Origin: Trueperella pecoris
Lineage (GTDB): Bacteria > Actinomycetota > Actinomycetes > Actinomycetales > Actinomycetaceae
Direction of reading: 5' to 3'
Assembly (NCBI RefSeq): GCF_014926385.1
Contig: NZ_CP053291.1
Location: 2,046,001-2,110,000, forward strand
Length of the DNA: 64,000 bases
The notes beneath the pieces are model-generated. The model saw only the letters and a program-made list of their open reading frames with translations. It was not told the origin of the DNA and did not search any database. A program made the position numbers and the translations under genes. This document shows positions 1 to 64,000 of this stretch, piece by piece. The stretch's first letter is position 1. Each line of letters opens with the position of its first letter.

Positions 1-1137
1 GGTGCCCGCGAGCCTGAAGGCTTCCCGCGCCATGCCCATGAGCGGGGCGTTGGCGCCGTTGGGTGCGGGTTCGATGACGAGGTCCTGGCTGGCGGTGGAA
101 CTGGCGACGTTGAACACCGAGGCCCGCAAGGAGCTCATGAAAACGCCCAGGCCGGATAGTGCGCCTCCCACATAGATCGCACCCGGGTTGATGAAGTTGA
201 CGATCGGGCCGAGCGCGCGGCCGATCAGCTCCCCCGACTGGCGGACGAAGGGATTGATTTCCGGGACGTCGGATAACGACGCCGTCACGATGGAGCGGTC
301 TTCGATGTCGAGTCCGGCTGCTAGGGCACGCTTGCGGATGGTCGCCCCCGAGGCGACCGCTTCGAGGCACCCGAGGCGACCGCAGGCGCACAGATCATCC
401 ATGTCCGGATCGACGCGCGTGTGGCTGATGTCGCCAGCAAACCCGCCGGCGCCTTGATAGAGTTCGCCGTCAATGACGAGCGCCCCGCCGATTCCTGTTC
501 CGGCCTTGACGTAGATGAATGATTCGGCCGCCGAATAGGGAAGCTCACCCAGTGCACATGCGCGGGTGTCGTTTTCGATCCAGGCGGGCAGGCCGGTGAG
601 GTCAAAAAGGATGCGGCGGAGGTCAGCGTTGTGCCAGCCCGGTAGGCGGGCAGGCAGGACGAGGCGGCGCGAGATCGCCTCGACCGGGCTAGCCACCGAG
701 ATGCCGATTGCGCCGATGGTGTGATCCGGGAATGCCTTGCGCCGGAGCTTTTCCCATTGCTCGACCAGGATGGCCATTACCTCCTCCGGGGCGCCAAGTG
801 TGTCGAAGAGGATTTCTTCCCTGGATTGGAGTGGATGGATTGAATCGGCAAGGCCGAAACGCAGGTGGTGGGAGCCGACCTCAGCCACGGCGACAACTTC
901 CGCCAGCTGGGTTGACTGTAGAATTTTGGCGGGCCGCCCGCCTGTAGAGCGTTGGGATTCAATCTCCCGAATGAGGTTTTGTTCGATCAAACTTCGCGCG
1001 ACATTGGAGGCTGTTGAAGCTGAAATACCCATCGTGCGCACGAGGTCCGACCGGCGAGTTGCCGCACCGGATTTAATCATTCCGTAGGCAGTATTGAGGA
1101 GATCAACGCTGACCGTGGGAGAGTTTTTCTTCGCCAC
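1..1137 (-). CDS. ROK-family transcriptional regulator (partial, runs off window start)
   Basis: ROK proteins of this type bind DNA with an N-terminal winged helix and sense a sugar with a sugar-kinase-like domain. Translation gives 379 residues without a stop. Residues 10-70 form the helix-turn-helix (SASTASNVARSLIEQ), followed by the sugar-binding domain with ENDTRA, KAGTGIGGALV and the ROK zinc-type motif CACGRLGCLEA. The GTG at 1137 is preceded by AGGAGG about 7 nt away; a GTG at 1143 lies too close to that site. The gene is divergent from the GNB/LNB transporter operon, with a 246-bp shared control region, so it is inferred to be the operon's sugar-responsive repressor. Only the extreme C-terminus is missing. 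Confidence 0.9.
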   Translation of the reverse strand, partial: MAKKNSPTVSVDLLNTAYGMIKSGAATRRSDLVRTMGISASTASNVARSLIEQNLIREIESQRSTGGRPAKILQSTQLAEVVAVAEVGSHHLRFGLADSIHPLQSREEILFDTLGAPEEVMAILVEQWEKLRRKAFPDHTIGAIGISVASPVEAISRRLVLPARLPGWHNADLRRILFDLTGLPAWIENDTRACALGELPYSAAESFIYVKAGTGIGGALVIDGELYQGAGGFAGDISHTRVDPDMDDLCACGRLGCLEAVASGATIRKRALAAGLDIEDRSIVTASLSDVPEINPFVRQSGELIGRALGPIVNFINPGAIYVGGALSGLGVFMSSLRASVFNVASSTASQDLVIEPAPNGANAPLMGMAREAFRLAGT

Positions 1138-1210
1138 CTTCACTCCTCCTTGAGCCTCGGTTTACGACGTCATCCGACATGTTCAGCATATCCTACTCCC
1201 ACCGATTCTT

Positions 1211-1251
1211 TTTGCAAATTGTCGAAAGTTTGTTGCAAATTTGTTGCAAAT
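1211..1251. promoter_or_regulatory. Candidate ROK operator: three phased TTGCAAAT repeats
   Basis: TTGCAAAT occurs at 1212-1219, 1233-1240 and 1244-1251. The spacings are 21 and 11 bp, close to two helical turns and one. The first copy sits in the perfect palindrome TTTGCAAA at 1211-1218. The cluster lies between the ROK gene and the transporter operon it probably controls. The assignment to ROK is inference. Confidence 0.5.
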
Positions 1252-1272
1252 CGTTCATTCCATGGCTGAAGC

Positions 1273-1290
1273 GTGTTACTGTGAACACAG
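1273..1290. promoter_or_regulatory. Palindromic site upstream of the GNB/LNB operon
   Basis: Two overlapping dyads are visible: GTGTT-N6-AACAC at 1273-1288 and CTGTG-AA-CACAG at 1279-1290. The site lies about 95 bp before the binding-protein start. It may be a second operator, for example for a CRP/GlxR-like or LacI-type regulator. No regulator can be assigned from sequence alone. Confidence 0.3.
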
Positions 1291-1383
1291 TTGAGGCGCG
1301 TCGACGACGATACGCCGATACCTCGCGGAGGTAACTTCGCATCACACCAAATACCCGATGCAGATCCTCAAGGGGGAGGGAAC

Positions 1384-2709
1384 ATGACAAAAATGTCATC
1401 CGTGGCAAAGCTGGGAGCGATCTTCGCCTCCGGCGCCCTGATTCTGAGCGCATGCTCCACAGGAACAAAATCAGCGGACACAAAAACTCCAAGCACTACT
1501 TCGTCAACTACAGCCAACTCGGCAGTTTCGATTGAATATCTCCACCGCCTTCCTGACGGCGAGGGAATGACGCCGGTATCGAAGATCGTCGAACGTTGGA
1601 ATGCCGAACATCCAAACATCCAAGTCAAAGCCACAAAGTTCGACGGCAAGGCCCAGGACCTTATCAAGAAGGTCCAGACTGACACCGCTGCTGGCAATGC
1701 AGCCTGCCTCTACCAGGCCGGCTATGCTGACCTCGCTGAGCTCTACGTCGGAGGCCTTGTTCAGGATGTGACCGAGCATGCCAAGCAGTATGCCAGCAAG
1801 TTCGGTGAAGGCCCGTTCAAGTCGATGGCATTGGACGGAAAGTTCTTTGGCCTTCCCCAAGATACGGGCCCGCTCGTTTACTACTACAACAAGGCCGCTT
1901 TCGAAGCTCTCGGCCTCAAGGTTCCGACCACTGCCCAGGAGTTCGTAGATACGGCAAAGAAGGCCGCTGAAAAGGGCAAATACATCGTCACTTTCCAAAC
2001 CGACGAGGCTGGCTCACTCTTCCCGGCACTGTCAGCTGCAGCCGGCGACCAATGGTTCGGTATTGACGGCGAAGCCTGGACCGTCTCCGTTGAGGGCAAG
2101 GGGACCAAGGCTGTCGCTGATTTCTACCAGCAACTCCTCGATGCTAAGGCGGCTCCTGTTGTCGAGCGCTGGGGCACCGACTGGGGTACCAAGCTCAATG
2201 ATGGCACCATCATTGGAACTATCGGGGCGGCTTGGGAAGCTCCGCTCCTGGCCGGCGATATGGCCGATTCCGATAACGTTGGCAAGTGGGCTGTAGCCCA
2301 GCTTCCTGACTTCGGCTCAGGCATGGCTACTGGTCCCGACGGCGGCTCCGGCGTGGTCGTCTCTAAGACGTGTGCTTTCCCGAAGGAAGCAATGGAGTTC
2401 AACGCCTGGTTCAACACCCAGGTCAACGATCTTGCTTCACAAGGCCTCGTTGTGGCTGCCTCCGATCAGCCGACTGCTCCAAAGTATGCCGAATTCTACG
2501 GTGGTCAAGATGTCCTCGCTGAATTTGCAAAGGCCAATGACGCGATGAAGGCCTTTACCTTCATCCCAGGTTGGTCCGCTGTTTGGGGCGCTTTGGGCGA
2601 AAACTCAGCAGCAACCGGCAACGGCTCGAAGACCGTCACGGATCTGCTAACTAAGGCAGGGGAAACGGCCAAGGAAGCCATCACTAATGCTGGCCTGAAG
2701 GTCAAGTAG
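1384..2709 (+). CDS. Sugar ABC transporter substrate-binding lipoprotein, probable GNB/LNB-binding protein
   Basis: This is an extracellular solute-binding protein family 1 lipoprotein of 441 residues. It probably captures galacto-N-biose or lacto-N-biose and delivers it to the two permeases downstream. The ATG at 1384 follows a purine-rich GGGGGAGGG site. The signal peptide ends in the lipobox LILSAC, followed by a Ser/Thr-rich linker to about residue 45 and then a typical two-lobed fold. The substrate is inferred from linkage to the GH112 phosphorylase; bifidobacterial GNB/LNB operons have the same order (binding protein, two permeases, phosphorylase). No ATPase is encoded here, so a shared MsiK/MalK-type ATPase is expected elsewhere. 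It is the first gene of the operon. Confidence 0.88.
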   Translation: MTKMSSVAKLGAIFASGALILSACSTGTKSADTKTPSTTSSTTANSAVSIEYLHRLPDGEGMTPVSKIVERWNAEHPNIQVKATKFDGKAQDLIKKVQTDTAAGNAACLYQAGYADLAELYVGGLVQDVTEHAKQYASKFGEGPFKSMALDGKFFGLPQDTGPLVYYYNKAAFEALGLKVPTTAQEFVDTAKKAAEKGKYIVTFQTDEAGSLFPALSAAAGDQWFGIDGEAWTVSVEGKGTKAVADFYQQLLDAKAAPVVERWGTDWGTKLNDGTIIGTIGAAWEAPLLAGDMADSDNVGKWAVAQLPDFGSGMATGPDGGSGVVVSKTCAFPKEAMEFNAWFNTQVNDLASQGLVVAASDQPTAPKYAEFYGGQDVLAEFAKANDAMKAFTFIPGWSAVWGALGENSAATGNGSKTVTDLLTKAGETAKEAITNAGLKVK

Positions 2710-2727
2710 TCCTATTTACCTCAAGCT

Positions 2728-2764
2728 GGCGGGGGCATCACGTGTCCTACGTGATGCCCCCGCC
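2728..2764 (+). promoter_or_regulatory. Strong intercistronic hairpin between binding protein and permease
   Basis: A perfect 16-bp stem (2728-2743 with 2749-2764) closes a 5-nt loop. No T-run follows, so it is unlikely to be a full intrinsic terminator. In sugar ABC operons such hairpins after the binding-protein gene often stabilise its mRNA or partly attenuate transcription, giving more binding protein than permease. That role is inferred. Confidence 0.7.
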
Positions 2765-2793
2765 GCGACGATCCGACACGAGGAGGTTTAACT

Positions 2794-3762
2794 TTGGCAG
2801 CTGATCTCATGCACACGTCCACCGTTAGCCAAAAACGCCGCCGCACACGGCGGGAATCCCACGAGGCTCGAACCGGTTGGCTCTTTATGGCGCCTTTCGC
2901 AGCGCTGTTCACCTTCATTTTCATCATCCCGATCCTCGTCTCGGTTTATAAGTCTTTCTTCCAGACCCGCGTGGTCGGTGGCGGCCCCTTCGGTGGAGGC
3001 GAGTCCGAACAAGTCTTCGTGGGACTGGACAACTTCCTCTACGTCATCTATTCCGATAACTTTTGGACCGGCATCGGTCGGGTTATTCTGTACACCCTCT
3101 TCCAAGTACCCATCATGATCGGCTTGGCCCTTGTACTCGCCCTCATGATTAACTCTTGGCTACTACGCCATGTCACCCTTTATCGCTTGGCTTACTTCCT
3201 GCCTTACGCGGTGCCCGGCGTCGTAGCGGCAATCATCTGGATGTACATTTACACCCCGGCTGTTTCCCCGCTTCATTCTGTCTTCGCCGCTGCCGGCCTC
3301 GAATTCCCCATCGATTTCTTCTCTCAGAACATCATCCTCGCCTCAATGGCCAACATGACCACCTGGACATTTGCCGGCTACAACATGTTGATTTTCCTCG
3401 CCGCCCTTCAAGCAATACCGCGTGATCTCTACGAAGCAGCCCGCGTCGACGGGGCTTCTTCGTGGCAGGTCGTGCGCTATATCAAGGTTCCTATGTTGCG
3501 CGGTGCGGCCCTTCTAGCAATTCTCCTGTCCATTGTCGGCACTATCCAGCTCTATAATGAGCCCACCGTGCTTGCTACAAAGAACACCTGGATGGGCCTG
3601 TCTTATACTCCGATGATGATGGCACTGAACACGGCTAAGGGTTCGCTAACGCCCTCCGGCGACGGGCCAGCATCAGCAATCGCGATTGTCATGGCCATCA
3701 TCGCAGGCATTCTCGCCGTGGCCTATTTCCTTGCCGACAGGAAGGTGAACGGAAATGACTAA
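2794..3762 (+). CDS. Sugar ABC transporter permease (MalF type)
   Basis: This is the first inner-membrane permease of the GNB/LNB importer, 322 residues with six predicted membrane helices. The first helix (FMAPFAALFTFIFIIPILVS) follows a basic cytoplasmic tail. The EAA loop reads EAARVDGASSWQVV near residue 214, the site that docks the ATPase. The start is an unusual TTG at 2794, supported by AGGAGG at 2781-2786 with 7-nt spacing; the nearest in-frame ATG lies five codons inside without its own ribosome site. The 3' end overlaps the next permease by 8 nt, indicating translational coupling. Confidence 0.92.
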   Translation: MAADLMHTSTVSQKRRRTRRESHEARTGWLFMAPFAALFTFIFIIPILVSVYKSFFQTRVVGGGPFGGGESEQVFVGLDNFLYVIYSDNFWTGIGRVILYTLFQVPIMIGLALVLALMINSWLLRHVTLYRLAYFLPYAVPGVVAAIIWMYIYTPAVSPLHSVFAAAGLEFPIDFFSQNIILASMANMTTWTFAGYNMLIFLAALQAIPRDLYEAARVDGASSWQVVRYIKVPMLRGAALLAILLSIVGTIQLYNEPTVLATKNTWMGLSYTPMMMALNTAKGSLTPSGDGPASAIAIVMAIIAGILAVAYFLADRKVNGND

Positions 3763-4693
3763 AACTGCCATGCTTCCCGACGGGCGCCGATATGTGCCCT
3801 CCATCGAAGGGGTACCTACCCGCTCCTTCGCTCCAGCATTCGGTTCGAAGGTCATCGCCACCATCTTCATGGTGATCTTCCTGCTCTACTTCGTCTTCCC
3901 AATTTACTGGATGGTCATTGCCTCCACAAAGACCAACGCCGAGCTCACTACCACCTTCGGGCTGTGGTTCACGCAGCACAGTGACAAGACTGCGAGCCCC
4001 TCACTCGCTCAAGCCATCACCGCCAATTACGAATCGCTCATCGGCTGGACGCAAGGCTTCCTCTGGCGCTGGATCGGTAACTCCTTCGTGTACTCCACCG
4101 CCGCCGCCCTCATCGGCACGATCACCTCAGTCATGGCTGGATACGCGTTGGCGAAGTTCAACTTCCCCTTCAAGAACACGGCGCTGGGCATCATCATGGC
4201 CGGCCTGCTCATGCCCGTGGCCCTGCTCTCCGTGCCGATCTACGTCATGTTCTTGAACCTGGGCATGGACAACACCATGGCCTCGATCATCATCCCCTGC
4301 GCTGTCTCCCCGTTTGGCGTCTTCCTCGGTCGCGTCTATGTCCAGGCATCGGTGCCCACGGAACTGATCGAAGCGGCCCGTATCGACGGCGCAAGTGAGG
4401 GGCGCATCTTCTTCACCATGGTCTTGCGGATTCTCGCCCCGGCCATGGTGACCATCTTCCTGTTCATCTTCGTCGCCACTTGGAACAATTTCATCCTGCC
4501 CCAGCTGATGATTTCCTCCCAGGAGCTCAAGCCAATCACGCTCGGTCTGTACGGCATGGCTTCCTACTTCAGCCCACAGTACGGTCCCATGATGATGGCC
4601 TCTCTGCTCGGCGTCATCCCGCTCATCGTCCTTTTCCTTGCGCTTCAGCGTTACTGGCAGGCTGGTCTCTCGGCCGGCTCGGTCAAGGGCTGA
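3755..4693 (+). CDS. Sugar ABC transporter permease (MalG type)
   Basis: This is the second permease of the GNB/LNB importer, 312 residues with six membrane helices. A cytoplasmic N-terminal segment of about 27 residues precedes the first helix (TIFMVIFLLYFVFPIYWMV). The binding-protein-dependent transport domain ends with the EAA loop EAARIDGASEGRIF near residue 207. Translation starts inside the preceding gene (8-nt overlap). The two permeases should form a heterodimer fed by the lipoprotein at 1384. Confidence 0.92.
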   Translation: MTKTAMLPDGRRYVPSIEGVPTRSFAPAFGSKVIATIFMVIFLLYFVFPIYWMVIASTKTNAELTTTFGLWFTQHSDKTASPSLAQAITANYESLIGWTQGFLWRWIGNSFVYSTAAALIGTITSVMAGYALAKFNFPFKNTALGIIMAGLLMPVALLSVPIYVMFLNLGMDNTMASIIIPCAVSPFGVFLGRVYVQASVPTELIEAARIDGASEGRIFFTMVLRILAPAMVTIFLFIFVATWNNFILPQLMISSQELKPITLGLYGMASYFSPQYGPMMMASLLGVIPLIVLFLALQRYWQAGLSAGSVKG

Positions 4694-4731
4694 TCGCCAA
4701 CGTCCACCCCTTACTACCCAACGGAGCACCT

Positions 4732-6891
4732 ATGTCAACCGGCCGTTTCACAATGCCAACCGAAGAAAACTTCTTCGAAGAATCCAAGAGACTTGCACAG
4801 CTATGGGGCGCTGACGCCGTGCGCAACTCAGATGGCACGGAACTCGACCACAACATCCTTGATCTCGGCAAGCGAATCTACTCGGCATACTTCCCCACCC
4901 GCGGACATAACGACTTCATGGCCGACCGCATGCGTTATGTCCCTCAGGTCTATCTCCTGTCCGAACGCGTACTCGCCGAAGGCCCCGAGGTCACCATTTC
5001 GCTGCTGCAGACCTATTTCGACGAGCAGCTGCAAGTTAACGCCGACGACGACCCGAAAGAATACTGGGAGGTCATCGACCGCACATCCGGAACAGTTCTC
5101 GATCCGGCGTCGTGGGAATACGATCCGGCGACCGACACGGTAAACATCACCGGCGCCACCCCCATGCACGAATACACCGTGACTTTCATGGCCTATGTGA
5201 TTTGGGACCCGGTCCAGATGTACAACCACATCACAAATGACTGGGGCGACAAGGAACACGAGATCGCCTTCGACCCGCGCCACCCCGAGGTTCGCGACTT
5301 CATGTACGCCACCCTCGAGCAGTGGCTCAAGGACAACCCGCACGTCGACGTCGTGCGTTTCACCACCTTCTTCTACCAGTTCACCCTCATCTTCAATAAT
5401 CTCCGCCTGGAGAAGATCGTGGACTGGACCGGTTTCCAGGTGACGGTGTCCGCGCAGGCACTGGCCGACTTCGAGAAGGAGTACGGCTACAAGATGCGTG
5501 CGGAAGATTTCGTCGACGCCGGAAGCTACGGCTCCTCCTTCGTCAACCCGGGCAAGGCGCAGCGCGATTGGATGAAGTTTACCTTCCACTCGGTGCAGCA
5601 CATGATCAAGCACATGGTTGACCTCACGCACGCCGCGGGCAAGGAAGCCATGATGTTCCTCGGCGATCAGTGGATCGGCACCGAGCCCTACTCGAAGGAA
5701 TTCCCTAGCCTGGGTATGGATGCGATCGTCGGCTCGGTCGGCGACGGCACGACCACCCGCATGATCGCCGACATCAAGGGCGTGGACTACCACGAGGGTC
5801 GATTCTTGCCCTACTTCTTCCCCGATAGCTTCTACGAGGGCGCCGACCCTTCCATCGAAGCGTGGGACAACTGGCGTAAGGCCCGACGCGCCATCCTACG
5901 TTCCCCTCTTCAGCGCATGGGATACGGAGGCTACCTCTCGCTGGCGGCCAAGTTCCCCACGTTCGTCGACGCCGTGGCCCACATCGCTGACGAGTTCCGC
6001 GACATCTACGACAAGTCCGGAGGTAAGGGTGCACAACCCCAGCTCACGGTCGCTTTCCTCGACGCTTGGGGCGAACAGCGCTCTTGGCAGGGCTTCACGG
6101 TGGCCCACGCGCTACCCAACAAGTACAACCGCAACTATTACGGCATCCTCGAGGCGATCTCGGGCATGCGTGTGAATGTGCGCTTCCTCAGCTTCGCCGA
6201 TGTGCTCGAGGGGGGTTTCCCCGACGACGTCGACGTCGTCATCAACGCAGGCCCGGCCGGCACCTCGTACTCGGGTGGGGACGCCTGGCAAAACCCGCAG
6301 CTCGTGGCCGCCGTGCGGGCCTGGGTGCGGAGCGGAAAGGGCTTCGTGGGCGTGGGGCAGCCGACGGCCGCCGACCACCAAGGCCGCTTCTTCCAGCTGG
6401 CGGATGTCCTCGGCGTCGACCAAGAGATTTATCGTTCCTTGAATGTGGACAAGTATTGGCCAGAGCCGACCGAGTCCCACTTCATCACCGACGAGCTTGC
6501 CACCATCGACTTCGGCGAAACGATCGTCAACACGTACCCGATCTCTCAGGACGTCAGCGTGCTGCGCGGCGAGGATGGCCAGGTTCAGCTGGCCGCCAAC
6601 GTGGCCGGCGCCGGGCGCGGCGTCTACCTCTCGGGCCTGCCCTACTCGGCATCCAACGCCCGCCTCCTCGAGCGCGTCTTGTTCTGGGCTGCGGGAGCAG
6701 AGGATCGCTACGCCACGTGGTCGAGCACCAACCCGGATTGCGAAGTGGCGTACTTCCCGGACAGCGGCGTGTACGCCGTCGTGAACAATACGGGCCAGGC
6801 GCAGGCGACCACCGTGTGCCTGCCGGGCGGTGAACGGGTCGACATGGAGCTGGCCGGCTCCGGCATCCTATGGAAGGAATATCAAGCCTGA
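4732..6891 (+). CDS. lnpA: 1,3-beta-galactosyl-N-acetylhexosamine phosphorylase (GH112)
   Basis: This cytoplasmic GH112 enzyme uses phosphate to split galacto-N-biose or lacto-N-biose into galactose 1-phosphate and GalNAc or GlcNAc, with no ATP spent on galactose. The 719-residue protein has the expected length for the family (bifidobacterial enzyme about 750). It carries family-like segments: YFPTRGHNDFMADRMRYVPQ near the N-terminus, DWTGFQVTVSA, GDQWIGTEPYSKEFPSLGMD in the barrel, and a C-terminal beta domain. I did not assign the catalytic acid by alignment. ATG 4732 follows ACGGAGC. It lies 38 nt after the permease and overlaps the kinase gene by 1 nt (TGATG). Preference for GNB or LNB cannot be told from sequence alone. 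Confidence 0.93.
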   Translation: MSTGRFTMPTEENFFEESKRLAQLWGADAVRNSDGTELDHNILDLGKRIYSAYFPTRGHNDFMADRMRYVPQVYLLSERVLAEGPEVTISLLQTYFDEQLQVNADDDPKEYWEVIDRTSGTVLDPASWEYDPATDTVNITGATPMHEYTVTFMAYVIWDPVQMYNHITNDWGDKEHEIAFDPRHPEVRDFMYATLEQWLKDNPHVDVVRFTTFFYQFTLIFNNLRLEKIVDWTGFQVTVSAQALADFEKEYGYKMRAEDFVDAGSYGSSFVNPGKAQRDWMKFTFHSVQHMIKHMVDLTHAAGKEAMMFLGDQWIGTEPYSKEFPSLGMDAIVGSVGDGTTTRMIADIKGVDYHEGRFLPYFFPDSFYEGADPSIEAWDNWRKARRAILRSPLQRMGYGGYLSLAAKFPTFVDAVAHIADEFRDIYDKSGGKGAQPQLTVAFLDAWGEQRSWQGFTVAHALPNKYNRNYYGILEAISGMRVNVRFLSFADVLEGGFPDDVDVVINAGPAGTSYSGGDAWQNPQLVAAVRAWVRSGKGFVGVGQPTAADHQGRFFQLADVLGVDQEIYRSLNVDKYWPEPTESHFITDELATIDFGETIVNTYPISQDVSVLRGEDGQVQLAANVAGAGRGVYLSGLPYSASNARLLERVLFWAAGAEDRYATWSSTNPDCEVAYFPDSGVYAVVNNTGQAQATTVCLPGGERVDMELAGSGILWKEYQA

Positions 6892-8048
6892 TGAGCGCAA
6901 CAACGACGAAGCTCAGCCACGAACAGCTCACCGCGATAGTCGAGTGCTTCAAGGCTGGATCACCGATCACGATCGAACCGTGGGGCGATGGGCATATCAA
7001 CAATACCTATCGTGCTGTCACTGCAGACGGAGATTTCATTCTTCAGCGCCTGAATACGGACATCTTCCGCGACCCGCATGGCCTCATGCGCAACATTGAG
7101 CTCGTCACCACGTTCCTCAGTGCCAAGGGCCGCGAGACGCTCACCATCGTGCCCACCCGCGAGGGACGTATCCTGCTCGACGACGCCGAACTGGGCGCCT
7201 TCCGCATGTACACCTTCATCCCCAACACGGTGACGTACAGCGTGGTCGACGATCCGGGGGTCACGCGCGCGGCGGGGGCCGCTTTTGGCCAGTTCCAGAG
7301 AGACTTGGCCGATTTTGATGCCTCGCAGCTGGTCGAGACCATTCCGTTCTTCCACCACACGCCCAAGCGTTTCGCTGATTTCACAAAGGCGGTTGCCGAC
7401 GATTCGGTGGGACGCGTAGCCACGGCACATGCCGAGATCGAGGAGTTTCTGAGCCGCGAAGGCGACTGCCACGTGGTCGCTGACCTGCTCGAGCGTGGGG
7501 ATATTCCCCAGCGAGTGACCCACAACGACACGAAGATCAACAATATTTTGCTCGATGCCGACACGCGCCAGGCACGGGCCATCATCGATTTGGATACGGT
7601 CATGCCCGGCTCGTTGCTCTACGACTTCGGAGACGCCATGCGTACCGGCGCCGCCTCCACTGCCGAGGACGATCCCGACCCGTCGCGCATGGGAATCAAC
7701 CTCGACCTTTTTGAGGCGTATTGCCAGGGGTTCGTGGGTACGATGGGCACGTCGATGAGTTCGAAGGAGGCCGAGCTGCTGGCCTTCTCCGTTAAGCTGA
7801 TGACCCTCGAGTGCGGCATGCGATTCCTCGCCGACTACCTAGCCGGCGACGTCTACTTCGCAACTGCTTACCCGGAGCATAACCTCGTCCGTGCGCGTAC
7901 CCAGCTGGCACTTGTTGCCGATATCGAGGCAAAGATGGACGAAATGAACGTGATCGTCGAGCGGGCGTTGACGGCAAGTGCCGCGGCGACTGGTGAGGCA
8001 ACCGGCGTGGCGAGCGACGCGACTACTAGCGCGGGCGCCGAAGACTGA
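6891..8048 (+). CDS. nahK: N-acetylhexosamine 1-kinase
   Basis: NahK phosphorylates the GlcNAc or GalNAc released by the phosphorylase at the anomeric position, using ATP. The 385-residue protein has an aminoglycoside-phosphotransferase fold. The catalytic loop reads VTHNDTKINNILLD near residue 208 and the metal-binding segment IIDLDTVMPG follows. The ATG at 6891 overlaps the phosphorylase stop by 1 nt, so the two are translationally coupled. It is somewhat longer than bifidobacterial NahK (359), mostly through a low-complexity Ala/Thr tail after residue 360. The order phosphorylase-kinase-uridylyltransferase matches lnpA-lnpB-lnpC. Confidence 0.92.
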   Translation: MSATTTKLSHEQLTAIVECFKAGSPITIEPWGDGHINNTYRAVTADGDFILQRLNTDIFRDPHGLMRNIELVTTFLSAKGRETLTIVPTREGRILLDDAELGAFRMYTFIPNTVTYSVVDDPGVTRAAGAAFGQFQRDLADFDASQLVETIPFFHHTPKRFADFTKAVADDSVGRVATAHAEIEEFLSREGDCHVVADLLERGDIPQRVTHNDTKINNILLDADTRQARAIIDLDTVMPGSLLYDFGDAMRTGAASTAEDDPDPSRMGINLDLFEAYCQGFVGTMGTSMSSKEAELLAFSVKLMTLECGMRFLADYLAGDVYFATAYPEHNLVRARTQLALVADIEAKMDEMNVIVERALTASAAATGEATGVASDATTSAGAED

Positions 8049-8071
8049 AGAGACAGACGAGAGGATTATTC

Positions 8072-9562
8072 ATGATTGAAGAACATCGCCGCGTTTATCA
8101 GGCCGTTGATGCCCTCGTGGACTACGCCAAGGCCCACCTCGAGCTCGACCCGGCTAATGAGGATTGGGCACGCAACCAGATTCTGGGCATGTTTGGGTTA
8201 AATTCCTATGAGCCTACGGGGGCTCAGGGTGCCGACCACGCGCGGCCCGACGCTTTGCTTCAGGAGTTCGCCGATGCTTGCATCGCAGCGAGCTTGATCG
8301 AGGAAGGCGAGGCCGAATCGCGTTGCGATCAGGCGATGGGCTACCTGACTCTCATCCCCTCTCAGCTTCAGGCGCGATTCGCCGAGGAAAAGGTTGCCCG
8401 CGGCGGCTCGCATGCCATGGCCTGGCTGTATGACTATTCGATCCGTTCCAACTACGTTCGCCGCGCTGTCTTGGATCGCAACCCGCGCTTCGAGGCCCGC
8501 GGTCTTATCATCACCATTAACAAGGCCAAGCCCGAGTTTAAGGACCCGAAGAAGGCGGCTGCGGGCAACGCCGTCGCGGGCGGATACCCGCGGTGCTCGA
8601 TCTGCCATGAGAACGAAGGCTTCGCGGGCCGAGTGAAGTTCACTCTTCGGACGGTCCCGCTCAAGATGGGTGAGGAAGACTGGTTCTGGCAGTACTCTCC
8701 TTACGGCTACCTCTACGAGCACGGAATCGCCGTCAACCGCCTCCACACGCCGATGCACGTGGACGAGGACGCATTCCGGCAACTCATTAGTTTCGTTGAC
8801 CAGTACCCAGATCTGTTTATCGGTTGCAACGCCGCGCTCCCCCGCATCGGCGGCTCCGTCCTCGGCCACGATCACTACCAGGCCGGCGGTGAACTGCTGC
8901 CCATGCACAAGGCCGGCTCCTGGAGGCAGCTGCGCGACCCGCATTTCCCCCAGGCGGACGTTGAAGTGCTCGACTGGCATAACACCGCCGTACGTGTGGT
9001 CAGCGACGACGCCGACGCCGTGATCGCGATCTGCAACAAGATCCACAACGCATGGGTGTCCTACACCAACGAAGAGCTCGGCATCATCGCCCACGACGCC
9101 GAGGGGATCCATTCGGCGACCTCCCCCACGGTGATCCGTACCGAGCGTGGATACGAAATGTCGATCATCTTGCGTTCGAACATCACCAGTGACGAGTTCC
9201 CGGCCGGCGTTTTCCATGCTCATCCGGAATTCCACGCCGTCAAGCAAGAATCCATCGGCCTGATCGAAGCCCAAGGCCTGTTCATCCTCCCCGGGCGCCT
9301 CGACCACGAGCTCGGCCTCATCGCCGACGCCATCGAGGCCGGCGCGGATCTCCCCAACGAGCTGGAGCAGTTCCGCCTCCTGTTCGAGGAGACAAAGGCG
9401 CTCCTAGCTGGCAGCGCGGATCGTGCCGCGATCGATGCCGCAATCCGCGACGAGCTGGGAAGTATCTGCGAGCGGATCCTCCACAACACGGCCGTATTCA
9501 AGGACAAGGATCAGACGGTTCGCTTCCTCCTCAACCTCGGCTTCGAAGCCGAGGCACTTTAA
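8072..9562 (+). CDS. galT2: UDP-glucose--hexose-1-phosphate uridylyltransferase, GalT class 2
   Basis: GalT2 transfers UMP between UDP-glucose and galactose 1-phosphate or an N-acetylhexosamine 1-phosphate, moving the phosphorylase products into nucleotide-sugar pools. At 496 residues it matches the long Gram-positive class. N-terminal domain motifs include PRCSICHENEGFAGR, and the active-site region reads GGSVLGHDHYQ near residue 270. GAGGA stands 9 nt before ATG 8072. It is the last gene of the operon, equivalent to bifidobacterial lnpC. The epimerase (lnpD/galE) that completes the cycle is not in this window, but galK is found at 21.5 kb. Confidence 0.92.
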   Translation: MIEEHRRVYQAVDALVDYAKAHLELDPANEDWARNQILGMFGLNSYEPTGAQGADHARPDALLQEFADACIAASLIEEGEAESRCDQAMGYLTLIPSQLQARFAEEKVARGGSHAMAWLYDYSIRSNYVRRAVLDRNPRFEARGLIITINKAKPEFKDPKKAAAGNAVAGGYPRCSICHENEGFAGRVKFTLRTVPLKMGEEDWFWQYSPYGYLYEHGIAVNRLHTPMHVDEDAFRQLISFVDQYPDLFIGCNAALPRIGGSVLGHDHYQAGGELLPMHKAGSWRQLRDPHFPQADVEVLDWHNTAVRVVSDDADAVIAICNKIHNAWVSYTNEELGIIAHDAEGIHSATSPTVIRTERGYEMSIILRSNITSDEFPAGVFHAHPEFHAVKQESIGLIEAQGLFILPGRLDHELGLIADAIEAGADLPNELEQFRLLFEETKALLAGSADRAAIDAAIRDELGSICERILHNTAVFKDKDQTVRFLLNLGFEAEAL

Positions 9563-9565
9563 CCG

Positions 9566-9679
9566 CCCGGCGTTGTTCGGTGTACAAATATGGACCGATC
9601 TTGCTATATGCGAAGATCGGTCCATATTTGTACATCGAACGCCATAGTTTCCGCTAGAGCGTCACCCCGTCTTCATCAC
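9566..9679. repeat. Palindromic repeat element, family 1, copy 1
   Basis: This 114-bp unit matches 10372-10485 almost throughout. Its core is a hairpin with 26-bp arms (9575-9600 and 9615-9640, one mismatch) and a 14-nt loop. The arms share the core AAATATGGACCGATC. A conserved non-palindromic 3' flank includes TAGTTTCCGCTAGAGCGTCAC. It begins 4 bp after the galT2 stop, so its hairpin may also end the operon transcript. It has the size and shape of a MITE or REP-like element; no transposase gene is nearby. Confidence 0.85.
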
Positions 9680-9821
9680 GAGCAAATTTCGCCGTCGAGT
9701 TTGACTCGTGTTTACTCCGCCCCATGTAGTTCCATGCCCGAATTCCAAGAGCTATCAAGGCAATTGCTAGCACTAGGGACAAGACGATTGAAACAATTGA
9801 CCATACCGCCGCTGGTGTCAT
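9654..9821 (-). CDS. Small single-span membrane protein, hypothetical
   Basis: This 55-residue protein is mostly one membrane helix (VWSIVSIVLSLVLAIALIALGI) followed by a short charged tail ending DEDGVTL. ATG 9821 is preceded by GGGAG about 9 nt away. The last codons and stop lie inside repeat copy 1, and the same tail (DEDGVTL and stop) can be read from copy 2 at 10458-10485. The tail is therefore part of the repeated unit. I do not recognise the family. It may be a real small protein, or an ORF belonging to the element. Confidence 0.45.
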   Translation of the reverse strand: MTPAAVWSIVSIVLSLVLAIALIALGIRAWNYMGRSKHESNSTAKFARDEDGVTL

Positions 9822-10160
9822 TTCTTTCTCCCTTCTACCTAATTGTGTGTTGTCCAGGCCTGAGATCCTGAGACATTGACCTGCATCCGCGCAGTCCACC
9901 CAAGAGGAAATCCCCTAAATGCAACATCGAGATCAGATGACAAACGCGTCGTTGCGTTTGATGGCATCATCATAACATCTGCTGACATACCGTGGAGCTG
10001 TTATCACAGAAATGCGATTTGCTTGCGGCCTCCCGTGTCGAACGACATGGTTTCAGCTAAGAGGTCTCGTTATGTGTACCGGCAAATGCGCGGAGTACGG
10101 GTTTGTATCTCATGATCCGCCACTGAACATAACATGCCGACCTGGGTGTCACCCGCAGGC
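9822..10160. other. Intergenic stretch, no supported gene
   Basis: This interval between the small membrane protein and the ABC relic is locally richer in A+T than its surroundings. I found no start site with a good ribosome site, no recognisable protein and no clear RNA structure. It may be remains of the gene now surviving only at 10161-10371. Confidence 0.4.
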
Positions 10161-10371
10161 CTAGCGCGTTATCTTCCAGCCCGACGCGAGCTCCCGGTTC
10201 TGCCAGAATTTTCGGTAAAAACCATCGACGCCCACCAGCTCCTCATGCGTGCCCACCTAGGCAGCCTGCCCGCGGTCATTGAGCACAACTATCTGTTCGG
10301 CGGCGGTGACTATGTTGAGCTTGTGCGCGATCACTAAGACTGTGGACTCCTGCCGCAAATTATCGAACGCA
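10161..10371 (-). pseudogene. 3' remnant of an ABC exporter ATPase/permease gene
   Basis: Reading the minus strand gives the C-terminal end of an ABC exporter nucleotide-binding domain: ESTVLVIAHKLNIVTAAEQ contains the switch histidine, followed by IVVLND, then GTHEELV and a terminal tail ending at a stop at 10163-10161. An in-frame TAG at 10259-10257 interrupts it between NDRGQAA and GTHEELV. The 5' side stops where repeat copy 2 begins. No Walker A, Walker B or membrane domain remains, so this is a non-functional relic cut off at the repeat. Confidence 0.8.
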
Positions 10372-10485
10372 CCCGGCGTTGTTCGATGTAGAAATATGGA
10401 CCGATCTTCGTATATAGCAAGATCGGTCCATATTTCTGCATCGAACGCCATAGTTTCCGCTAGAGCGTCACTCCGTCTTCATCAC
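10372..10485. repeat. Palindromic repeat element, family 1, copy 2
   Basis: This is the second copy of the 114-bp unit at 9566-9679. Its 26-bp arms are 10381-10406 and 10421-10446, with one G-U-compatible mismatch. The 14-nt loop (10407-10420) matches the reverse complement of the copy-1 loop at 13 of 14 positions but the direct sequence at only 9, so the loop looks inverted relative to copy 1. It abuts the ABC relic on one side and ends 7 bp from the stop of the GH4 gene on the other. Confidence 0.85.
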
Positions 10486-10492
10486 AAATGAA

Positions 10493-11854
10493 CTAGGCGA
10501 ACACCCGCGCAATGTCCGGATTCGCCCGCATGTAGGCATCGAGCACCTCGCGCGCCACGTCGATGGAGTCGACTAGCGGGTGACTCGCCAATGCCTTCCA
10601 CGCGATTTCCCGATCGCCTGCCAGTGCCGCGTCGATGACAAGCTCCTCGCAGGCCTTGACGGACGCCATGAGCCCTAGTTCCGGGCCACTCACACGGGCG
10701 GGCCGCTGCGGATGAATGCCCAGGGCATCCACGCGGCACGGTACTTCCACGATCGCGTCCGCCCGCAGCTCCGGTATGAGAAGGCCGTTGTCGGCGACGT
10801 CGTCGGCATCCGAATTCCCGACCCCCAAGATCATCAACCCGCTGCTCTCTGCGCCACTGCTTTGCCCATCACTGCTCAGCGCGTTGATGAGTTCGAGGGC
10901 CACGCGCTGATAGCCGCCTTCTATGCCCTCGTCCGGGCGCTCTTCGCCTTCTTGGCGTGCCTCGGCCATGTAGGTGGCGTTACGCTCGGCGTCCGCCTCC
11001 TGCCATAGCCGGCCCGCCTGGTCGGGAAACGCTGAGGCGGCCTCGTAGAAGTGACCCTGTTGCTTGACGAGGAATTCCCCGCGCGTCTGGCCGTGCCGCA
11101 GGCGCTCCACGATCTCGCGGTTCTTGTAGTAGTAATACAGGTACTCGTTGGGCATGTGCCCGAGCGCACGGATCCACTGCGCCCCGATGACCTGCGTCTC
11201 TTCCATTCTTCCCAGCATGGCGTCATCGGCCAACAGCTCGGGCAGGCGATCGGTCCCGCCCACCACCATCGTGCGCAACCAGCCAAGGTGATTGAGGCCC
11301 ACATAGTCGTATTCGGCCTCACCTTCGTCGATGCCGAGCACGTGTATGACTCGCCGCACCATCCCGATGGGGGTATCGCATATTCCCACGACCCGCGGGT
11401 AGACCGTTCGCATAGCTTGGGTAATGATGCCGGCCGGATTCGTAAAGTTCAGCACCCACGCGCTCGGGGCGAGCTCGGCAACAGCCCTGGCCAGCCGGAG
11501 TGCCTCGGGAATCTGCCGGAAGGCGAAGGCATAGCCGGCGATACCCACGGTTTCTTGGCCGAGGATGCCTCGGGAGAGGGCCTCGCGCTCGTCAATGACC
11601 CGCCCGCACGCGCCCGACACCCGCATCGCGGAGAAAACATAGTCCGCCCCGCTCACGGCTCCTTCCAACGACGTCGTGACGGTCACCGCCCCGATAGCTG
11701 CGCTCATATCCAGCTGGTCGAGCACATTGCGCATGACCTCGAGGCGCGCCTGGTCGACGTCGTAGAGGCAAAGCTCGTCAAGCTGACCAGTCTGGAACAC
11801 GGATGCAATGTGCGGGACGCGGAAGCCTCCTCCGCCAACCAACGTCAATTTCAT
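10493..11854 (-). CDS. 6-phospho-glycosidase, GH4 (probably 6-phospho-beta-glucosidase)
   Basis: GH4 enzymes hydrolyse phosphorylated disaccharides by an NAD-dependent redox mechanism with a bound divalent metal. The 453-residue protein opens with the Rossmann motif LVGGGGFRVP. It has NFTNPAG and the metal-ligand segments GICDTPIG (Cys) and GLNHLGW (His). The similarity is nearest the 6-phospho-beta-glucosidase branch, but specificity within GH4 is hard to call. AGGAGG precedes ATG 11854. No PTS gene is adjacent, so the source of the phosphorylated substrate is unclear. It is divergent from the PfkB kinase, and repeat copy 2 is 7 bp beyond its stop. Confidence 0.85.
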   Translation of the reverse strand: MKLTLVGGGGFRVPHIASVFQTGQLDELCLYDVDQARLEVMRNVLDQLDMSAAIGAVTVTTSLEGAVSGADYVFSAMRVSGACGRVIDEREALSRGILGQETVGIAGYAFAFRQIPEALRLARAVAELAPSAWVLNFTNPAGIITQAMRTVYPRVVGICDTPIGMVRRVIHVLGIDEGEAEYDYVGLNHLGWLRTMVVGGTDRLPELLADDAMLGRMEETQVIGAQWIRALGHMPNEYLYYYYKNREIVERLRHGQTRGEFLVKQQGHFYEAASAFPDQAGRLWQEADAERNATYMAEARQEGEERPDEGIEGGYQRVALELINALSSDGQSSGAESSGLMILGVGNSDADDVADNGLLIPELRADAIVEVPCRVDALGIHPQRPARVSGPELGLMASVKACEELVIDAALAGDREIAWKALASHPLVDSIDVAREVLDAYMRANPDIARVFA

Positions 11855-11871
11855 GTTGACCTCCTGCCTTT

Positions 11872-11913
11872 AGCCTAGCCGCCACACCTGCAGCATCGGT
11901 GAGCGACTAGGCT
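11872..11913. promoter_or_regulatory. Divergent pair of TAGGCT -10 boxes
   Basis: TAGGCT occurs on the plus strand at 11908-11913, six bases before the GTG of the kinase, and on the minus strand at 11877-11872, upstream of the GH4 gene. The plus-strand spacing fits a leaderless transcript beginning at the start codon; the minus-strand promoter gives a short leader that includes the GH4 ribosome site. Confidence 0.5.
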
Positions 11914-11919
11914 GGAGGC

Positions 11920-12912
11920 GTGGTTAGTGTTCTTGCGGTGGGGCCCTTGTTCCTTGATGTGATCCAGTATGGCCTCGAGCACGCTCCGCGCCCCGGCGAG
12001 GAGCAGTGGGTCGGCGGCGGTGACATCATGGCTGGCGGAGTGGCCAACCAGGCGGTGGCGTGTGCGAGATTAGGGCTCGAGGTGAGCCTGGTGACCCGCG
12101 TGGGGGCCGATCGTGCGGGCCGTTTTGTGGCCGGCCTCTTGGCCGAGGAGAACATCTCGCTCGAAGGCACGAGGCGTGAGGGCATCCAGTCGGTGACCGT
12201 TTCTCAGGTCTTCGACGGCGACCGGGCCTTCACCAGCTACGGCGCTGCGAACATCCCGCAACCTCCCAGTGACGCGCCTGCCCCAGATTTCTTCCTCGCC
12301 TCGGTCGGTGAACTGCCCGACCCGGCGTTGTTGCATCGTTGGCGCGACGCCGGCTGCACGGTTATCGCCGACGCCGCCTGGGATCCGACGGGCCGCTGGG
12401 ATGCCGCGGATCTTGCCCCGCTCGCGAGCGCCGACATCTTTGTTCCCAACGACGCCGAGGCGCTGGCCTACACCCGGCGCGCAAGCGTTCACGACGCCGC
12501 CCGCGCGCTACTCGAGCTGGTCCCGAACGTCGTCGTCACGCGCGGGGCCAGGGGCGTGTTGGTCGCCAGCCGCGCGGTGGCCGATCTTGTGGAACTTCCG
12601 GCCATCGCCGTCGAGGCTATCGACACGACGGGAGCCGGCGATTCGTTCACGGCTGGCGTGGTCCGTGGCCTTGCCGCGGGGGCACCGCTCGCCGAGGCCG
12701 CGATCCTTGGGCAGGTCGCCGCCGCCTGGACGGTCCAGCGGCTGGGCGGTTCAGCCTCGGCGCCGCGCGTTCATGACCTCCTCGACTGGGCGGGCCGCTC
12801 CCTGACATGGGCGCAGCCCAGGCCGAAAGAGGGTGCGGGCGCTGCCGGCCTGCCCGACCCGGCGGGCGTCATCACCAAGTGGCTGAAGGCCCCGCCTGCG
12901 CGCTCGCGCTAG
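11920..12912 (+). CDS. PfkB/ribokinase-family sugar kinase
   Basis: This cytoplasmic kinase phosphorylates a sugar with ATP; the exact sugar is unknown. The 330-residue protein has the N-terminal PfkB signature around GGDIMAGGVANQAVACARLG and the C-terminal anion-hole and catalytic-base motif DTTGAGDSFTAG near residue 245. GTG 11920 lies six bases after a TAGGCT box and its only purine tract is too close to act as a ribosome site, suggesting a leaderless mRNA. Its stop overlaps the stop of the ribose-type binding protein on the other strand by 4 bp. The neighbouring importer makes a ribokinase-like role plausible. A Pro/Ala-rich tail follows the domain. Confidence 0.82.
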   Translation: MVSVLAVGPLFLDVIQYGLEHAPRPGEEQWVGGGDIMAGGVANQAVACARLGLEVSLVTRVGADRAGRFVAGLLAEENISLEGTRREGIQSVTVSQVFDGDRAFTSYGAANIPQPPSDAPAPDFFLASVGELPDPALLHRWRDAGCTVIADAAWDPTGRWDAADLAPLASADIFVPNDAEALAYTRRASVHDAARALLELVPNVVVTRGARGVLVASRAVADLVELPAIAVEAIDTTGAGDSFTAGVVRGLAAGAPLAEAAILGQVAAAWTVQRLGGSASAPRVHDLLDWAGRSLTWAQPRPKEGAGAAGLPDPAGVITKWLKAPPARSR

Positions 12913-13874
12913 TCGTAGACCGCCTTTTGGATATCGGGGTCGTCGAGGTTGGTGGCGTCGTACCAGTAGAAGCCGGAGTCAATCTTCGGCTCGATAGCGT
13001 CCCCACGCGCGGCGGCCACGGCCCGCTCCACCGCGATGTAGCCCATCTGGTAGGGGTTTTGCGTCACGGATCCGGCCATCACGCCGTCGCGAATCAGCCC
13101 GATCTGCACGGCGCCCGAGTCGAACCCGATCACTGTCGCCTTCGCGCCCGCGCGGCGGACGGTTTGGGCGGCCGCAACCGCGCCGTCGTCGTCGGTGGCG
13201 AAAAGCCCCGAGAGGTCCGGGTGGGCCTGGATGATGGCCGAGGCCTGCTGTTCGGCCTTGGCCTGGTCGGAATCGTTGTATTGGACGTCGACTACCTCGA
13301 CGCCGGGCGCGTTCTCGGCGAGCCAGTCGATGAAGCCGTCGCGGCGATCCGTGCCGGTGACCGAGGTCGACGACTGGGCGAGGATGGCGACCTTGCCCTT
13401 CCCGCCGAGGATCTCAGCCATGTGCTTGGCGGCCTCAGCGGCGGCGGCGCGATTATCCGTGGCGACCGTAGTGACGGGAATGTCCGAGCCGGGCACGCCC
13501 GAGTCGAAGGCCACCACAGGAATGCCCGAGTCCACAAATTGTTGCAGCGCGACGACCGACGCTGAGGAGTCGAGAGCGGCAAACACGAACGCATCAGGGT
13601 GTTGAACGTGTGCCAGGTTGATTTGGTCGACTTGGCGGACGACGTCGGACTCTGTATCCGGCCCGGAGAACGTCACGTCGACCCCGAGGTCTACCCCGGC
13701 AGCCAGGGCGCCGGCCTTGACGGTGGCCCAGAAGGGGCTGGCGTATCCTTTGGCGACGACGGCGATGTCGATGCGTCCGTCCGATGCTGAGAGGCGTTCA
13801 CCGAGCCCGGAGCAGCCCGTCAGGCCAAGGGCGAGGGTGCAGGCGAAAACCGCAACTGCGAGTTTGCGTTTCAT
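12909..13874 (-). CDS. Ribose-type sugar ABC transporter substrate-binding lipoprotein
   Basis: This is a periplasmic-binding-protein-4 (RbsB-type) lipoprotein of 321 residues, the capture component of the importer at 12909-16442. The signal peptide ends in the lipobox LGLTGC. The mature part shows AVVAKGYASPFWATVKAG, the hinge region GIPVVAFDSGV and GFDSGAVQIG in the C-lobe. It overlaps the permease gene by 4 nt (ATGA). The substrate is probably a monosaccharide, but it could be ribose, xylose, galactose or a polyol. Its stop overlaps the convergent kinase stop, leaving no room for a terminator between the two operons. Confidence 0.88.
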   Translation of the reverse strand: MKRKLAVAVFACTLALGLTGCSGLGERLSASDGRIDIAVVAKGYASPFWATVKAGALAAGVDLGVDVTFSGPDTESDVVRQVDQINLAHVQHPDAFVFAALDSSASVVALQQFVDSGIPVVAFDSGVPGSDIPVTTVATDNRAAAAEAAKHMAEILGGKGKVAILAQSSTSVTGTDRRDGFIDWLAENAPGVEVVDVQYNDSDQAKAEQQASAIIQAHPDLSGLFATDDDGAVAAAQTVRRAGAKATVIGFDSGAVQIGLIRDGVMAGSVTQNPYQMGYIAVERAVAAARGDAIEPKIDSGFYWYDATNLDDPDIQKAVYD

Positions 13875-14917
13875 GCGATCTCCTTGGCGGGGCGGCGGCG
13901 CACGTCGAGGAACACGGCGATGAGCACGATGATCCCGAGCAGAATCTTCTGGTTTTGGTCAGAGATGCCGAGGTGGACCGCGCCGTTGCGGATGGTGGCA
14001 ATGAGGATTGCTCCCACGACCGAGCCGAAGACAGAAGCTTTTCCGCCGCGCAGCGAGGCTCCACCAAGGACAGCGGCCGCGATGGCGTACATCTCATAGG
14101 ACTGGCCCACGTCCGGCTTACCGGAGGCGAGGCGGGAGGCCATGAGGACGCCGGCGAGGCCGGTGAACGTGCCTGCAAGTGCATAAATCCGCCACTTCCA
14201 CCGCTGGACGCTGACGCCGGAGAGCTCAGTGGCCTCCTCATTGGACCCCATGGCAAGGGCGTAGCGCCCGATGAGTGTGTGCTTGAGGAGGAAGTGCGCG
14301 GCGAGAGCCGCGAGGATACACAGGTAGATGGCGTTGGTCAGGCCGAGGGTCTTGCCGTTGCCGAGCTCGAGGAAGGCGCCATATTCGTTGAGCGGGATGG
14401 AGGAGGTCCCGGTGATTGACAGCGCGGCGCCCCAAGCGACGAGCATCATGGCCAGCGTGGCGACCATCGGCTGCATGTTGAGTTTGGCGACGAGGAAGCC
14501 GTTCGCGACGCCGAGCGCCAAGCCAGCGACGATACCTGCGATGACGCCGGCGACGATGGCAAGCCACATGGGTCCTCCGACGTTGGTCATCACGAGAGCG
14601 GCGATCACGCCGGTGAAGGCCATGCCGAAGCCGGGGGTGAGGTCGATGCCGCCGGTGGCGATGACGAAGGTCAGGCCGAGGGCGAGCAGGATGTAAACCG
14701 AGGCATCCAGCAGCAGCGCGGAGATGTTGCCGAGGTCAAGGAAGTAGGGGCTGACCACGGAGAAAATGAGCAGAAGCGCGAGCTCCGAGACGACGATGAG
14801 GAATTGCGGAGGGTGCTTCGCATATAGGCTACTCAGCCAACCAATCGGACTACTGGGGCGCGGTGCTTGAGTGCGCGCCTGCGAGCTGGCCGCCTCATCA
14901 ATGTTGATTGCGTTCAT
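13871..14917 (-). CDS. Ribose-type sugar ABC transporter permease
   Basis: This RbsC-like permease of 348 residues has about eight to ten membrane helices. A polar tail of some 45 residues rich in Ala/Pro/Ser precedes the first helix (FLIVVSELALLLIFSVVSPY). Family motifs include ATGGIDLTPG, which resembles the G-GIDLS segment of RbsC, and VLGGASLRGGKASVFGSVVG. AGGAG stands 5 nt before ATG 14917 and overlaps the end of the ATPase gene. It should form a homodimer with the ATPase next to it. Confidence 0.92.
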   Translation of the reverse strand: MNAINIDEAASSQARTQAPRPSSPIGWLSSLYAKHPPQFLIVVSELALLLIFSVVSPYFLDLGNISALLLDASVYILLALGLTFVIATGGIDLTPGFGMAFTGVIAALVMTNVGGPMWLAIVAGVIAGIVAGLALGVANGFLVAKLNMQPMVATLAMMLVAWGAALSITGTSSIPLNEYGAFLELGNGKTLGLTNAIYLCILAALAAHFLLKHTLIGRYALAMGSNEEATELSGVSVQRWKWRIYALAGTFTGLAGVLMASRLASGKPDVGQSYEMYAIAAAVLGGASLRGGKASVFGSVVGAILIATIRNGAVHLGISDQNQKILLGIIVLIAVFLDVRRRPAKEIA

Positions 14918-14924
14918 TCTTCTC

Positions 14925-16442
14925 CTAAGCCTGCGCGCCGAAACGCGTTGCCAAATCCATGATGTTTTCTTGACTCGCCTCGGCGTTGAGCAGGGTTCCG
15001 GTGAGCCGTCCCTGGCACATGACGCCGATGCGGTGAGCTACCCGTTGCAGCTCGGCAATCTCCGAGGAGATCACGACGATGGCCTTGCCTTGCGCGGCGA
15101 GGTCCTCCATGAGGTGGTAGATGTCGTCTTTCGCCCCGACGTCGACCCCGCGGGTCGGTTCGTCGAAGATGAGGACGTCGCAGTCGCGGGCGATCCACTT
15201 GGCGATCACGACCTTTTGCTGGTTTCCGCCCGAGAGGTTCTTGACCTTTTGCTCAACGGACGGGGTGGCGATGGCGAGGGCTTTGACTGAGCGGGTGGCG
15301 GCGTCTGCGGCCGCCGAGTCGTCAACGACCCCACCCTTCGCCCAACGCGCCAGCGATGGCAGCGCCACGTTCTGCGCCACGGATTGGTCGAGGAGTAGCC
15401 CGTACTGCTTGCGGTCCTCGGACAGATAGCCGATGCCGGCACGGACCGCGGCCTCCACCGAGCTGGTGTCCACCGATTCTCCGTTCACGACGACGTCGCC
15501 ACGGCTCTTCGGGTCCGCCCCGACGATCGCCCGGGCGGCTTCCGTCCTGCCTGCACCGACGAGGCCGGCAAGCCCGAAGATCTCGCCCGGGTGGACGGCG
15601 AAGGACAGGTTCTCCACCGGGCCCGCGCTCAGGCCGCGGACCTCGAAAATCGGGGCGGTGGCCGCACCGGCAAGCAGACCAGGACGGTGAGTAGTTTCGA
15701 TGGCACGCCCCACCATGAGGTTAATCATCGCCTCCCGAGAAAGCTCCGTGGCCGGGTTGGTGGCGACCACTTTTCCGTCGCGCAGTACGGTCACGTGCGT
15801 GCACAGTTCTTGGATTTCTTCGAGGCGGTGGGAGATGTATATGACGGCCCGGCCGGCGCCGGGCGCTACGGCGTCGTTGGAGGCGGCGATAAACTCGCCT
15901 ACGACGCCGAAGAGCGTGGCCACTTCACGTTCTGAGAGCGCGGCGGTGGGCTCGTCCATAATGAGGATACGCGCATCGAGCGAAAGCGCTTTGGCAATTT
16001 CCACCATCTGCCGCCCCGCTACGGAGAGCCTGCCAAGCGGGGTGGTCGGATCGATGTGGAGACCAACCCGCGACAGGATATCACGGGCCCCGGCGATCAT
16101 CGCCGCGTCGTCGATGATAGGGCCGCGGCGCGGTTCACGGCCGAAGTAAATGTTTTGCGCCACGGAGAGGTCGGCCATGAGATTGAGTTCTTGATGGATA
16201 AGCGCAATACCGCGGCGTTGCGCCTCGCGTGGGCCTGAAAAATATACAGGCGCACCATCAAGAAGCACGTGACCTTCATCGGCCTGCGTGATGCCTGCAA
16301 GCACTTTCATGAGCGTCGATTTTCCCGCGCCATTTTCGCCCACGAGAGCGTGGACCTGTCCGGCGGCGAGATCAAAATCGACGCCGTCGAGCGCCTGCAC
16401 GCCGGGGTAGCGTTTACTGATTGATCGGGCTTGTAGAAGCAT
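14925..16442 (-). CDS. Ribose-type sugar ABC transporter ATP-binding protein
   Basis: This RbsA-like protein of 505 residues has two tandem ATPase domains. The first has Walker A GENGAGKSTLMKVL near residue 37, signature LSVAGRQMVEIAKAL and Walker B ILIMDEPTAAL. The second has a degenerate Walker A (GLVGAGRTEAAR), signature LSGGNQQKVVIAKWI and Walker B VLIFDEPTRGVD. This asymmetry is normal for the family. It is the first gene of the importer operon, 256 bp from the divergent GntR regulator. The stop is 7 nt from the permease start. Confidence 0.94.
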   Translation of the reverse strand: MLLQARSISKRYPGVQALDGVDFDLAAGQVHALVGENGAGKSTLMKVLAGITQADEGHVLLDGAPVYFSGPREAQRRGIALIHQELNLMADLSVAQNIYFGREPRRGPIIDDAAMIAGARDILSRVGLHIDPTTPLGRLSVAGRQMVEIAKALSLDARILIMDEPTAALSEREVATLFGVVGEFIAASNDAVAPGAGRAVIYISHRLEEIQELCTHVTVLRDGKVVATNPATELSREAMINLMVGRAIETTHRPGLLAGAATAPIFEVRGLSAGPVENLSFAVHPGEIFGLAGLVGAGRTEAARAIVGADPKSRGDVVVNGESVDTSSVEAAVRAGIGYLSEDRKQYGLLLDQSVAQNVALPSLARWAKGGVVDDSAAADAATRSVKALAIATPSVEQKVKNLSGGNQQKVVIAKWIARDCDVLIFDEPTRGVDVGAKDDIYHLMEDLAAQGKAIVVISSEIAELQRVAHRIGVMCQGRLTGTLLNAEASQENIMDLATRFGAQA

Positions 16443-16500
16443 GTCTGTCTTTTCCCAACTTTAGCGGGCGGCGAATCGACAACAGATAAGACCTTTCTTT

Positions 16501-16576
16501 TCGCAACATATTGCGATTTCTGGAGATTCGTATCGACTCCCGGAAACGAACACTACCAACAATATGTCATGACAAA
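16501..16576. promoter_or_regulatory. Two candidate operators between the sugar ABC operon and gntR
   Basis: The dyad TCGCAA-CATA-TTGCGA lies at 16501-16516. A perfect 10-bp palindrome TGTCATGACA lies at 16565-16574, with partial symmetry extending to 16563-16576. Both are in the divergent control region. The second resembles operators of HutC-type GntR proteins. A TAGAAT -10 box for gntR follows at 16609-16614. Confidence 0.45.
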
Positions 16577-16697
16577 TGCAGTTGGCAACGGGACACACAC
16601 CCTGACGGTAGAATGGAACATGCCGGCATGCCCTCAGGCCACTCGTGCGAAGCCGAGCCCGTGCCAAGCGTCCACACCACCACACGAGGAGGCCACC

Positions 16698-17501
16698 ATG
16701 TCGAGCGAGACGAGCTCGCGCAACACGCAGGCAAACTCCCGCGACACGGGCGCCGTCAAATTCGAGCCCGCCATCGAACTTGACCGAGCGTCTCACCTGC
16801 CGTTACATGCCCAGATCTCAGCCCCCATCAGGCGTGCCATCCTCGAAGGTCACATACTTCCGGGCACCCCGATCGAGAACGAAATATCCATGGCGCAACG
16901 CCTCAAGGTTTCCCGCCCCACAGCCAGGCAAGCATTGCAATCGCTGGTAGAAGGCGGTTTCCTCCTACGCCGCCGCGGCGTCGGCACCATCGTAGCCCCT
17001 CAGCCCAAGCGCCAACTCATGCGCCTGCCCTCACTCCACGAGGAGTTGCAGGCCGAGGGGCACGAGTCGTCCACGGAAATCTTGCAGTACAACCATCGCC
17101 GCGCCACCGAAGCGATCGCCGAGCAGCTCGGCGTCGAGGTTGATGCTCCCGTCATTGAGCTCGAGCGGTTGCGCAAGCGTGACGGCGTGCCCGTAGCGAT
17201 CCTCTACAACTGGCTGTCTGCCGAGATCGCCCCCTCACGCGACCAGCTTGACGGGCACGGGCTCTACGAGTTGCTCCGCAGGGCCGGCGTCGAGCTGACC
17301 TCCACCACACAGTCAGTGGGCGCAGAGCGTCCGGACAAGCGCGAAGCGAAACTCCTCGCGATCTCCATGCGCGATCCAGTCCTCACCATCGACCGCACAG
17401 CCTTCAATTCGCGGGGAGACATCGTCGAATGGGGGTTCCACATCTACCGTGGCGACCTGTACCGCTACGAGTCCACCGTGTTTGCTCAGCCCGAAATCTA
17501 G
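16698..17501 (+). CDS. GntR-family (HutC type) transcriptional regulator
   Basis: This 267-residue regulator has an N-terminal winged helix at about residues 25-95 (NEISMAQRLKVSRPTARQAL, then RRRGVGTIV) and a C-terminal UTRA effector domain. ATG 16698 has GAGGAGG 5 nt upstream; an in-frame ATG at 16620 lies beside the -10 box TAGAAT (16609-16614) and is more likely the 5' end of the mRNA. The gene is divergent from the ribose-type ABC importer, so it probably represses that operon and responds to its sugar or phosphosugar. Confidence 0.88.
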   Translation: MSSETSSRNTQANSRDTGAVKFEPAIELDRASHLPLHAQISAPIRRAILEGHILPGTPIENEISMAQRLKVSRPTARQALQSLVEGGFLLRRRGVGTIVAPQPKRQLMRLPSLHEELQAEGHESSTEILQYNHRRATEAIAEQLGVEVDAPVIELERLRKRDGVPVAILYNWLSAEIAPSRDQLDGHGLYELLRRAGVELTSTTQSVGAERPDKREAKLLAISMRDPVLTIDRTAFNSRGDIVEWGFHIYRGDLYRYESTVFAQPEI

Positions 17502-17541
17502 CCACTCGCGCGCGCAGACGCCGTGCGGGTACGCTGGATAC

Positions 17542-18642
17542 ATGGCATTGGCAAACTTCGCCCGCAACTTTGAAGACGGCTGGAACCGCCGAAACATCGT
17601 CCGCACGCGCAACCGCGGCTGGGAGCCCCGACTGACTGGCTATACCGGCTACGGCTCCATCCACGCAGCAAAGGTATTGGCGCGCGCTGTCATGGCAGAC
17701 CCGAAGGATGACGAGCCGTTTTCCTTACCTTGCCTTCCCAATTCTGCCCACTCGCTGTCGAAGCAGTCGATGCGCGAGATCGCAAAACTGGCCAAGCACA
17801 ATGCGGTAAAGGCCCAGCGTGGTTGGCGCCAGTTTTTTACCACACAGGTGGGATTTCTTCCCGTCACCATCGAGCTTGGTGCCAAAAAGATTTACACTCG
17901 CACGAATCGCTCCGGCTACGTGGACTTACTCGTGGAAGGTCACGGGTTGGAGCCCGGCTGGCACGAGGCTCGAATTACCCCGATTGCAGGCGAGCCGACG
18001 ACCGCGCCGGTCATGATCGTCTCCCCCGACACAACGACGGGTCTTATTTCTGACATTGATGACACCATCGTCGTCACCTGGCTACCGCGCGCCATGCTCG
18101 CCGCCTATCATTCCTTTGTTCTTCACACAAACATGCGTCAGCCCGTGCCAGGCATGGCAAGTTTCTATCAGGATCTTCTGGCGACGACGCCGGATGCGCC
18201 CGTCTTCTACCTCTCAACCGGTGCGTGGAATGTGTATTCGACAATGCTGAGCTTCATCCAGCACAACGATTTCCCGATCGGTCCAATGTTGCTCACCGAC
18301 TGGGGGCCAACTCCCTCCCGCCTTTTCAGGTCCGGCCAAGAACACAAGAATACGCAACTGCGCAACCTGCTCATTATGTTCCCCAACATTCAGTGGTACC
18401 TCATCGGCGACGACGGCCAGCACGACCCCCTCATCTACGACGATCTCGCCCGCGAGTATCCCCACCGAGTGCGCGGTATTGCGCTACGTACTCTGAATCC
18501 TGTTGAGCAGGTGCTTTCCCACGGAACGAGGGATCGGATGGAGGCACACCGCAAGGATAGCGACATTGAGGATGAGGGTGTGCCTATCATCCGCGGCGCG
18601 GATGGTCACGAGCTACGCGCCAAGGCTCGTCGTCTCAGCTAA
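17542..18642 (+). CDS. App1-family phosphatase-like protein (DUF2183)
   Basis: The 366-residue protein contains a HAD-type App1 (phosphatidate phosphatase-like) catalytic domain. The nucleophile motif is ISDIDDTIVVT near residue 175, followed by FYLSTGAWNVY and IGDDGQHDP toward the C-terminus. The N-terminal 110 residues resemble the usual region before this domain in actinobacterial proteins. No signal peptide or membrane helix is seen, so it is probably cytoplasmic. ATG 17542 is six bases after TACGCT at 17530-17535, consistent with a leaderless mRNA. Lipid substrate is inferred from the yeast family member and is not shown for bacterial proteins. Confidence 0.82.
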   Translation: MALANFARNFEDGWNRRNIVRTRNRGWEPRLTGYTGYGSIHAAKVLARAVMADPKDDEPFSLPCLPNSAHSLSKQSMREIAKLAKHNAVKAQRGWRQFFTTQVGFLPVTIELGAKKIYTRTNRSGYVDLLVEGHGLEPGWHEARITPIAGEPTTAPVMIVSPDTTTGLISDIDDTIVVTWLPRAMLAAYHSFVLHTNMRQPVPGMASFYQDLLATTPDAPVFYLSTGAWNVYSTMLSFIQHNDFPIGPMLLTDWGPTPSRLFRSGQEHKNTQLRNLLIMFPNIQWYLIGDDGQHDPLIYDDLAREYPHRVRGIALRTLNPVEQVLSHGTRDRMEAHRKDSDIEDEGVPIIRGADGHELRAKARRLS

Positions 18643-18650
18643 GAGCCTCC

Positions 18651-18717
18651 GCTCGAGCAATAGCGCGTCGCTTATGCAAAAGCCGTGCCACTCGCGAAAA
18701 ATGCGCGTTGCTCGAGC
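18651..18717. terminator. Inverted repeat between convergent genes, possible terminator
   Basis: GCTCGAGCAA at 18651-18660 pairs with TTGCTCGAGC at 18708-18717, enclosing 47 nt. It lies between the App1-like gene and the convergent ADP-ribosylglycohydrolase gene, whose stop codon begins at the right arm. The long loop and lack of a T-run make a terminator role uncertain. Confidence 0.35.
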
Positions 18718-19691
18718 TAGAAGCCGCGCGGGTGGGAGTTGCGCACGATTCGCTCGCCCATGTCGGCTAGGTCTTGTCCGGTCATTCCAGGCCAGCCGTG
18801 AACCGACTCCCGCCATTCCACCGGGATGGCACTCTCGCCCCAGCGGGCGCCCAGGAGCGCGCCGGCGATGGTGGCAACGGTGTCGGTGTCGCCGCCCAGC
18901 TTGACCGCGCGGCGCAGCCCCTCGTACATTGCCGCCTCGCCAAAATATTCGTGCGTGGCCACGACCGCGAACCAGGCACACTGCAAGGCAGAGACCGTGT
19001 ATCCGTTGGTGCGCGGGTTGACGAGGCCACGTTCGGCGTCGGCGATCAGGGAATTCCACTTGTCACGCGACTCTTCCAAGAGGAGGTCGAGGCCGACGCG
19101 CATGTCCAAGACACCATCAACAACCGCTACCCGCATCGCCTCGGCCCACAAGATGCACGATTCCTTGACCTCCCGGTCGAAATGTGTCAGCGAGGCGATA
19201 TCGCGTGCGGCCCGGGCGGTGGCGTCTCGATCCCAGAGGAAGGAGATGCCCACGGGGGCAATGCGCATGAGGGCGCCATTTCCGCCCGCGCGGTCGGTTG
19301 ACATCGCATACTGGCGGGCAGACTCACGGAGCCGGTCAGACACGTCGCCCGAGAGCTTGGCAGCCGCGGAAAGGACGGCCCGCGTCTGAATGCCAATGTC
19401 GCTCGCCCCATCATGCATCCAGTTGATGAAGTTTTGCCCGATCTCATCCTGGGCCCTGTCAGACGTAAGGCGCAGACCCGAGTCCGCGACGGAGGCGATG
19501 CAGATCGCCATCTGCGTGTCGTCACTCCACTCGCCCGGGCGGTACGGGCCCAAGCCGCCGCCAACCATCTGCGGGTCCTGCGTGGCGTGTGCGAACTCAT
19601 ACGGCACACCCAGGGCGTCTCCGCATGCGGCCGCCAACAGCGCGCCGCGAGCGCGATCAATCATCAAGTCGGTCAGTGCAAAGCTATCCAT
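18717..19691 (-). CDS. ADP-ribosylglycohydrolase family protein
   Basis: Members remove ADP-ribose from proteins or small molecules using two bound metal ions. The 324-residue protein has the metal-ligand motifs EWSDDTQM near residue 55 and GGDTDTVATIAGALLGA near residue 275, and the N-terminal RARGALLAAACGDALGVP. ATG 19691 has AGGAGG about 6 nt upstream, so the longer reading to 19718 is not used. It lies alone between convergent and unrelated genes. The substrate is unknown; no partner ADP-ribosyltransferase was seen in the window. Confidence 0.9.
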   Translation of the reverse strand: MDSFALTDLMIDRARGALLAAACGDALGVPYEFAHATQDPQMVGGGLGPYRPGEWSDDTQMAICIASVADSGLRLTSDRAQDEIGQNFINWMHDGASDIGIQTRAVLSAAAKLSGDVSDRLRESARQYAMSTDRAGGNGALMRIAPVGISFLWDRDATARAARDIASLTHFDREVKESCILWAEAMRVAVVDGVLDMRVGLDLLLEESRDKWNSLIADAERGLVNPRTNGYTVSALQCAWFAVVATHEYFGEAAMYEGLRRAVKLGGDTDTVATIAGALLGARWGESAIPVEWRESVHGWPGMTGQDLADMGERIVRNSHPRGF

Positions 19692-19782
19692 CGGGCACCT
19701 CCTCAGAGCTACCCCCAAGTGTATCGCCGATCACACCTCGCCGATAGTGGGCACGGGCAACTGCCACCTGCAAAAACGCACC

Positions 19783-19818
19783 CCCGCCGTCCGCCGCGTA
19801 TTCGCGGCGGACGGCGGG
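19783..19818 (-). terminator. Intrinsic terminator after the small membrane-protein gene
   Basis: A perfect 16-bp GC-rich stem (19783-19798 with 19803-19818) closes a TATT loop. On the minus strand it is followed within a few bases by TTTTT (19777-19773). It stands 58 bp beyond the stop at 19877. Confidence 0.8.
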
Positions 19819-19876
19819 ACTATCGGAACTCGAGCCGCGCGCCGGAACCTGAGCCGCCGCACGTCAAGGCTAGCGC

Positions 19877-20179
19877 CTACTCTGTCTTGTCAGTGTCGAC
19901 CCGGACGGCTTCGACGCGGATTTCGTCCGCCTCGTCCTCGCCACGAACCTTGTCCTTCACGACGTCAGCAGCTTCATGAAGCTTCGCCGAGGCCAGACCC
20001 TGAGCCTGCTGGAACGTTTCGGCCGCCTGGTTGCGCACCTTCGACCGCCCGTCCCGGACGATGCTCGAATCCCAGACCCGCTGGGCGTTGCTCTTAATCG
20101 ACTCGTAGCGGGCACGTCCGGCACGAGCACCCAGCACATAGCCGATGGCTCCGACAGCGACGGTCTTCCACAAACCCAT
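19877..20179 (-). CDS. Small YtxH-like membrane-associated protein
   Basis: The 100-residue protein begins with a short hydrophobic segment (VAVGAIGYVLGARAGRARY) and continues as a charged, probably helical tail. Small proteins with a GYVLGARAGRERY-like start are common in actinobacteria and have no established function; some are labelled YtxH-like. AAGGAG lies about 5 nt before ATG 20179. A strong terminator follows. It appears to be a single-gene transcript. Confidence 0.65.
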   Translation of the reverse strand: MGLWKTVAVGAIGYVLGARAGRARYESIKSNAQRVWDSSIVRDGRSKVRNQAAETFQQAQGLASAKLHEAADVVKDKVRGEDEADEIRVEAVRVDTDKTE

Positions 20180-20320
20180 GGTTACTCCTTCGATAGGTCG
20201 TGGGTACTACTCTAATCGGTGGCCCGACCACCGGCTTGTCGCTTTGCGTAGCGCTGAATTAGGGTCGAACACACCGCCTCGCCGGCGAGGAGGGTGGTTG
20301 GCGTGCAGGTGGCCAGCAGG

Positions 20321-21358
20321 CTAGACCCGATCTCCCGCCGGGGCGAGCCGCACGATGACGCCTCGGTGGTCGCTCGTTCCGCTTTCGATTTCGATCGCTT
20401 CGACCCCGCGATAGTTGTTTCCGTCATGAAGCACGCGGTCGATCGGGGCGCCGAGAAGCGCCGGTAAATGGGCAGGCCACGTCCCCAATCCACCCGAGCC
20501 AGCCTCAATACGGCCGTCGGCACACGTGGCACCCAGCGCGAGCTGGTGGTCGATCGTCGAATTAAAGTCGCCTGCGATAATGAACGGCCCCTCGGCCTGG
20601 CATGCGGAATAGATCGCAGAAATATCGGATTCCCACTGCTCCATGCCCACACGCACTGGAGCAACCGGATGGACGCCAATGATCTTCGGCCCCTTCCCGT
20701 CCGCGGGCGTCACCACCACAGTCGACGCCGGGAAACCCTCCGGCGAAACCTGGCGATACTCGCCCAGCGCCTCTGACACAAGCACCACCGTCGACTCAAA
20801 GTCCGTGGCGTACTGGTCCGTTCCGGTATCGAACTGGGCGAAGGACAGCCCCTGGGCGGCGAGTTTCTCAACCATGTCTGCACCCTCGGCGGTGGACGTT
20901 TCCGGAAGGACCATCACATCGACGCCGTTTACTTCAGCCACACGCGCGACCTCGGCGGCGTCAATCGAGCCGCCGAGCGTATTGAACGCCATGACGGTGA
21001 CGGCACCGTTTCCCGCTCCCGCCGCGGTCACGCCGTGGTCGGGCCCGAGCTTGGTCGGCGCAGCTACCCCGCGCATATAGACCGTGCCGCCCTGGAAGAT
21101 TGCCATGACCAAGTAAGCCACGCCGGTGGCGAGCGCGATCTTGCCCAGGCCAAACATCTTGGCGCGAATCGCCGAGAATATTAGGAAGAATAGGGCAATG
21201 CCGAGGAATCCCAACGCGATCCACGGCCGCACAGAAATCAGGTGAGCCATCGGGGTGTGTAACATCCAGTCTTCCGCACCCGGCAGAAGATCAGGACGCA
21301 AGGTCACAGCCCCGGCAGCAACAAACGCCAATGCCACAATTGCCCACACAAACTTCAT
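20321..21358 (-). CDS. Membrane-anchored endonuclease/exonuclease/phosphatase-fold protein
   Basis: The 346-residue protein starts with three membrane helices (about residues 1-20, 40-65 and 70-95). An EEP-fold domain follows from about residue 115, with VMAFNTLGG, VMVLPETST, GVHPVAP, IAGDFNST and a terminal SDHRG motif, which carry the usual metal-binding and catalytic Asn, Glu, Asp and His residues. The domain should face outside. ATG 21358 has GGGAG 5 nt upstream. Targets could be nucleic acid, phospholipid or phosphoinositide-like molecules; sequence does not decide. Confidence 0.85.
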   Translation of the reverse strand: MKFVWAIVALAFVAAGAVTLRPDLLPGAEDWMLHTPMAHLISVRPWIALGFLGIALFFLIFSAIRAKMFGLGKIALATGVAYLVMAIFQGGTVYMRGVAAPTKLGPDHGVTAAGAGNGAVTVMAFNTLGGSIDAAEVARVAEVNGVDVMVLPETSTAEGADMVEKLAAQGLSFAQFDTGTDQYATDFESTVVLVSEALGEYRQVSPEGFPASTVVVTPADGKGPKIIGVHPVAPVRVGMEQWESDISAIYSACQAEGPFIIAGDFNSTIDHQLALGATCADGRIEAGSGGLGTWPAHLPALLGAPIDRVLHDGNNYRGVEAIEIESGTSDHRGVIVRLAPAGDRV

Positions 21359-21511
21359 ACGGCTCCCATCGTGTCGAGCCTCGATTCTAGCGACCCTCAC
21401 CGACACCTTTGGTGAACAACCCACAGGTAGCCCGGCACACGAGAGCGATCTGCCCTGCCTGCACCGCCCGGTAGCACCGCAGCAACCACAACCGGCACGC
21501 ACCGGCCTCCT

Positions 21512-22657
21512 TTAGACGATCCGCTCCGCCCGTACCGCCGGGGTGGCCGCGAGGAAGTGCGGCGCGCCGAAGCCGTGCTCGGTGTAGGCCTTCTCGACAG
21601 CGTCGATCACTACCTCGCGCTGGTCGGAGCGGATGAGGGCGATCGCTGAGCCACCGAAGCCGCCACCGGTCATGCGGGCACCGAGCGCGCCGGCTGCCTC
21701 CGCGGCCTCACAAGCCACGTCCAACTCCGCGACGGTCACCTCGTAGTCATCACGCAACGAGGCGTGCGACGCCGACAGCAACGGCCCGATCTCCTCCAGG
21801 CGTCCAGCCTCGAGCAACGCCACCGTGTCCAAGACACGCTGATTCTCCGTCACCACGTGCCGCGCCCGGCGAAGTAGCTCGCCGGAGAGCGCGGCGAGGT
21901 CCTCCTCGGCGACAGGACGCATCGAGGATACTCCCAGCTCGCGGCACGCCTCCTCGCAAGCGGCGCGACGTTTGGCGTATTGCCCGTCGCCCAAACTATG
22001 CGAGGCCCTCGTGTCAATCACGAGAATTTCAAGCCCGTGAGCTGCAAGGTCGAGCGGAATCTGCTTGAGAGTCCAGTCGCGCGTGTCGATCAACAGGGCG
22101 TGGCCGTCCTGCCCAAACATGGAGATCGTCTGATCCATGCCACCGGTCGGAGCCCCAGCCACCTCATTTTCCGCGTTGATACACGCGCGGACGATGGCGT
22201 GGCGGTCGTCGTCCGTCGTCGGCGGTTGGAGCGCGGACGCGATCGAGCATTCAATCGCCGCTGAGGAGGACAGCCCCGCCCCCACTGGCACGCACGATTC
22301 AAACGCCGCCTCAAAACCGTGCTCCACCCCGAGCGACCACGCCGGTCCCGCCGCATAATTCGCCCACGACTTGGCCATGCCCGGGCCCACGTCCTCGCGC
22401 TTGCCGCTCCACTCGCTACGAGATCCCGACGCCATATTCACGACGCCGTCTTCTCGTGGCCCGTAGGCCACAAACGTGCGATGCGGAAGCGCGATCGGCA
22501 GGCAGAAGCCCTCGTTATAGTCCGTATGTTCGCCAATGATGTTCACACGCCCGGGGGCCGCCCACACCGATTCCGGTTCGTGGCCGAAACGGTTGTGGAA
22601 GAGAGCGGTGGCGCGGCGTGCGCCATCTTCATTAGTCCATGATTCAAAGAGCTCCAT
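21512..22657 (-). CDS. galK: Galactokinase
   Basis: GalK phosphorylates galactose at C1 with ATP, the first step of the Leloir pathway. The 381-residue GHMP kinase has the galactokinase signature GRVNIIGEHTDYNEGF near residue 36, the ATP loop PVGAGLSSSAAIE near residue 125 and GARMTGGGFGGSAI near the C-terminus. AAAGG stands before ATG 22657; a longer in-frame start at 22696 lacks a ribosome site. It lies downstream of the GH16 and alpha-galactosidase genes, which release or relate to galactose. GalT2 is at 8072, and galE is absent here. Confidence 0.96.
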   Translation of the reverse strand: MELFESWTNEDGARRATALFHNRFGHEPESVWAAPGRVNIIGEHTDYNEGFCLPIALPHRTFVAYGPREDGVVNMASGSRSEWSGKREDVGPGMAKSWANYAAGPAWSLGVEHGFEAAFESCVPVGAGLSSSAAIECSIASALQPPTTDDDRHAIVRACINAENEVAGAPTGGMDQTISMFGQDGHALLIDTRDWTLKQIPLDLAAHGLEILVIDTRASHSLGDGQYAKRRAACEEACRELGVSSMRPVAEEDLAALSGELLRRARHVVTENQRVLDTVALLEAGRLEEIGPLLSASHASLRDDYEVTVAELDVACEAAEAAGALGARMTGGGFGGSAIALIRSDQREVVIDAVEKAYTEHGFGAPHFLAATPAVRAERIV

Positions 22658-22758
22658 GACTACCTTTCTTAGCATTCTGTGACGATCATCGGACACATAA
22701 TCAATATTTTGCCCTCAAGTGTGCACCGCGCGCCCGGCTTTTGACGCACCTGCCGGAA

Positions 22759-22790
22759 GTTGCCCCGGCAAGTCACCTCGCCGGGGCAAC
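22759..22790 (-). terminator. Hairpin beyond the GH16 gene
   Basis: GTTGCCCCGGC at 22759-22769 pairs perfectly with 22780-22790, with a 10-nt loop. It begins 8 bp past the GH16 stop on the minus strand. No T-run follows. It probably ends the GH16 transcript before galK. Confidence 0.6.
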
Positions 22791-22797
22791 CCAATCG

Positions 22798-24694
22798 TCA
22801 TTCGGCTCGACGCCGCATCACGACACCCGCACCGAGGAGCCCGGCCGACAGCGCTACGAGCGAGCCGATCGCCACTCCCGTATTGGGCAACCTCTTGTTG
22901 GGCTTAGCCAACTCGGATGCGACTGGCGAGGTAGGAACCGAGGGCTTGACCGGCGTCGCAGGCGTCAACTCCGACCACGGAACCGAGGGCTTGACCGGCG
23001 TCGCAGGCGTCAGATCAGTCCAATCAACTGCGTGCTTCTTTTGAAGGAACGTGACCTTGGCCAGTTGGACATCTTCCGAAACCACCGGGACGTCCTTGCC
23101 GCCTGCGCGATATGTCACCCCGTCCACCTTCGGGAACATGAGCTTCACGTACGCGGCTGAGGCAGGCAGGTCACGCACGTACATCGTATGGCGAGCATAG
23201 GCAGGTGACGGCTCCACGAAATTGTCACGAACCGTCAGCTCATGCGAATCCCACTTCTTGCCATCTACTGATGTCATCACTGTGAAATCGAGCTTGCCGG
23301 TGAGGAGCGACCGAATCGACTTTCCCTCGTCGTTGCCGTCCCTGTATCCCGGAACCGTCTTGTAGTACGTTGTCAAACGCACTTCCTTTATGCCGTCAGC
23401 CTTGTAGATGATCTCGCCGGGCTCATCCGCCGAGACCAGGCGTGAATCCTCATAACGCGGCTGGCCACCGTAGAAGAAATGATTCTTATTGTCGGCCGGC
23501 CCGTCGCCCGTCGTCTTCGCAATCACATTGTCCTGGCTGACGGGCGCGAGACGATAGATCCCATTCGCGGGACGCTCCTCCTCAAGATCGTCGAAACGGA
23601 CGCGATCTTGGTCAGCCTTCTGATAAACCCGCACCCAGTCTACGAGGAAATCCGAGTCCTGCTTGGTCCATCGCTTCGTGTAGTCGACGTCGCCGACCCA
23701 GCCGTCGCCAACCTGCGTTTCAAGAATCGGGAACATCGGCAGCGTGTGGCGGGAGTCGCAACTAGGCGAGCAATCTTTACTGGTTGAGAACCACTGCTTG
23801 CCGTCAATGAACCACGTGATCTTCTCCGGGCTCCATTCCACCTCGTAGACGTGGAACTTTTGCGACCACGCCTCGTAGATGCCTGCAGTGCCATGGTGCT
23901 TTGAATAGGTGTGCTTCAACACGCCGAAGTGATTGGTCATGTAGGCAGTCCACGGCTCTTGGCCGAGGTACTCGAGCACGTCGATCTCGTCGTGACCGGT
24001 CTCGTCTTGGGCCAGCATCCAGATGGCCGGCCAGATACCCTGCGAATCGTTGACCTTGGCTCGCACGGCCATGCGCCCATACTCAAAGGAATACTTGTTC
24101 TTGGATTCGAGGCGGCCCGACGACCACGTCTGCTTATCATTCAGCGGCTGACCTGGGTAGGGATCCCAACCCACCGCGTCTTTCAAGGCTTCCTTGGTGC
24201 CATAGTTCTTCGAAGTGATAGCGAGGTAGCCGTTATCCTTATCGCCCTCGAGGCCCTTCTTAATTCCCACGGCCTTGCGGTTGTAGATCGCGCCGTGGTT
24301 GGCCATGCCGTCAATGATGTTCCACTTGGACTCATCAATCGTCGGAGAATCGAACTCGTCGGCCCACACGAGCGTGTCGTAGGCAGACGTGGGGGCGACG
24401 TAGGCGGCATCGGTTTCGTCGAACGAATCGCCACTCGCCTGAATCTCAACCTCCGAGTACTTTACTGGGCTCTTGGCATCCTTCTTGATGACGAAGCGGA
24501 TTGTGGACCCCTTCTGGCTGCCGCCTGGAATGGCAACCTCGATCGGATCCTTAACCTCAAGGTTCGACGCCGCATACACCGGCGCCGGTGCACCCTCCGT
24601 CTACCGCCGCGGCGGTCGACGCCGTCACCACGCCGCCGCTACCCACAACCAGAGCAGCCAACGCCACGCTCGCCGTCATTTTGGATAATTTCAT
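22798..24694 (-). pseudogene. LPXTG-anchored GH16 beta-glycanase, frameshifted after the signal peptide
   Basis: ATG 24694 (GGAG 5 nt upstream) opens a signal peptide, MKLSKMTASVALAALVVGSG, ending near STAAA, but this frame stops after 44 codons. The rest, from about 24600, lies in another frame and is open to 22798. It holds an N-terminal beta domain, a GH16 domain with catalytic motif HDEIDVLEYLG, a jelly-roll-like region, two copies of LTPATPVKPSVP, and the sortase signal LPNTG plus hydrophobic helix and RRR. The shift falls between 24575 and 24605, near GGAGGG; one base fewer would read AVDGGAPAPVYAASN straight through. Family members cut beta-1,3 or mixed glucans or other beta-galactan-type polymers. 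It may be phase-variable, a true pseudogene or an assembly error. Confidence 0.82.
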
Positions 24695-24709
24695 ACGCAC
24701 TCCGTTCAA

Positions 24710-24810
24710 TGAAGGCACCTTTGCCTTCGGTTCTGCCGTGAAGGAACCCTTGCCTTCCGGTGTCTGCCGCGGGGTCCCGCCAGTGGTGAGATGTCCCGCC
24801 AGTGTGAGAT
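24710..24810. repeat. Short tandem repeats in the GH16 leader
   Basis: A 29-31 bp unit (TGAAGG-ACC-TTGCCTTC...TCTGCCG) occurs at 24710-24738 and 24739-24769, and each copy can fold as GAAGG/CCTTC. It is followed by two copies of TCCCGCCAGTG(G)TGAGAT at 24775-24792 and 24794-24810. They fill the untranslated region before the GH16 gene. Confidence 0.6.
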
Positions 24811-24817
24811 ATGAGGC

Positions 24818-24847
24818 GGGGCGGCCAAGCCTTTGCCTAACCGCCCC
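24818..24847 (-). terminator. Hairpin after the alpha-galactoside ABC operon
   Basis: GGGGCGG at 24818-24824 pairs with CCGCCCC at 24841-24847, loop 16 nt. It lies 15 bp beyond the permease stop at 24862 on the minus strand and probably ends the operon transcript. Confidence 0.5.
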
Positions 24848-24861
24848 ACACCAGGTTTCCC

Positions 24862-25716
24862 CTACTTCACCGCACCCGATGTAATACCCGAGATGATCTT
24901 CTTTTGGAAGATCACGAAGATCGTCACCAACGGAATGCTCATCACCAGCACGTAGGCGAAGATGAGATGCCAGTTGTTCAGCGCGATTCCCGAGCTTGCA
25001 ATGGTGTAGAGGTTCAACGGCAGCGTATCCACTCGCCCGCCGATGACGAAGAACGCGTAGAAGACGTCATTCCACACGTAGAGGCTGATGAGGATGGTGG
25101 CCGTCGACAGCACCGGCTTGAGCAGCGGCAGGATCAGCTTAAAGAAGACCTGCACGGGCCCGGCCCCGTCGATACGGGCCGCCTCCTCGAGCGAAGGCGG
25201 GATCGTGCGCACGAACCCCGTCACAAAGAAGATGACGGTGGACATGTACATGCCCACATAAGTAGCAATCATGCCGATCGGCAATCCGGCGATCCCAAGC
25301 TGACGCAAGAGCAGTACCAGCGTCACCACAGCCGGTGGGAGAACAATGCCGGAAATACCGATCGCGTAGAGGGCGGCCGACATCTTGCCGCCCCTGCGTG
25401 CCAAGACCCATGCGGCCATCGAGCCCAGCACGAGCACGAGGAAGACCGACGGGAGGAGCAGCATGAGGGAACCCACGAAGGCCCAGCCGACGTCAGCCTG
25501 AACCCATACCTCACACAAGTTCTCCCATAGCTGCCAACTCGAGGGCAGGCCGAGGCTCAGCTGGGCGGCCTCGGCCTGGTTCTTGCCAGCGTTGACCACC
25601 AGCGTCCACATCGGCACACCGATGAGCAGCGCGGCGAGCACGACGGCGATCACCGGCTGGACGACGCTCCACACCTTCACAGAATGCTCGGGTGCCGACG
25701 AACGATTCTTGCTCAT
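24862..25716 (-). CDS. Sugar ABC transporter permease (MalG type), alpha-galactosidase operon
   Basis: This 284-residue permease has six membrane helices, the first being VIAVVLAALLIGVPMWTLVV after a basic tail. The EAA loop reads EAARIDGAGPVQVF near residue 180. It overlaps the other permease by 4 nt (ATGA). It is the last gene of the operon GH36, binding protein, MalF type, MalG type. Function depends on the binding protein upstream, which carries a nonsense codon. Confidence 0.92.
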   Translation of the reverse strand: MSKNRSSAPEHSVKVWSVVQPVIAVVLAALLIGVPMWTLVVNAGKNQAEAAQLSLGLPSSWQLWENLCEVWVQADVGWAFVGSLMLLLPSVFLVLVLGSMAAWVLARRGGKMSAALYAIGISGIVLPPAVVTLVLLLRQLGIAGLPIGMIATYVGMYMSTVIFFVTGFVRTIPPSLEEAARIDGAGPVQVFFKLILPLLKPVLSTATILISLYVWNDVFYAFFVIGGRVDTLPLNLYTIASSGIALNNWHLIFAYVLVMSIPLVTIFVIFQKKIISGITSGAVK

Positions 25717-26618
25717 GACATCCTCCTCTCACGCCTGCGCAGGCCCGCGATCAAGGGGAACGCAATGAACAACACGCTGAGGAAGAGCACAAGGCTCATC
25801 GTGGTCGCCTGCGCGTACAGGCCCTGACCGAAGGTGCGGAAGATGAACATGTTCAACACCTCGGTGGAGCCGCCTGGGCCGCCGCCCGTCGTCGCCGCGA
25901 TGACGTCGAAGGAGTTCATGGACCCTAGCAACGCCGTGGCCACATTGAACGTCACCGCGGGGGCGATGAGCGGAAGGCGGATCTTCGTGAAAATCTGCCA
26001 CGGGCTTGCGCCGTCGATCTTGGCGGCCTCAAGCAGTTGCCCATCCACCGTCTTCAGACCAGCGAGGTAGACGAGCATCGACAGCCCCATCCACTTCCAC
26101 GAGTGAATGAGGATGAGCACGTAGAGGGTTCCCGACGTCGACCCGAGCCAGGCAACGGCGACGTCGTGACCCGCGAAGAAAGACAGTGCCTGGTTCAGAC
26201 CACCCGACGTGTCGAGCAGGGCCTTCCAGATATAGCCGGCGGCGAGCGCGCTCATCACCACGGGGATGAAAAACAGCACGCGCATCGCACGGTTGAGCAG
26301 CGTATCGCGCTCCAAAAGTAGCGCGAGCGCCAGGCCGAAGAAGTTCTGACAGATCGCAACGCCAACCGCGTAGATGAGGGTGATCCGCAACGAGTTCAGC
26401 AGCGCGCCGTTGGCCAGCAACGTCTCAAAGTTGCGCAACCCCACGGGGTTGATGTGCGATTTGAAGCTGGACCAATCGGTAGCGGCGTAAACGAAGTTGT
26501 AGATCGTCGGCGTCAAGAAGAAGAGCGCCAGCAACACGTACGCGGGTATGAGAAACCACCACGGGTGGGAGGCCCGGTAGGACCTCCCCCGTGTAGCGAT
26601 GGCGGATAGCGATGCCAT
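25713..26618 (-). CDS. Sugar ABC transporter permease (MalF type), alpha-galactosidase operon
   Basis: This 301-residue permease has six membrane helices beginning WWFLIPAYVLLALFFLTPTI. The EAA loop reads EAAKIDGASPWQIF near residue 205. Its ATG is 2 nt after the original stop of the binding-protein gene (TAA at 26623-26621), so it probably relies on translation running to that stop. A premature TAG 190 bp upstream could therefore reduce its expression by polarity. Confidence 0.92.
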   Translation of the reverse strand: MASLSAIATRGRSYRASHPWWFLIPAYVLLALFFLTPTIYNFVYAATDWSSFKSHINPVGLRNFETLLANGALLNSLRITLIYAVGVAICQNFFGLALALLLERDTLLNRAMRVLFFIPVVMSALAAGYIWKALLDTSGGLNQALSFFAGHDVAVAWLGSTSGTLYVLILIHSWKWMGLSMLVYLAGLKTVDGQLLEAAKIDGASPWQIFTKIRLPLIAPAVTFNVATALLGSMNSFDVIAATTGGGPGGSTEVLNMFIFRTFGQGLYAQATTMSLVLFLSVLFIAFPLIAGLRRRERRMS

Positions 26619-26620
26619 GT

Positions 26621-27952
26621 TTAGAAGCCCTTAGCTCCCATGGCCCGTGCCAGCTCAACGAACTGGGCCTGGGTTGCCTCGCCGACCTGCACAGGAGTCT
26701 TGGTTCCCGCAATCATGTCTCCGAGGTTCTTGGCCAGGTCCGGGTTGGCGATGGCCTGTGCCTGCATCGAGCCGACCGAGCCCTTCAGAGCCTCGTTAGC
26801 TTCGATAGCGGCCTACGGAACGGCCTGCGGAGTCTTTCCGTCCTTCATGATGGAAACGGTGTTCTGGGAATCAATGAAGCTCTGGTAGCCCTTGGTCAAC
26901 CAGAAGGTCAAGAACTGACGTGCGGCAGCCTCGCGCTTTTCGTCGCCGGTCTTGAAGGCGACAACTGCGTTGGTCTGTTCGGGATGATTGGTGGCACGGT
27001 TGCCCTTCTCGGAGATCGGGAAGAAACCGATCTTGTCGTTAAGGGTCTTGGCATCGGTCAGCGAGGACATGTTGGACAGCAACGAATTGGTGGCGATGGC
27101 CATGGCTGCCTTGCCGTCGAGCAGCGCGCGAGCCTGCTGGTCAAACGTGCCCGTCTTGATGTCCTCGTTGTAGAGGCCCTCTTCGATCATCGAGGCGTAC
27201 TTGTCGATCGCGCCTTGGAGCGCCGTACCGGTGAATCCGTCCTCGTTCTTGTTGACCTTATCCCACAGGCCATCCTTCGAGGCGTCGCCAACGAGAACCT
27301 GAACGGTCCACTGCGAGGCCCACCATTCGCCGCCCATCTCATTGAGCGGGGTCTGGCCCTTAGCCTTGAGGTCACGGGCGAGGGTCAAAAGCTCGTCGAA
27401 GTTCTTCGGGATTTTCGCGCCCTGCTTGTCGAAGACCTCCTTGTTGTACCACACGCCCATCGTGGAGGGCGCGGAAACGAAGGCCGCATAGCGCTTGCCG
27501 TCCAAAGTTCCGCCGTAGTCGAGCACGCCGTCCGCGTACTTCGACTCCCACGGAGCGCCGTCAAGCGGAAGCAAGTTCTCCTTGGCATTGATCGGCAGCA
27601 ACATCGACGCCGTCGGCTGCCACATCGCCAGATCCGGCTTGTCACCCGTAGCAACCTTGGTCAAAACGTTTTGTTCGTAGCCGTCGGGGATCGTGACGAT
27701 CTCGACCTTGGCGCCGGTGGCCTTCTCGAATTCCTTCGCGACGCCGGCCGGGATCTTGTTCGAGGACTGCGCGGCCCAGATCTTCAGGGTCGTGCCGTCG
27801 AGCTTGGCGGTTGCCTCAGGCCACTTGGCGACCTCGCTGGAACCGGTGTCGCCACTCTTGGTGTCGGCGTTCTTGCCGGTGCCGGGGTCACTGCAGGCGC
27901 TAAGCGCCAGTGCGAAGACGCCCGCCGTAGCGATGAGTTGTTTGGTTTTCAT
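26621..27952 (-). pseudogene. Sugar ABC transporter substrate-binding lipoprotein, interrupted by a nonsense codon
   Basis: The reading frame runs from ATG 27952 (GGGAGG upstream) through lipobox LALSAC and a solute-binding family 1 domain, then meets TAG at 26815-26813 after 379 codons. The same frame continues for 63 more sense codons (AAIEANEALKGSV ... RAMGAKGF) to TAA at 26621, just before the permease ATG. The continuation is clearly the original C-terminus, so a single substitution has truncated a protein of about 443 residues. The lost helices normally pack on the C-lobe. The operon context suggests alpha-galactosides such as melibiose or raffinose as ligand. It may be inactive, or retain partial function. 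Confidence 0.88.
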
Positions 27953-27962
27953 TTTCCTCCCT

Positions 27963-30101
27963 TTAGCCCAGCGACGCTGCCGGGCCCTCGTTTTTACGCT
28001 GGATCCGGTAGACCCGAGCGGAGATTGTGTGTGCGGGAACCGTGAACATGGTTCCCGAGTCTGTGGTTGCCACGCCCCACGGTTCGTCCGCGCCTTGCGG
28101 CGGAAAGAGTTGCTTCCCGACCTCGAAGCGCTGATTCGTGACCGTGAGCTCGCCACTCGTTCCGGGCCGGTGCCAGACGAAGAGCAGGCCGTCGGCATCG
28201 TCCGGCAGCTCGCGGACGTCGCTCTGGATTTCCCGGACCTCTCGTGACGCTTCCGTGACGCCGCCAGGCAGGTGAGCAAGAGTTATCCACTCGTCTTCCC
28301 AGGCAGGAAGACCAGTGGGCCAGATCGGGTAGCGCCGCGGGAGCGCGTCTCTTTCGGCTTTGGCCAGCTCCACGGCCGCCGCCACAAGTTCGGCCTGGTC
28401 GGTGGTGAGCTTGTCCAGGTGACCGCTGAGGTAGAGGCTGCCCGCCAACGACGTCGTCAATGTGGAGACAACCTCACCCAGCGTCATCTCCGGCTGCGGC
28501 ACACCCCAGTTGGCCGCCTGCTCCGGGAGCACCACCAGCGGTGCACCCGCCGCGATAAACGGGTACTTCGCCATGTCCTCCAAGTCCGAAGTGGACTGCA
28601 GGTGGGCGCTCGCGAGCAACGCATAATCGGTGGTCATCGCGCCGGAGGCACAGTTTTCGATCCGCAAATTAGGGAAGCGTGCTGCCATCTCAGCCAACCA
28701 GGCCGCCCAGGCACGGCTGTGCTCGAGCAGGCCATCGCCAGGGCTATCCGCGTCCTCGTCCGGGCCAGAGCCGATCGAATAATTGTCGTCCACCTTAAGA
28801 TAGTCAATGCCGTAACCGACCATCCGATCCACAACGCCGGTCAGGTATGCCCGAGCTTCAGGCTTGCGCATATCCAGGCGCATACGCTGCTGTTCGACGA
28901 TCGTCACCCCGGCGCGCTTCATACATAGCGGCTCCAGCTTGGCAGCCACCGGCGAATTCACGCCCACCGCGAGCGGCTCAATCCACAGGCCCGGAGCCAT
29001 GCCATGATCCCGGATTAGACGCAGGATCACCTCAAGGCCACCGTCGAAACGAGTGGTCGACGCCGTCCACGCACCCACATTCGGCCACCAGTCAACGTCC
29101 CGTTCATCGGCGAACCAGCCCGCATCGATGCAGAATACTTCCGCCCCGGCCTTCGCCGCCGCCGGAATCAAGGCAGCCAGCTTGGCCGTGTCCGGATCGG
29201 CGCGCAAAGTATTGAGGTAGTCGTTGAACACCACGGGGGCAACCAACTTCGTTTCGCCACCGGCCCCGCGCAAAGCCCGCCGATAGGCGGTCATCTGGGC
29301 AGCGGCGTCGTCCCACCCCGCGTCCGAGTAGACGAGTGTGGCAGACGGCGTCGTGAACTCTTCACCCGGGGCCAGCGTGCGCAACCAATGATGCTGAAGA
29401 TCGGTCGGGCCGTAGAGGGCGAGCCCCAGGCTACGATGGCGCCGGGAGAGCTCGGCCGTCCATCCGCCGTTATGCTCAACCTGCCAGCCGACACAAGCCC
29501 CGGCGTCATCCTCGACGTACCCGGTGGGTGCAAACAGCCCCGACGACCAGCCACTTTCCGACGCAAGCCGGAACGCATCACGAGCCGAATTTCCGTGAAG
29601 ATCCGGGCTAATGTCGACCAGGAGGGAGCTCAGCGCCCGGCGCTCCCAGCGGTTCTCACACATCCACCCCGAACGCGCAAAGCGCACGTGCAGATCCTCA
29701 AACCGAGACTTAGGCAGCAGCGTTGCCGTTGCGATGGATACAGCCGTGAGATGCACGGGGGTGGCAGAGGTGTTGCGGATCGTCGTCGTGAAACGAAGAG
29801 CCTTCACGCCGCGCGGGGACGTGATGCACACGTCCGCCTCGAGCCCGGTGGCGGCGTCCTTCTGGCGCACAAACCAGCCCTTCCAGCCGTTCGGGAGGTC
29901 GCTCGCTTCCTCGATACCCTCGGAGCGCAGCTGCGCGCCGACGTGAGATTGGGTGAGGCGGTGGTCGACGAAGGCGCGGCCATACTCAAGCGTGAAGCAC
30001 TCGACGAGGACATTCGCCGAGCGGGCCGAGCCAGCGCCTATCGTCAGGCCAACCGCACGGTCCGGGTAGGCATCCATGTGAGCCCACGGAGTCAGTTCCA
30101 T
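27963..30101 (-). CDS. Alpha-galactosidase, GH36
   Basis: This enzyme releases terminal alpha-galactose from oligosaccharides or glycoconjugates. The 712-residue protein has an N-terminal beta-sandwich (1-280), a TIM barrel and a short C-terminal beta domain. The nucleophile segment reads YLKVDDNYS near residue 438 and the acid-base region IENCASGAMTTDYALL near residue 495, both at the expected GH36 positions. No signal peptide is present, so it acts on imported sugar. AGAGGA lies about 8 nt before ATG 30101. It heads the operon, 10 bp before the binding-protein start, under a promoter next to a LacI-type operator. Confidence 0.9.
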   Translation of the reverse strand: MELTPWAHMDAYPDRAVGLTIGAGSARSANVLVECFTLEYGRAFVDHRLTQSHVGAQLRSEGIEEASDLPNGWKGWFVRQKDAATGLEADVCITSPRGVKALRFTTTIRNTSATPVHLTAVSIATATLLPKSRFEDLHVRFARSGWMCENRWERRALSSLLVDISPDLHGNSARDAFRLASESGWSSGLFAPTGYVEDDAGACVGWQVEHNGGWTAELSRRHRSLGLALYGPTDLQHHWLRTLAPGEEFTTPSATLVYSDAGWDDAAAQMTAYRRALRGAGGETKLVAPVVFNDYLNTLRADPDTAKLAALIPAAAKAGAEVFCIDAGWFADERDVDWWPNVGAWTASTTRFDGGLEVILRLIRDHGMAPGLWIEPLAVGVNSPVAAKLEPLCMKRAGVTIVEQQRMRLDMRKPEARAYLTGVVDRMVGYGIDYLKVDDNYSIGSGPDEDADSPGDGLLEHSRAWAAWLAEMAARFPNLRIENCASGAMTTDYALLASAHLQSTSDLEDMAKYPFIAAGAPLVVLPEQAANWGVPQPEMTLGEVVSTLTTSLAGSLYLSGHLDKLTTDQAELVAAAVELAKAERDALPRRYPIWPTGLPAWEDEWITLAHLPGGVTEASREVREIQSDVRELPDDADGLLFVWHRPGTSGELTVTNQRFEVGKQLFPPQGADEPWGVATTDSGTMFTVPAHTISARVYRIQRKNEGPAASLG

Positions 30102-30158
30102 TTTGCGTCCTCTTCGTCGCCGGCGCCGCCGTTGGCACCACGAACTTTCTTGCCTTTT

Positions 30159-30187
30159 AGGCTAAGACGTTGCGTGGGTCACTTCAA
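30159..30187 (-). promoter_or_regulatory. Promoter of the alpha-galactosidase operon
   Basis: On the minus strand, TTGAAG (30187-30182) and TAGCCT (30164-30159) are separated by 17 bp. The implied leader is about 50 nt. The LacI-type palindrome lies immediately upstream of the -35 box. Confidence 0.55.
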
Positions 30188-30194
30188 GAGTCCG

Positions 30195-30210
30195 GGAAAC
30201 ACGTGTTTCC
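30195..30210. promoter_or_regulatory. LacI-family operator, perfect 16-bp palindrome
   Basis: GGAAACACGTGTTTCC is perfectly self-complementary with a central CG, the typical form of LacI-family operators. It lies between the GH36 operon and the divergent LacI gene, 8 bp upstream of the GH36 -35 box. Confidence 0.75.
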
Positions 30211-30221
30211 AACCTGCCGCG

Positions 30222-30297
30222 CGCCAAATGTTGTGAGTATTTGGATTTTGGTGAACGCACTTGGCGATTTGGACCGAAATCTCACAGGATTTGGCGG
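30222..30297. repeat. Palindromic repeat element, family 2, copy A
   Basis: This is a roughly 76-bp unit with terminal inverted arms CGCCAAATgtTGTGAG and CTCACAggATTTGGCG. It is closely similar to 55045-55122 throughout, including the interior TGTGAGTATTTGG and GTGAAC-CACTTG segments. It lies in the control region between the alpha-galactosidase operon and lacI. Confidence 0.8.
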
Positions 30298-30411
30298 CTG
30301 CCGCCGGTAGCGGGGCAGTCGAAGGCTGGGGCGAGCGGCGGCGAGGGCGGCGGGGCGACTGCCAGGGCGGCTACCAGCACGCGGTTCACCCCAACCTGCG
30401 ATACTGGAACC

Positions 30412-31416
30412 ATGGAAGAGCCCACCATCCGCCGCCCGTGGTATCCGCCCACCCTGCGAGACATCGCCCGCGTATCCGGCGCATCCTTGGCAACGGTCTC
30501 CCGCGCGCTCTCCCCCACCGGACGCGTTCCCCGCGCAAGCGCCGACATCGCTCGTATCGCGCGCGAGATGGGTTACTCCGCCTACGCCGAAACTGCGCCT
30601 CACCTGATCGTCTTCACCAGCGACGTCACGCGTACTGGGTACCGCGAAACCCTCGGCGGCATCATGGACGTGGCCCGCGAATACTACCTCAATGTCTCCA
30701 TGGCATTCATCGCGGGCACCCCCGAGCGGCGCGATAATGCGGTCCAAACCGCGTTGCATGGGCGCGTCGACGGCGTGGTGGTTCTCGAATTCGACACCCC
30801 GTCGACCCATGTCATCGAAGACTTGCCGCGCTCCATCCCCTTCTCTGTGGCGGGCGGCTACCCGGGGCAGGCCGAGGAATTCCCGCGCGCTTGGATCGAT
30901 GATTACGCTGGCGCAGAGATGGCCGCCGAACACCTGGTGGCCTTGGGACACCGGCGCATAGGGTACGTCGGGCTGCCGCAGGCCGGTCACCCGGATCCAC
31001 GCGTGCGAGGCTGGCATAACGTTCTGGCCGAACACAACCTGACAGAGTTTTACCAGTTCGGCACAGGGTGGTCGGCGGAAACTGGCAAGCGGGCCGCCGA
31101 AGGCGCCATCGCCGCCGGAGTCACCGCCGTGCTGTGCGGCAATGACGACCTCGCGTTCGGCGTCATCGCAGGACTATCTCGCGCGGGCGTGCGCGTGCCC
31201 GAGGACATCTCCGTGATTGGCATGGACGACCATCCGCTCGCCGCCGCCACCGTCCCCGCGCTGACAACCGTGCGCCTCGACTTCGAAGGGCTTGGCGCCA
31301 CTGCCGCGCAGCTCGCGCTCGGGCTCGGCCCTCACTCAGCTCCCGAAGCGCCCAAGAACGTCCACATCCCACCCGAGCTGGTGATTCGAGCAAGCACCTC
31401 CTCGCCGAAGGCATGA
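30412..31416 (+). CDS. LacI-family transcriptional regulator
   Basis: The 334-residue protein has an N-terminal LacI helix-turn-helix (TLRDIARVSGASLATVSRAL, residues 14-33) and a hinge reading RVPRASADIARIAREMGY. A periplasmic-binding-like sensor domain follows, with GGIMDVAREYY, the typical RRIGYVGLP and a terminal VIGMDDHPLAAATVPALTTVRLD. ATG 30412 is six bases after GATACT and has no ribosome site, suggesting a leaderless mRNA. It is divergent from the GH36 operon and the palindrome at 30195-30210 is its likely operator. The inducer is probably an alpha-galactoside or galactose. Confidence 0.9.
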   Translation: MEEPTIRRPWYPPTLRDIARVSGASLATVSRALSPTGRVPRASADIARIAREMGYSAYAETAPHLIVFTSDVTRTGYRETLGGIMDVAREYYLNVSMAFIAGTPERRDNAVQTALHGRVDGVVVLEFDTPSTHVIEDLPRSIPFSVAGGYPGQAEEFPRAWIDDYAGAEMAAEHLVALGHRRIGYVGLPQAGHPDPRVRGWHNVLAEHNLTEFYQFGTGWSAETGKRAAEGAIAAGVTAVLCGNDDLAFGVIAGLSRAGVRVPEDISVIGMDDHPLAAATVPALTTVRLDFEGLGATAAQLALGLGPHSAPEAPKNVHIPPELVIRASTSSPKA

Positions 31417-31558
31417 CCTGCCATCCCTTTGGGTCGGGAATCGAGTGAATGCCGGGCCCGGGGATCCCTGGATCTGAGCGGTCCCCAAATCTCGAGGTTT
31501 AAGGTGCGCCGCGGGGCAGGAGATGCGACCGAAGGGCTACCCGGAGGCGCGATAGACC

Positions 31559-31589
31559 GAGGCTGGGCCCACCTTGTGGACCCAGCCTC
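31559..31589 (-). terminator. Hairpin after the hexuronate operon
   Basis: GAGGCTGGG and CCCAGCCTC form a 9-bp stem extended by CCAC/GTGG across one mismatch, with a 3-nt loop. It starts 34 bp beyond the KDG kinase stop. No T-run follows. The rest of 31417-31623 shows no gene. Confidence 0.55.
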
Positions 31590-31623
31590 CGCACACTGAA
31601 CCTTGAGCGCCGGATCTGCGCAG

Positions 31624-32727
31624 TTACCGCTGAACGCGCGCGCCCCCGCCGGCCACCAGCCGCTCGACCTCTTCGAGCGAGGCCATCGTGGTGTCGCCCG
31701 GGGTGGTCATCGCGAGCGCGCCATGAGCCGCGCCATACTCGACGGCTTCCTGGATCGAGTCTTTTTCCATCATTCCGTAGATGAGGCCGGAGGCGAAGGA
31801 GTCGCCGCCGCCCACGCGGTCGAGGATCTCGAGGCCGTCGCGCTGGGTGGCCTGAACGAAGCCTCCGTCCCGGCTCCACGCCACGGCAGACCAGTTATTC
31901 ACGGTCGCCGTCTTAACCTCGCGCATCGTGGTGCCAATCGCTTGGAAGTTCGGGTAGGCGGCCGAGGCGGCCTCAATCATCTTGCGGAAGGAATCGACCT
32001 CCAGGTTGTCGAGGTTCTCGTTCGCCCCCTCGATCTCGAAGCCGAGGGAGGCGGTGAAGTCTTCCTCGTTGCCGATCATGACGTCGACGTACTGGGCGAG
32101 TTCCTTGTTGACCTCCTGGGCCTTCGCCTGCCCGCCGATGGACTTCCACAGCGAGGGCCGGTAGTTGAGGTCATAGGAGACGACGGTGCCGTGCTTCTTG
32201 GCAGACGCCATTGCGGCCTTGGCCACGTCGGCGGCGGACGGCGAAAGAGCGGCGAAAATGCCGCCGGTGTGCAGCCAGCGCACGCCGAGCTCACCGAAGA
32301 GGTGATCCCAGTCGACGTCGTCCGGCTGCATCTGCGAAATGGCGGTGTTACCGCGATCGGAGGTGCCCACAGCGCCGCGCACGCCGTAGCCGCGCTCGGT
32401 GAAATTCAGGCCGTTGCGCACGCTGCGCCCGATGCCGTCCGATTCAACCCACTTAATGAAGCGGGTGTCGAGCCCGCCGGTGAGGATGCAGTCCTCGAGC
32501 AAGCGGCCGACCTCATCGCGCACGAGTGCGGTGACGATGGCGCCGCGCTTGCCGAAGCATCGGCGCAGGCCACGGGCAACGTTGTATTCGCCGCCGCCTT
32601 CGGAGGCCGCGAAGGACCGGGTGGTGCGGATGCGGCCCTCGCCCGGGTCGAGGCGAAGCATGACCTCGCCGAGGGAGACGATGTCGTAGGCGCACTCTTG
32701 CGCCGGACGCAACTTCACAACACTCAT
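31624..32727 (-). CDS. kdgK: 2-keto-3-deoxygluconate kinase (PfkB family)
   Basis: The enzyme phosphorylates KDG to KDPG with ATP, the step linking hexuronate breakdown to the lower Entner-Doudoroff pathway. The 367-residue protein has YDIVSLGEVMLRLDPGEGRI at the N-terminus, EGGGEYNVARGLRRCFG and the catalytic-base motif DRVGGGDSFASGLIYG near residue 315. It is the last gene of the operon uxuB-uxuA-eda-kdgK and overlaps the aldolase by 4 nt. Pathway order supports the substrate; PfkB motifs alone would not. Confidence 0.9.
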   Translation of the reverse strand: MSVVKLRPAQECAYDIVSLGEVMLRLDPGEGRIRTTRSFAASEGGGEYNVARGLRRCFGKRGAIVTALVRDEVGRLLEDCILTGGLDTRFIKWVESDGIGRSVRNGLNFTERGYGVRGAVGTSDRGNTAISQMQPDDVDWDHLFGELGVRWLHTGGIFAALSPSAADVAKAAMASAKKHGTVVSYDLNYRPSLWKSIGGQAKAQEVNKELAQYVDVMIGNEEDFTASLGFEIEGANENLDNLEVDSFRKMIEAASAAYPNFQAIGTTMREVKTATVNNWSAVAWSRDGGFVQATQRDGLEILDRVGGGDSFASGLIYGMMEKDSIQEAVEYGAAHGALAMTTPGDTTMASLEEVERLVAGGGARVQR

Positions 32728-33368
32728 GCGCGTAGCTCCTTGACTTTGTTCGTCGCCTCGAGCGAAAGCTCGGTGATCGTGGCGAATTCTTTATTGTTGA
32801 TCAGGTCGCGTTTGATCATCCAGGATCCGGAGACTGCGGCGATGGCCGGGTCGGCAAGCCACTCCTCCATGTTTGCAAGGTTGACCCCGCCGGAGGGGAC
32901 GAAGGCCGTGGTCGGGAAGGGCCCGCGGAGGGCCTTGACCATCTTCAGCCCGCCAGCTTCACCGCCGGGGAAGAACTTCACGGCCTTGGCGCCGACCTCG
33001 AGGGCCATCATGATTTCGGTCGCGGTCTGGACTCCGGGAAGGTAGGCGATCCCGCGTGAGGCGGCGACGTCGGCGACGCCGAGGCTGAAGCCCGGCGAGA
33101 CGAAGAACTTCGCGCCGAGGTCGGCCGCGCGCTCGGCCTGCTCACGGTTCAGCACGGTTCCGGCTCCCACCGTCATGCCCTCGACGGTGGTCATGGCGGC
33201 GATTGCGTCGCCGCCGGCGGCGGTTCGGAAGGTCACTTCGGCGCAGTGGATGCCGCCGGCCACGAGGGCCTCGCCGACGGCGACGGCGTCGGCGGCGTCA
33301 TCGATGACGACGACCGGGACGATTGGGTTTTGCGCCAAGAACGGCAGTGCATCAGGAATCTGTACCAT
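32724..33368 (-). CDS. eda: 2-keto-3-deoxy-6-phosphogluconate aldolase
   Basis: KDPG aldolase splits KDPG into pyruvate and glyceraldehyde 3-phosphate, by a Schiff-base lysine. The 214-residue protein has the family segments IVPVVVIDDAADAVAVGEAL, CAEVTFRTAAGGDAI with the conserved Glu, GAGTVLN, FFVSPGFS, and the lysine region AKAVKFFPGGEAGG. It overlaps kdgK by 4 nt and shares 1 nt with uxuA, so the operon is tightly coupled. Confidence 0.93.
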   Translation of the reverse strand: MVQIPDALPFLAQNPIVPVVVIDDAADAVAVGEALVAGGIHCAEVTFRTAAGGDAIAAMTTVEGMTVGAGTVLNREQAERAADLGAKFFVSPGFSLGVADVAASRGIAYLPGVQTATEIMMALEVGAKAVKFFPGGEAGGLKMVKALRGPFPTTAFVPSGGVNLANMEEWLADPAIAAVSGSWMIKRDLINNKEFATITELSLEATNKVKELRA

Positions 33369-34534
33369 TACGCCTCCGTCACAATGTCGGCGACGCCGGC
33401 CGAGCCAGCAGCGTCCACGCCCGTCTCGCTAGCAGTCTGGCCACCAGCAGCCTGGCCAGTAGCCTTGCGCTGGGCGTCGATGGCGTCCCACAGGCCAAGC
33501 AGGTACTGGGCGCCCAGGGCGCGGTCGTAGAGTGGGTAGCCCGGGCGGCCGTTCTCGCCCCAGATCATGCGGCCGTGGTCGGGGCGCACGTGAACGTCGG
33601 GGGCGTAGTCGTAGAGGGCTTCGATGATGGCGTGCATGTCGAGGTTGCCGTCGGCTGCCCAGTGGGCGGCCTCCTGGAACTTCTTCTCGCCCAGGTACTT
33701 GACGTTGCGCACGTGGGCCGCGGCGATCTTGCCGCGCTTGCCGAATTCGCGGAAGATGGCGGGCACGTCGTTGGCGGGGTTGGAGCCGAGGGAACCGGAG
33801 CACAGGCACAGCGCGTTGGCGTCGGATTCGTTGAGGCCACAGATGGCGTCGATGTCGTCGCGGTTCTTGTAGGCGCGCGGGATGCCGAAGAGGTCCCAGG
33901 CCGGATCGTCCGGGTGGCACGCCATGCGGATGCCGACCTTTTCGCAGGTGGGGATGATGCCGTCGAGGAAGTACTTCCAGTTCTCGCGAAGCTTGTCCAC
34001 GGTCATGTCCTGGTAGAGGGCCATGACCTCGTCGAGGCGAGCGAGGCGCTCGGGCTCCCAGCCGGGCAGGGTGAGCCCGCCGGAGTCTTCAGCGGTCTTG
34101 TTGACGATGTCTTGCGGGGTCATGCCCTCGATGTCGGCATGGTCATAGTACAGGCAGGTTGAGCCGTCCTCGTTGACGTGGGCAAGCTCGGTGCGCAGCC
34201 AATCGAAGACCGGCATGAAGTTGTAGATGACGACCTTGATGCCATACTCGGCCAGGTTCTCGAGGGTCTGGCAGTAGTTCGCTATGAGCTCGTCACGGGT
34301 GTCGAGTCCGAGCTTGATATCTTCGTGAACGTTGACGGATTCGATGACTTCGCACTCGAGGCCGGCGGCGTGAACCTGATCGACCATCTTGGCGATTTCT
34401 TCCTTGGTCCAGACCTCGCCGGCGGCGTACTGGGAGAGGACTCCCATGGTGCCAGTCATGCCGGGGATCTGCTTGATGTATTGCAGCGGGATCGGGTCGA
34501 AGCCCTCGCCGTACCAGCGGAACGTCATTTTCAT
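33368..34534 (-). CDS. uxuA: Mannonate dehydratase
   Basis: UxuA dehydrates D-mannonate to KDG using a divalent metal. The 388-residue TIM-barrel protein begins [20 protein letters not shown] and shows [45 protein letters not shown] and [20 protein letters not shown], which carry the expected metal and substrate residues. It overlaps uxuB by 4 nt and eda by 1 nt. The tail after residue 360 is an Ala/Gly-rich extension. Uronate isomerase (UxaC), the first step from glucuronate, is not in the window. Confidence 0.95.
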
Positions 34535-36135
34535 GAAAGCATCTCCTTGTCGAGAGTGGAGCGGACGGCGCCGGGGCCGGCCACGAGTTGGGTGAACAGG
34601 GCTTCGACGCGCTCGGCGATCGGCGTGTCGTAGAGGTTGACCCCGAAGATTGCGGGGTTGGACAGGATGGGCTCGAGGGCCGCGTGTGCATCCACGCTTT
34701 GCCCAAGCACGACGCCGTCGAGGTGGGCTTGGAGCTCGGCCAGGAGCGGGTCCGAGGCGGGCTCGAAGGGCGCGCCGTCGTCGTCAACGGCCAGGAGGTA
34801 ACGCATCCAGTTGGCGATGACGAGCGCGATGGCCCGCAGCTCGGACAGGTCGCGGCCCTGGTCGATGTACTTCTTGATCGTTTGGCCAAAGCGAATGCCG
34901 ACCTTCTGGGAGGTGTCCATGGCGATGCGGGCCGGATCGTCGGGCAGGAAGCGGTTGGGGAAGCGCACCTCGAGCACTTCGCGCAGGAAGTCCTCGGGGC
35001 TGACGATCCCCGGATCGACGACGACGGGCAGGCCTTCCTTCCAGCCCAGGCGCTCGACGAGGGCCTTGAGGGCGGGGTCGCGCATCTCAGCGTCAATGGT
35101 GGGCAAGCGCAGGACGACGCCGACCGTGGCCAGTGCCGTGTGGAGCGGGTTGAGGCAGGTGGTGACCTTCATGTTCTCGAAGTCGTCGCACACCTGGCGG
35201 GAGGTGACGTTCACGCCGTACTTGGAAAAGTCGGGCACCTCGCCGACGAGCTTGTCTTCGATGATGAGGTACTCGGTGGGTTCGGCGTTGACGAAGCCGG
35301 CAACCGGGGTGCGCCCGAGCATCTCGACGCCCATGTCGGTAAAGCCGAGGACCTTGAGCGCGTCGGCCACGGACTCGTTCGGGCGCGGGGTGATCTTGTC
35401 GATGACGGTGATGGGGAAGGCGACCTTGGTGTCGTCGGTGACCCAGGCCAGAACGGCGTCGTTGATGGAACCGGCCGCCGCCCAGCCGCGCATGATGGTC
35501 AGGACGGAGTCTCGAAGCTTATCACCGTTGTGGGAGAAGTTGTCGAAGGAGATGACGTTGATGGGCGCGCCACCGGCGTCGTAGCGGCGCACGAGGAGCC
35601 CGGCGATGTTGGCCATGGTGTTGGCGTGGAAGTCGCGAGGGTTGGCGGCGATGTCGGCCTGGACTTGCTCGGAGAGTTCGCCGTGGGAGTCGTGGATGCC
35701 GTATCCCTTTTCGGTGATGGTCATCGTCATGAGCGTGACGTCGGGGTTGGTGACGATCTGGGCGAGGCGGGCGAAGTCGGCCGGGCGCTGCCACGCAAGC
35801 CCCTCGCTGATGCCGGCGATGACCTTGAGGTCGCGCGTACCGTCGGGGTTGAGGGTGACCCCGAGCGTCATGAGATCGTGCTTGCCCAACTGGGCGTCGA
35901 GCTCCTCGGGGTTCATGGGCACGACGGCGGTGACGGGCCAGTGCTGGCCATCGGCGAGAAGATCGTGGGCCACGCGGGCCGGGAAGATGCGGAAGATGTT
36001 ACCGGGGCCAAGGTGGATCCACCGCGGGTTGGCCTTGCCTTCTTCTTGCATGGCGGCGACGTCGAACGTAGGCAGTTCAACTCCGGCCTTCTCAAACTCG
36101 GCACCGTTGCCTAATTCAGCGAGATTCAGCTTCAT
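34531..36135 (-). CDS. uxuB: Fructuronate reductase (mannitol dehydrogenase family)
   Basis: This NADH-dependent enzyme reduces D-fructuronate to D-mannonate. The 534-residue protein has the Rossmann region [20 protein letters not shown] near residue 40, [20 protein letters not shown], and the C-terminal domain with [26 protein letters not shown] and [16 protein letters not shown]. Membership of the mannitol dehydrogenase family leaves mannitol or altronate possible, but its place directly before uxuA decides for fructuronate. It heads the operon and is divergent from the IclR gene. Confidence 0.92.
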
Positions 36136-36179
36136 GAATTGCTCCCTTTAACCGAAGGCGTTTATCTATCCTAAACGCT

Positions 36180-36227
36180 TGTTTCTTATATTAAAACAGT
36201 ACCCCTTCAGGGTAAGACTTTTTACCC
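36180..36227. promoter_or_regulatory. Candidate operators between uxuB and the IclR regulator
   Basis: TGTTT-N9-AAACA at 36180-36198 resembles KdgR/IclR-type sites. Next to it, TACCC (36200-36204), GGGTA (36210-36214) and TACCC (36223-36227) form two overlapping dyads that share the middle element. The block lies 45 bp upstream of uxuB. Confidence 0.45.
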
Positions 36228-36324
36228 CTTAATCATAGTGTGTCGAGCATCACGCGCACAGCCTGCTTCGGGCACAAAACCGCCTATTTCCATGACACGC
36301 CTTGGCGTGGGTTAAGATTCCACC

Positions 36325-37122
36325 ATGAGTACACCCAAGCCATTGGCCAGCGTGAGCCGAGCACTAACGCTCGTCGAATACCTGGCCACACGTGACCCCG
36401 ATGGGACACCCCTCGGTACCATCGCCGCGGACATGGGCCTGAACAAGGCAACGGTTTACAACACCCTGGCGACTCTGCGCGAACACAACTGGGTTGAGCA
36501 AGACAACGTGACCGGCTACTACCGGCTCGGAGACGGGATCGCCCCCATCGCGGCCTATCGTACCTCGACCCGTCGGACGGTCGACCAACTGCGCCCGTAC
36601 CTAGCCACCATCGGCCGACGCTTCAACGAGCTCGTCCACCTCGGCCAACTCGCCGACACCGAGGTGATCTACCTCGACAAGGTCGAGCCCGATCGCCCCA
36701 TCCGCGTGGTCTCGGCCGTGGGCAAGCGCGCAACCGCCGTCACCACCTCCCTCGGGCGCGCACTCATCGGCTCCTTCGCCGACCGCGACGCCCAACTAGC
36801 CTGGTACATGGACACCCCCGACATGAACCTGCGCACCAAGGCCGACCAACGCGAGGTTCGCCGGCGCGTCATCGCCAACTTCGTCAACCTCGACGAACGC
36901 GGGTGGACCGAGGAGATCGAAGAAAACGAGCCCGGCATCGCCTGCGTCGGCGTCCCCCTCCTGGGCCCCAACGGAAAGAACCTGGCCATCTCGGTCTCGG
37001 CCCCCGCCGAACGCATGAGCCCCGAGTACCGCGCCGACATCGCGCGCGGCATTCGCGAAGAACTCGACAAGCTGCCCGAAAGTCTTCATCTTCACACGCG
37101 GCCGATCACGCCCGTCGGCTAG
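36325..37122 (+). CDS. IclR-family transcriptional regulator (KdgR-like)
   Basis: The 265-residue protein has an N-terminal winged helix (ADMGLNKATVYNTLATLREHNWV, about residues 35-57) and an IclR effector domain with FNELVHLGQLADTEVIYLDKV and GIACVGVPLLG. ATG 36325 is six bases after TAAGAT (36313-36318) with no ribosome site, so the mRNA is probably leaderless. It is divergent from the uxuB-uxuA-eda-kdgK operon and is inferred to control it in response to KDG, KDPG or a related sugar acid. Confidence 0.9.
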   Translation: MSTPKPLASVSRALTLVEYLATRDPDGTPLGTIAADMGLNKATVYNTLATLREHNWVEQDNVTGYYRLGDGIAPIAAYRTSTRRTVDQLRPYLATIGRRFNELVHLGQLADTEVIYLDKVEPDRPIRVVSAVGKRATAVTTSLGRALIGSFADRDAQLAWYMDTPDMNLRTKADQREVRRRVIANFVNLDERGWTEEIEENEPGIACVGVPLLGPNGKNLAISVSAPAERMSPEYRADIARGIREELDKLPESLHLHTRPITPVG

Positions 37123-37214
37123 AGCCCGCACCAAGGTCGCGCGTCCCCCACACTCCGTGACCACACCCCTCTAGGTAAAGGGTTGCTCATTGGAGTCGGT
37201 CTAGCATATTGTGC

Positions 37215-39047
37215 ATGACTTCGGACCCCTCCGCCCTCACCAGTGACACCCCTGCGGAAGCACCCGAGACGACGCGCGCATCTCGCATCCGTGGCCTCGA
37301 CGGCCTACGCGCACTCGGCGCCCTCTTTGTGCTGGTCTTTCACCTGCTTCCGGACGTCGGAGGCGCGGGGTTCATCGGCGTGGATGTCTTCTTCGTCATT
37401 TCCGGCTTCCTCATCACCGCGCTCCTCCTCAAAGAGCACGACGCCACCGGGCGCATCGACCTGCCCTCCTTCCTCCGCCGCCGCTATCGTCGCCTTCTTC
37501 CGGCGGTCGCCGCGATGGTAGTCGTCGCCGTCGGCCTCGGCCGCCTCATCGCCGACGACGCCGTCGTCCAGGCCCGCTGGCAAACCTTCGGCGCTCTCAC
37601 CGGCACCTATAACTGGTTCCAGATCGCCAACGGTTCGAGCTACTTCGAGGCCCAAGAGCCACTCCTCCTGACGAATATGTGGTCGCTGGCCGTCGAGCAA
37701 CAGTTCTACCTGGTGTGGCCGATGGTGGTCATGGCTCTGGTTCTCGCGCGCAGACGCTGGAGGCTGGCGGCCGCCGGCCTCATCGGGACGCTCTCGGTGG
37801 TGCTTCACGTGTGGCTCGCCTCGGAGGAGATCACGCGCGCCTACGTCGGAACCGACACCCACATCTTCGGGCTGATGATCGGCGCGGGCATCGCCTTCGC
37901 CCTTCCCGGCGTCCTGGCCGGCCGGCCGCGCAACGCCAGCCACTGGTGGGGCAAGGCCGCCTGGGTCGCGTTGGCGGGCCTCGCAGCATTGACCTTCATG
38001 GTTCCCGATGGCGGTTGGTTCTATCCGTGGGGCCTCCTGCTGGCGTCCGTGCTCGCCGGCGTCGTTGTGCGCGGCATCCTGCCGGACGTGCAGGGAATGG
38101 CCTCCGAGCGCCTGTCCAACGCGCTCGAATCGGCACCCATGGTCTGGATAGGCCGGCGCTCCTACGGCATCTATCTGTGGCACTGGCCCCTGTGGGTGCT
38201 GGCCACCTATCACCTGAACATTGGCGAGCCACTATCCTCGGTCGGCGTCATCATCCTGACCATCCTCACCGCCGACCTGTCCTACACCTACGTCGAGACC
38301 CCGATACGCCGGCTAGGCGTCCTGGGGTGGCTTCGCAGCGCCCGCCGCCTCTCACCCATTGCCACGGCGTGGCTGGCCGCCGGCACCCTCCTCATTGCCG
38401 GGGCCTTCGGCAACGCGATCGTGACGTCGAAAGACATGACCGAGGCGCAGGCGCTCGTCGCCGCCGGCAGTAAGCTGCTCGGGGCCGAACCGGGGGCAGA
38501 TCCCACCACGCCCGCCGAAACCACCACGCCCGCCGAAACCACCACGCCCACACCGACGCCCACGCCGATCACTGGCGACCGCGTGACGATCATCGGCGAT
38601 TCCGTGACCCTCGCGGCGGCTCCCGCCCTCCTGGAAACCCTCCCCCAGGCGGTCGTGGACGGCCAGGTCTCGCGCTCGGCCCGCGCCTTCGAATCGATCG
38701 CCAACGTCTATCAGTCGCAGGGAAAGCTACGCGACGTCGTCGTCATCTCCCTCGCAACCAACGGCGTGATCCCCCTCGAGCTGGCCCACGACATCATGAA
38801 CTACCTCGGGCCGGACCGCAAGGTCGTATGGGTGACGGCGAACGCCCCGCGCGCCGCGTGGGTGCCGGAAGCCAACGCGACGATCCGCTCACTCGCGGCC
38901 GAGTATCCCGACCGGGTGCGGGTGGCCGACTGGGAGCCCATCGCGAAGGCCCACCCCGAGCTCCTCTCCCACGACGGAATCCATCCCAATCCGCAGGGCA
39001 GCAAGCTCTACGCCGCCGAGGTCAAGCGCGCGATCGACTCCTTCTAA
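37215..39047 (+). CDS. Membrane acyltransferase 3 fused to an extracellular SGNH domain
   Basis: Such proteins O-acetylate surface polysaccharide or peptidoglycan: the membrane part moves acetyl groups out and the SGNH part transfers them. The 610-residue protein has RIRGLDGLRALGALFVLVFHL near residue 22, GVDVFFVISGFLI and about ten membrane helices to residue 400. A repetitive Thr/Pro linker follows (TTPAE repeated, then TPTPTPTP), and then an SGNH domain with GDSVTLA (nucleophile Ser) and DGIHPN (Asp/His). ATG 37215 is seven bases after TAGCAT, fitting a leaderless mRNA. The acceptor is unknown. The stop overlaps that of nrdG. Confidence 0.9.
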   Translation: MTSDPSALTSDTPAEAPETTRASRIRGLDGLRALGALFVLVFHLLPDVGGAGFIGVDVFFVISGFLITALLLKEHDATGRIDLPSFLRRRYRRLLPAVAAMVVVAVGLGRLIADDAVVQARWQTFGALTGTYNWFQIANGSSYFEAQEPLLLTNMWSLAVEQQFYLVWPMVVMALVLARRRWRLAAAGLIGTLSVVLHVWLASEEITRAYVGTDTHIFGLMIGAGIAFALPGVLAGRPRNASHWWGKAAWVALAGLAALTFMVPDGGWFYPWGLLLASVLAGVVVRGILPDVQGMASERLSNALESAPMVWIGRRSYGIYLWHWPLWVLATYHLNIGEPLSSVGVIILTILTADLSYTYVETPIRRLGVLGWLRSARRLSPIATAWLAAGTLLIAGAFGNAIVTSKDMTEAQALVAAGSKLLGAEPGADPTTPAETTTPAETTTPTPTPTPITGDRVTIIGDSVTLAAAPALLETLPQAVVDGQVSRSARAFESIANVYQSQGKLRDVVVISLATNGVIPLELAHDIMNYLGPDRKVVWVTANAPRAAWVPEANATIRSLAAEYPDRVRVADWEPIAKAHPELLSHDGIHPNPQGSKLYAAEVKRAIDSF

Positions 39048-39667
39048 CCCCACACCACAGGCTCAGCCGCGTACACGTATCGGCCCGTCGGGCGCTCGGT
39101 TCCCTCCGCATCGGCAAGCCAGCGCGAGGCGCGCAGATCGATGATGCGCTGGTTGCGTGATCCCCGAAACGCCAGATCGTGATCGTACAGGCGCTGAATA
39201 AAGGGGCCGTCGACGAGCACGTCGCACATGTCGAGCAGCTCGAGCTTGTCCGGGGTCTCGTTCAAGAGCTGGTCGTAGGTATACCCCGACCACACCCACA
39301 CGTCCTTCGCACCGCGCTCGCCGAAGCGCTCACGCACGCGCCGCACCAGGGGCAGAAGAATCGGGGTGGCCAGCATCGGCTCCCCGCCCACGAGCGAAAG
39401 CCCGGCCACATAAGGCTGGGCGAGGTCGGCCAAAATGCGTTCCTCGAGCTCGCGCGTGTAGGGCTGACCGTAGCGAAACGACTGCGCCGCGCGGTTATAG
39501 CAATTGGGGCAGGCGAACGGGCAGCCTGACACGTACAGGGAGCATCGCACGCCCTCGCCGTCCACGAAATTAAACGGCTTGTAATCGGCATAGTTGCCCC
39601 CGCACAGCACGCGCCCGTCCCACTGGCCCGGCCGGGGGACGGTGATACCGTCCTCGTCCTTCACCAC
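39044..39667 (-). CDS. nrdG: Anaerobic ribonucleotide reductase activating protein
   Basis: NrdG is a radical-SAM enzyme that installs the glycyl radical on NrdD. The 207-residue protein has the 4Fe-4S motif GCPFACPNCYN (CX3CX2C) near residue 50, a glycine-rich SAM segment SLVGGEPM and WVWSGYTYDQL. The start is GTG 39667 (or the next codon, GTG 39664), 8 nt past the nrdD stop; the frame is open further upstream inside nrdD but without protein-like sequence. Its stop overlaps the convergent acyltransferase stop. Confidence 0.92.
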   Translation of the reverse strand: MVKDEDGITVPRPGQWDGRVLCGGNYADYKPFNFVDGEGVRCSLYVSGCPFACPNCYNRAAQSFRYGQPYTRELEERILADLAQPYVAGLSLVGGEPMLATPILLPLVRRVRERFGERGAKDVWVWSGYTYDQLLNETPDKLELLDMCDVLVDGPFIQRLYDHDLAFRGSRNQRIIDLRASRWLADAEGTERPTGRYVYAAEPVVWG

Positions 39668-39675
39668 CGCGCCAC

Positions 39676-41835
39676 CTAGGCCAGCGGACCGTCCATGTGC
39701 TTGACGCGCTTGGAGATCTCCATGTGACGCCCGTGCACCATCGGGCGCTTGACCGGGTTGCCGAGGTATCCGCAGGTGCGCTTGACGACGTCGCACGTGT
39801 CGGGATCGTCGTTGCCACAATCGGGGCAGGCGAAGCCCTCCGCAGTCGGGTTGAACTCGCCCTCGAAGCCGCACGCGTAGCACTTGTCGATCGGGGTGTT
39901 CGTACCGAGGTAGGCCACGCGATCGTAGGCGTAGTCCCACACGGCCTCCAGCGCCTTCGTGTTGTGGGTCAGCTTGGGGTACTCGCAGTAGTGGATGAAG
40001 CCGCCCTTGGTCAACTCGGCGTACTCCGCCTCGAAGTCGATCTTCTCAAACGGCGTGATCTTCTTGCGCACGTCGTAGTGGAAGGAGTTGGTGTAGTAGC
40101 CCTTGTCGGTCACGTTCTCGATCTGCCCGAACTTCTCCCGGTCAAGCCGGCAGAAGCGGTCCGTGAGCGACTCCGACGGTGTGGAATAGATCGAGAACCA
40201 GTAGGGATACTCGGCCCGCCATGCATCGGCGTAGCGGTTCATCGCGCGAAGGATCTCGAGGGTGAACTCCTTCGCGTCGGCGTCGTGCTCCCAATTCGGG
40301 CCGTAGAACAAGGTGGCAGCCTCGTACAGGCCGATATAGCCCATCGACGCCGTCGACCGGTGCCCGCGGAAGAAGCCCTTCACATCCGTGTCGGTATCCG
40401 CCGCGCGCATGCCGAACGCGCCGTAGCGGTAGAGGATCGGGGCGTTCGCCGGGGTGGCGTCCTCGCAACGCTCAATGCGGAAGAGGAGGGCGTCCTTGAC
40501 GATCTCCATCCGCTCGTCAAACAGCTCCCAGAAGCGCTCCTTGCTTCCACGGGCCTCGATGGCGATGCGCGGAATGTTCAGGGTGACGACGCCGAGGTTG
40601 TTTCGCCCGGCGTTCACGGCCTCGCCGGTGGTGGGATCCACCCACTTGGGCAGGAAGGAGCGGCAACCCATCGGCGCCTTGTAGTCACCCTCGATCTCGA
40701 CGAGACGGTCGTAGGAGATCACGTCCGGGTACATGCGCTTGGCCGAACACTCCAAGGCAAGCTGCTTGATGTCGTAGTTCGGGTCCTCGGGGTTCAGGTT
40801 CACCCCGCGGCGCAAGCCCATGACCAGCTTGGGGAAGATCGCCGTGTGCTTGTCTCGCCCGATGCCGCCGATACGGACGTTGAGGATCGCCTTCTGGATC
40901 TCCCGCTCGAACACGCCCTCGCCGAGCCCGAAGCCCAGCGTCACGAAGGGTGTCTGGCCGTTGGAGGTGTAGAGCGTGTTGATCTCGTACTCCAAGGACT
41001 GCATCGCGTCGTAGATGTCCTTCTTCGTCTTCGCCATGGCGTAATCATCGCGACGCTCGGGCGCGACCCATTCGACGGCGTCGCGCATGTGCTTGTCGTA
41101 ATTGAGCTGGGCGAAGGGGGCCAGGACCTCGTCGATGCGGTCCACGGACGTGCCTCCGTATTGGGAGGATGCCACGTTGGCGATGATCTGGGCAATCTGT
41201 GCGGTGGCCGTGTTGATCGACTTGGGGGACTCCACACGGGCGTTGCCGATCTGGAAGCCGCGGGTCAACATGCCGGGGATGTCGATGAGGCAGCAGTTCG
41301 TCATCGGCTGGAAGGGGTTGTAGTCCAGGTCGTGGAAGTGGATATCGCCCTTGATGTGGGCGTTGGCCACCGGGCGTGGAAGCATCTGCGCCAGCGCGTA
41401 GGCCTTGGCGACCGAGCCGGCCGTGAGGTCGCGCTGGGTGTTGAAAACGGTGGCGTCCTTGTTGGCGTTCTCGTTGACCACCGACTTGTCACGCTTGAGG
41501 AGCTTGCCCACCGAGTGCTGGATGTCCATCGTCTGCTTACGCTCGACGTCGCGGTCGTGGCGGTACTCGATGTAGGCGCGGGCGACCTCCGGGTAGCGCG
41601 AGGCCATGAGGTAGTCCTCCACTGCTGACTGAATCGTCGGGATGTCCAGATCGCGCTCGGGCAGGGAGTCGATGACGGCGTTCGTTGCCGCCGAGACGAA
41701 GGCGTGGTCCTCGATGCCGCGGTCATTCATGGCCGCCTCGATCGCGCGATAGATCTTTGAAGGATCGAATCGCACTGCTCGGCCGTCACGCTTGAACACG
41801 GTGATCTTGGTGGCGATCTCATCAAGGAGCGACAT
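39676..41835 (-). CDS. nrdD: Anaerobic ribonucleoside-triphosphate reductase (class III)
   Basis: NrdD makes dNTPs from NTPs without oxygen, using a glycyl radical. The 719-residue protein has an N-terminal ATP-cone (about residues 10-100), the catalytic ten-stranded barrel with TNCCLIDIPGML, and a C-terminal zinc site with CYAC and CPDC pairs. The radical loop RTCGYLGN lies near residue 690, with the glycyl site intact. Two NrdR-like boxes lie upstream. Together with nrdF at 62.4 kb this indicates growth both with and without oxygen. Confidence 0.96.
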   Translation of the reverse strand: MSLLDEIATKITVFKRDGRAVRFDPSKIYRAIEAAMNDRGIEDHAFVSAATNAVIDSLPERDLDIPTIQSAVEDYLMASRYPEVARAYIEYRHDRDVERKQTMDIQHSVGKLLKRDKSVVNENANKDATVFNTQRDLTAGSVAKAYALAQMLPRPVANAHIKGDIHFHDLDYNPFQPMTNCCLIDIPGMLTRGFQIGNARVESPKSINTATAQIAQIIANVASSQYGGTSVDRIDEVLAPFAQLNYDKHMRDAVEWVAPERRDDYAMAKTKKDIYDAMQSLEYEINTLYTSNGQTPFVTLGFGLGEGVFEREIQKAILNVRIGGIGRDKHTAIFPKLVMGLRRGVNLNPEDPNYDIKQLALECSAKRMYPDVISYDRLVEIEGDYKAPMGCRSFLPKWVDPTTGEAVNAGRNNLGVVTLNIPRIAIEARGSKERFWELFDERMEIVKDALLFRIERCEDATPANAPILYRYGAFGMRAADTDTDVKGFFRGHRSTASMGYIGLYEAATLFYGPNWEHDADAKEFTLEILRAMNRYADAWRAEYPYWFSIYSTPSESLTDRFCRLDREKFGQIENVTDKGYYTNSFHYDVRKKITPFEKIDFEAEYAELTKGGFIHYCEYPKLTHNTKALEAVWDYAYDRVAYLGTNTPIDKCYACGFEGEFNPTAEGFACPDCGNDDPDTCDVVKRTCGYLGNPVKRPMVHGRHMEISKRVKHMDGPLA

Positions 41836-41896
41836 AGCAATACCTTCTCTTCAGCTATCTAGCGCCCTTTTCGGCTTTCTGGAGTTCACCCAAAAA

Positions 41897-41943
41897 ACAC
41901 AATATGTGGCGCCCTGGAAAAAAGCGAACACTAGATATAGTAG
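41897..41943 (-). promoter_or_regulatory. Tandem NrdR-type boxes upstream of nrdDG
   Basis: Two 16-bp elements, ACACAATATGTGGCGC (41897-41912) and ACACTAGATATAGTAG (41928-41943), start 31 bp apart, three helical turns. The second is close to the known NrdR consensus of the ACACTATATATAGTGT kind. Tandem boxes with this spacing are the usual NrdR arrangement. nrdR is not in the window. Confidence 0.75.
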
Positions 41944-41985
41944 TCACTTTCGCCCCACACACAAGCGTCAGCACCGAGTGTCTTC

Positions 41986-42819
41986 TTAGAGAATTCTGAT
42001 CCGGTAGACCATCACATGAGCCTGGCCGGGCGCGAGCTCGATCGCCTCACCCAGGGTGTTGGCGCCCTCGATGCAGAGCATGTCACGCCATTCGTCGTCG
42101 CCGAAGTCGGCCATGTCAGCGGTGCCGCCCTCCCACGGGTTCCACACCACGATGTTTGCCGAATTCTCGCAGGTGATCTCCAAGCTTCGCCCGCCGGCGG
42201 CGCCGTGCAGCACCACCGTTCCACCACGCCCATAGACCCTGTCGGTATATCTGGTGAAGACGATGTCGCCCACCTGCTTCTTCACCGTTTTACCATCCGC
42301 GTGGTCTACGTAAGTCGCACCATCAAGTCCTTCGATGCGCGCCTTCTGCACATTATCCACCGCGAGGTAGGTATGAAGGGCTTCCTCGAATGACGCCGTC
42401 TGTTCGCTTTCATTCCTCACACACAAACGCATCTCAAGCTCGGGGCCAAACGTTACATCGTAACGTACTGAGAGTCCACGGGCGGACCCTTCAAAAGCGC
42501 CAACAGGCAGCGTGTATGTAACAGTGACAGAACCATCACGTTCTTCTTCGCCCACGAAAGTCCACAACATCGTCCGAGCGATTCCGTGCTTGGGCCGCGC
42601 CTGGCCCGAGCGGCCCGCACCAAACCACGGCAGACACACCGGGACGCCCCCACGAATCCCCACGCCCGCCTCGAAGCGCGCCTGGCGCGAGAGCCACAGG
42701 GCGTCCTGTCCGCCCGCAACCCACGAGGCGACCTGCGCCCCCTGATCAAACATGACGCCGACGACGGAAGCGTCAGCCGTGGTGAACGTGCGCTGGTGGA
42801 GAGGGCGAAGAGCAGGCAT
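41986..42819 (-). CDS. D-hexose-6-phosphate mutarotase-like (aldose 1-epimerase family)
   Basis: Members interconvert the anomers of hexose 6-phosphates. The 277-residue beta-sandwich protein shows GGVPVCLPWFGAG, KHGIARTMLWTF with the conserved His-Gly-Ile-Ala-Arg, EEALHTYLAV and NIVVWNPWEGG, all as in the YeaD branch. ATG 42819 has AAAGGA 6 nt upstream; a GTG at 42843 is an alternative start. It stands downstream of nothing obvious in sugar metabolism and may be a single gene. Confidence 0.85.
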   Translation of the reverse strand: MPALRPLHQRTFTTADASVVGVMFDQGAQVASWVAGGQDALWLSRQARFEAGVGIRGGVPVCLPWFGAGRSGQARPKHGIARTMLWTFVGEEERDGSVTVTYTLPVGAFEGSARGLSVRYDVTFGPELEMRLCVRNESEQTASFEEALHTYLAVDNVQKARIEGLDGATYVDHADGKTVKKQVGDIVFTRYTDRVYGRGGTVVLHGAAGGRSLEITCENSANIVVWNPWEGGTADMADFGDDEWRDMLCIEGANTLGEAIELAPGQAHVMVYRIRIL

Positions 42820-42932
42820 AAGACATCCTTTGATCGAGTTCACAGCAAGGATACTCCTCGCGGCGGTTCCCGGTCAGCCGCGGGGACCGCCTTCGCTAGG
42901 CTGGGATAGCACACCGTTAGACAGGAGTTTTT

Positions 42933-44051
42933 GTGTCCTTTGAGCTCACGTTGATCACCGCGCAAGAATTGCGGGCCGCTGCAGCAGGCGTCAAAGTGCT
43001 GCCCATCGAACAATCAGACGCCTGGGATACATTTGAGCAACGTTGCGGGCGAAGCACCTTCGGCCGCTACGCCTTCTCGCGTGATGGAAAGACGCTCGCG
43101 CTGATCTCGCTGGCCGAACACGAGATTCGCGGGGTGAATTTCCTATGGGCGAAGAAGGGCCCGGTATGGTTACGCTCGCAGTCCCCCGCCAACGAGGCCG
43201 CCATGCGAGCGGCCCTGAAGGCTGCGGTGCGCCAGCATAATCGGGGCGCGCGCACGCGTGATCGAATCGCCTTCATTCGCCTGCACGCAAAATACTCCGC
43301 CCCCGACCTTCACGGCCTACTCAATACCATCACCTACGACCACACGGTCATCATCAACACCTGCGGCGGGAACGAGGCCGACATCCTCGCCGCGATGCCG
43401 AAGGACGGCCGGCGCGCCGTGCGTCGTGCCATGGACCGCATGAAGAAAGCCGGGGCGAAACCGGTAGACCTGACCGGAATCTCCCGCGCGGACTTCGTCC
43501 CCGTCTACGAGGTGCTTCGCGAAACCGCCGAGCGCAACGGCTTTTCCATCCACCCGATGGAGGTGTATTGGAACATGCTCGACGCGCTCGGACCCGAGCA
43601 TGCGCGCCTGTTCGCGGTCGAACACGCGGGCGCGATCGTGGCCTGGGTGTTGGTCCTCGTCAACGACGGCCACGCCTGCCAGTACTACGGCGCACACTCC
43701 CACGCCGCGCGCGAAGTCCTCGCCTCCCAGTACCTCGACTTTTGGAGTGCCAAGGTCATGGGCGAGGAGGGCGTGGCCAGCCTCGACCTCATGGGCGTCG
43801 ATTCCATGCGCTTCCCCGACCTCTACGAGCTCGGCATCAATAAGCGCCGCTACGCTGAGCGGGACGTGGAAGTCGACGGCGCGTGGGACCTGCCCGTCAT
43901 TCCCGTGCTCTACAACGCGCTGGCGATCGCCAAACGTGGCAAGACTGTGGCCACGAGCGGCAAGGCCCTCGCCCAGGACGGCCTGGCCCTCGCCAGGCGC
44001 GGGGCGGCCCGGGCCAGGGACATCGGACGCCGCCCGGCGGCGTCGCGCTGA
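42933..44051 (+). CDS. FemABX-family aminoacyltransferase
   Basis: FemX-type enzymes add amino acids from aminoacyl-tRNA to the lipid II peptide, building the peptidoglycan cross-bridge. The 372-residue protein has two GNAT-like domains, with SDAWDTFEQRCGRSTFGRY near the N-terminus, FLWAKKGPVW, AMPKDGRRAVRRAMDRMKKAG, and ACQYYGAHSHAAR ... LDLMGVDS. A coiled, basic Ala/Arg-rich tail follows residue 340. GTG 42933 has AGGAG 5 to 6 nt upstream, and TAGGCT at 42897-42902 is the likely -10. The amino acid added is unknown. Confidence 0.9.
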   Translation: MSFELTLITAQELRAAAAGVKVLPIEQSDAWDTFEQRCGRSTFGRYAFSRDGKTLALISLAEHEIRGVNFLWAKKGPVWLRSQSPANEAAMRAALKAAVRQHNRGARTRDRIAFIRLHAKYSAPDLHGLLNTITYDHTVIINTCGGNEADILAAMPKDGRRAVRRAMDRMKKAGAKPVDLTGISRADFVPVYEVLRETAERNGFSIHPMEVYWNMLDALGPEHARLFAVEHAGAIVAWVLVLVNDGHACQYYGAHSHAAREVLASQYLDFWSAKVMGEEGVASLDLMGVDSMRFPDLYELGINKRRYAERDVEVDGAWDLPVIPVLYNALAIAKRGKTVATSGKALAQDGLALARRGAARARDIGRRPAASR

Positions 44052-44062
44052 ACGTTCACCCG

Positions 44063-44740
44063 CTAGACAGCGCCCTTGGCGGTGAGGTAGGTCAGCACGG
44101 CACGCACGCGGCGATTGTCTTCGCCCGGCGGCAGGCCGAGCTTGGTAAAAACATTGGCCACATGCTTAGAGACGGACGCGCCGGAAAGATAAAGCTCCTC
44201 GGCGATCTCCGCGTTCGACTTTCCCTGCGCCATCAGCTCGAGCACCTCCGACTCGCGCGGCGTGAGCGCATCCAGCGCGCTACCCTTCCCGCGCACGAGC
44301 CCCGCGGCCACCTCTGGGTCAACGACGACGCCGCCGCCCGCGACGATCGCCAGCGATTGCACAAAATCGGCCACGCGCGATACTCGCTCCTTGAGAAGGT
44401 AACCCAGGCCGCCGCGGTCGGCGCTCGGGGTCGCCGTCGAGCTGAAGAGGGCCGAGGCGTAGGCGGGCGCCACGTACTGGCTCAGGACCATGACGGACAG
44501 GCCGGGGAATTCGCCGCGCAGCTCAGCGGCCACGCGCAGCCCGTCGTCGGTCATCGTGGGCGGCATGCGCACGTCGGTCACCAGCACGTCAATCGCATCA
44601 TCGGCCATCAGCTCGCGCACGGCGCTCATGGTGGAAGGCGCGTCGGAAGTTTGGCCCACCACCTCGTGGCCCACGCGTTCGAGAATGCCGGCCAGGCCCT
44701 CGCGCACCAGCGTGGCGTCGTCGGCTAGGAAAATCTTCAT
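44063..44740 (-). CDS. NarL/LuxR-family response regulator
   Basis: The 225-residue protein has an N-terminal receiver domain with acidic pair ADD at residues 6-8, phospho-acceptor Asp in VLVTDVRMPP near residue 56 and Lys in YLLKERVS. A LuxR helix-turn-helix follows from residue 160 (LTPRESEVLELMAQGKSNAEIA). It overlaps the histidine kinase by 4 nt. With the divergent ABC exporter at 45568-47684 it probably forms a sensing and export module, for example against antimicrobial peptides; this is inference from context. Confidence 0.92.
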   Translation of the reverse strand: MKIFLADDATLVREGLAGILERVGHEVVGQTSDAPSTMSAVRELMADDAIDVLVTDVRMPPTMTDDGLRVAAELRGEFPGLSVMVLSQYVAPAYASALFSSTATPSADRGGLGYLLKERVSRVADFVQSLAIVAGGGVVVDPEVAAGLVRGKGSALDALTPRESEVLELMAQGKSNAEIAEELYLSGASVSKHVANVFTKLGLPPGEDNRRVRAVLTYLTAKGAV

Positions 44741-45456
44741 CCGTGCCCCTTTGCGATCGCTGTTTCGCCCCTGCGCAAAAGGAGCGGAATTGTTCCGACG
44801 ACGGCGGTCGGGCCGCCTACCGGCGAGTTGACCGTAAGGTTGCCGCCAAATGCAGCGAGCCGCTCGCGCAAGCCCGCAAGTCCGCGGCCCGGCTTGATCT
44901 CGGCCCCGCCCGGGCCGTCATCCACCACCGACACCTTCAGGTCAGTATCCGCCGCGAGCAGGAGGGTCACGCGCGAACCGGGGGCATACTTGGCCACGTT
45001 GGTCAGCGCCTCGGAGGCCATGAAGTAGGCGGCCGCCATCACACCCTCCGGCATGTCAGGCAGCGGGTGGGGAACGATAACTCGCACCGGGGTCGCACAA
45101 CGCTCTGCCGCGCTACGCACAGCCCGCTCCAAGCCAAGGTCGGAGAGCACCTTGGGGTGGATCTCGTTGACCGTCTCGCGAAGCGCCTTGAGCGCCGCCT
45201 CGTTCATGGCCAGCGCCCGGGAAAGCACGCCGGGCAGGTCCGCGAGCGCCTCGGGTAGGCCCTCGGCGGCCGCCATGTCCACCAAGAATTGTGCCTCGCC
45301 GATCGCCATGCCGGAGGCGACGAGGTGCTGCTGAGCGCCATCGTGAAGGTTGCGCTCAATACGGCGTCGTTCAATTTCGAACGCCGAGACGATCTCGCGG
45401 CGCGAATCGGTCAGCTGGGCGATTTCGCGGGCGATGTTCTTCCTGAACCTCAACAT
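44737..45456 (-). CDS. Short NarL-type sensor histidine kinase without sensor domain
   Basis: The 239-residue protein contains only the HisKA_3 dimerisation helix, with phospho-acceptor His in ERRRIERNLHDGAQQHLV near residue 36, and an HATPase_c domain (EALTNVAKYAPGS, VVDDGPGG, RGLAGLRERLAAFGGNL). No membrane helix or sensor region precedes it. ATG 45456 is six bases after TAAGCT (45468-45463), consistent with a leaderless mRNA, so the short form looks genuine. It may be cytosolic and respond through a partner such as the adjacent ABC exporter. Confidence 0.88.
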   Translation of the reverse strand: MLRFRKNIAREIAQLTDSRREIVSAFEIERRRIERNLHDGAQQHLVASGMAIGEAQFLVDMAAAEGLPEALADLPGVLSRALAMNEAALKALRETVNEIHPKVLSDLGLERAVRSAAERCATPVRVIVPHPLPDMPEGVMAAAYFMASEALTNVAKYAPGSRVTLLLAADTDLKVSVVDDGPGGAEIKPGRGLAGLRERLAAFGGNLTVNSPVGGPTAVVGTIPLLLRRGETAIAKGHG

Positions 45457-45567
45457 GTCTCCAGCTTATCGGCTCGCCCAGCGGGCCCGACAGGTAGACC
45501 TAGCTCTACCCTAAAATCGGAAGTTGGCACCATGTTGCTCCGTGGCGAGAACCGATTGAATAGAAGC

Positions 45568-46290
45568 ATGAACGAAAGCACACTGTACGCAACACAATTA
45601 ATGAAGACCTACGGTTCTGTCCATGCGCTGGCCGGGGTAGACGTTCGCATCGACGCCGGCGAGCTAGTGGCGATCATGGGCCCCTCAGGCTCGGGCAAGT
45701 CCACGCTCTTGCACGTCCTGTCCGGCATCCTCGTCCCCGATTCGGGGCAGGTCAACCTCGGGCAGGTCACCGTCACCTCGTTGAACGACGCCGCCCGCTC
45801 GCGCCTACGGCGCGAGCGCTTCGGTTTCGTCTTTCAAGATGGCCAGCTCATCCCTGAACTGACTGCGCGCGAAAACGTTGCATTGCCGCTGTTTGCCGCG
45901 GGCTCCCGCCGTGGAATTGCCCTGCGCAAAGCCGACGAGTGGCTTTACCGCCTCGGGGTGGGCGATCAGGCCAAGAAGCGTCCGGGCGAAATGTCCGGCG
46001 GCCAGGCCCAGCGCGTGGCGATCGCACGGTCCATGGTGGCCAACCCCGCCATCATTTTCGCTGACGAACCGACCGGCGCCCTCGACCAGGCCACCGGCCA
46101 CGAGGTCATGCAACTCCTGTCGACGACGGCCCGGATGAATGGCACGACGCTCGTCGTCGTCACCCATGACCTCAAGGTCGCCTCGTGGTGCGACCGCCTC
46201 GTGGAAATCCGCGACGGCCTGATCCACACCGACAGGCCGATGGCGCAGGTGTCGGGCGCGGAGGCAACGGGCGCGGAGGTGGCTTCATGA
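45568..46290 (+). CDS. ABC exporter ATP-binding protein (MacB/FtsE type)
   Basis: The 240-residue ATPase has Walker A GPSGSGKST near residue 40, Q-loop FGFVFQDGQLIPELTA, signature MSGGQAQRVAIARSM, Walker B IIFADEPTGALD and switch VVVTHD. It overlaps the FtsX-type permease gene by 4 nt. A short Ala/Glu tail follows residue 225. No good ribosome site precedes ATG 45568. It is divergent from the two-component system, which probably controls it. Confidence 0.92.
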   Translation: MNESTLYATQLMKTYGSVHALAGVDVRIDAGELVAIMGPSGSGKSTLLHVLSGILVPDSGQVNLGQVTVTSLNDAARSRLRRERFGFVFQDGQLIPELTARENVALPLFAAGSRRGIALRKADEWLYRLGVGDQAKKRPGEMSGGQAQRVAIARSMVANPAIIFADEPTGALDQATGHEVMQLLSTTARMNGTTLVVVTHDLKVASWCDRLVEIRDGLIHTDRPMAQVSGAEATGAEVAS

Positions 46291-47684
46291 ACACGCTTCA
46301 GATGGCGAGTCAGCTCGCCGTGTCGCGCATCCGTAACGCGCGCGGGCATGCCCTTCTGGACACGCTCGCAGTGGTCGCCTTTTCCGTGTCGTCGTGGCTA
46401 CTGCTCACGACGATGGGCGGGGTGTGGATGTTCTATGGGCGCAAGAGCAAACTCAGCGACATGCTGTACGAGGCCTATTCCATTCCTCGCATTGATACTC
46501 AAGCTCTCGGTGGAATATATATGTCGCTAGCCTTGCTTGCGCTCGCGTTACTCATCATTCCCCTTCTTTCACTCGGCTCCTCCGCCGCACGCCTGGGCGC
46601 GGGCGGGCGCGCCAAGCGCCTCGCCTCCCTGCGCCTGATTGGCCTGACCGCCGGGCAAATCAACATCATGACCCTCGTCGAGACGATGATTCAGGCCCTC
46701 GTCGGCTTCGTGATCGGGCTAGCCCTGTACCTGGTCAGCCTCGGCGGCTGGTCCCAGATCACCTTCACCACACTCAACATTCGCGTGGGCGAAATGATGC
46801 TCCCTTGGTGGGGATTCCTTATCGCCCTTGGGCTCATCATCCTGATCACGTTTGGCTCAACGCTCGTCGGCTTGCGCCGGGTCGCGATATCACCACTGGG
46901 CGTGGCTCGCCGCGAGAGCCCTCAAGCACTTAGGTATTGGCGCGTCATCGGCATCGTCGTCGTATTGCCGGCGCTCATCATCTCCATGAAGAACCTCAAC
47001 GGACAGAGCACAGCGGGAAATGTCATCATCCCAAGCCTCTTCTTCATGATGTTCTTCCTCACCATATCCATCGCTGGCCCACTGTTCATTCAGATGGCCA
47101 CACGCCCAGCTATTCGTACGTCTAGCTCCGCCAAGCTCCTGGGAGCGCGGCGAGTGCTTGACGATCCGCGTGCCGCTTGGCGAAACGTCTCTGCCATTTC
47201 GCTCATGGCGCTCATGGCCTCAGTGGTCGTCTTTGGGCTTTCGATTGCCCTCTCCGGGAACTCACCGGATCCGACAATTGCCAATCTCCGCCTCGTGCTC
47301 GTCTCCGACATCACGAAGGGCGTCACGATCGCACTCGCCTTCGCCCTGATCCTCGGCGCGACCTCCACGCTCATCCACCAGGCATCCGACGTCTTCGACC
47401 GCGCCGACGAGTCCCTCGCCCTGACCAAGATGGGCCTCCCGCGTGGCGTGCTCCTCAAGGCACGTCTGTGGCAGGTAATCCCGCCTCTCCTTCTCATGCT
47501 CGGCGTGACAATCGGCCTCGGCGCCATCCTTGGCCTGGCTGCCGGAAACACGCCAAATTCGCAGAATTACTCGATGCTCATGTGGGTTGTGGGGGTGGGC
47601 TTCACGTTGACCGTCGCGGCCGTCGTCGCCACGGTTCCCATCCAGTCGATGGTTCTCTCACGGAACTCGCGCAAGAACGACTAG
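46287..47684 (+). CDS. FtsX-type ABC exporter permease
   Basis: The 465-residue membrane protein has about ten predicted helices in two halves, each with an FtsX-like unit. The first half includes YMSLALLALALLIIPLLSLG and MTLVETMIQALVGFVIGLAL, and the second WRNVSAISLMALMASVVVFG and a closing pair near the C-terminus. It is the partner of the ATPase before it (ATGA overlap). No large extracellular domain is present, unlike MacB or BceB. The substrate is unknown; antimicrobial peptides or lipids are common for this group. Confidence 0.88.
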   Translation: MNTLQMASQLAVSRIRNARGHALLDTLAVVAFSVSSWLLLTTMGGVWMFYGRKSKLSDMLYEAYSIPRIDTQALGGIYMSLALLALALLIIPLLSLGSSAARLGAGGRAKRLASLRLIGLTAGQINIMTLVETMIQALVGFVIGLALYLVSLGGWSQITFTTLNIRVGEMMLPWWGFLIALGLIILITFGSTLVGLRRVAISPLGVARRESPQALRYWRVIGIVVVLPALIISMKNLNGQSTAGNVIIPSLFFMMFFLTISIAGPLFIQMATRPAIRTSSSAKLLGARRVLDDPRAAWRNVSAISLMALMASVVVFGLSIALSGNSPDPTIANLRLVLVSDITKGVTIALAFALILGATSTLIHQASDVFDRADESLALTKMGLPRGVLLKARLWQVIPPLLLMLGVTIGLGAILGLAAGNTPNSQNYSMLMWVVGVGFTLTVAAVVATVPIQSMVLSRNSRKND

Positions 47685-47732
47685 GGAGCTACATCTTCGA
47701 GCGTCGCCTTTTCTTGCTTGTCCCCAGCCTCA

Positions 47733-47797
47733 TGGCTAAACGACGTTTCTCAGCCCTAAGTTCCCCGATCGCAAGGCCAAGAAACGTCGTTTAGCCA
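47733..47797. repeat. Large perfect inverted repeat between exporter and fusion gene
   Basis: An 18-bp arm TGGCTAAACGACGTTTCT (47733-47750) is repeated in inverse at 47780-47797 without mismatch, loop 29 nt. It lies 48 bp after the permease stop and 8 bp before a TAAAAT -10 box. It may terminate the exporter operon, serve as a binding site, or be a mobile-element trace. Part of the arm (GAAACGTCGTT) recurs at 48504-48514. Confidence 0.75.
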
Positions 47798-47804
47798 CAA
47801 GACA

Positions 47805-47836
47805 TAAAATGCGCGTTTACCATGACAGTTGTCATG
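47805..47836 (+). promoter_or_regulatory. Promoter and dyad operator of the fusion gene
   Basis: TAAAAT at 47805-47810 is a likely -10 box. CATGACA-GT-TGTCATG at 47821-47836 follows, a 7-bp dyad just past the expected transcription start. Its core GACA-GT-TGTC resembles the core GACA-CT-TGTC of the dyad at 48463-48476 after the gene. A LuxR-type regulator is a reasonable binder. Confidence 0.5.
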
Positions 47837-47893
47837 CCCAGATCCGGGCAAACGGCACTTCCGCTCCCGCCCCCACCGCAGCAGACTGGTGGC

Positions 47894-48412
47894 ATGAACG
47901 CAATAGCAGCCCGCGGGCTCACGAAAAGATTCGGCCAGCTCAACGCTGTGGCTGGCATTGATCTCACGATCGGCGTCGGCGAGGTGGTCGCCCTCCTCGG
48001 GCCCAACGGAGCCGGGAAGACCACCGCGCTGGACATGATCCTCGGTCTGACCACCTTCGGACGGCCGGGCTACCTCCAGCGGGCGCTCCAAGCGGGTGCA
48101 CGCGGGTTCGTCGTCAAAGAGACCCCCGCAGAGCAGCTGGCGGACGTTGTGCGGGCCGTTCATGCTGGTCAACGCGTTATTGATCCGGCGCTCGCCACCG
48201 AAGCCCTCTTCTCTGGGGCAAACCCGCTCACCGAGCGCGAACGGGAGATCCTGCGGCTGGCCCTCGACGGCGGCACGGTCGCCGATATCGCCGCACGGGT
48301 CTACCTATCGGAGGGGACCGTGCGCAACCACCTGTCGGCGGCGATTGGCAAGATGGGCGTGCGGACTCGCGCCGAGGCAGCACGCGCCGCCCGCGACCTT
48401 GGGTGGCTCTAG
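47894..48412 (+). CDS. In-frame fusion of an ABC ATPase N-terminus to a response-regulator C-terminus
   Basis: Residues 1-54 are the start of an ABC exporter ATPase (MNAIAARGLTKRFGQLNAVA, Walker A GPNGAGKT at residues 37-44). Residues from about 52 onward are the last third of a NarL-type receiver (LTTFGRPGYLQRALQAGA, GFVVKE with the conserved Lys) and a complete LuxR helix-turn-helix (residues 111-165). The frame is intact across the join at 48044-48055. Missing are Q-loop, signature, Walker B and the receiver's phospho-acceptor Asp. A deletion in an operon ordered ATPase, permease, kinase, regulator would produce exactly this. ATG 47894 follows GGTGG; ATG 47822 in the same frame is an alternative start. 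If expressed, it could bind DNA without phosphorylation. Confidence 0.85.
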   Translation: MNAIAARGLTKRFGQLNAVAGIDLTIGVGEVVALLGPNGAGKTTALDMILGLTTFGRPGYLQRALQAGARGFVVKETPAEQLADVVRAVHAGQRVIDPALATEALFSGANPLTEREREILRLALDGGTVADIAARVYLSEGTVRNHLSAAIGKMGVRTRAEAARAARDLGWL

Positions 48413-48462
48413 CCCGGTCGTGGGTTTCCCAGTCCGGGATTTTCCCCGATCATCAGCACCTT

Positions 48463-48476
48463 CCGACACTTGTCGG
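48463..48476. promoter_or_regulatory. Dyad CCGACA-CT-TGTCGG downstream of the fusion gene
   Basis: This 14-bp dyad has a core GACA-CT-TGTC like the one before the fusion gene. It is enclosed by a wider inverted repeat of GGGATTTtC (48436-48444) and GAAATCCC (48481-48488). It could be a second operator or part of a terminator. Confidence 0.4.
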
Positions 48477-48514
48477 CACTGAAATCCCTGGTTATAGGGG
48501 CGGGAAACGTCGTT

Positions 48515-48579
48515 AAGTACTGACGATTAATATTGGCCGTAAATTTCGGTCTCAAGTACTAGCCTTAAGCATCGGCCAT
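48515..48579. repeat. Imperfect direct repeat before hrpA
   Basis: AAGTACT...TTAA-AT-GGCC occurs at 48515-48538 and again at 48554-48577, 39 bp apart. Each contains the palindrome AGTACT. The function is unknown; the hrpA promoter must lie nearby. Confidence 0.4.
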
Positions 48580-48637
48580 GCGGGCATACAGAACGCTGAC
48601 AACCCAAGACCTAGCACGCGTGGCACAATGGTAGGCG

Positions 48638-51600
48638 ATGACGACGAACGAAAACCCGGCCAAACACACCAAACGCACGCCCGGCACCAGGCGCACCAAG
48701 CGCACCCCGCGCGGCCCGCGACCCTTCACCCCCGCCGAACTCCAGGCCCGCCGCGACGCCGTACCCACCATCACCTACCCCGCCCAGCTGCCGGTATCGG
48801 CGCGCAAAGCTGACATCGCCGCGGCAATCGAGCACAACCAGGTCGTGATCCTCGCCGGCGAAACCGGCTCCGGAAAGACCACCCAGTTGCCCAAGATCTG
48901 CCTCGAACTTGGCCGCGGAATCACCGGCATGATCGGCCACACCCAGCCGCGCCGTATCGCCGCACGCTCGGTGGCGGACCGCATCTGCGAAGAACTCGGC
49001 GTGCAACTCGGAGACGCGATCGGCTACCAGGTTCGCTTCACCGAGCAGGTCTCACGCACCACCCTCGTCAAACTCATGACCGACGGCATCCTCCTTGCCG
49101 AAACCCAATCTGACCCCGAGCTACGCAAATACGACACGATCATCATCGACGAAGCTCACGAGCGCTCCCTCAACATCGACTTCCTCCTCGGCTACCTCGC
49201 CAACCTCCTCCCCCGCCGCCCCGACCTCAAAGTCATCATCACCTCCGCCACCATCGACTCCCAGCGCTTCGCCGAACACTTCGGGCGCCACATGTACGGC
49301 GGTTTCCCCGGCAACGAAGCCCCCATCATCGAGGTCTCCGGACGCACCTACCCCGTCGAGATCCGCTATCGCCCGCTCTACGACGCCGCACCCGCCGCAG
49401 ACTTGGACCGGGCCGACGTTCGGGAAAAGCTCTCCCGCGAGGAGGCGCACGACCAGATCAGCGGTATCATTGACGCCGCCCACGAGCTCATGGCCGAGGG
49501 CCCTGGCGACATCCTCGTCTTCCTCTCCGGCGAAGGAGAAATCCGCGACACGGCGAAGGCGTTCGCCGAAGAACTCGGAAACCGGTACATCGAGCCCGGT
49601 GGCCAATCCTCCGTGCCCGGCGCGGTTGAGGTCCTGACACTGTTCGCGCGCCTCTCGGGCGCCGAGCAACGGCGCATCTTTCAGTCCCACCGCCACCGCC
49701 GCATTATCCTCGCCACGAACATCGCCGAAACTTCGCTCACCGTGCCAGGAATCCGGTACGTCATTGACCCGGGAACGGCCCGAATCTCGCGCTATTCCAA
49801 CAAAACAAAGGTGCAGCGCCTCCCCATCGAGCCGATCTCGCAGGCCTCGGCCAACCAGCGCTCCGGCCGTTCGGGCCGTGTCCAGGACGGTATCGCCATC
49901 CGCCTATACTCCGAAGAAGACTTCACTGCCCGCCCCGAGTTCACCGAGCCAGAGATTCAACGAACCTCGCTCGCCTCCGTCATCTTGCAGATGGCATCCA
50001 TGAACCTGGGCTCAGTTGAAGAATTTCCCTTCATCGATCCGCCGGACATGCGGGCCGTGCGCGCAGGCATCCAGCTCCTCGAGGAGATCGGCGCCCTCGC
50101 CCCCATGTCGGCAACTGCCAAAGGCACGGCCATCGGCTCTGGCACCCACCTACTCACCGACGTCGGCCGCACGCTCTCCCGCCTGCCCATCGACCCCCGC
50201 CTCGGGCGTATGCTGCTGTCCGCCTCCGAGCAGGGCTGCGCAGGCGAGGTCCTCGTGCTGGTCGCTGCCATGTCCGTCCAAGACGTCCGCGAGCGCCCCG
50301 CCGAGTTCAAGGCGCAGGCAGACCAGCTACACGCTCGCTTTACCGACCGAACCTCCGACTTCCTTGCCTATCTCAACCTGTGGCGTTACCTGCGCACGCA
50401 GCAACGCGAGCTGTCTGGCTCGGCCTTCCGGCGCACGTGCCGGGCCGAATACCTTAACTGGTTGCGCTTCCGCGAGTGGCAAGACGTCGTCGTACAACTT
50501 CGCGAGATGGCGCGCCCGCTGGGCATGGACATCACTCCCATCACGCTCCCCACCCGCGCCGCGCTCGCCCGGGCGGCCGCGGAGGACAAGGACAACTCGC
50601 ACAACCAAGATGTGGCGCGGGCCGTCAAGGAGCTCAGCCAATCAGCCGACACCCCGGCGGCCGACCAGATCCACCGCTCCATGCTCGTCGGGCTCCTGTC
50701 CAACCTCGGCTCATGGGACGAGCGGACGAAGGACTATCTAGGGGCGCGCGGCACCCGATTCGTCATATGGCCAGGCTCGGGCCTACACCGGCGTAACCCG
50801 AGTTGGGTGATGGCCGCCGAGCTCGTGGAAACCTCCCGGCTCTTCGCCCGCACGGCCGCCCAAATTAAGCCCGAATGGGTGGAGGAGGTGGGCGGCCACC
50901 TGGTGCGCAAGCAACACTCCGAACCGTTCTGGTCCGCCCGCGAGGGAGCCGCCATGGCTCATGAGAAGGTCACGCTCTACGGGCTGACCGTCATCGCCGA
51001 CCGCAAAGTTCTCCTATCCAAGGTGGGCACGCCCGCCGCTCGCGAGCTAGCCCGCGAGCTCTTCATTCGCCACGGCCTGGTGGAAAACCAGTGGCGCGCT
51101 CACCACGCCTTCATCAAACACAATGCGAAGACAATCGAGGAGGCTCAGGAGGTCGAGCAGCGTCTGCGCCAGGTCGGCCTGGTGGCCGATGAGGCCGCCC
51201 GTTTCACATTCTTCGACGAACGTATCCCGGCGAACATCGTCTCCGGGCGCCACTTCGATTCGTGGTGGAAGCGGGAGCGTCACAAGAATCCCGAGCTGTT
51301 GAACTTCACCCGCGAGTTCCTTCTCGGTCAGACCTCTGCCTCCGATACCGACTTCCCCGACGAGTGGGTTCAGGGCGACATCACTTTGCCGATCACCTAC
51401 CATTACTCGCCCGGCAAGCACGCCGACGGCCTCGCCATCGACGTCCCCGTCACGCTCCTGCCCCAGCTTACCGACGAGGGCTTCGACTGGCTCGTTCCTG
51501 GCATGCTCCCCGAGCTCGTCGTCGCCACGATCCGCGCCTTACCCAAGGTTGTGCGACGCAACCTTGTTCCCGCCCCCGACGTCGCGCGCGATATCCTCGC

Positions 51601-52921
51601 CCGCCTGCCCGAGTGGGAATCGGTCGCACACGGGCAGCCAGGGGCGCCCAGCTTCCGCCAGGCATTCAACGACGCCGTTCGTGCACTTCGCGGCGTGGAG
51701 GTCACGGCCGATCAGTGGGCGGCAACCGACCTCCCCTCCCATCTTGAGATCACGTTCCGGGTGCGTTCGGAGCGCGGCGCCGTCCTGGACGAGGGCACCT
51801 CGATCACGGAGCTCCAACGTAAACTCGCCCCGCAGACGCGCTCAGCGGTCGAGTCAGTGGTCAAGGGCGCGGTGGCTCAGGCCCTCGAGGAGGCGCGCGC
51901 CCAGCTACTCGCGCAGGAGCGGCCCGCCTCGCCACAACCAGTGGGCTGCGCTCCGCAGCAGCGGCCTGCTCCCGAGCAGGAGCCGGCCGCCCTCCCCGGC
52001 GTCGAGGACAATCTCCACACGTGGCCCGAGTCCACCGAGGAGCTCCCACCGATGGTAGAAACCATGGGTCCGCGGGGCATGACCGTGCGCGGCTACCCGG
52101 CCTTCGTCGAGGTTCGTTCGCCCGCCGGGCCCGGAGTCGGCGTCGGCCTGCGCATCCTCGCCGAGCCGGCCGAACAAGTGCGCGACCACCGCCTCGGCGT
52201 CGTCCGACTACTCAGCCTCGATCTTGCCCTGCCCGAATCCCGCATCACCTCGCGTTGGACGGGGGAGGAGTCGCTGACGATGGCGGCGGCGCCCTACCCG
52301 AACACGGGGGCCGTCGTCGCCGACCTGCAACTGGCCGCGGCGCGCAACATCGCCGACCGCTGGGCCGCGGCGAACGACAAGCCGCTTGGGCGCCTGCGCA
52401 CCCGCGCCGACTACCTCCTCCTGCGCAACCACGCCCGCGACCTGCTCGAGGACGAGGTCTACCAGCTAGTGAAGGTGGCCGTCCGCGTCCTTCGCGCATA
52501 CGGCGACGCCGACGCCAAGGTTCGCGCCAACAGCTCGCTCGCCCTCATCAACACCGTCACTGACGTGCGCGAACAGATCTCCGGCCTCGTCTACGACGGT
52601 TTCCTCTCCGCCACGCCCGCCGACCGGCTCACCCACCTCGTGCGCTACCTGCAAGCAGCGGCCATGCGCATCGACAAGGCGGCCACGAATCCTGCGGCCG
52701 ACGACGCCGCCGCCTGGCAGGTCCACGACGTCGAGGACGCACTCGCCGATGAACGCCAGGCCTTCGCGGCCCAGTCCTACAACGCGCAACGCGCCGCCAC
52801 GCTCACACAGGCGCGCTGGATGGTCGAAGAACTACGGGTGTCCTTGTTCGCTCAGCAACTCGGAACGGCAGGCAAGGTCTCCCCGCAACGCATCCGCAAG
52901 CTCCTATTCGCGTCTCGCTAA
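48638..52921 (+). CDS. hrpA: ATP-dependent RNA helicase HrpA
   Basis: HrpA is a DEAH-box helicase linked to rescue of stalled ribosomes and mRNA processing. The 1427-residue protein has motif I GETGSGKTTQ near residue 75, motif II DEAHERS near residue 169, motif III TSATID, motif V NIAETSLTVPGI and motif VI QRSGRSGR. The helicase-associated and OB-fold domains follow, then a long DUF3418 region to the C-terminus, with a Pro/Gln-rich insert near residue 1110. It is slightly longer than the E. coli protein (1300). The N-terminal tail is Lys/Arg/Thr-rich. The stop overlaps the next gene's stop by 4 nt. Confidence 0.96.
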   Translation: MTTNENPAKHTKRTPGTRRTKRTPRGPRPFTPAELQARRDAVPTITYPAQLPVSARKADIAAAIEHNQVVILAGETGSGKTTQLPKICLELGRGITGMIGHTQPRRIAARSVADRICEELGVQLGDAIGYQVRFTEQVSRTTLVKLMTDGILLAETQSDPELRKYDTIIIDEAHERSLNIDFLLGYLANLLPRRPDLKVIITSATIDSQRFAEHFGRHMYGGFPGNEAPIIEVSGRTYPVEIRYRPLYDAAPAADLDRADVREKLSREEAHDQISGIIDAAHELMAEGPGDILVFLSGEGEIRDTAKAFAEELGNRYIEPGGQSSVPGAVEVLTLFARLSGAEQRRIFQSHRHRRIILATNIAETSLTVPGIRYVIDPGTARISRYSNKTKVQRLPIEPISQASANQRSGRSGRVQDGIAIRLYSEEDFTARPEFTEPEIQRTSLASVILQMASMNLGSVEEFPFIDPPDMRAVRAGIQLLEEIGALAPMSATAKGTAIGSGTHLLTDVGRTLSRLPIDPRLGRMLLSASEQGCAGEVLVLVAAMSVQDVRERPAEFKAQADQLHARFTDRTSDFLAYLNLWRYLRTQQRELSGSAFRRTCRAEYLNWLRFREWQDVVVQLREMARPLGMDITPITLPTRAALARAAAEDKDNSHNQDVARAVKELSQSADTPAADQIHRSMLVGLLSNLGSWDERTKDYLGARGTRFVIWPGSGLHRRNPSWVMAAELVETSRLFARTAAQIKPEWVEEVGGHLVRKQHSEPFWSAREGAAMAHEKVTLYGLTVIADRKVLLSKVGTPAARELARELFIRHGLVENQWRAHHAFIKHNAKTIEEAQEVEQRLRQVGLVADEAARFTFFDERIPANIVSGRHFDSWWKRERHKNPELLNFTREFLLGQTSASDTDFPDEWVQGDITLPITYHYSPGKHADGLAIDVPVTLLPQLTDEGFDWLVPGMLPELVVATIRALPKVVRRNLVPAPDVARDILARLPEWESVAHGQPGAPSFRQAFNDAVRALRGVEVTADQWAATDLPSHLEITFRVRSERGAVLDEGTSITELQRKLAPQTRSAVESVVKGAVAQALEEARAQLLAQERPASPQPVGCAPQQRPAPEQEPAALPGVEDNLHTWPESTEELPPMVETMGPRGMTVRGYPAFVEVRSPAGPGVGVGLRILAEPAEQVRDHRLGVVRLLSLDLALPESRITSRWTGEESLTMAAAPYPNTGAVVADLQLAAARNIADRWAAANDKPLGRLRTRADYLLLRNHARDLLEDEVYQLVKVAVRVLRAYGDADAKVRANSSLALINTVTDVREQISGLVYDGFLSATPADRLTHLVRYLQAAAMRIDKAATNPAADDAAAWQVHDVEDALADERQAFAAQSYNAQRAATLTQARWMVEELRVSLFAQQLGTAGKVSPQRIRKLLFASR

Positions 52922-53694
52922 AACTTCGGTCCGTCGCTCAGAAGATTCTTCATATCTAGCCACACCGCCTGGTCCGACCACATGCCTTTGCTTGCGATAC
53001 CTAGTTGCTCCGGTTTCACTCCACGTTCAAAGGGCAAGACCATCACGAACTGGTGGGCTTCGTAGGAATTGAGTGGTTTAGGTGAGGAGTAGCTAAAATA
53101 GGTCAACGGCTTTCCGCCCACCTTGGCCACCTCGCGCGAAAGACGCCCATCAGAGGTGCGAAGAAAGCTCTGAAAGTGCGCCAACAAATAACCCGCACCC
53201 ACATCAGGAACAATCACCTTGTCACTGTTATTTGTCAGTGTCGCCTCAACCACAAGATGCGGCGACACACGGCCTTCACCCGCGGGAGAAAATCCGCCCA
53301 TCACTCGGCGAATTTTCTCAGTGGGGATACTTTGCGATTCTTGGTCATACACGTACGCGTTATGGATATCGAGCTCGAAATAGGCCAGGGGGTTTTCTTC
53401 CTCCACGGGGATGATGAAAGTGGTACCGTCCAAACTCGGGGCGCGCATACCGGCAGCCATATCCATCGGCAAAGAAGACGCCGGGGTTACCGGGTCTAAC
53501 GGCTCATCGGCATGAACTGCTGGTCCTGTCAACGCGGCGACTGTGACCAGCACGCCTCCGATTACCAAGGCACACGCAACAATGACAGCCACCACCATCT
53601 GCAATAAGCTTCCTTTGCGACGACGCAGCGGCTGAGCGTCGGCAAGCTCGTCAGGAATGGCACGCGTGGGTTTGGGCGTGTTCAACCAATCCAT
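52918..53694 (-). CDS. Single-pass membrane protein, hypothetical
   Basis: The 258-residue protein has a basic cytoplasmic start, one membrane helix at about residues 32-55 (MVVAVIVACALVIGGVLVTV) and an extracellular domain with LVVEATLTNNSDKVIVPD, reminiscent of immunoglobulin-like DUF4352 domains. I do not recognise a function. It follows the gene at 53704 by 9 bp in the same operon. Its stop overlaps the convergent hrpA stop. Confidence 0.75.
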   Translation of the reverse strand: MDWLNTPKPTRAIPDELADAQPLRRRKGSLLQMVVAVIVACALVIGGVLVTVAALTGPAVHADEPLDPVTPASSLPMDMAAGMRAPSLDGTTFIIPVEEENPLAYFELDIHNAYVYDQESQSIPTEKIRRVMGGFSPAGEGRVSPHLVVEATLTNNSDKVIVPDVGAGYLLAHFQSFLRTSDGRLSREVAKVGGKPLTYFSYSSPKPLNSYEAHQFVMVLPFERGVKPEQLGIASKGMWSDQAVWLDMKNLLSDGPKF

Positions 53695-53703
53695 CTTGAC
53701 CTC

Positions 53704-54399
53704 CTAAAGAATCACCCAGCAGTACAGCCACACAAAGATCACCGACAGCACGAGGAACCCCCACCACTCGAGCGCCGCCTGCAACGGCTGCCGCTCCAAC
53801 GTTCCACGGCGCATTGGCAATGCCGGCGCCCTGTTGGACAACTGGCGCGGGTGCCGAACCAGTCGCTCGCGCAGCTCCTCCTGCTCGGGAGTCACCTCGC
53901 CAATGTTCGCCAGTTCGCCCATCCCCTTTTCCACCTGCTGGAGGGCCAACAAGGTCCCCACCTCAGGCTCGGGTACCTCGTGACCCGGCACAGTTTCCCG
54001 GAGCAAAATCACGGAACGGAACGCCTCCGAGCCGTCCACCGGCTGCACAACCACCGGCACCAACAGGCCCTTGTTCGACCCGCTCTTGATGTACCTCCGG
54101 TAAGGGCTCTCGGAGGTCGCCAGCGTGCGCGCGACGACGGGGATGGGATCGCCCGCCGACGGCGTCGGGATACGCCACACCACCACGAAGGCGAGCAGCA
54201 GCACGGCGGAAGGGATCATGGCCAGCAGCATCTGGGCAAGCGTGATGTACCCCAGGAACCAGATGAGGGCCGCCAACGTCCCAAAGAAACTCCCGATCGT
54301 GGCGGCCGTGACGATGCGGCGGGCGCGGTCAATGGGGCGATTCGCCGGGACCGCGCCGGCTTGGCCGATGTGGGCAACAAGTTCAGTACGAGACGTCAT
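53704..54399 (-). CDS. Multi-pass membrane protein, hypothetical
   Basis: The 231-residue protein has two adjacent helices near residues 33-75, a soluble domain of about 120 residues and a final helix (WWGFLVLSVIFVWLYCWVIL) at the very C-terminus. The soluble part includes VVVQPVDGSEAFRSVILLRE. No known family is recognised. It is transcribed with the next gene (9-bp gap) and the pair may act together at the membrane. Confidence 0.72.
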   Translation of the reverse strand: MTSRTELVAHIGQAGAVPANRPIDRARRIVTAATIGSFFGTLAALIWFLGYITLAQMLLAMIPSAVLLLAFVVVWRIPTPSAGDPIPVVARTLATSESPYRRYIKSGSNKGLLVPVVVQPVDGSEAFRSVILLRETVPGHEVPEPEVGTLLALQQVEKGMGELANIGEVTPEQEELRERLVRHPRQLSNRAPALPMRRGTLERQPLQAALEWWGFLVLSVIFVWLYCWVIL

Positions 54400-54536
54400 A
54401 GTCCCTCTATCTTAATCCGAGCCCGCCGACGATCTCACACACAACGGGCGGGGCATCGCGCATCACGAACGAGATACGTGCCGAGCCATCAGGCAGCGAA
54501 CGGGCGGCGTAGCCCACCACCACATAAGATCGTCAT

Positions 54537-55001
54537 ATGGATCTCGCTGCCGCGCGGCGCCTCGCCCGCACGCTCATGGACGGCCATGGACTCACGACCT
54601 GGCACCTATCTATCGACCGCGCCAAGCGACGGGCCGGATACGCCAATCACAGCCGGAAGACGATCTCACTTTCTCGCCCTCTCATCGAACTTTATTCTCC
54701 CGAGCAGGTTCGCCTTCTGGTGTTGCACGAGGTCGCTCACGCAATCGTTGGCCCTACCCACGGGCATGACGAGATCTGGCGAGAGGCGTGTGTTCGGATC
54801 GGAGGAGACGGCCGCACGAGCGTGAATCCCCGCTGGCCAAACGTGGACGCCCTCTGGGTGGGCGTCTGCCCCAACGGCCACCGCCTCAACCGGCATCGGC
54901 TTGTTCGGCGGGCCTCGACCTGCCGGCGCTGCTCGCCAACCTACGACGAACGCTACCTGATGACATGGACGAACCAGCGCACGGGTGAGGTCTTCCGGTA
55001 G
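54537..55001 (+). CDS. SprT-like zinc metalloprotease-fold protein
   Basis: The 154-residue protein has the zinc motif LHEVAHAIVGPTHGHDEIW (HExxH plus a third His) near residue 63 and a C-terminal pair of Cys-x2-Cys elements (VCPNGH, TCRRCSP) that may bind a second zinc. SprT-like proteins are small and generally lack assigned substrates in bacteria; eukaryotic Spartan cleaves DNA-protein crosslinks. ATG 54537 is six bases after TAAGAT (54525-54530), consistent with a leaderless mRNA. Confidence 0.85.
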   Translation: MDLAAARRLARTLMDGHGLTTWHLSIDRAKRRAGYANHSRKTISLSRPLIELYSPEQVRLLVLHEVAHAIVGPTHGHDEIWREACVRIGGDGRTSVNPRWPNVDALWVGVCPNGHRLNRHRLVRRASTCRRCSPTYDERYLMTWTNQRTGEVFR

Positions 55002-55044
55002 GTCGCGCTCGCGGACGTGGCCGGCGGCCCCGCGGGCACCTCCT

Positions 55045-55122
55045 CCGCCAAATCCTGTGAGTATTTGGTTTTTCGTGAACACACTTGCCGATTTTGGCCA
55101 AAAACTCACAGCATTTGGCGGG
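55045..55122. repeat. Palindromic repeat element, family 2, copy B
   Basis: This 78-bp unit has 18-bp terminal arms CCGCCAAATCCTGTGAGT and its inverse ACTCACAGCATTTGGCGG (one mismatch), with a palindromic TTTTGGCCAAAA inside. It closely matches copy A at 30222-30297. It lies between the SprT-like gene and the ABC operon at 55202, 80 bp before its start. Confidence 0.82.
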
Positions 55123-55201
55123 GCCCGAGCCAAACCTGACCCGCCGCCAGCAGTTTTGCCGGCACGCCGGGTAGTCTAGCCCTAAGAATAGGAGGTGACC
55201 C

Positions 55202-56236
55202 GTGTCTGAAGAGCCTGAGAACGCGCGCCCGGCACAGCAGCCAGCCCGCGAGCCGCGCCAACCCGCGCAAGCACCTCGCTTACCCGCGCAGCCACCGCGC
55301 CCACCAGCCCGTGCGCACCGCGTGGCGCCGGCCGGCCAGTCGCCTCGCCGCGGGAAGCGCTCGGCCCGCAGGCGGCGCGAGGCGGCGACCGCCTTCACCA
55401 TGCTTATCCCGTCCCTCATCGGGGTGGGGTTCTTCCTCATGGTGCCGGTTGTGGTCGTGGTGGTGATCTCGTTCCTGAAGTGGAATCTTATTTCCGACCC
55501 AACCTTCGTCGGCCTTGCCAACTACGAGACGATGTTTTCCTCTCCGGGATTTTGGAATTCCGTACGGGCCACCCTCATTTTCTCTCTCATCGCTATTCCT
55601 GGCGCTATTGCGCTGGGGTTACTGATCGCGGTGGGCCTTAATCGCAAGCTTCCGGGCTCGGGCGTCCTGCAGATCATGTACGTGATCCCGTGGGTGGCTG
55701 CTCCGCTCGCGCTGGGAATCGTGTGGAGCTGGCTCCTCGCGCCGTCGGGCCTGATCAATGAGGTGCTTGGCACCCGAGTGGCATGGCTCGCGGACGAGCG
55801 CACGGCGCTTCCGGTGGTCGCCTTTGTGTATGTGTGGCAGAACATCGGCTATATTTCGCTGTTCTTCCTTGCCGCCCTTCAGTCGATCCCGCGTGACATT
55901 TATGAGGCGGCCGCGCTCGACGGGGCGGGCTCGGTTCGCACGTTGTGGTCGATTACGTTGCCGCTCATTCGCCCGACCACGTTCTTCGTCATGGTCACCT
56001 CGTTCATTTCGTCATTCCAGGTGTTTGACCTGGTCTACGGCCTCACGGACGGCAACCCTGGCTATCCCGGCGGCACCACGGACGTCATCGCGGCCCGCAT
56101 CTACACCGCGGCTTTCGCTTCGCCTCGGATCGGCGAGGCGGCGGCGATGGCTGTTTTCCTTACGATTCTTATCGTTCTTGTGACGATGGTTCAGCAGCGC
56201 TATTTTGCCAAGCGCATGACGTATGAGATGAGCTGA
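55202..56236 (+). CDS. Sugar ABC transporter permease (MalF type) with Pro/Ala-rich extension
   Basis: The 344-residue permease has six membrane helices from about residue 60 (AFTMLIPSLIGVGFFLMVPV) and the EAA loop EAAALDGAGSVRTLW near residue 238. Before the first helix lies an unusual cytoplasmic tail of about 55 residues rich in Pro, Ala, Arg and Gln (repeated RQPAQAP-like units). GTG 55202 follows AGGAGGTGA. It is the first gene of a permease-permease-binding protein operon; the substrate is unknown and no ATPase is present. Confidence 0.9.
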   Translation: MSEEPENARPAQQPAREPRQPAQAPRLPAQPPRPPARAHRVAPAGQSPRRGKRSARRRREAATAFTMLIPSLIGVGFFLMVPVVVVVVISFLKWNLISDPTFVGLANYETMFSSPGFWNSVRATLIFSLIAIPGAIALGLLIAVGLNRKLPGSGVLQIMYVIPWVAAPLALGIVWSWLLAPSGLINEVLGTRVAWLADERTALPVVAFVYVWQNIGYISLFFLAALQSIPRDIYEAAALDGAGSVRTLWSITLPLIRPTTFFVMVTSFISSFQVFDLVYGLTDGNPGYPGGTTDVIAARIYTAAFASPRIGEAAAMAVFLTILIVLVTMVQQRYFAKRMTYEMS

Positions 56237-56238
56237 TC

Positions 56239-57084
56239 ATGCCTCCTGTTCGTTTGCGAAAGAAGAATTCGTGGGTGTCCGCCACGTTGACCTACGCGTT
56301 GTTGTTGGCCGGCGCTTTGCTCACCGTTTTGCCGTTGGTTTTTTCGATCACGACGTCGTTGCGTACCGAGCGCGATCTCGTCCAGGGCGGTGCGCTGTCT
56401 CTGCCGCGCGAGCTGACGGTCGACAATTATGTTCGCCTCTTTACCGACCATGATTTCATTGTGCCGCTGGCGGTGACGCTTCAGGTGGTTGTGGTGATGG
56501 TGGCCGGACAGTTCTTCGCCTCGGTGCTGGCGGCGTATGCATTTGCTCGCTTGAATTTTCCGGGGCGCGAGTTGCTGTTTTGGGCTTACGTGTCGACGAT
56601 GATGATTCCGGCGATTGTGACGATGATTCCGTTGTTTACGATGATGAGCCAGTGGGGGCTACGCAATACGTTTGCGGGTATTGTGTTGCCGTTTATGCTG
56701 GGCTCTCCCTATGCGATCTTCTTGTTGCGGCAGAATTTTAAGGCGCTCCCGCAGGAGATTCTGGACGCCGCCGAGTTGGACGGCGCGGGTTTTTGGCGTC
56801 AGTTGTGGTCGATTGTGCTGCCGATGAATCGCCCGATTCTGGTCACGTTGCTGCTGATCACGGTGGTCTCCCAGTGGAATAGCTTCCTGTGGCCCTCGAT
56901 TGTCTCCCCACGGCGGGAGTGGAATGTGTTGACGGTTGCCACGGCTGGTTTGCAGTCGCAGTACGCGGCGAATTGGACGCTGGTGATGGCCGCGACGACG
57001 CTGTCAATTTTGCCCTTGCTGGTGCTCTTCGTGGTGTTCAATAAGCAGATTGTACGCTCGATTGGGATTTCGGCGTTGAAGTAG
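56239..57084 (+). CDS. Sugar ABC transporter permease (MalG type)
   Basis: The 281-residue permease has six membrane helices beginning LTYALLLAGALLTVLPLVFS, and the EAA loop DAAELDGAGFWRQLW near residue 177. It begins 2 nt after the previous stop. Codon usage here includes more T-ending codons than in most of the window (for example runs of TTG, GTT and ATT), which may hint at a different history for this operon. Confidence 0.92.
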   Translation: MPPVRLRKKNSWVSATLTYALLLAGALLTVLPLVFSITTSLRTERDLVQGGALSLPRELTVDNYVRLFTDHDFIVPLAVTLQVVVVMVAGQFFASVLAAYAFARLNFPGRELLFWAYVSTMMIPAIVTMIPLFTMMSQWGLRNTFAGIVLPFMLGSPYAIFLLRQNFKALPQEILDAAELDGAGFWRQLWSIVLPMNRPILVTLLLITVVSQWNSFLWPSIVSPRREWNVLTVATAGLQSQYAANWTLVMAATTLSILPLLVLFVVFNKQIVRSIGISALK

Positions 57085-57184
57085 AACGACGCCGTTTCGC
57101 GTTGTGCGCCATGAGCAACGTTTTCGTTGTGCCGGTTGCCCGGGCGGCCGGTTCGCCACGTGGATGTCCGGACATGACTCTAAC

Positions 57185-57209
57185 TTGTTAACAATTCAAC
57201 TGGTAGGCT
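57185..57209 (+). promoter_or_regulatory. Promoter region and palindrome before the binding-protein gene
   Basis: The perfect palindrome TTGTTAACAA lies at 57185-57194 and a TAGGCT -10 box at 57204-57209. It indicates a separate promoter, and perhaps an operator, for the binding-protein gene within the operon. Confidence 0.45.
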
Positions 57210-57253
57210 GGCGTTGTCGGCGCGACTGCGCGCCCGAAACTTGAGGAGAATTC

Positions 57254-58582
57254 ATGAAACGCCCATTTCTTACCGCAGTGGCGGCCCTTGGAACACTCGG
57301 GCTTGCGCTGAGCGCGTGCTCACCGAGCACTGGTAATAAATCGTCCGAGTCGTCGGCTGCGAGCGCTGGCGATCAGGCGACCGTGACGTTCCGGCTGTGG
57401 GATGACGTGGCCGCGCCAGCCTACGAGGAGTCGTTTAAGGCTTTCGAAGAGAAGAATCCTGGCATCAAGGTCAAGGTTGAGGTCGTTCCGTGGGGCGACT
57501 ATTGGACTCAGCTTCCGCTTGATATTTCCTCGGGCGAGATGGCTGACATCTTCTGGGTCAATTCCTCGAATTTTGCCCTGTATGCCGATAACGGCAACCT
57601 GATGAACATCACGAAGGAACTGGGCAAGGATCATGACGCCTGGCAGCAGTCCGTCGTCGATCTTTATACGCGTAACGATTCCCTGTGGGGTATCCCGCAG
57701 ATCTGGGATTCGATTGGCCTGTTCTACAACAAGGATCTGGTCACTGAGGCCGGCGTTGATGTCACGAAGCTGACGTGGGGCACTGCCGATGACACGCTCC
57801 TTCCCGCGCTGCAGAAGCTGACCAAGGACGCCAACGGGAAGACCGCCGACGCGCCCGATTTCGACGCCGCCAACATCAAGACGTACGGCATGAATGCCCA
57901 GGCCGACATGCAGGCGATCTACCTGCCGTTCCTCGCACAGGCCGGCGGTCTCTTCCAGAAGGAGGACGGCTCGTTCGACTTTGCGTCCGACAAGGGCGTC
58001 ATGGCCTTCACCTACATCACGGATCTGATTAACAAGTATCACGTGGCTCCGCCGGCGGCTGAGACGAACACGAACGGAGATCTCGCCCGCGAGATGTTCA
58101 TTCGTGGCCAGATGGCGCTCTTCCAGTCGGGCCCGTATTCGCTGAAGACGATCGCCGACAACACCAAGATCAACTGGGGTATCGCGCCGCTGATTTCGGG
58201 TCCCGAGGGCGCGGTGTCGACGTCGCACGGCGTGGTCGCCGTCGGAAACGAGCAGACGAAGAATCGTGAGGCGACACTGAAGGTTCTGAAGTGGCTGGGC
58301 TCGGCCGAGGGCCAGGCCCCGCTAGGCAAAATGGGCGTGTCGTTCCCGGGCGCCGTTGACGCGCAGGACTACTTCGTCAATTACTGGGCGGATAAGGGCG
58401 TGGACGTCTCGGTGTTCATCGACGCGGCGGCCGGCAAGACGGCCCTGTCGCCATTCGGGCCGGATGTTAACGCCGGCACGGAGGCTTTCATGCCGCGACT
58501 CCTCGACGTGTTCCTCGGCTCTGTCCCGGTGGAGCAGGGCCTGAAGGAAGCGCAGGACGCCGGCAATTCGGCCATGAAGTAA
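57254..58582 (+). CDS. Sugar ABC transporter substrate-binding lipoprotein
   Basis: The 442-residue solute-binding family 1 lipoprotein has a signal peptide ending in LALSAC and a Ser/Ala-rich linker, then VTFRLWDDVAAPAYEESFKA, GIKVKVEVVPWGDYW and IPQIWDSIGLFYNKD. It is preceded by GAGGAG and by its own promoter-like TAGGCT. A strong terminator follows. It serves the two permeases upstream; the sugar is not identifiable, though alpha- or beta-glucosides are common for this type. Confidence 0.9.
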   Translation: MKRPFLTAVAALGTLGLALSACSPSTGNKSSESSAASAGDQATVTFRLWDDVAAPAYEESFKAFEEKNPGIKVKVEVVPWGDYWTQLPLDISSGEMADIFWVNSSNFALYADNGNLMNITKELGKDHDAWQQSVVDLYTRNDSLWGIPQIWDSIGLFYNKDLVTEAGVDVTKLTWGTADDTLLPALQKLTKDANGKTADAPDFDAANIKTYGMNAQADMQAIYLPFLAQAGGLFQKEDGSFDFASDKGVMAFTYITDLINKYHVAPPAAETNTNGDLAREMFIRGQMALFQSGPYSLKTIADNTKINWGIAPLISGPEGAVSTSHGVVAVGNEQTKNREATLKVLKWLGSAEGQAPLGKMGVSFPGAVDAQDYFVNYWADKGVDVSVFIDAAAGKTALSPFGPDVNAGTEAFMPRLLDVFLGSVPVEQGLKEAQDAGNSAMK

Positions 58583-58593
58583 ACCGTTGATCA

Positions 58594-58631
58594 ATGGGTG
58601 TGGGCGGATCGGCTGATCCGCCCACACCCAT
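58594..58631 (+). terminator. Strong terminator after the third sugar ABC operon
   Basis: A perfect 17-bp stem (58594-58610 with 58615-58631) closes a GGCT loop and is followed by TT. It lies 11 bp after the stop at 58582. Confidence 0.85.
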
Positions 58632-58736
58632 TTCCCAGCAAATTCCCAGAAAAACTCCTCCTGCCTGCAGGCATATTTCAGGTTTCGCGTTGTAAAGTGA
58701 AACAGGCGTATTGGAGGTTATCGGAAGGAGGGAACG

Positions 58737-59525
58737 GTGAACGCTCGTACCCTCGCCTGCCTTGGCGCTTTAACACTGACTCTGGGCGCATGTAGCAACC
58801 AGGCCGACGCCATTCCGTCCGAGACGAGCCCGGCGTCCGCCTCCGTTCCCGATCACTGTTCCGACCCGCTAGCCGGCAAGCCCGCAACGATTAACGCCCG
58901 TGAATTGGCGTTCTGCCAAGCGGAAGCCCTCGGCAAGATTGCCGGCTATGTACAAGAAGATACGCTCGATGGCACGCTCTCGTCGCGGTCACGCGTGAAC
59001 ATGGATCCGCTGGCCGTGGAGATCCAGTCGTTCAGCCAGTCGGGCGATCCGATCGGTCGCGTCATCCTCGTCAGTGGAAACACGTTCGTCGAGCGGGAAG
59101 GATCGTGGATCCAGGCCAAGGCCGATTCGGACGACGACGCACTCGCCTACCAGGCCACCCTGCCCAAGCGCTTCGAGGCGCTGTTGAATCCGCATGTGCG
59201 CGCTGCGGGAACTGATCCGAATTTGGAATACTCCGTCGTCGGAACGGAAACGATCGATTCCACCCCTGTGACGGTTCTTTCCCTCGAAGTGACGAACGAG
59301 TCCGACCGCCTCGTCTCCAAGCTTTATATTCGCGACGACTACGTCGCACTCCAATCCGAATCCACCTACACGGTGAACGGCACGCAACGCGTGCGCGGCT
59401 CGAAGGTCAGCGAGATCGATCAGCCTCAGGACATCATCAACCCGCGCTTCGAAGACGACGCCCACCGCTCCGGCATCGCCCCGTCTGGTCGAGGTGGAGA
59501 ACCAGCGCCCACCACCGGCACATAG
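58737..59525 (+). CDS. Lipoprotein, hypothetical
   Basis: The 262-residue protein has a signal peptide ending in the lipobox LTLGAC. The mature part has two cysteines (DHCSDP, AFCQAE), a beta-rich core with VILVSGNTFVEREGSWIQA and VLSLEVTNESDRLVSKLYI, and a disordered tail. This outline recalls LppX/LprG-type carrier lipoproteins of actinobacteria, but similarity is only of layout. GTG 58737 follows AAGGAGG by 6 to 7 nt. It is a single gene after a terminator. Confidence 0.78.
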   Translation: MNARTLACLGALTLTLGACSNQADAIPSETSPASASVPDHCSDPLAGKPATINARELAFCQAEALGKIAGYVQEDTLDGTLSSRSRVNMDPLAVEIQSFSQSGDPIGRVILVSGNTFVEREGSWIQAKADSDDDALAYQATLPKRFEALLNPHVRAAGTDPNLEYSVVGTETIDSTPVTVLSLEVTNESDRLVSKLYIRDDYVALQSESTYTVNGTQRVRGSKVSEIDQPQDIINPRFEDDAHRSGIAPSGRGGEPAPTTGT

Positions 59526-59551
59526 GTTCGCCGCGGCCCTCTGTTCACTGC

Positions 59552-60124
59552 TTACGAACGCAGGCCCTCGACATAGGTGACAATCCCGCGGGCGCCGCGG
59601 TCAACGACGTCGTACGTCTCGTAGAAGCCCTCATCGTCCCCGTACCACGGATCGGGGACGTCATATTCGCCCGACGAGCGATAAAAGTTCAAAGATCGCG
59701 AGCGCTCGGCGAGATCCTCGCTCAGCGCCCCACCTTCGCCGAAGACGCCGCCGGCGGCGATCTGCGTGGTGCCGTCGAACTCCCGCCACAGGTGAAGCTT
59801 GGCATCCGATTCGCCGAGTCGATTCAGCATCGCCCGCAAGGAGTGAGCATGGCCGGTTGTCATCGCGAGGATGAGGTCGGCGTCGCGAAGCTCCTCGTCG
59901 CTCGCACGGTGGGCGTGGTGTGCTGGCGGGAGGGAGTGGCCCTTCTCAAGCAACACCCGCTGGGCACGGCGGTCGATCGGGTTGCCCGTCTCCTCCGTGG
60001 AAACGCCAGCCGAGCGGACCTCGACGTCGTCGATGCCGGCCTGGGCAAGATGGTCCCGCAGGACAACCTCCCCCATGGGGGAACGGCAAATATTTCCAGT
60101 GCACACGACAAGGATTCGATACAT
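59552..60124 (-). CDS. Low-molecular-weight protein-tyrosine phosphatase
   Basis: The enzyme dephosphorylates tyrosine residues, often linked to exopolysaccharide control or virulence. The 190-residue protein has the CX5R catalytic loop VCTGNICRSP at residues 8-17 and the acid segment DVPDPWYGDDEGF near residue 155. It is slightly longer than the usual 150-165 through an insert around residues 110-140. No tyrosine kinase is adjacent. Confidence 0.9.
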   Translation of the reverse strand: MYRILVVCTGNICRSPMGEVVLRDHLAQAGIDDVEVRSAGVSTEETGNPIDRRAQRVLLEKGHSLPPAHHAHRASDEELRDADLILAMTTGHAHSLRAMLNRLGESDAKLHLWREFDGTTQIAAGGVFGEGGALSEDLAERSRSLNFYRSSGEYDVPDPWYGDDEGFYETYDVVDRGARGIVTYVEGLRS

Positions 60125-60170
60125 GCCTCCACCCTACAGGGAGGCAACCGCTGCCCATAGGTGGACTATT

Positions 60171-60542
60171 TCACGCAACGACGACGTCCGTGTGCGTGAA
60201 ATCCTCGCCCACAAACAACAAAGGCTCTCCGGCAGTCATCGCGAGGGCGTATGAGAAACAGTCGCCGTAGTTTAGCCCCGCCTTTGAGCCGGTCCCCTTT
60301 CCGAATCGCTGCGCCGCGTGCCGCGCCACGCGTAGCTGGGCGACATCAATCCCCACCGGATCCACATTGAAAATCTCGATGAGTTCGTCCGCCAATTCGG
60401 AAGATCGCAATACGAGTTGAAGCTCAAGGACGCTGGCCACCGACATCTTTGACCTGTTCCTTGCGAAAAGAAGGTCGGTGATCCTTTCGTACCCGGGCTC
60501 CCTATATGCCACTGCGACCAGGGCGGACGTATCCACAATCAT
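60171..60542 (-). CDS. vapC: VapC-type PIN-domain toxin
   Basis: VapC toxins are metal-dependent ribonucleases that cut tRNA or rRNA. The 123-residue PIN domain starts MIVDTSALVAV with the first acidic residue, has SVASVLELQLVL with the second, and GLNYGDCFSYALA and GEPLLFVGEDF with the third and fourth. All four acidic positions appear intact. It overlaps the antitoxin gene by 4 nt. Confidence 0.9.
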   Translation of the reverse strand: MIVDTSALVAVAYREPGYERITDLLFARNRSKMSVASVLELQLVLRSSELADELIEIFNVDPVGIDVAQLRVARHAAQRFGKGTGSKAGLNYGDCFSYALAMTAGEPLLFVGEDFTHTDVVVA

Positions 60543-60781
60543 CGGGGCATTCCCCTATCGTCATACAGGTCAGACTCGTCTAAGCGGGGTTCGGCGGCCT
60601 GCGCGATGCGGTCTTGGAGTTCGGCAAGGCGCAAGCGCCCGCGTTCGCGCCGCTTGATCTCGGCATCCAGAGCCTCTTCCACTGCAGAACGCACGGCACC
60701 AGTCATCGACGTTCCACGCAACTGTGCAAGCTGGCGAGCTGCGTTGTACACGTCTGCATCTTTGATGTTCATGGTTGGCAT
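60539..60781 (-). CDS. vapB: VapB-type antitoxin
   Basis: The 80-residue protein begins MPTMNIKDADVYNAARQLAQ, with a short N-terminal DNA-binding part and a helical, charged C-terminus ending DESDLYDDRGMPR that should wrap the toxin. ATG 60781 is six bases after TAGAAT and has no ribosome site, suggesting a leaderless mRNA; a GTG at 60787 is a less likely start. The gene precedes vapC and the operator overlaps its -10 box. Confidence 0.88.
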   Translation of the reverse strand: MPTMNIKDADVYNAARQLAQLRGTSMTGAVRSAVEEALDAEIKRRERGRLRLAELQDRIAQAAEPRLDESDLYDDRGMPR

Positions 60782-60787
60782 GACCAC

Positions 60788-60808
60788 ATTCTACCGCCCA
60801 GGGTAGAA
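60788..60808 (-). promoter_or_regulatory. vapBC promoter with overlapping operator
   Basis: TTCTACC-N6-GGTAGAA at 60789-60808 is a 7-bp dyad. On the minus strand the -10 TAGAAT (60793-60788) overlaps its promoter-proximal arm. This fits autorepression by the VapBC complex. Confidence 0.7.
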
Positions 60809-60930
60809 CCCGGAAGGGTGAGAGATCGCCCTCCGATAGCGTCGCCCACTATTCGGTCATCTCGCCCAAGTTGTGGACGGAACGGGCAGAATGCGGACAA
60901 GCACAGCACAACTATTTTTAGGAGCCAGAC

Positions 60931-62202
60931 GTGTCCGCACTCAAAAGAGCAGGAATCCTTCCGTGGATCCTCGTGGCAATCGTCGCGGGAATCGCCTTCG
61001 GTTTCTTCTTCCCCGAATCGCTTTCACGCATATTCTTCTCCTTCAACGAGATCTTCTCCCAGTTCCTCGGGTTCGCCATCCCGTTGATCATCGTGGGTCT
61101 GATCGTGCCCGCCATCGCCGACCTCGGCCACGGAGCCGGCAAGTGGCTCGGCATCACCGCGGCCATCGCCTACGGATCGTCCCTCTTCGCGGGCCTCCTG
61201 ACGTTCTTCGCGGCGAAGGCGGTCTACCCGTTCCTCATCTCGGTCGCTGACAAACCCGACATCGCCACCGAGTCCTCGGCCGGCAAGGGCTACCTCTCCC
61301 AGCTGGAGATTCCGCCCGTCTTCGGCGTCATGACGGCCCTCCTGCTTGCCTTCACGATCGGCATCGGCCTCTCCCTCGCGCCGCGTGGCGTGATCCGCAA
61401 GGGCTTCGTTGAGTTCCGCGAGATCATCACCGCCCTCATCGCCAAGGTCATTGTCCCCTTCCTGCCACTACATATCTTCGGCATCTTCCTCAACCTCACC
61501 CAGACGGGTGAGATCGCCGCGGTACTGTCGGCCGTCGCCAAGGTCGTCGTCTTCGTCCTCATTCTCGAAGTCATCATCCTGGCAACCCAATACGGCATCG
61601 CCGGAGCCGTGGCGAAGAAGAACCCCTTCAAGGCACTGGCCACCATGTTGCCGGCCTACTTCACGGCCCTGGGCACCTCGTCGTCGGCGGCGACGATCCC
61701 CGTCACCCTGCGTCAGACCGTGGCCGCCGGCGTCTCCCAGCCAGTTGCCTCCTTCGTGGTGCCACTGTGTGCGACCATCCACCTTGCCGGGTCAATGTCG
61801 AAGATCACCGCCTTCGCCATGGCCGTCATCGCCATGAACGGGCTGACCATCCCGACGGCGCAAATGATCGGCTTCATCTTCATGCTCGGAGTCATCATGA
61901 TCGCCGCCCCCGGCGTGCCCGGCGGAGCCATCATGGCCGCCGTCGGCATCCTCGGCTCGATGCTCGGGTTCGACGACGCCATGCTCGGCCTCATGATCGC
62001 CACCTACATCGCGCTCGATTCCTTCGGTACGGCAACCAACGTCACTGGCGATGGCGCCATCGCGCTCGTTGTTGACAAGTTTGCCCGCGGCGACGTCGGA
62101 AGCCCCTCCGAAGGCGCTGACGGCTTCCGCGCCCGCGCTGAGTTCGACGCCGAAACTTACATGGAGTCAGTCGGCGGAAACCGAACGGCTACAGTCATCT
62201 AG
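60931..62202 (+). CDS. Dicarboxylate/amino acid:cation symporter (DAACS family)
   Basis: The protein imports C4-dicarboxylates or amino acids such as glutamate, serine or threonine with sodium or protons. The 423-residue membrane protein has about eight helices and two hairpin loops. It carries the serine-rich loop TSSSAATIPVTLRQ near residue 250, AGSMSKITAFAMAVIAMNG and DSFGTATNVTGDG. GTG 60931 has TAGGAG 7 nt upstream. It is followed by a terminator shared with convergent nrdF. Confidence 0.92.
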   Translation: MSALKRAGILPWILVAIVAGIAFGFFFPESLSRIFFSFNEIFSQFLGFAIPLIIVGLIVPAIADLGHGAGKWLGITAAIAYGSSLFAGLLTFFAAKAVYPFLISVADKPDIATESSAGKGYLSQLEIPPVFGVMTALLLAFTIGIGLSLAPRGVIRKGFVEFREIITALIAKVIVPFLPLHIFGIFLNLTQTGEIAAVLSAVAKVVVFVLILEVIILATQYGIAGAVAKKNPFKALATMLPAYFTALGTSSSAATIPVTLRQTVAAGVSQPVASFVVPLCATIHLAGSMSKITAFAMAVIAMNGLTIPTAQMIGFIFMLGVIMIAAPGVPGGAIMAAVGILGSMLGFDDAMLGLMIATYIALDSFGTATNVTGDGAIALVVDKFARGDVGSPSEGADGFRARAEFDAETYMESVGGNRTATVI

Positions 62203-62306
62203 GTCGGGCCGGGTAGCGCCGGCGACTAGTTCCGGCTACAGAGAACCGGTCTGGCCTCGCCGCTAGCCACACCCCTGCGTAAGCCGCACCCGCCACCTCA
62301 CACGCA

Positions 62307-62344
62307 TTCGGGGGACTCGAGCCGTACAAGCCGAGTCCCCCGAA
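62307..62344. terminator. Bidirectional terminator between symporter and nrdF
   Basis: TTCGGGGGACTCG (62307-62319) pairs perfectly with 62332-62344, loop 12 nt. It lies between convergent genes and probably serves both; there is no strong T-run. Confidence 0.65.
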
Positions 62345-62377
62345 CTGCTTCTCAATGGGAGCGAGATAAGACCTGGC

Positions 62378-63457
<1,080 letters not shown>

Positions 63458-63487
63458 TCACCCCCAAAAGGTCACCGATCCTCGCGT

Positions 63488-63493
63488 TAGGCT
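63488..63493 (+). promoter_or_regulatory. -10 box TAGGCT of the last gene
   Basis: TAGGCT at 63488-63493 is six bases before the ATG at 63500, the leaderless spacing found at several other genes in this window. Confidence 0.5.
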
Positions 63494-63499
63494 TGGCAC

Positions 63500-64000
63500 A
63501 TGAGCACCGCTTTCACGACGCCGTCCGGGCACCACGCGCCCGCCCAAACAGCCATCGCCGAAACCGCACCGGCGCCTTCCTCCGCGCCCGGCACTGCCCT
63601 GCAGGAAACCAATACAGGCCCGGCTGGCGGCCCCCGAGGCACCGCGCGGCGCTACACCGGCCGTATCCGCGGTATCGACGTCGCGCGCGGGTTGGCAATT
63701 CTGGGCATGATCTGGGCTCACGTGCGCCCAGCCCCGGACGATTGGGGTACGATCGCCCACTTCCTGTCGGAGATCCCTTCGGGGCGTTCGTCGGCACTCT
63801 TTGCCCTTCTCGCAGGTGTTTCGCTTGCCATTCTCACAGGACGCAACGTCCACTACACCGGGGAGCAGATGCGACACGCACAACTACGCATCGCAGGACG
63901 TGCGGTGGCCCTGCTCGTATTTGCTGCGTTCCTCAATGTGTTTTCTTCCATGATTGCTATCATTCTTGGCTTCTATGCGGCCTGGTTTCTTTTCGCTATC
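63500..64000 (+). CDS. Multi-pass membrane protein, acyltransferase/DUF418-like (partial, runs off window end)
   Basis: The first 167 residues are present and open to the end of the window. A disordered Ala/Pro/Thr-rich tail of about 55 residues is followed by RIRGIDVARGLAILGMIWAH, a membrane helix motif typical of DUF418 or heparan-alpha-glucosaminide acetyltransferase-like proteins. Two to three more helices follow (SALFALLAGVSLAILTG, then AVALLVFAAFLNVF). ATG 63500 follows TAGGCT by six bases without a ribosome site. The exact family cannot be fixed from this part. Confidence 0.75.
   Translation, partial: MSTAFTTPSGHHAPAQTAIAETAPAPSSAPGTALQETNTGPAGGPRGTARRYTGRIRGIDVARGLAILGMIWAHVRPAPDDWGTIAHFLSEIPSGRSSALFALLAGVSLAILTGRNVHYTGEQMRHAQLRIAGRAVALLVFAAFLNVFSSMIAIILGFYAAWFLFAI

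Follow-up and report, generated by a model that had tools for sequence, protein, structure and literature searches.

A LuxR-type DNA-binding domain joined in frame to the start of an ABC exporter ATPase in Trueperella: a probable scar of operon deletion

GerE is a stand-alone LuxR-type helix-turn-helix (HTH) protein and belongs to an established family, and the ragABKR genes of S. coelicolor form an actinobacterial operon in which ATPase, permease, kinase and regulator follow one another. Literature searches on ragABKR/RagR and RagK gave nothing relevant by title among the matches listed, and searches on in-frame fusions of a regulator and a transporter and on linearmycin-type systems found nothing. 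HTH domains freed from their receivers have been described for NarL, whose output domain was crystallised as a dimer on a site of the 7-2-7 type (PMC4549865); in the available part of that report, the isolated domain represses one promoter and cannot activate another, and part of the NarL linker weakens its binding. The isolated C-domain of DevR, according to the available part of its description, binds no site other than the high-affinity one and is a feeble activator (PMC3029386).

In a 64,000-nucleotide stretch of Trueperella DNA (hereafter the window), a single open reading frame (ORF) combines the start of an ABC exporter ATPase with the end of a response regulator. The gene was compared within a set of nine Trueperella genomes, one per species, comprising the window's own genome (G000) and eight others (G001-G008), of which G006 provided the closest match at this locus. 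A deletion of about 2.8 kb within an operon, leaving a scar protein with residual regulatory potential, is the probable explanation of this gene.

Make-up of the hybrid gene

The hybrid ORF occupies 47894-48412 on the forward strand and encodes 172 residues plus a stop, as delimited by ORF scanning, Pfam and the genus comparison. The frame is open from an ATG at 47822, the start at 47894 was assigned by homology, and the stop lies at 48412. The upstream in-frame ATG (47822) is located inside a palindrome; reading through it lengthens the ORF by 24 codons. About 53 residues at the N-terminus (47894-48054, forward strand) derive from an ABC exporter ATPase and share 95% amino acid identity with the ATPase of G006. 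They contain the Walker A motif GPNGAGKT (residues 36-43; 47999-48022, forward strand), intact by column counts in 74 relatives. With a Pfam threshold of E ≤ 0.001, positions 3-36 of the 137 in the ABC_tran profile were the only part matched, at residues 21-54 (E 1.4e-8). The hybrid cannot be a working ATPase because it lacks the remainder of the nucleotide-binding domain.

The other part, ~120 residues, corresponds to the C-terminal end of a NarL/DesR-type response regulator. It starts with what is left of the receiver domain and the linker (48053-48223, forward strand), in which no Response_reg match was obtained at the same Pfam threshold, and ends in a complete LuxR/GerE HTH domain (48224-48391, forward strand) recognised by Pfam (GerE/LuxR profile positions 2-57 of 57 at residues 111-166, E 8.2e-15), predicted structure and conserved columns. 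The ORF, the Pfam matches and the split matches in relatives thus all agree with the original prediction of an in-frame ATPase-LuxR hybrid. That prediction had also held that the phospho-acceptor Asp was missing, and indeed Asp10 and Asp55, found in the regulators of 76 of 76 further loci, as well as Asp9 (74 of 76), fall in the deleted part.

The DNA-binding part is well preserved. Among regulator-part columns conserved in at least 73 of the 76 relatives, 62 of 66 are kept, and three of the four exceptional columns are common to the hybrid and the intact G006 regulator; a further 25 conserved columns were lost with the receiver. The structure model of the hybrid (mean pLDDT 69.8, pTM 0.44) reached pLDDT values of 85-95 in the HTH blocks and block means of 51-63 over residues 31-110, and the first ~110 residues probably form no proper domain. 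The full-length hybrid matched one place in its own genome, which is a single contig of 2,282,684 bp rated 100% complete. When plasmids were searched with the hybrid DNA, none of 99 records covered 80% or more of it, the best among the matches listed covering 72%.

The parent operon and its deletion

In five of the eight other Trueperella genomes (G001-G004 and G006), the hybrid splits into two matches: residues from 1 onwards align with the beginning of a gene for an ABC ATPase, and those from 50 onwards with the end of a response regulator gene that follows about 3 kb downstream on the same strand. In G007 the regulator was not seen, the contig ending there, and G008 gave distant matches only. 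The separate comparison of the two halves that had been proposed thereby led to the first and last genes of one operon; in G006, residues 1-55 share 95% of their amino acids with the ATPase start and residues 50-172 share 96% with the regulator end. At this place G006 (locus L111) carries the intact ATPase-permease-kinase-regulator operon that had been predicted for relatives, ending at hrpA, with the same flanks as in the window, namely an FtsX operon upstream and hrpA downstream. The G006 permease resembles ABC2_membrane_3 (E 1.3e-5, short of the cut-off for that family), and a HisKA_3 kinase lies between permease and regulator. The best NCBIfam models were DrrA for the ATPase and MadR for the regulator, both below cut-off, and the closest solved structure by sequence to the intact regulator was B. 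subtilis DesR (4LDZ). Both end genes are also present at similar spacing in G001-G004.

Alignment of the window with L111 runs on the left up to 48054 (6052 in L111) and on the right from 48050 (8880 in L111), with 2,832 bp missing in between. The window hence equals the G006 locus minus 2,832 bp, as anticipated from the proposal that a deletion had removed permease and kinase; the gene of the cognate histidine kinase sits in this segment and is absent from the hybrid's operon. The sole counterpart of the missing segment in G000 was a 49-bp match of 86% at 886373, beside an ABC-type match, and no permease match was detected in the G000 genome. The permease occurs in six of the nine genus genomes and was not found in G000, G005 and G008. 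With an intact operon in relatives at the same locus and the missing segment absent from the genome, it is strongly supported by sequence comparison that the hybrid arose by deletion in a four-gene operon, whereby the start of the first gene was fused to the end of the last. An assembly artefact collapsing 2.8 kb is highly improbable, given a one-contig genome rated 100% complete, parent alleles in G006 with only short homology at the join, and no permease match left in the genome.

A wider search returned 80 loci, of which 76 (L031-L106; L031, from T. bernardiae, and G003 are one and the same genome) were examined and four (L107-L110), matched at one end only or remote, were left out. The order ATPase-permease-kinase-regulator was found in 74 of the 76; in the other two, L097 and L104, neither an ATPase nor a permease was detected close to the regulator. 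No ATPase-LuxR fusion was seen among the 76, nor hence a relative with the same full-length architecture, which had been named as one case that would refute the deletion. That the fusion is an old, shared architecture is accordingly a near-negligible prospect, since regulators with Asp10 and Asp55 occur in all these loci and the two halves match separate genes in five genus relatives.

The deletion junction CTGACCACC lies at 48047-48055 (forward strand). At the corresponding places, the G006 ATPase reads CTGACCACG and the G006 regulator reads I-V-T-T-F-G, with the DNA GTCACGACATTC / GTCACGACA; the regulator alleles of other species read GTCACAACA in G004, GTGACCACC in G002, and GTGACCACG in G001 and G003. 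The proposed leucine-threonine-threonine match of both parents at the join was borne out in part: the G006 regulator provides a shorter match, but the alleles of G001-G003 (GTGACCACS) have TGACCAC in common with the G006 ATPase. With an ancestral regulator allele like those of G001-G003, a TGACCAC microhomology at the join would be plausible. Between the G006 parent genes, 48 of 78 left-maximal matches of at least 7 bp, and 141 of 245 of at least 6 bp, would keep the frame; an in-frame fusion thus needs no selection.

The identity of the locus to G006 is mosaic. It amounts to 74% in the FtsX operon, 98% (97.9%) over 47820-48054, 88% over 48055-48174, 93% over 48175-48234, and 95-100% from there to about 49200, beyond which the remaining hrpA gene is mostly 69-91% identical with one bin at 55% (200-column bins). 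Outside the dip to 88% at 48055-48234, the tract 47820-49200 is 94-100% identical per bin, and it was probably exchanged as a short tract between the two Trueperella lineages by recombination. Since the window and G006 are 94-100% identical over most of the tract around the join, the deletion may be recent. The join itself could have been made during recombination with incoming G006-like DNA rather than by deletion within one resident operon, and the switch of identity at the junction, from 98% on the left to 88% just to the right, fits this course. However, gene conversion of the flanks, whether before or after a resident deletion, produces an identical pattern, and the incoming-DNA origin is regarded as doubtful. 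Next to the hybrid, at 44063-47684 of the window, an intact neighbouring locus comprises genes for a receiver-LuxR regulator and a HisKA_3 kinase and, running divergently from these, genes for an ABC ATPase and an FtsX-type permease.

The operon was also lost in G005. In this genome (L116 4523-4888), the FtsX gene is directly followed by the last ~53 regulator codons, an HTH stub in a frame that differs from that of FtsX, and TGAC-N4-GTCA was not found in the 12 kb around the locus. To judge from this arrangement, G005 lost the same operon separately from G000; the operon would therefore be dispensable in the genus, which favours reading the hybrid as a scar.

Upstream palindrome and hairpin

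The 7-2-7 palindrome CATGACA-GT-TGTCATG at 47821-47836 precedes the hybrid gene. Of the 74 four-gene loci, 71 have its core, TGAC-N4-GTCA, in the 250 bp that precede the ATPase, the three without it there being L039, L044 and L105. In total, it occurs 100 times in the 76 loci (1.17 Mb), as against four times for a scrambled palindrome of equal make-up. An alignment was made of 71 sites chosen by distance from the regulator, a set nearly identical to the upstream 71 (L104 replaces L103); in these, the fifth place is A or G, the eighth is T in 65, and TG follows the site in most. TGAC is preceded by C in 38 sites and by A in 27, and the full 7-2-7 form is therefore not universal. The genus form CATGAC-N4-GTCATG is present in G001-G004, G006 departs from it by one change, G007 has TGACGAGTGTCA before the ATPase, and the window's copy is perfect. 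Such footprinting across loci makes the palindrome a probable operator of the lost two-component regulator. As to the claim that the hybrid keeps its own promoter and palindromes, this palindrome is conserved, whereas a scan of 47500-48700 found no sigma-70-type promoter (terminator-like sites numbered 2 against 1.3 expected in the same region). The idea of a kept promoter hence rests on the conserved upstream region, because the promoter scan found none.

The large palindromes to which the same claim referred, at 47733-47797, fared less well, their sequence not being conserved at the locus in G001-G004. Lying between FtsX and the hybrid, they form a long hairpin with 23-nt arms carrying GAAACGTCGTT, a z-score of -9.8 and no T-run; the G006 counterpart (L111 5690-5770) has a z-score of -11.5, and the arms differ in sequence between the two genomes yet still pair. 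The sequence RAAACGWCGTTW occurs three times in the G000 genome, always at the hybrid locus (two copies in the hairpin arms and one at 48504-48515), with one occurrence for the reversed control, and GRAACGTCGTTW occurs in five of the nine genus genomes and at the hybrid locus only in G000 and G006. The GAAACGTCGTT motif was rejected as an operator, its presence at the locus being confined to G000 and G006. The hairpin region (116 bp) does not constitute a repeat family, and the hairpin is probably not part of the control of the hybrid.

In the 2.28-Mb genome there are just two copies of the perfect form CATGACA-NN-TGTCATG. The second, at G000:C1:668469-668484 (L118 4470-4485), overlaps the start codon of an ORF of 258 aa for which no Pfam family was found at E ≤ 0.001 (EcsC, E 0.23). 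This ORF was matched in one of the eight other genus genomes (G007, 43%), leaving seven of the nine without a match, and G006 has its second site at another gene. A third, looser site of the form CATGAC-N4-GTCATG, CATGACGAGCGTCATG, is situated at G000:C1:1615764 inside a coding ORF of 422 aa. With one mismatch allowed, the pattern was found at no fewer than 16 places in the G000 genome, compared with 3 for the control; the sites inspected individually were the exact matches. The operator-like sites inspected away from the locus lacked conservation or fell within coding sequence.

Scar or regulator, and comparison with known systems

From these comparisons, a ~2.8 kb deletion is proposed to have occurred inside a Trueperella ABC-exporter/two-component operon composed of an ATPase, an ABC-2-like permease, a HisKA_3 kinase and a DesR/NarL-type regulator, by which about codon 53 of the ATPase was joined in frame to about codon 84 of the regulator. 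Transporter, sensor and phospho-acceptor have been lost, as the comparison shows, and the HTH domain and the candidate operator retained. The product would be a scar protein. Independently of any signal, its HTH may bind to the 7-2-7 palindrome that precedes the hybrid gene, and weak repression would be likelier than activation, as for the isolated NarL output domain. The net effect would be the loss of the exporter and a residual, perhaps self-regulating, ORF, because the operon, the only target seen conserved across species, is gone. The hybrid is most likely a scar and, at best, would weakly repress its own promoter in a signal-independent manner.

Some features tell against a mere scar. 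The open ORF, the perfect palindrome and the intact HTH need not be found in an old scar, but this one may be young; and the second perfect site at G000:C1:668469 makes another target possible. It is conceivable, if rather unlikely, that the hybrid is a new regulator, that is, a selected signal-independent DNA-binding protein acting on its own promoter and perhaps on this second gene; HTH and palindrome are both intact, and the perfect pattern is restricted to two places. Nevertheless, the second site is not conserved, its gene is without a match in seven of the nine genus genomes and only 43% identical in G007, the second site of G006 stands at a different gene, and the third, looser site is inside a coding ORF. 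In addition, the ATPase part differs from G006 by two nonsynonymous and no synonymous changes in 53 codons, compared with three nonsynonymous and 18 synonymous in the 120 codons of the regulator part and two and 13, respectively, in the first 200 codons of hrpA. These small numbers are a weak hint that the ATPase part is under relaxed constraint and free to change. A hybrid with a regulon of its own is possible, if unsupported. Distinctly unlikely, too, is a deletion caught early, through which a phosphorylation-gated regulator would have become a signal-independent orphan acting on its old operator, with one further perfect site in the genome.

The locus offers a natural gene fusion by operon deletion, accompanied by an intact sister locus, a separate loss and a probable operator, and makes it testable whether an accident-made, receiver-less LuxR HTH has regulatory activity. 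The conserved palindrome upstream of a widespread actinobacterial ATPase-permease-kinase-regulator operon is a useful by-product.

Compared with NarL/DesR-type LuxR response regulators, the hybrid is alike in its C-terminal half with a complete LuxR HTH, but it lacks most of the receiver and the phospho-acceptor, and its N-terminus comes from an ATPase. It likewise has a 7-2-7 palindrome upstream, the site type given for NarL in the available part of PMC4549865. To DrrA-like ABC exporter ATPases it is similar in the first ~53 residues with Walker A, and the rest is missing. The order of the genes in the lost operon is that of ragABKR, a likeness by gene order alone, and here two genes were lost and two were truncated and fused. 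The NarL output domain and the DevR C-domain, as far as their available descriptions go, share with the hybrid an HTH without a working receiver, although those were made in the laboratory. Unlike these isolated domains and GerE, the hybrid arose as a product of deletion, and its DNA-binding domain is preceded by about 100 partial residues.
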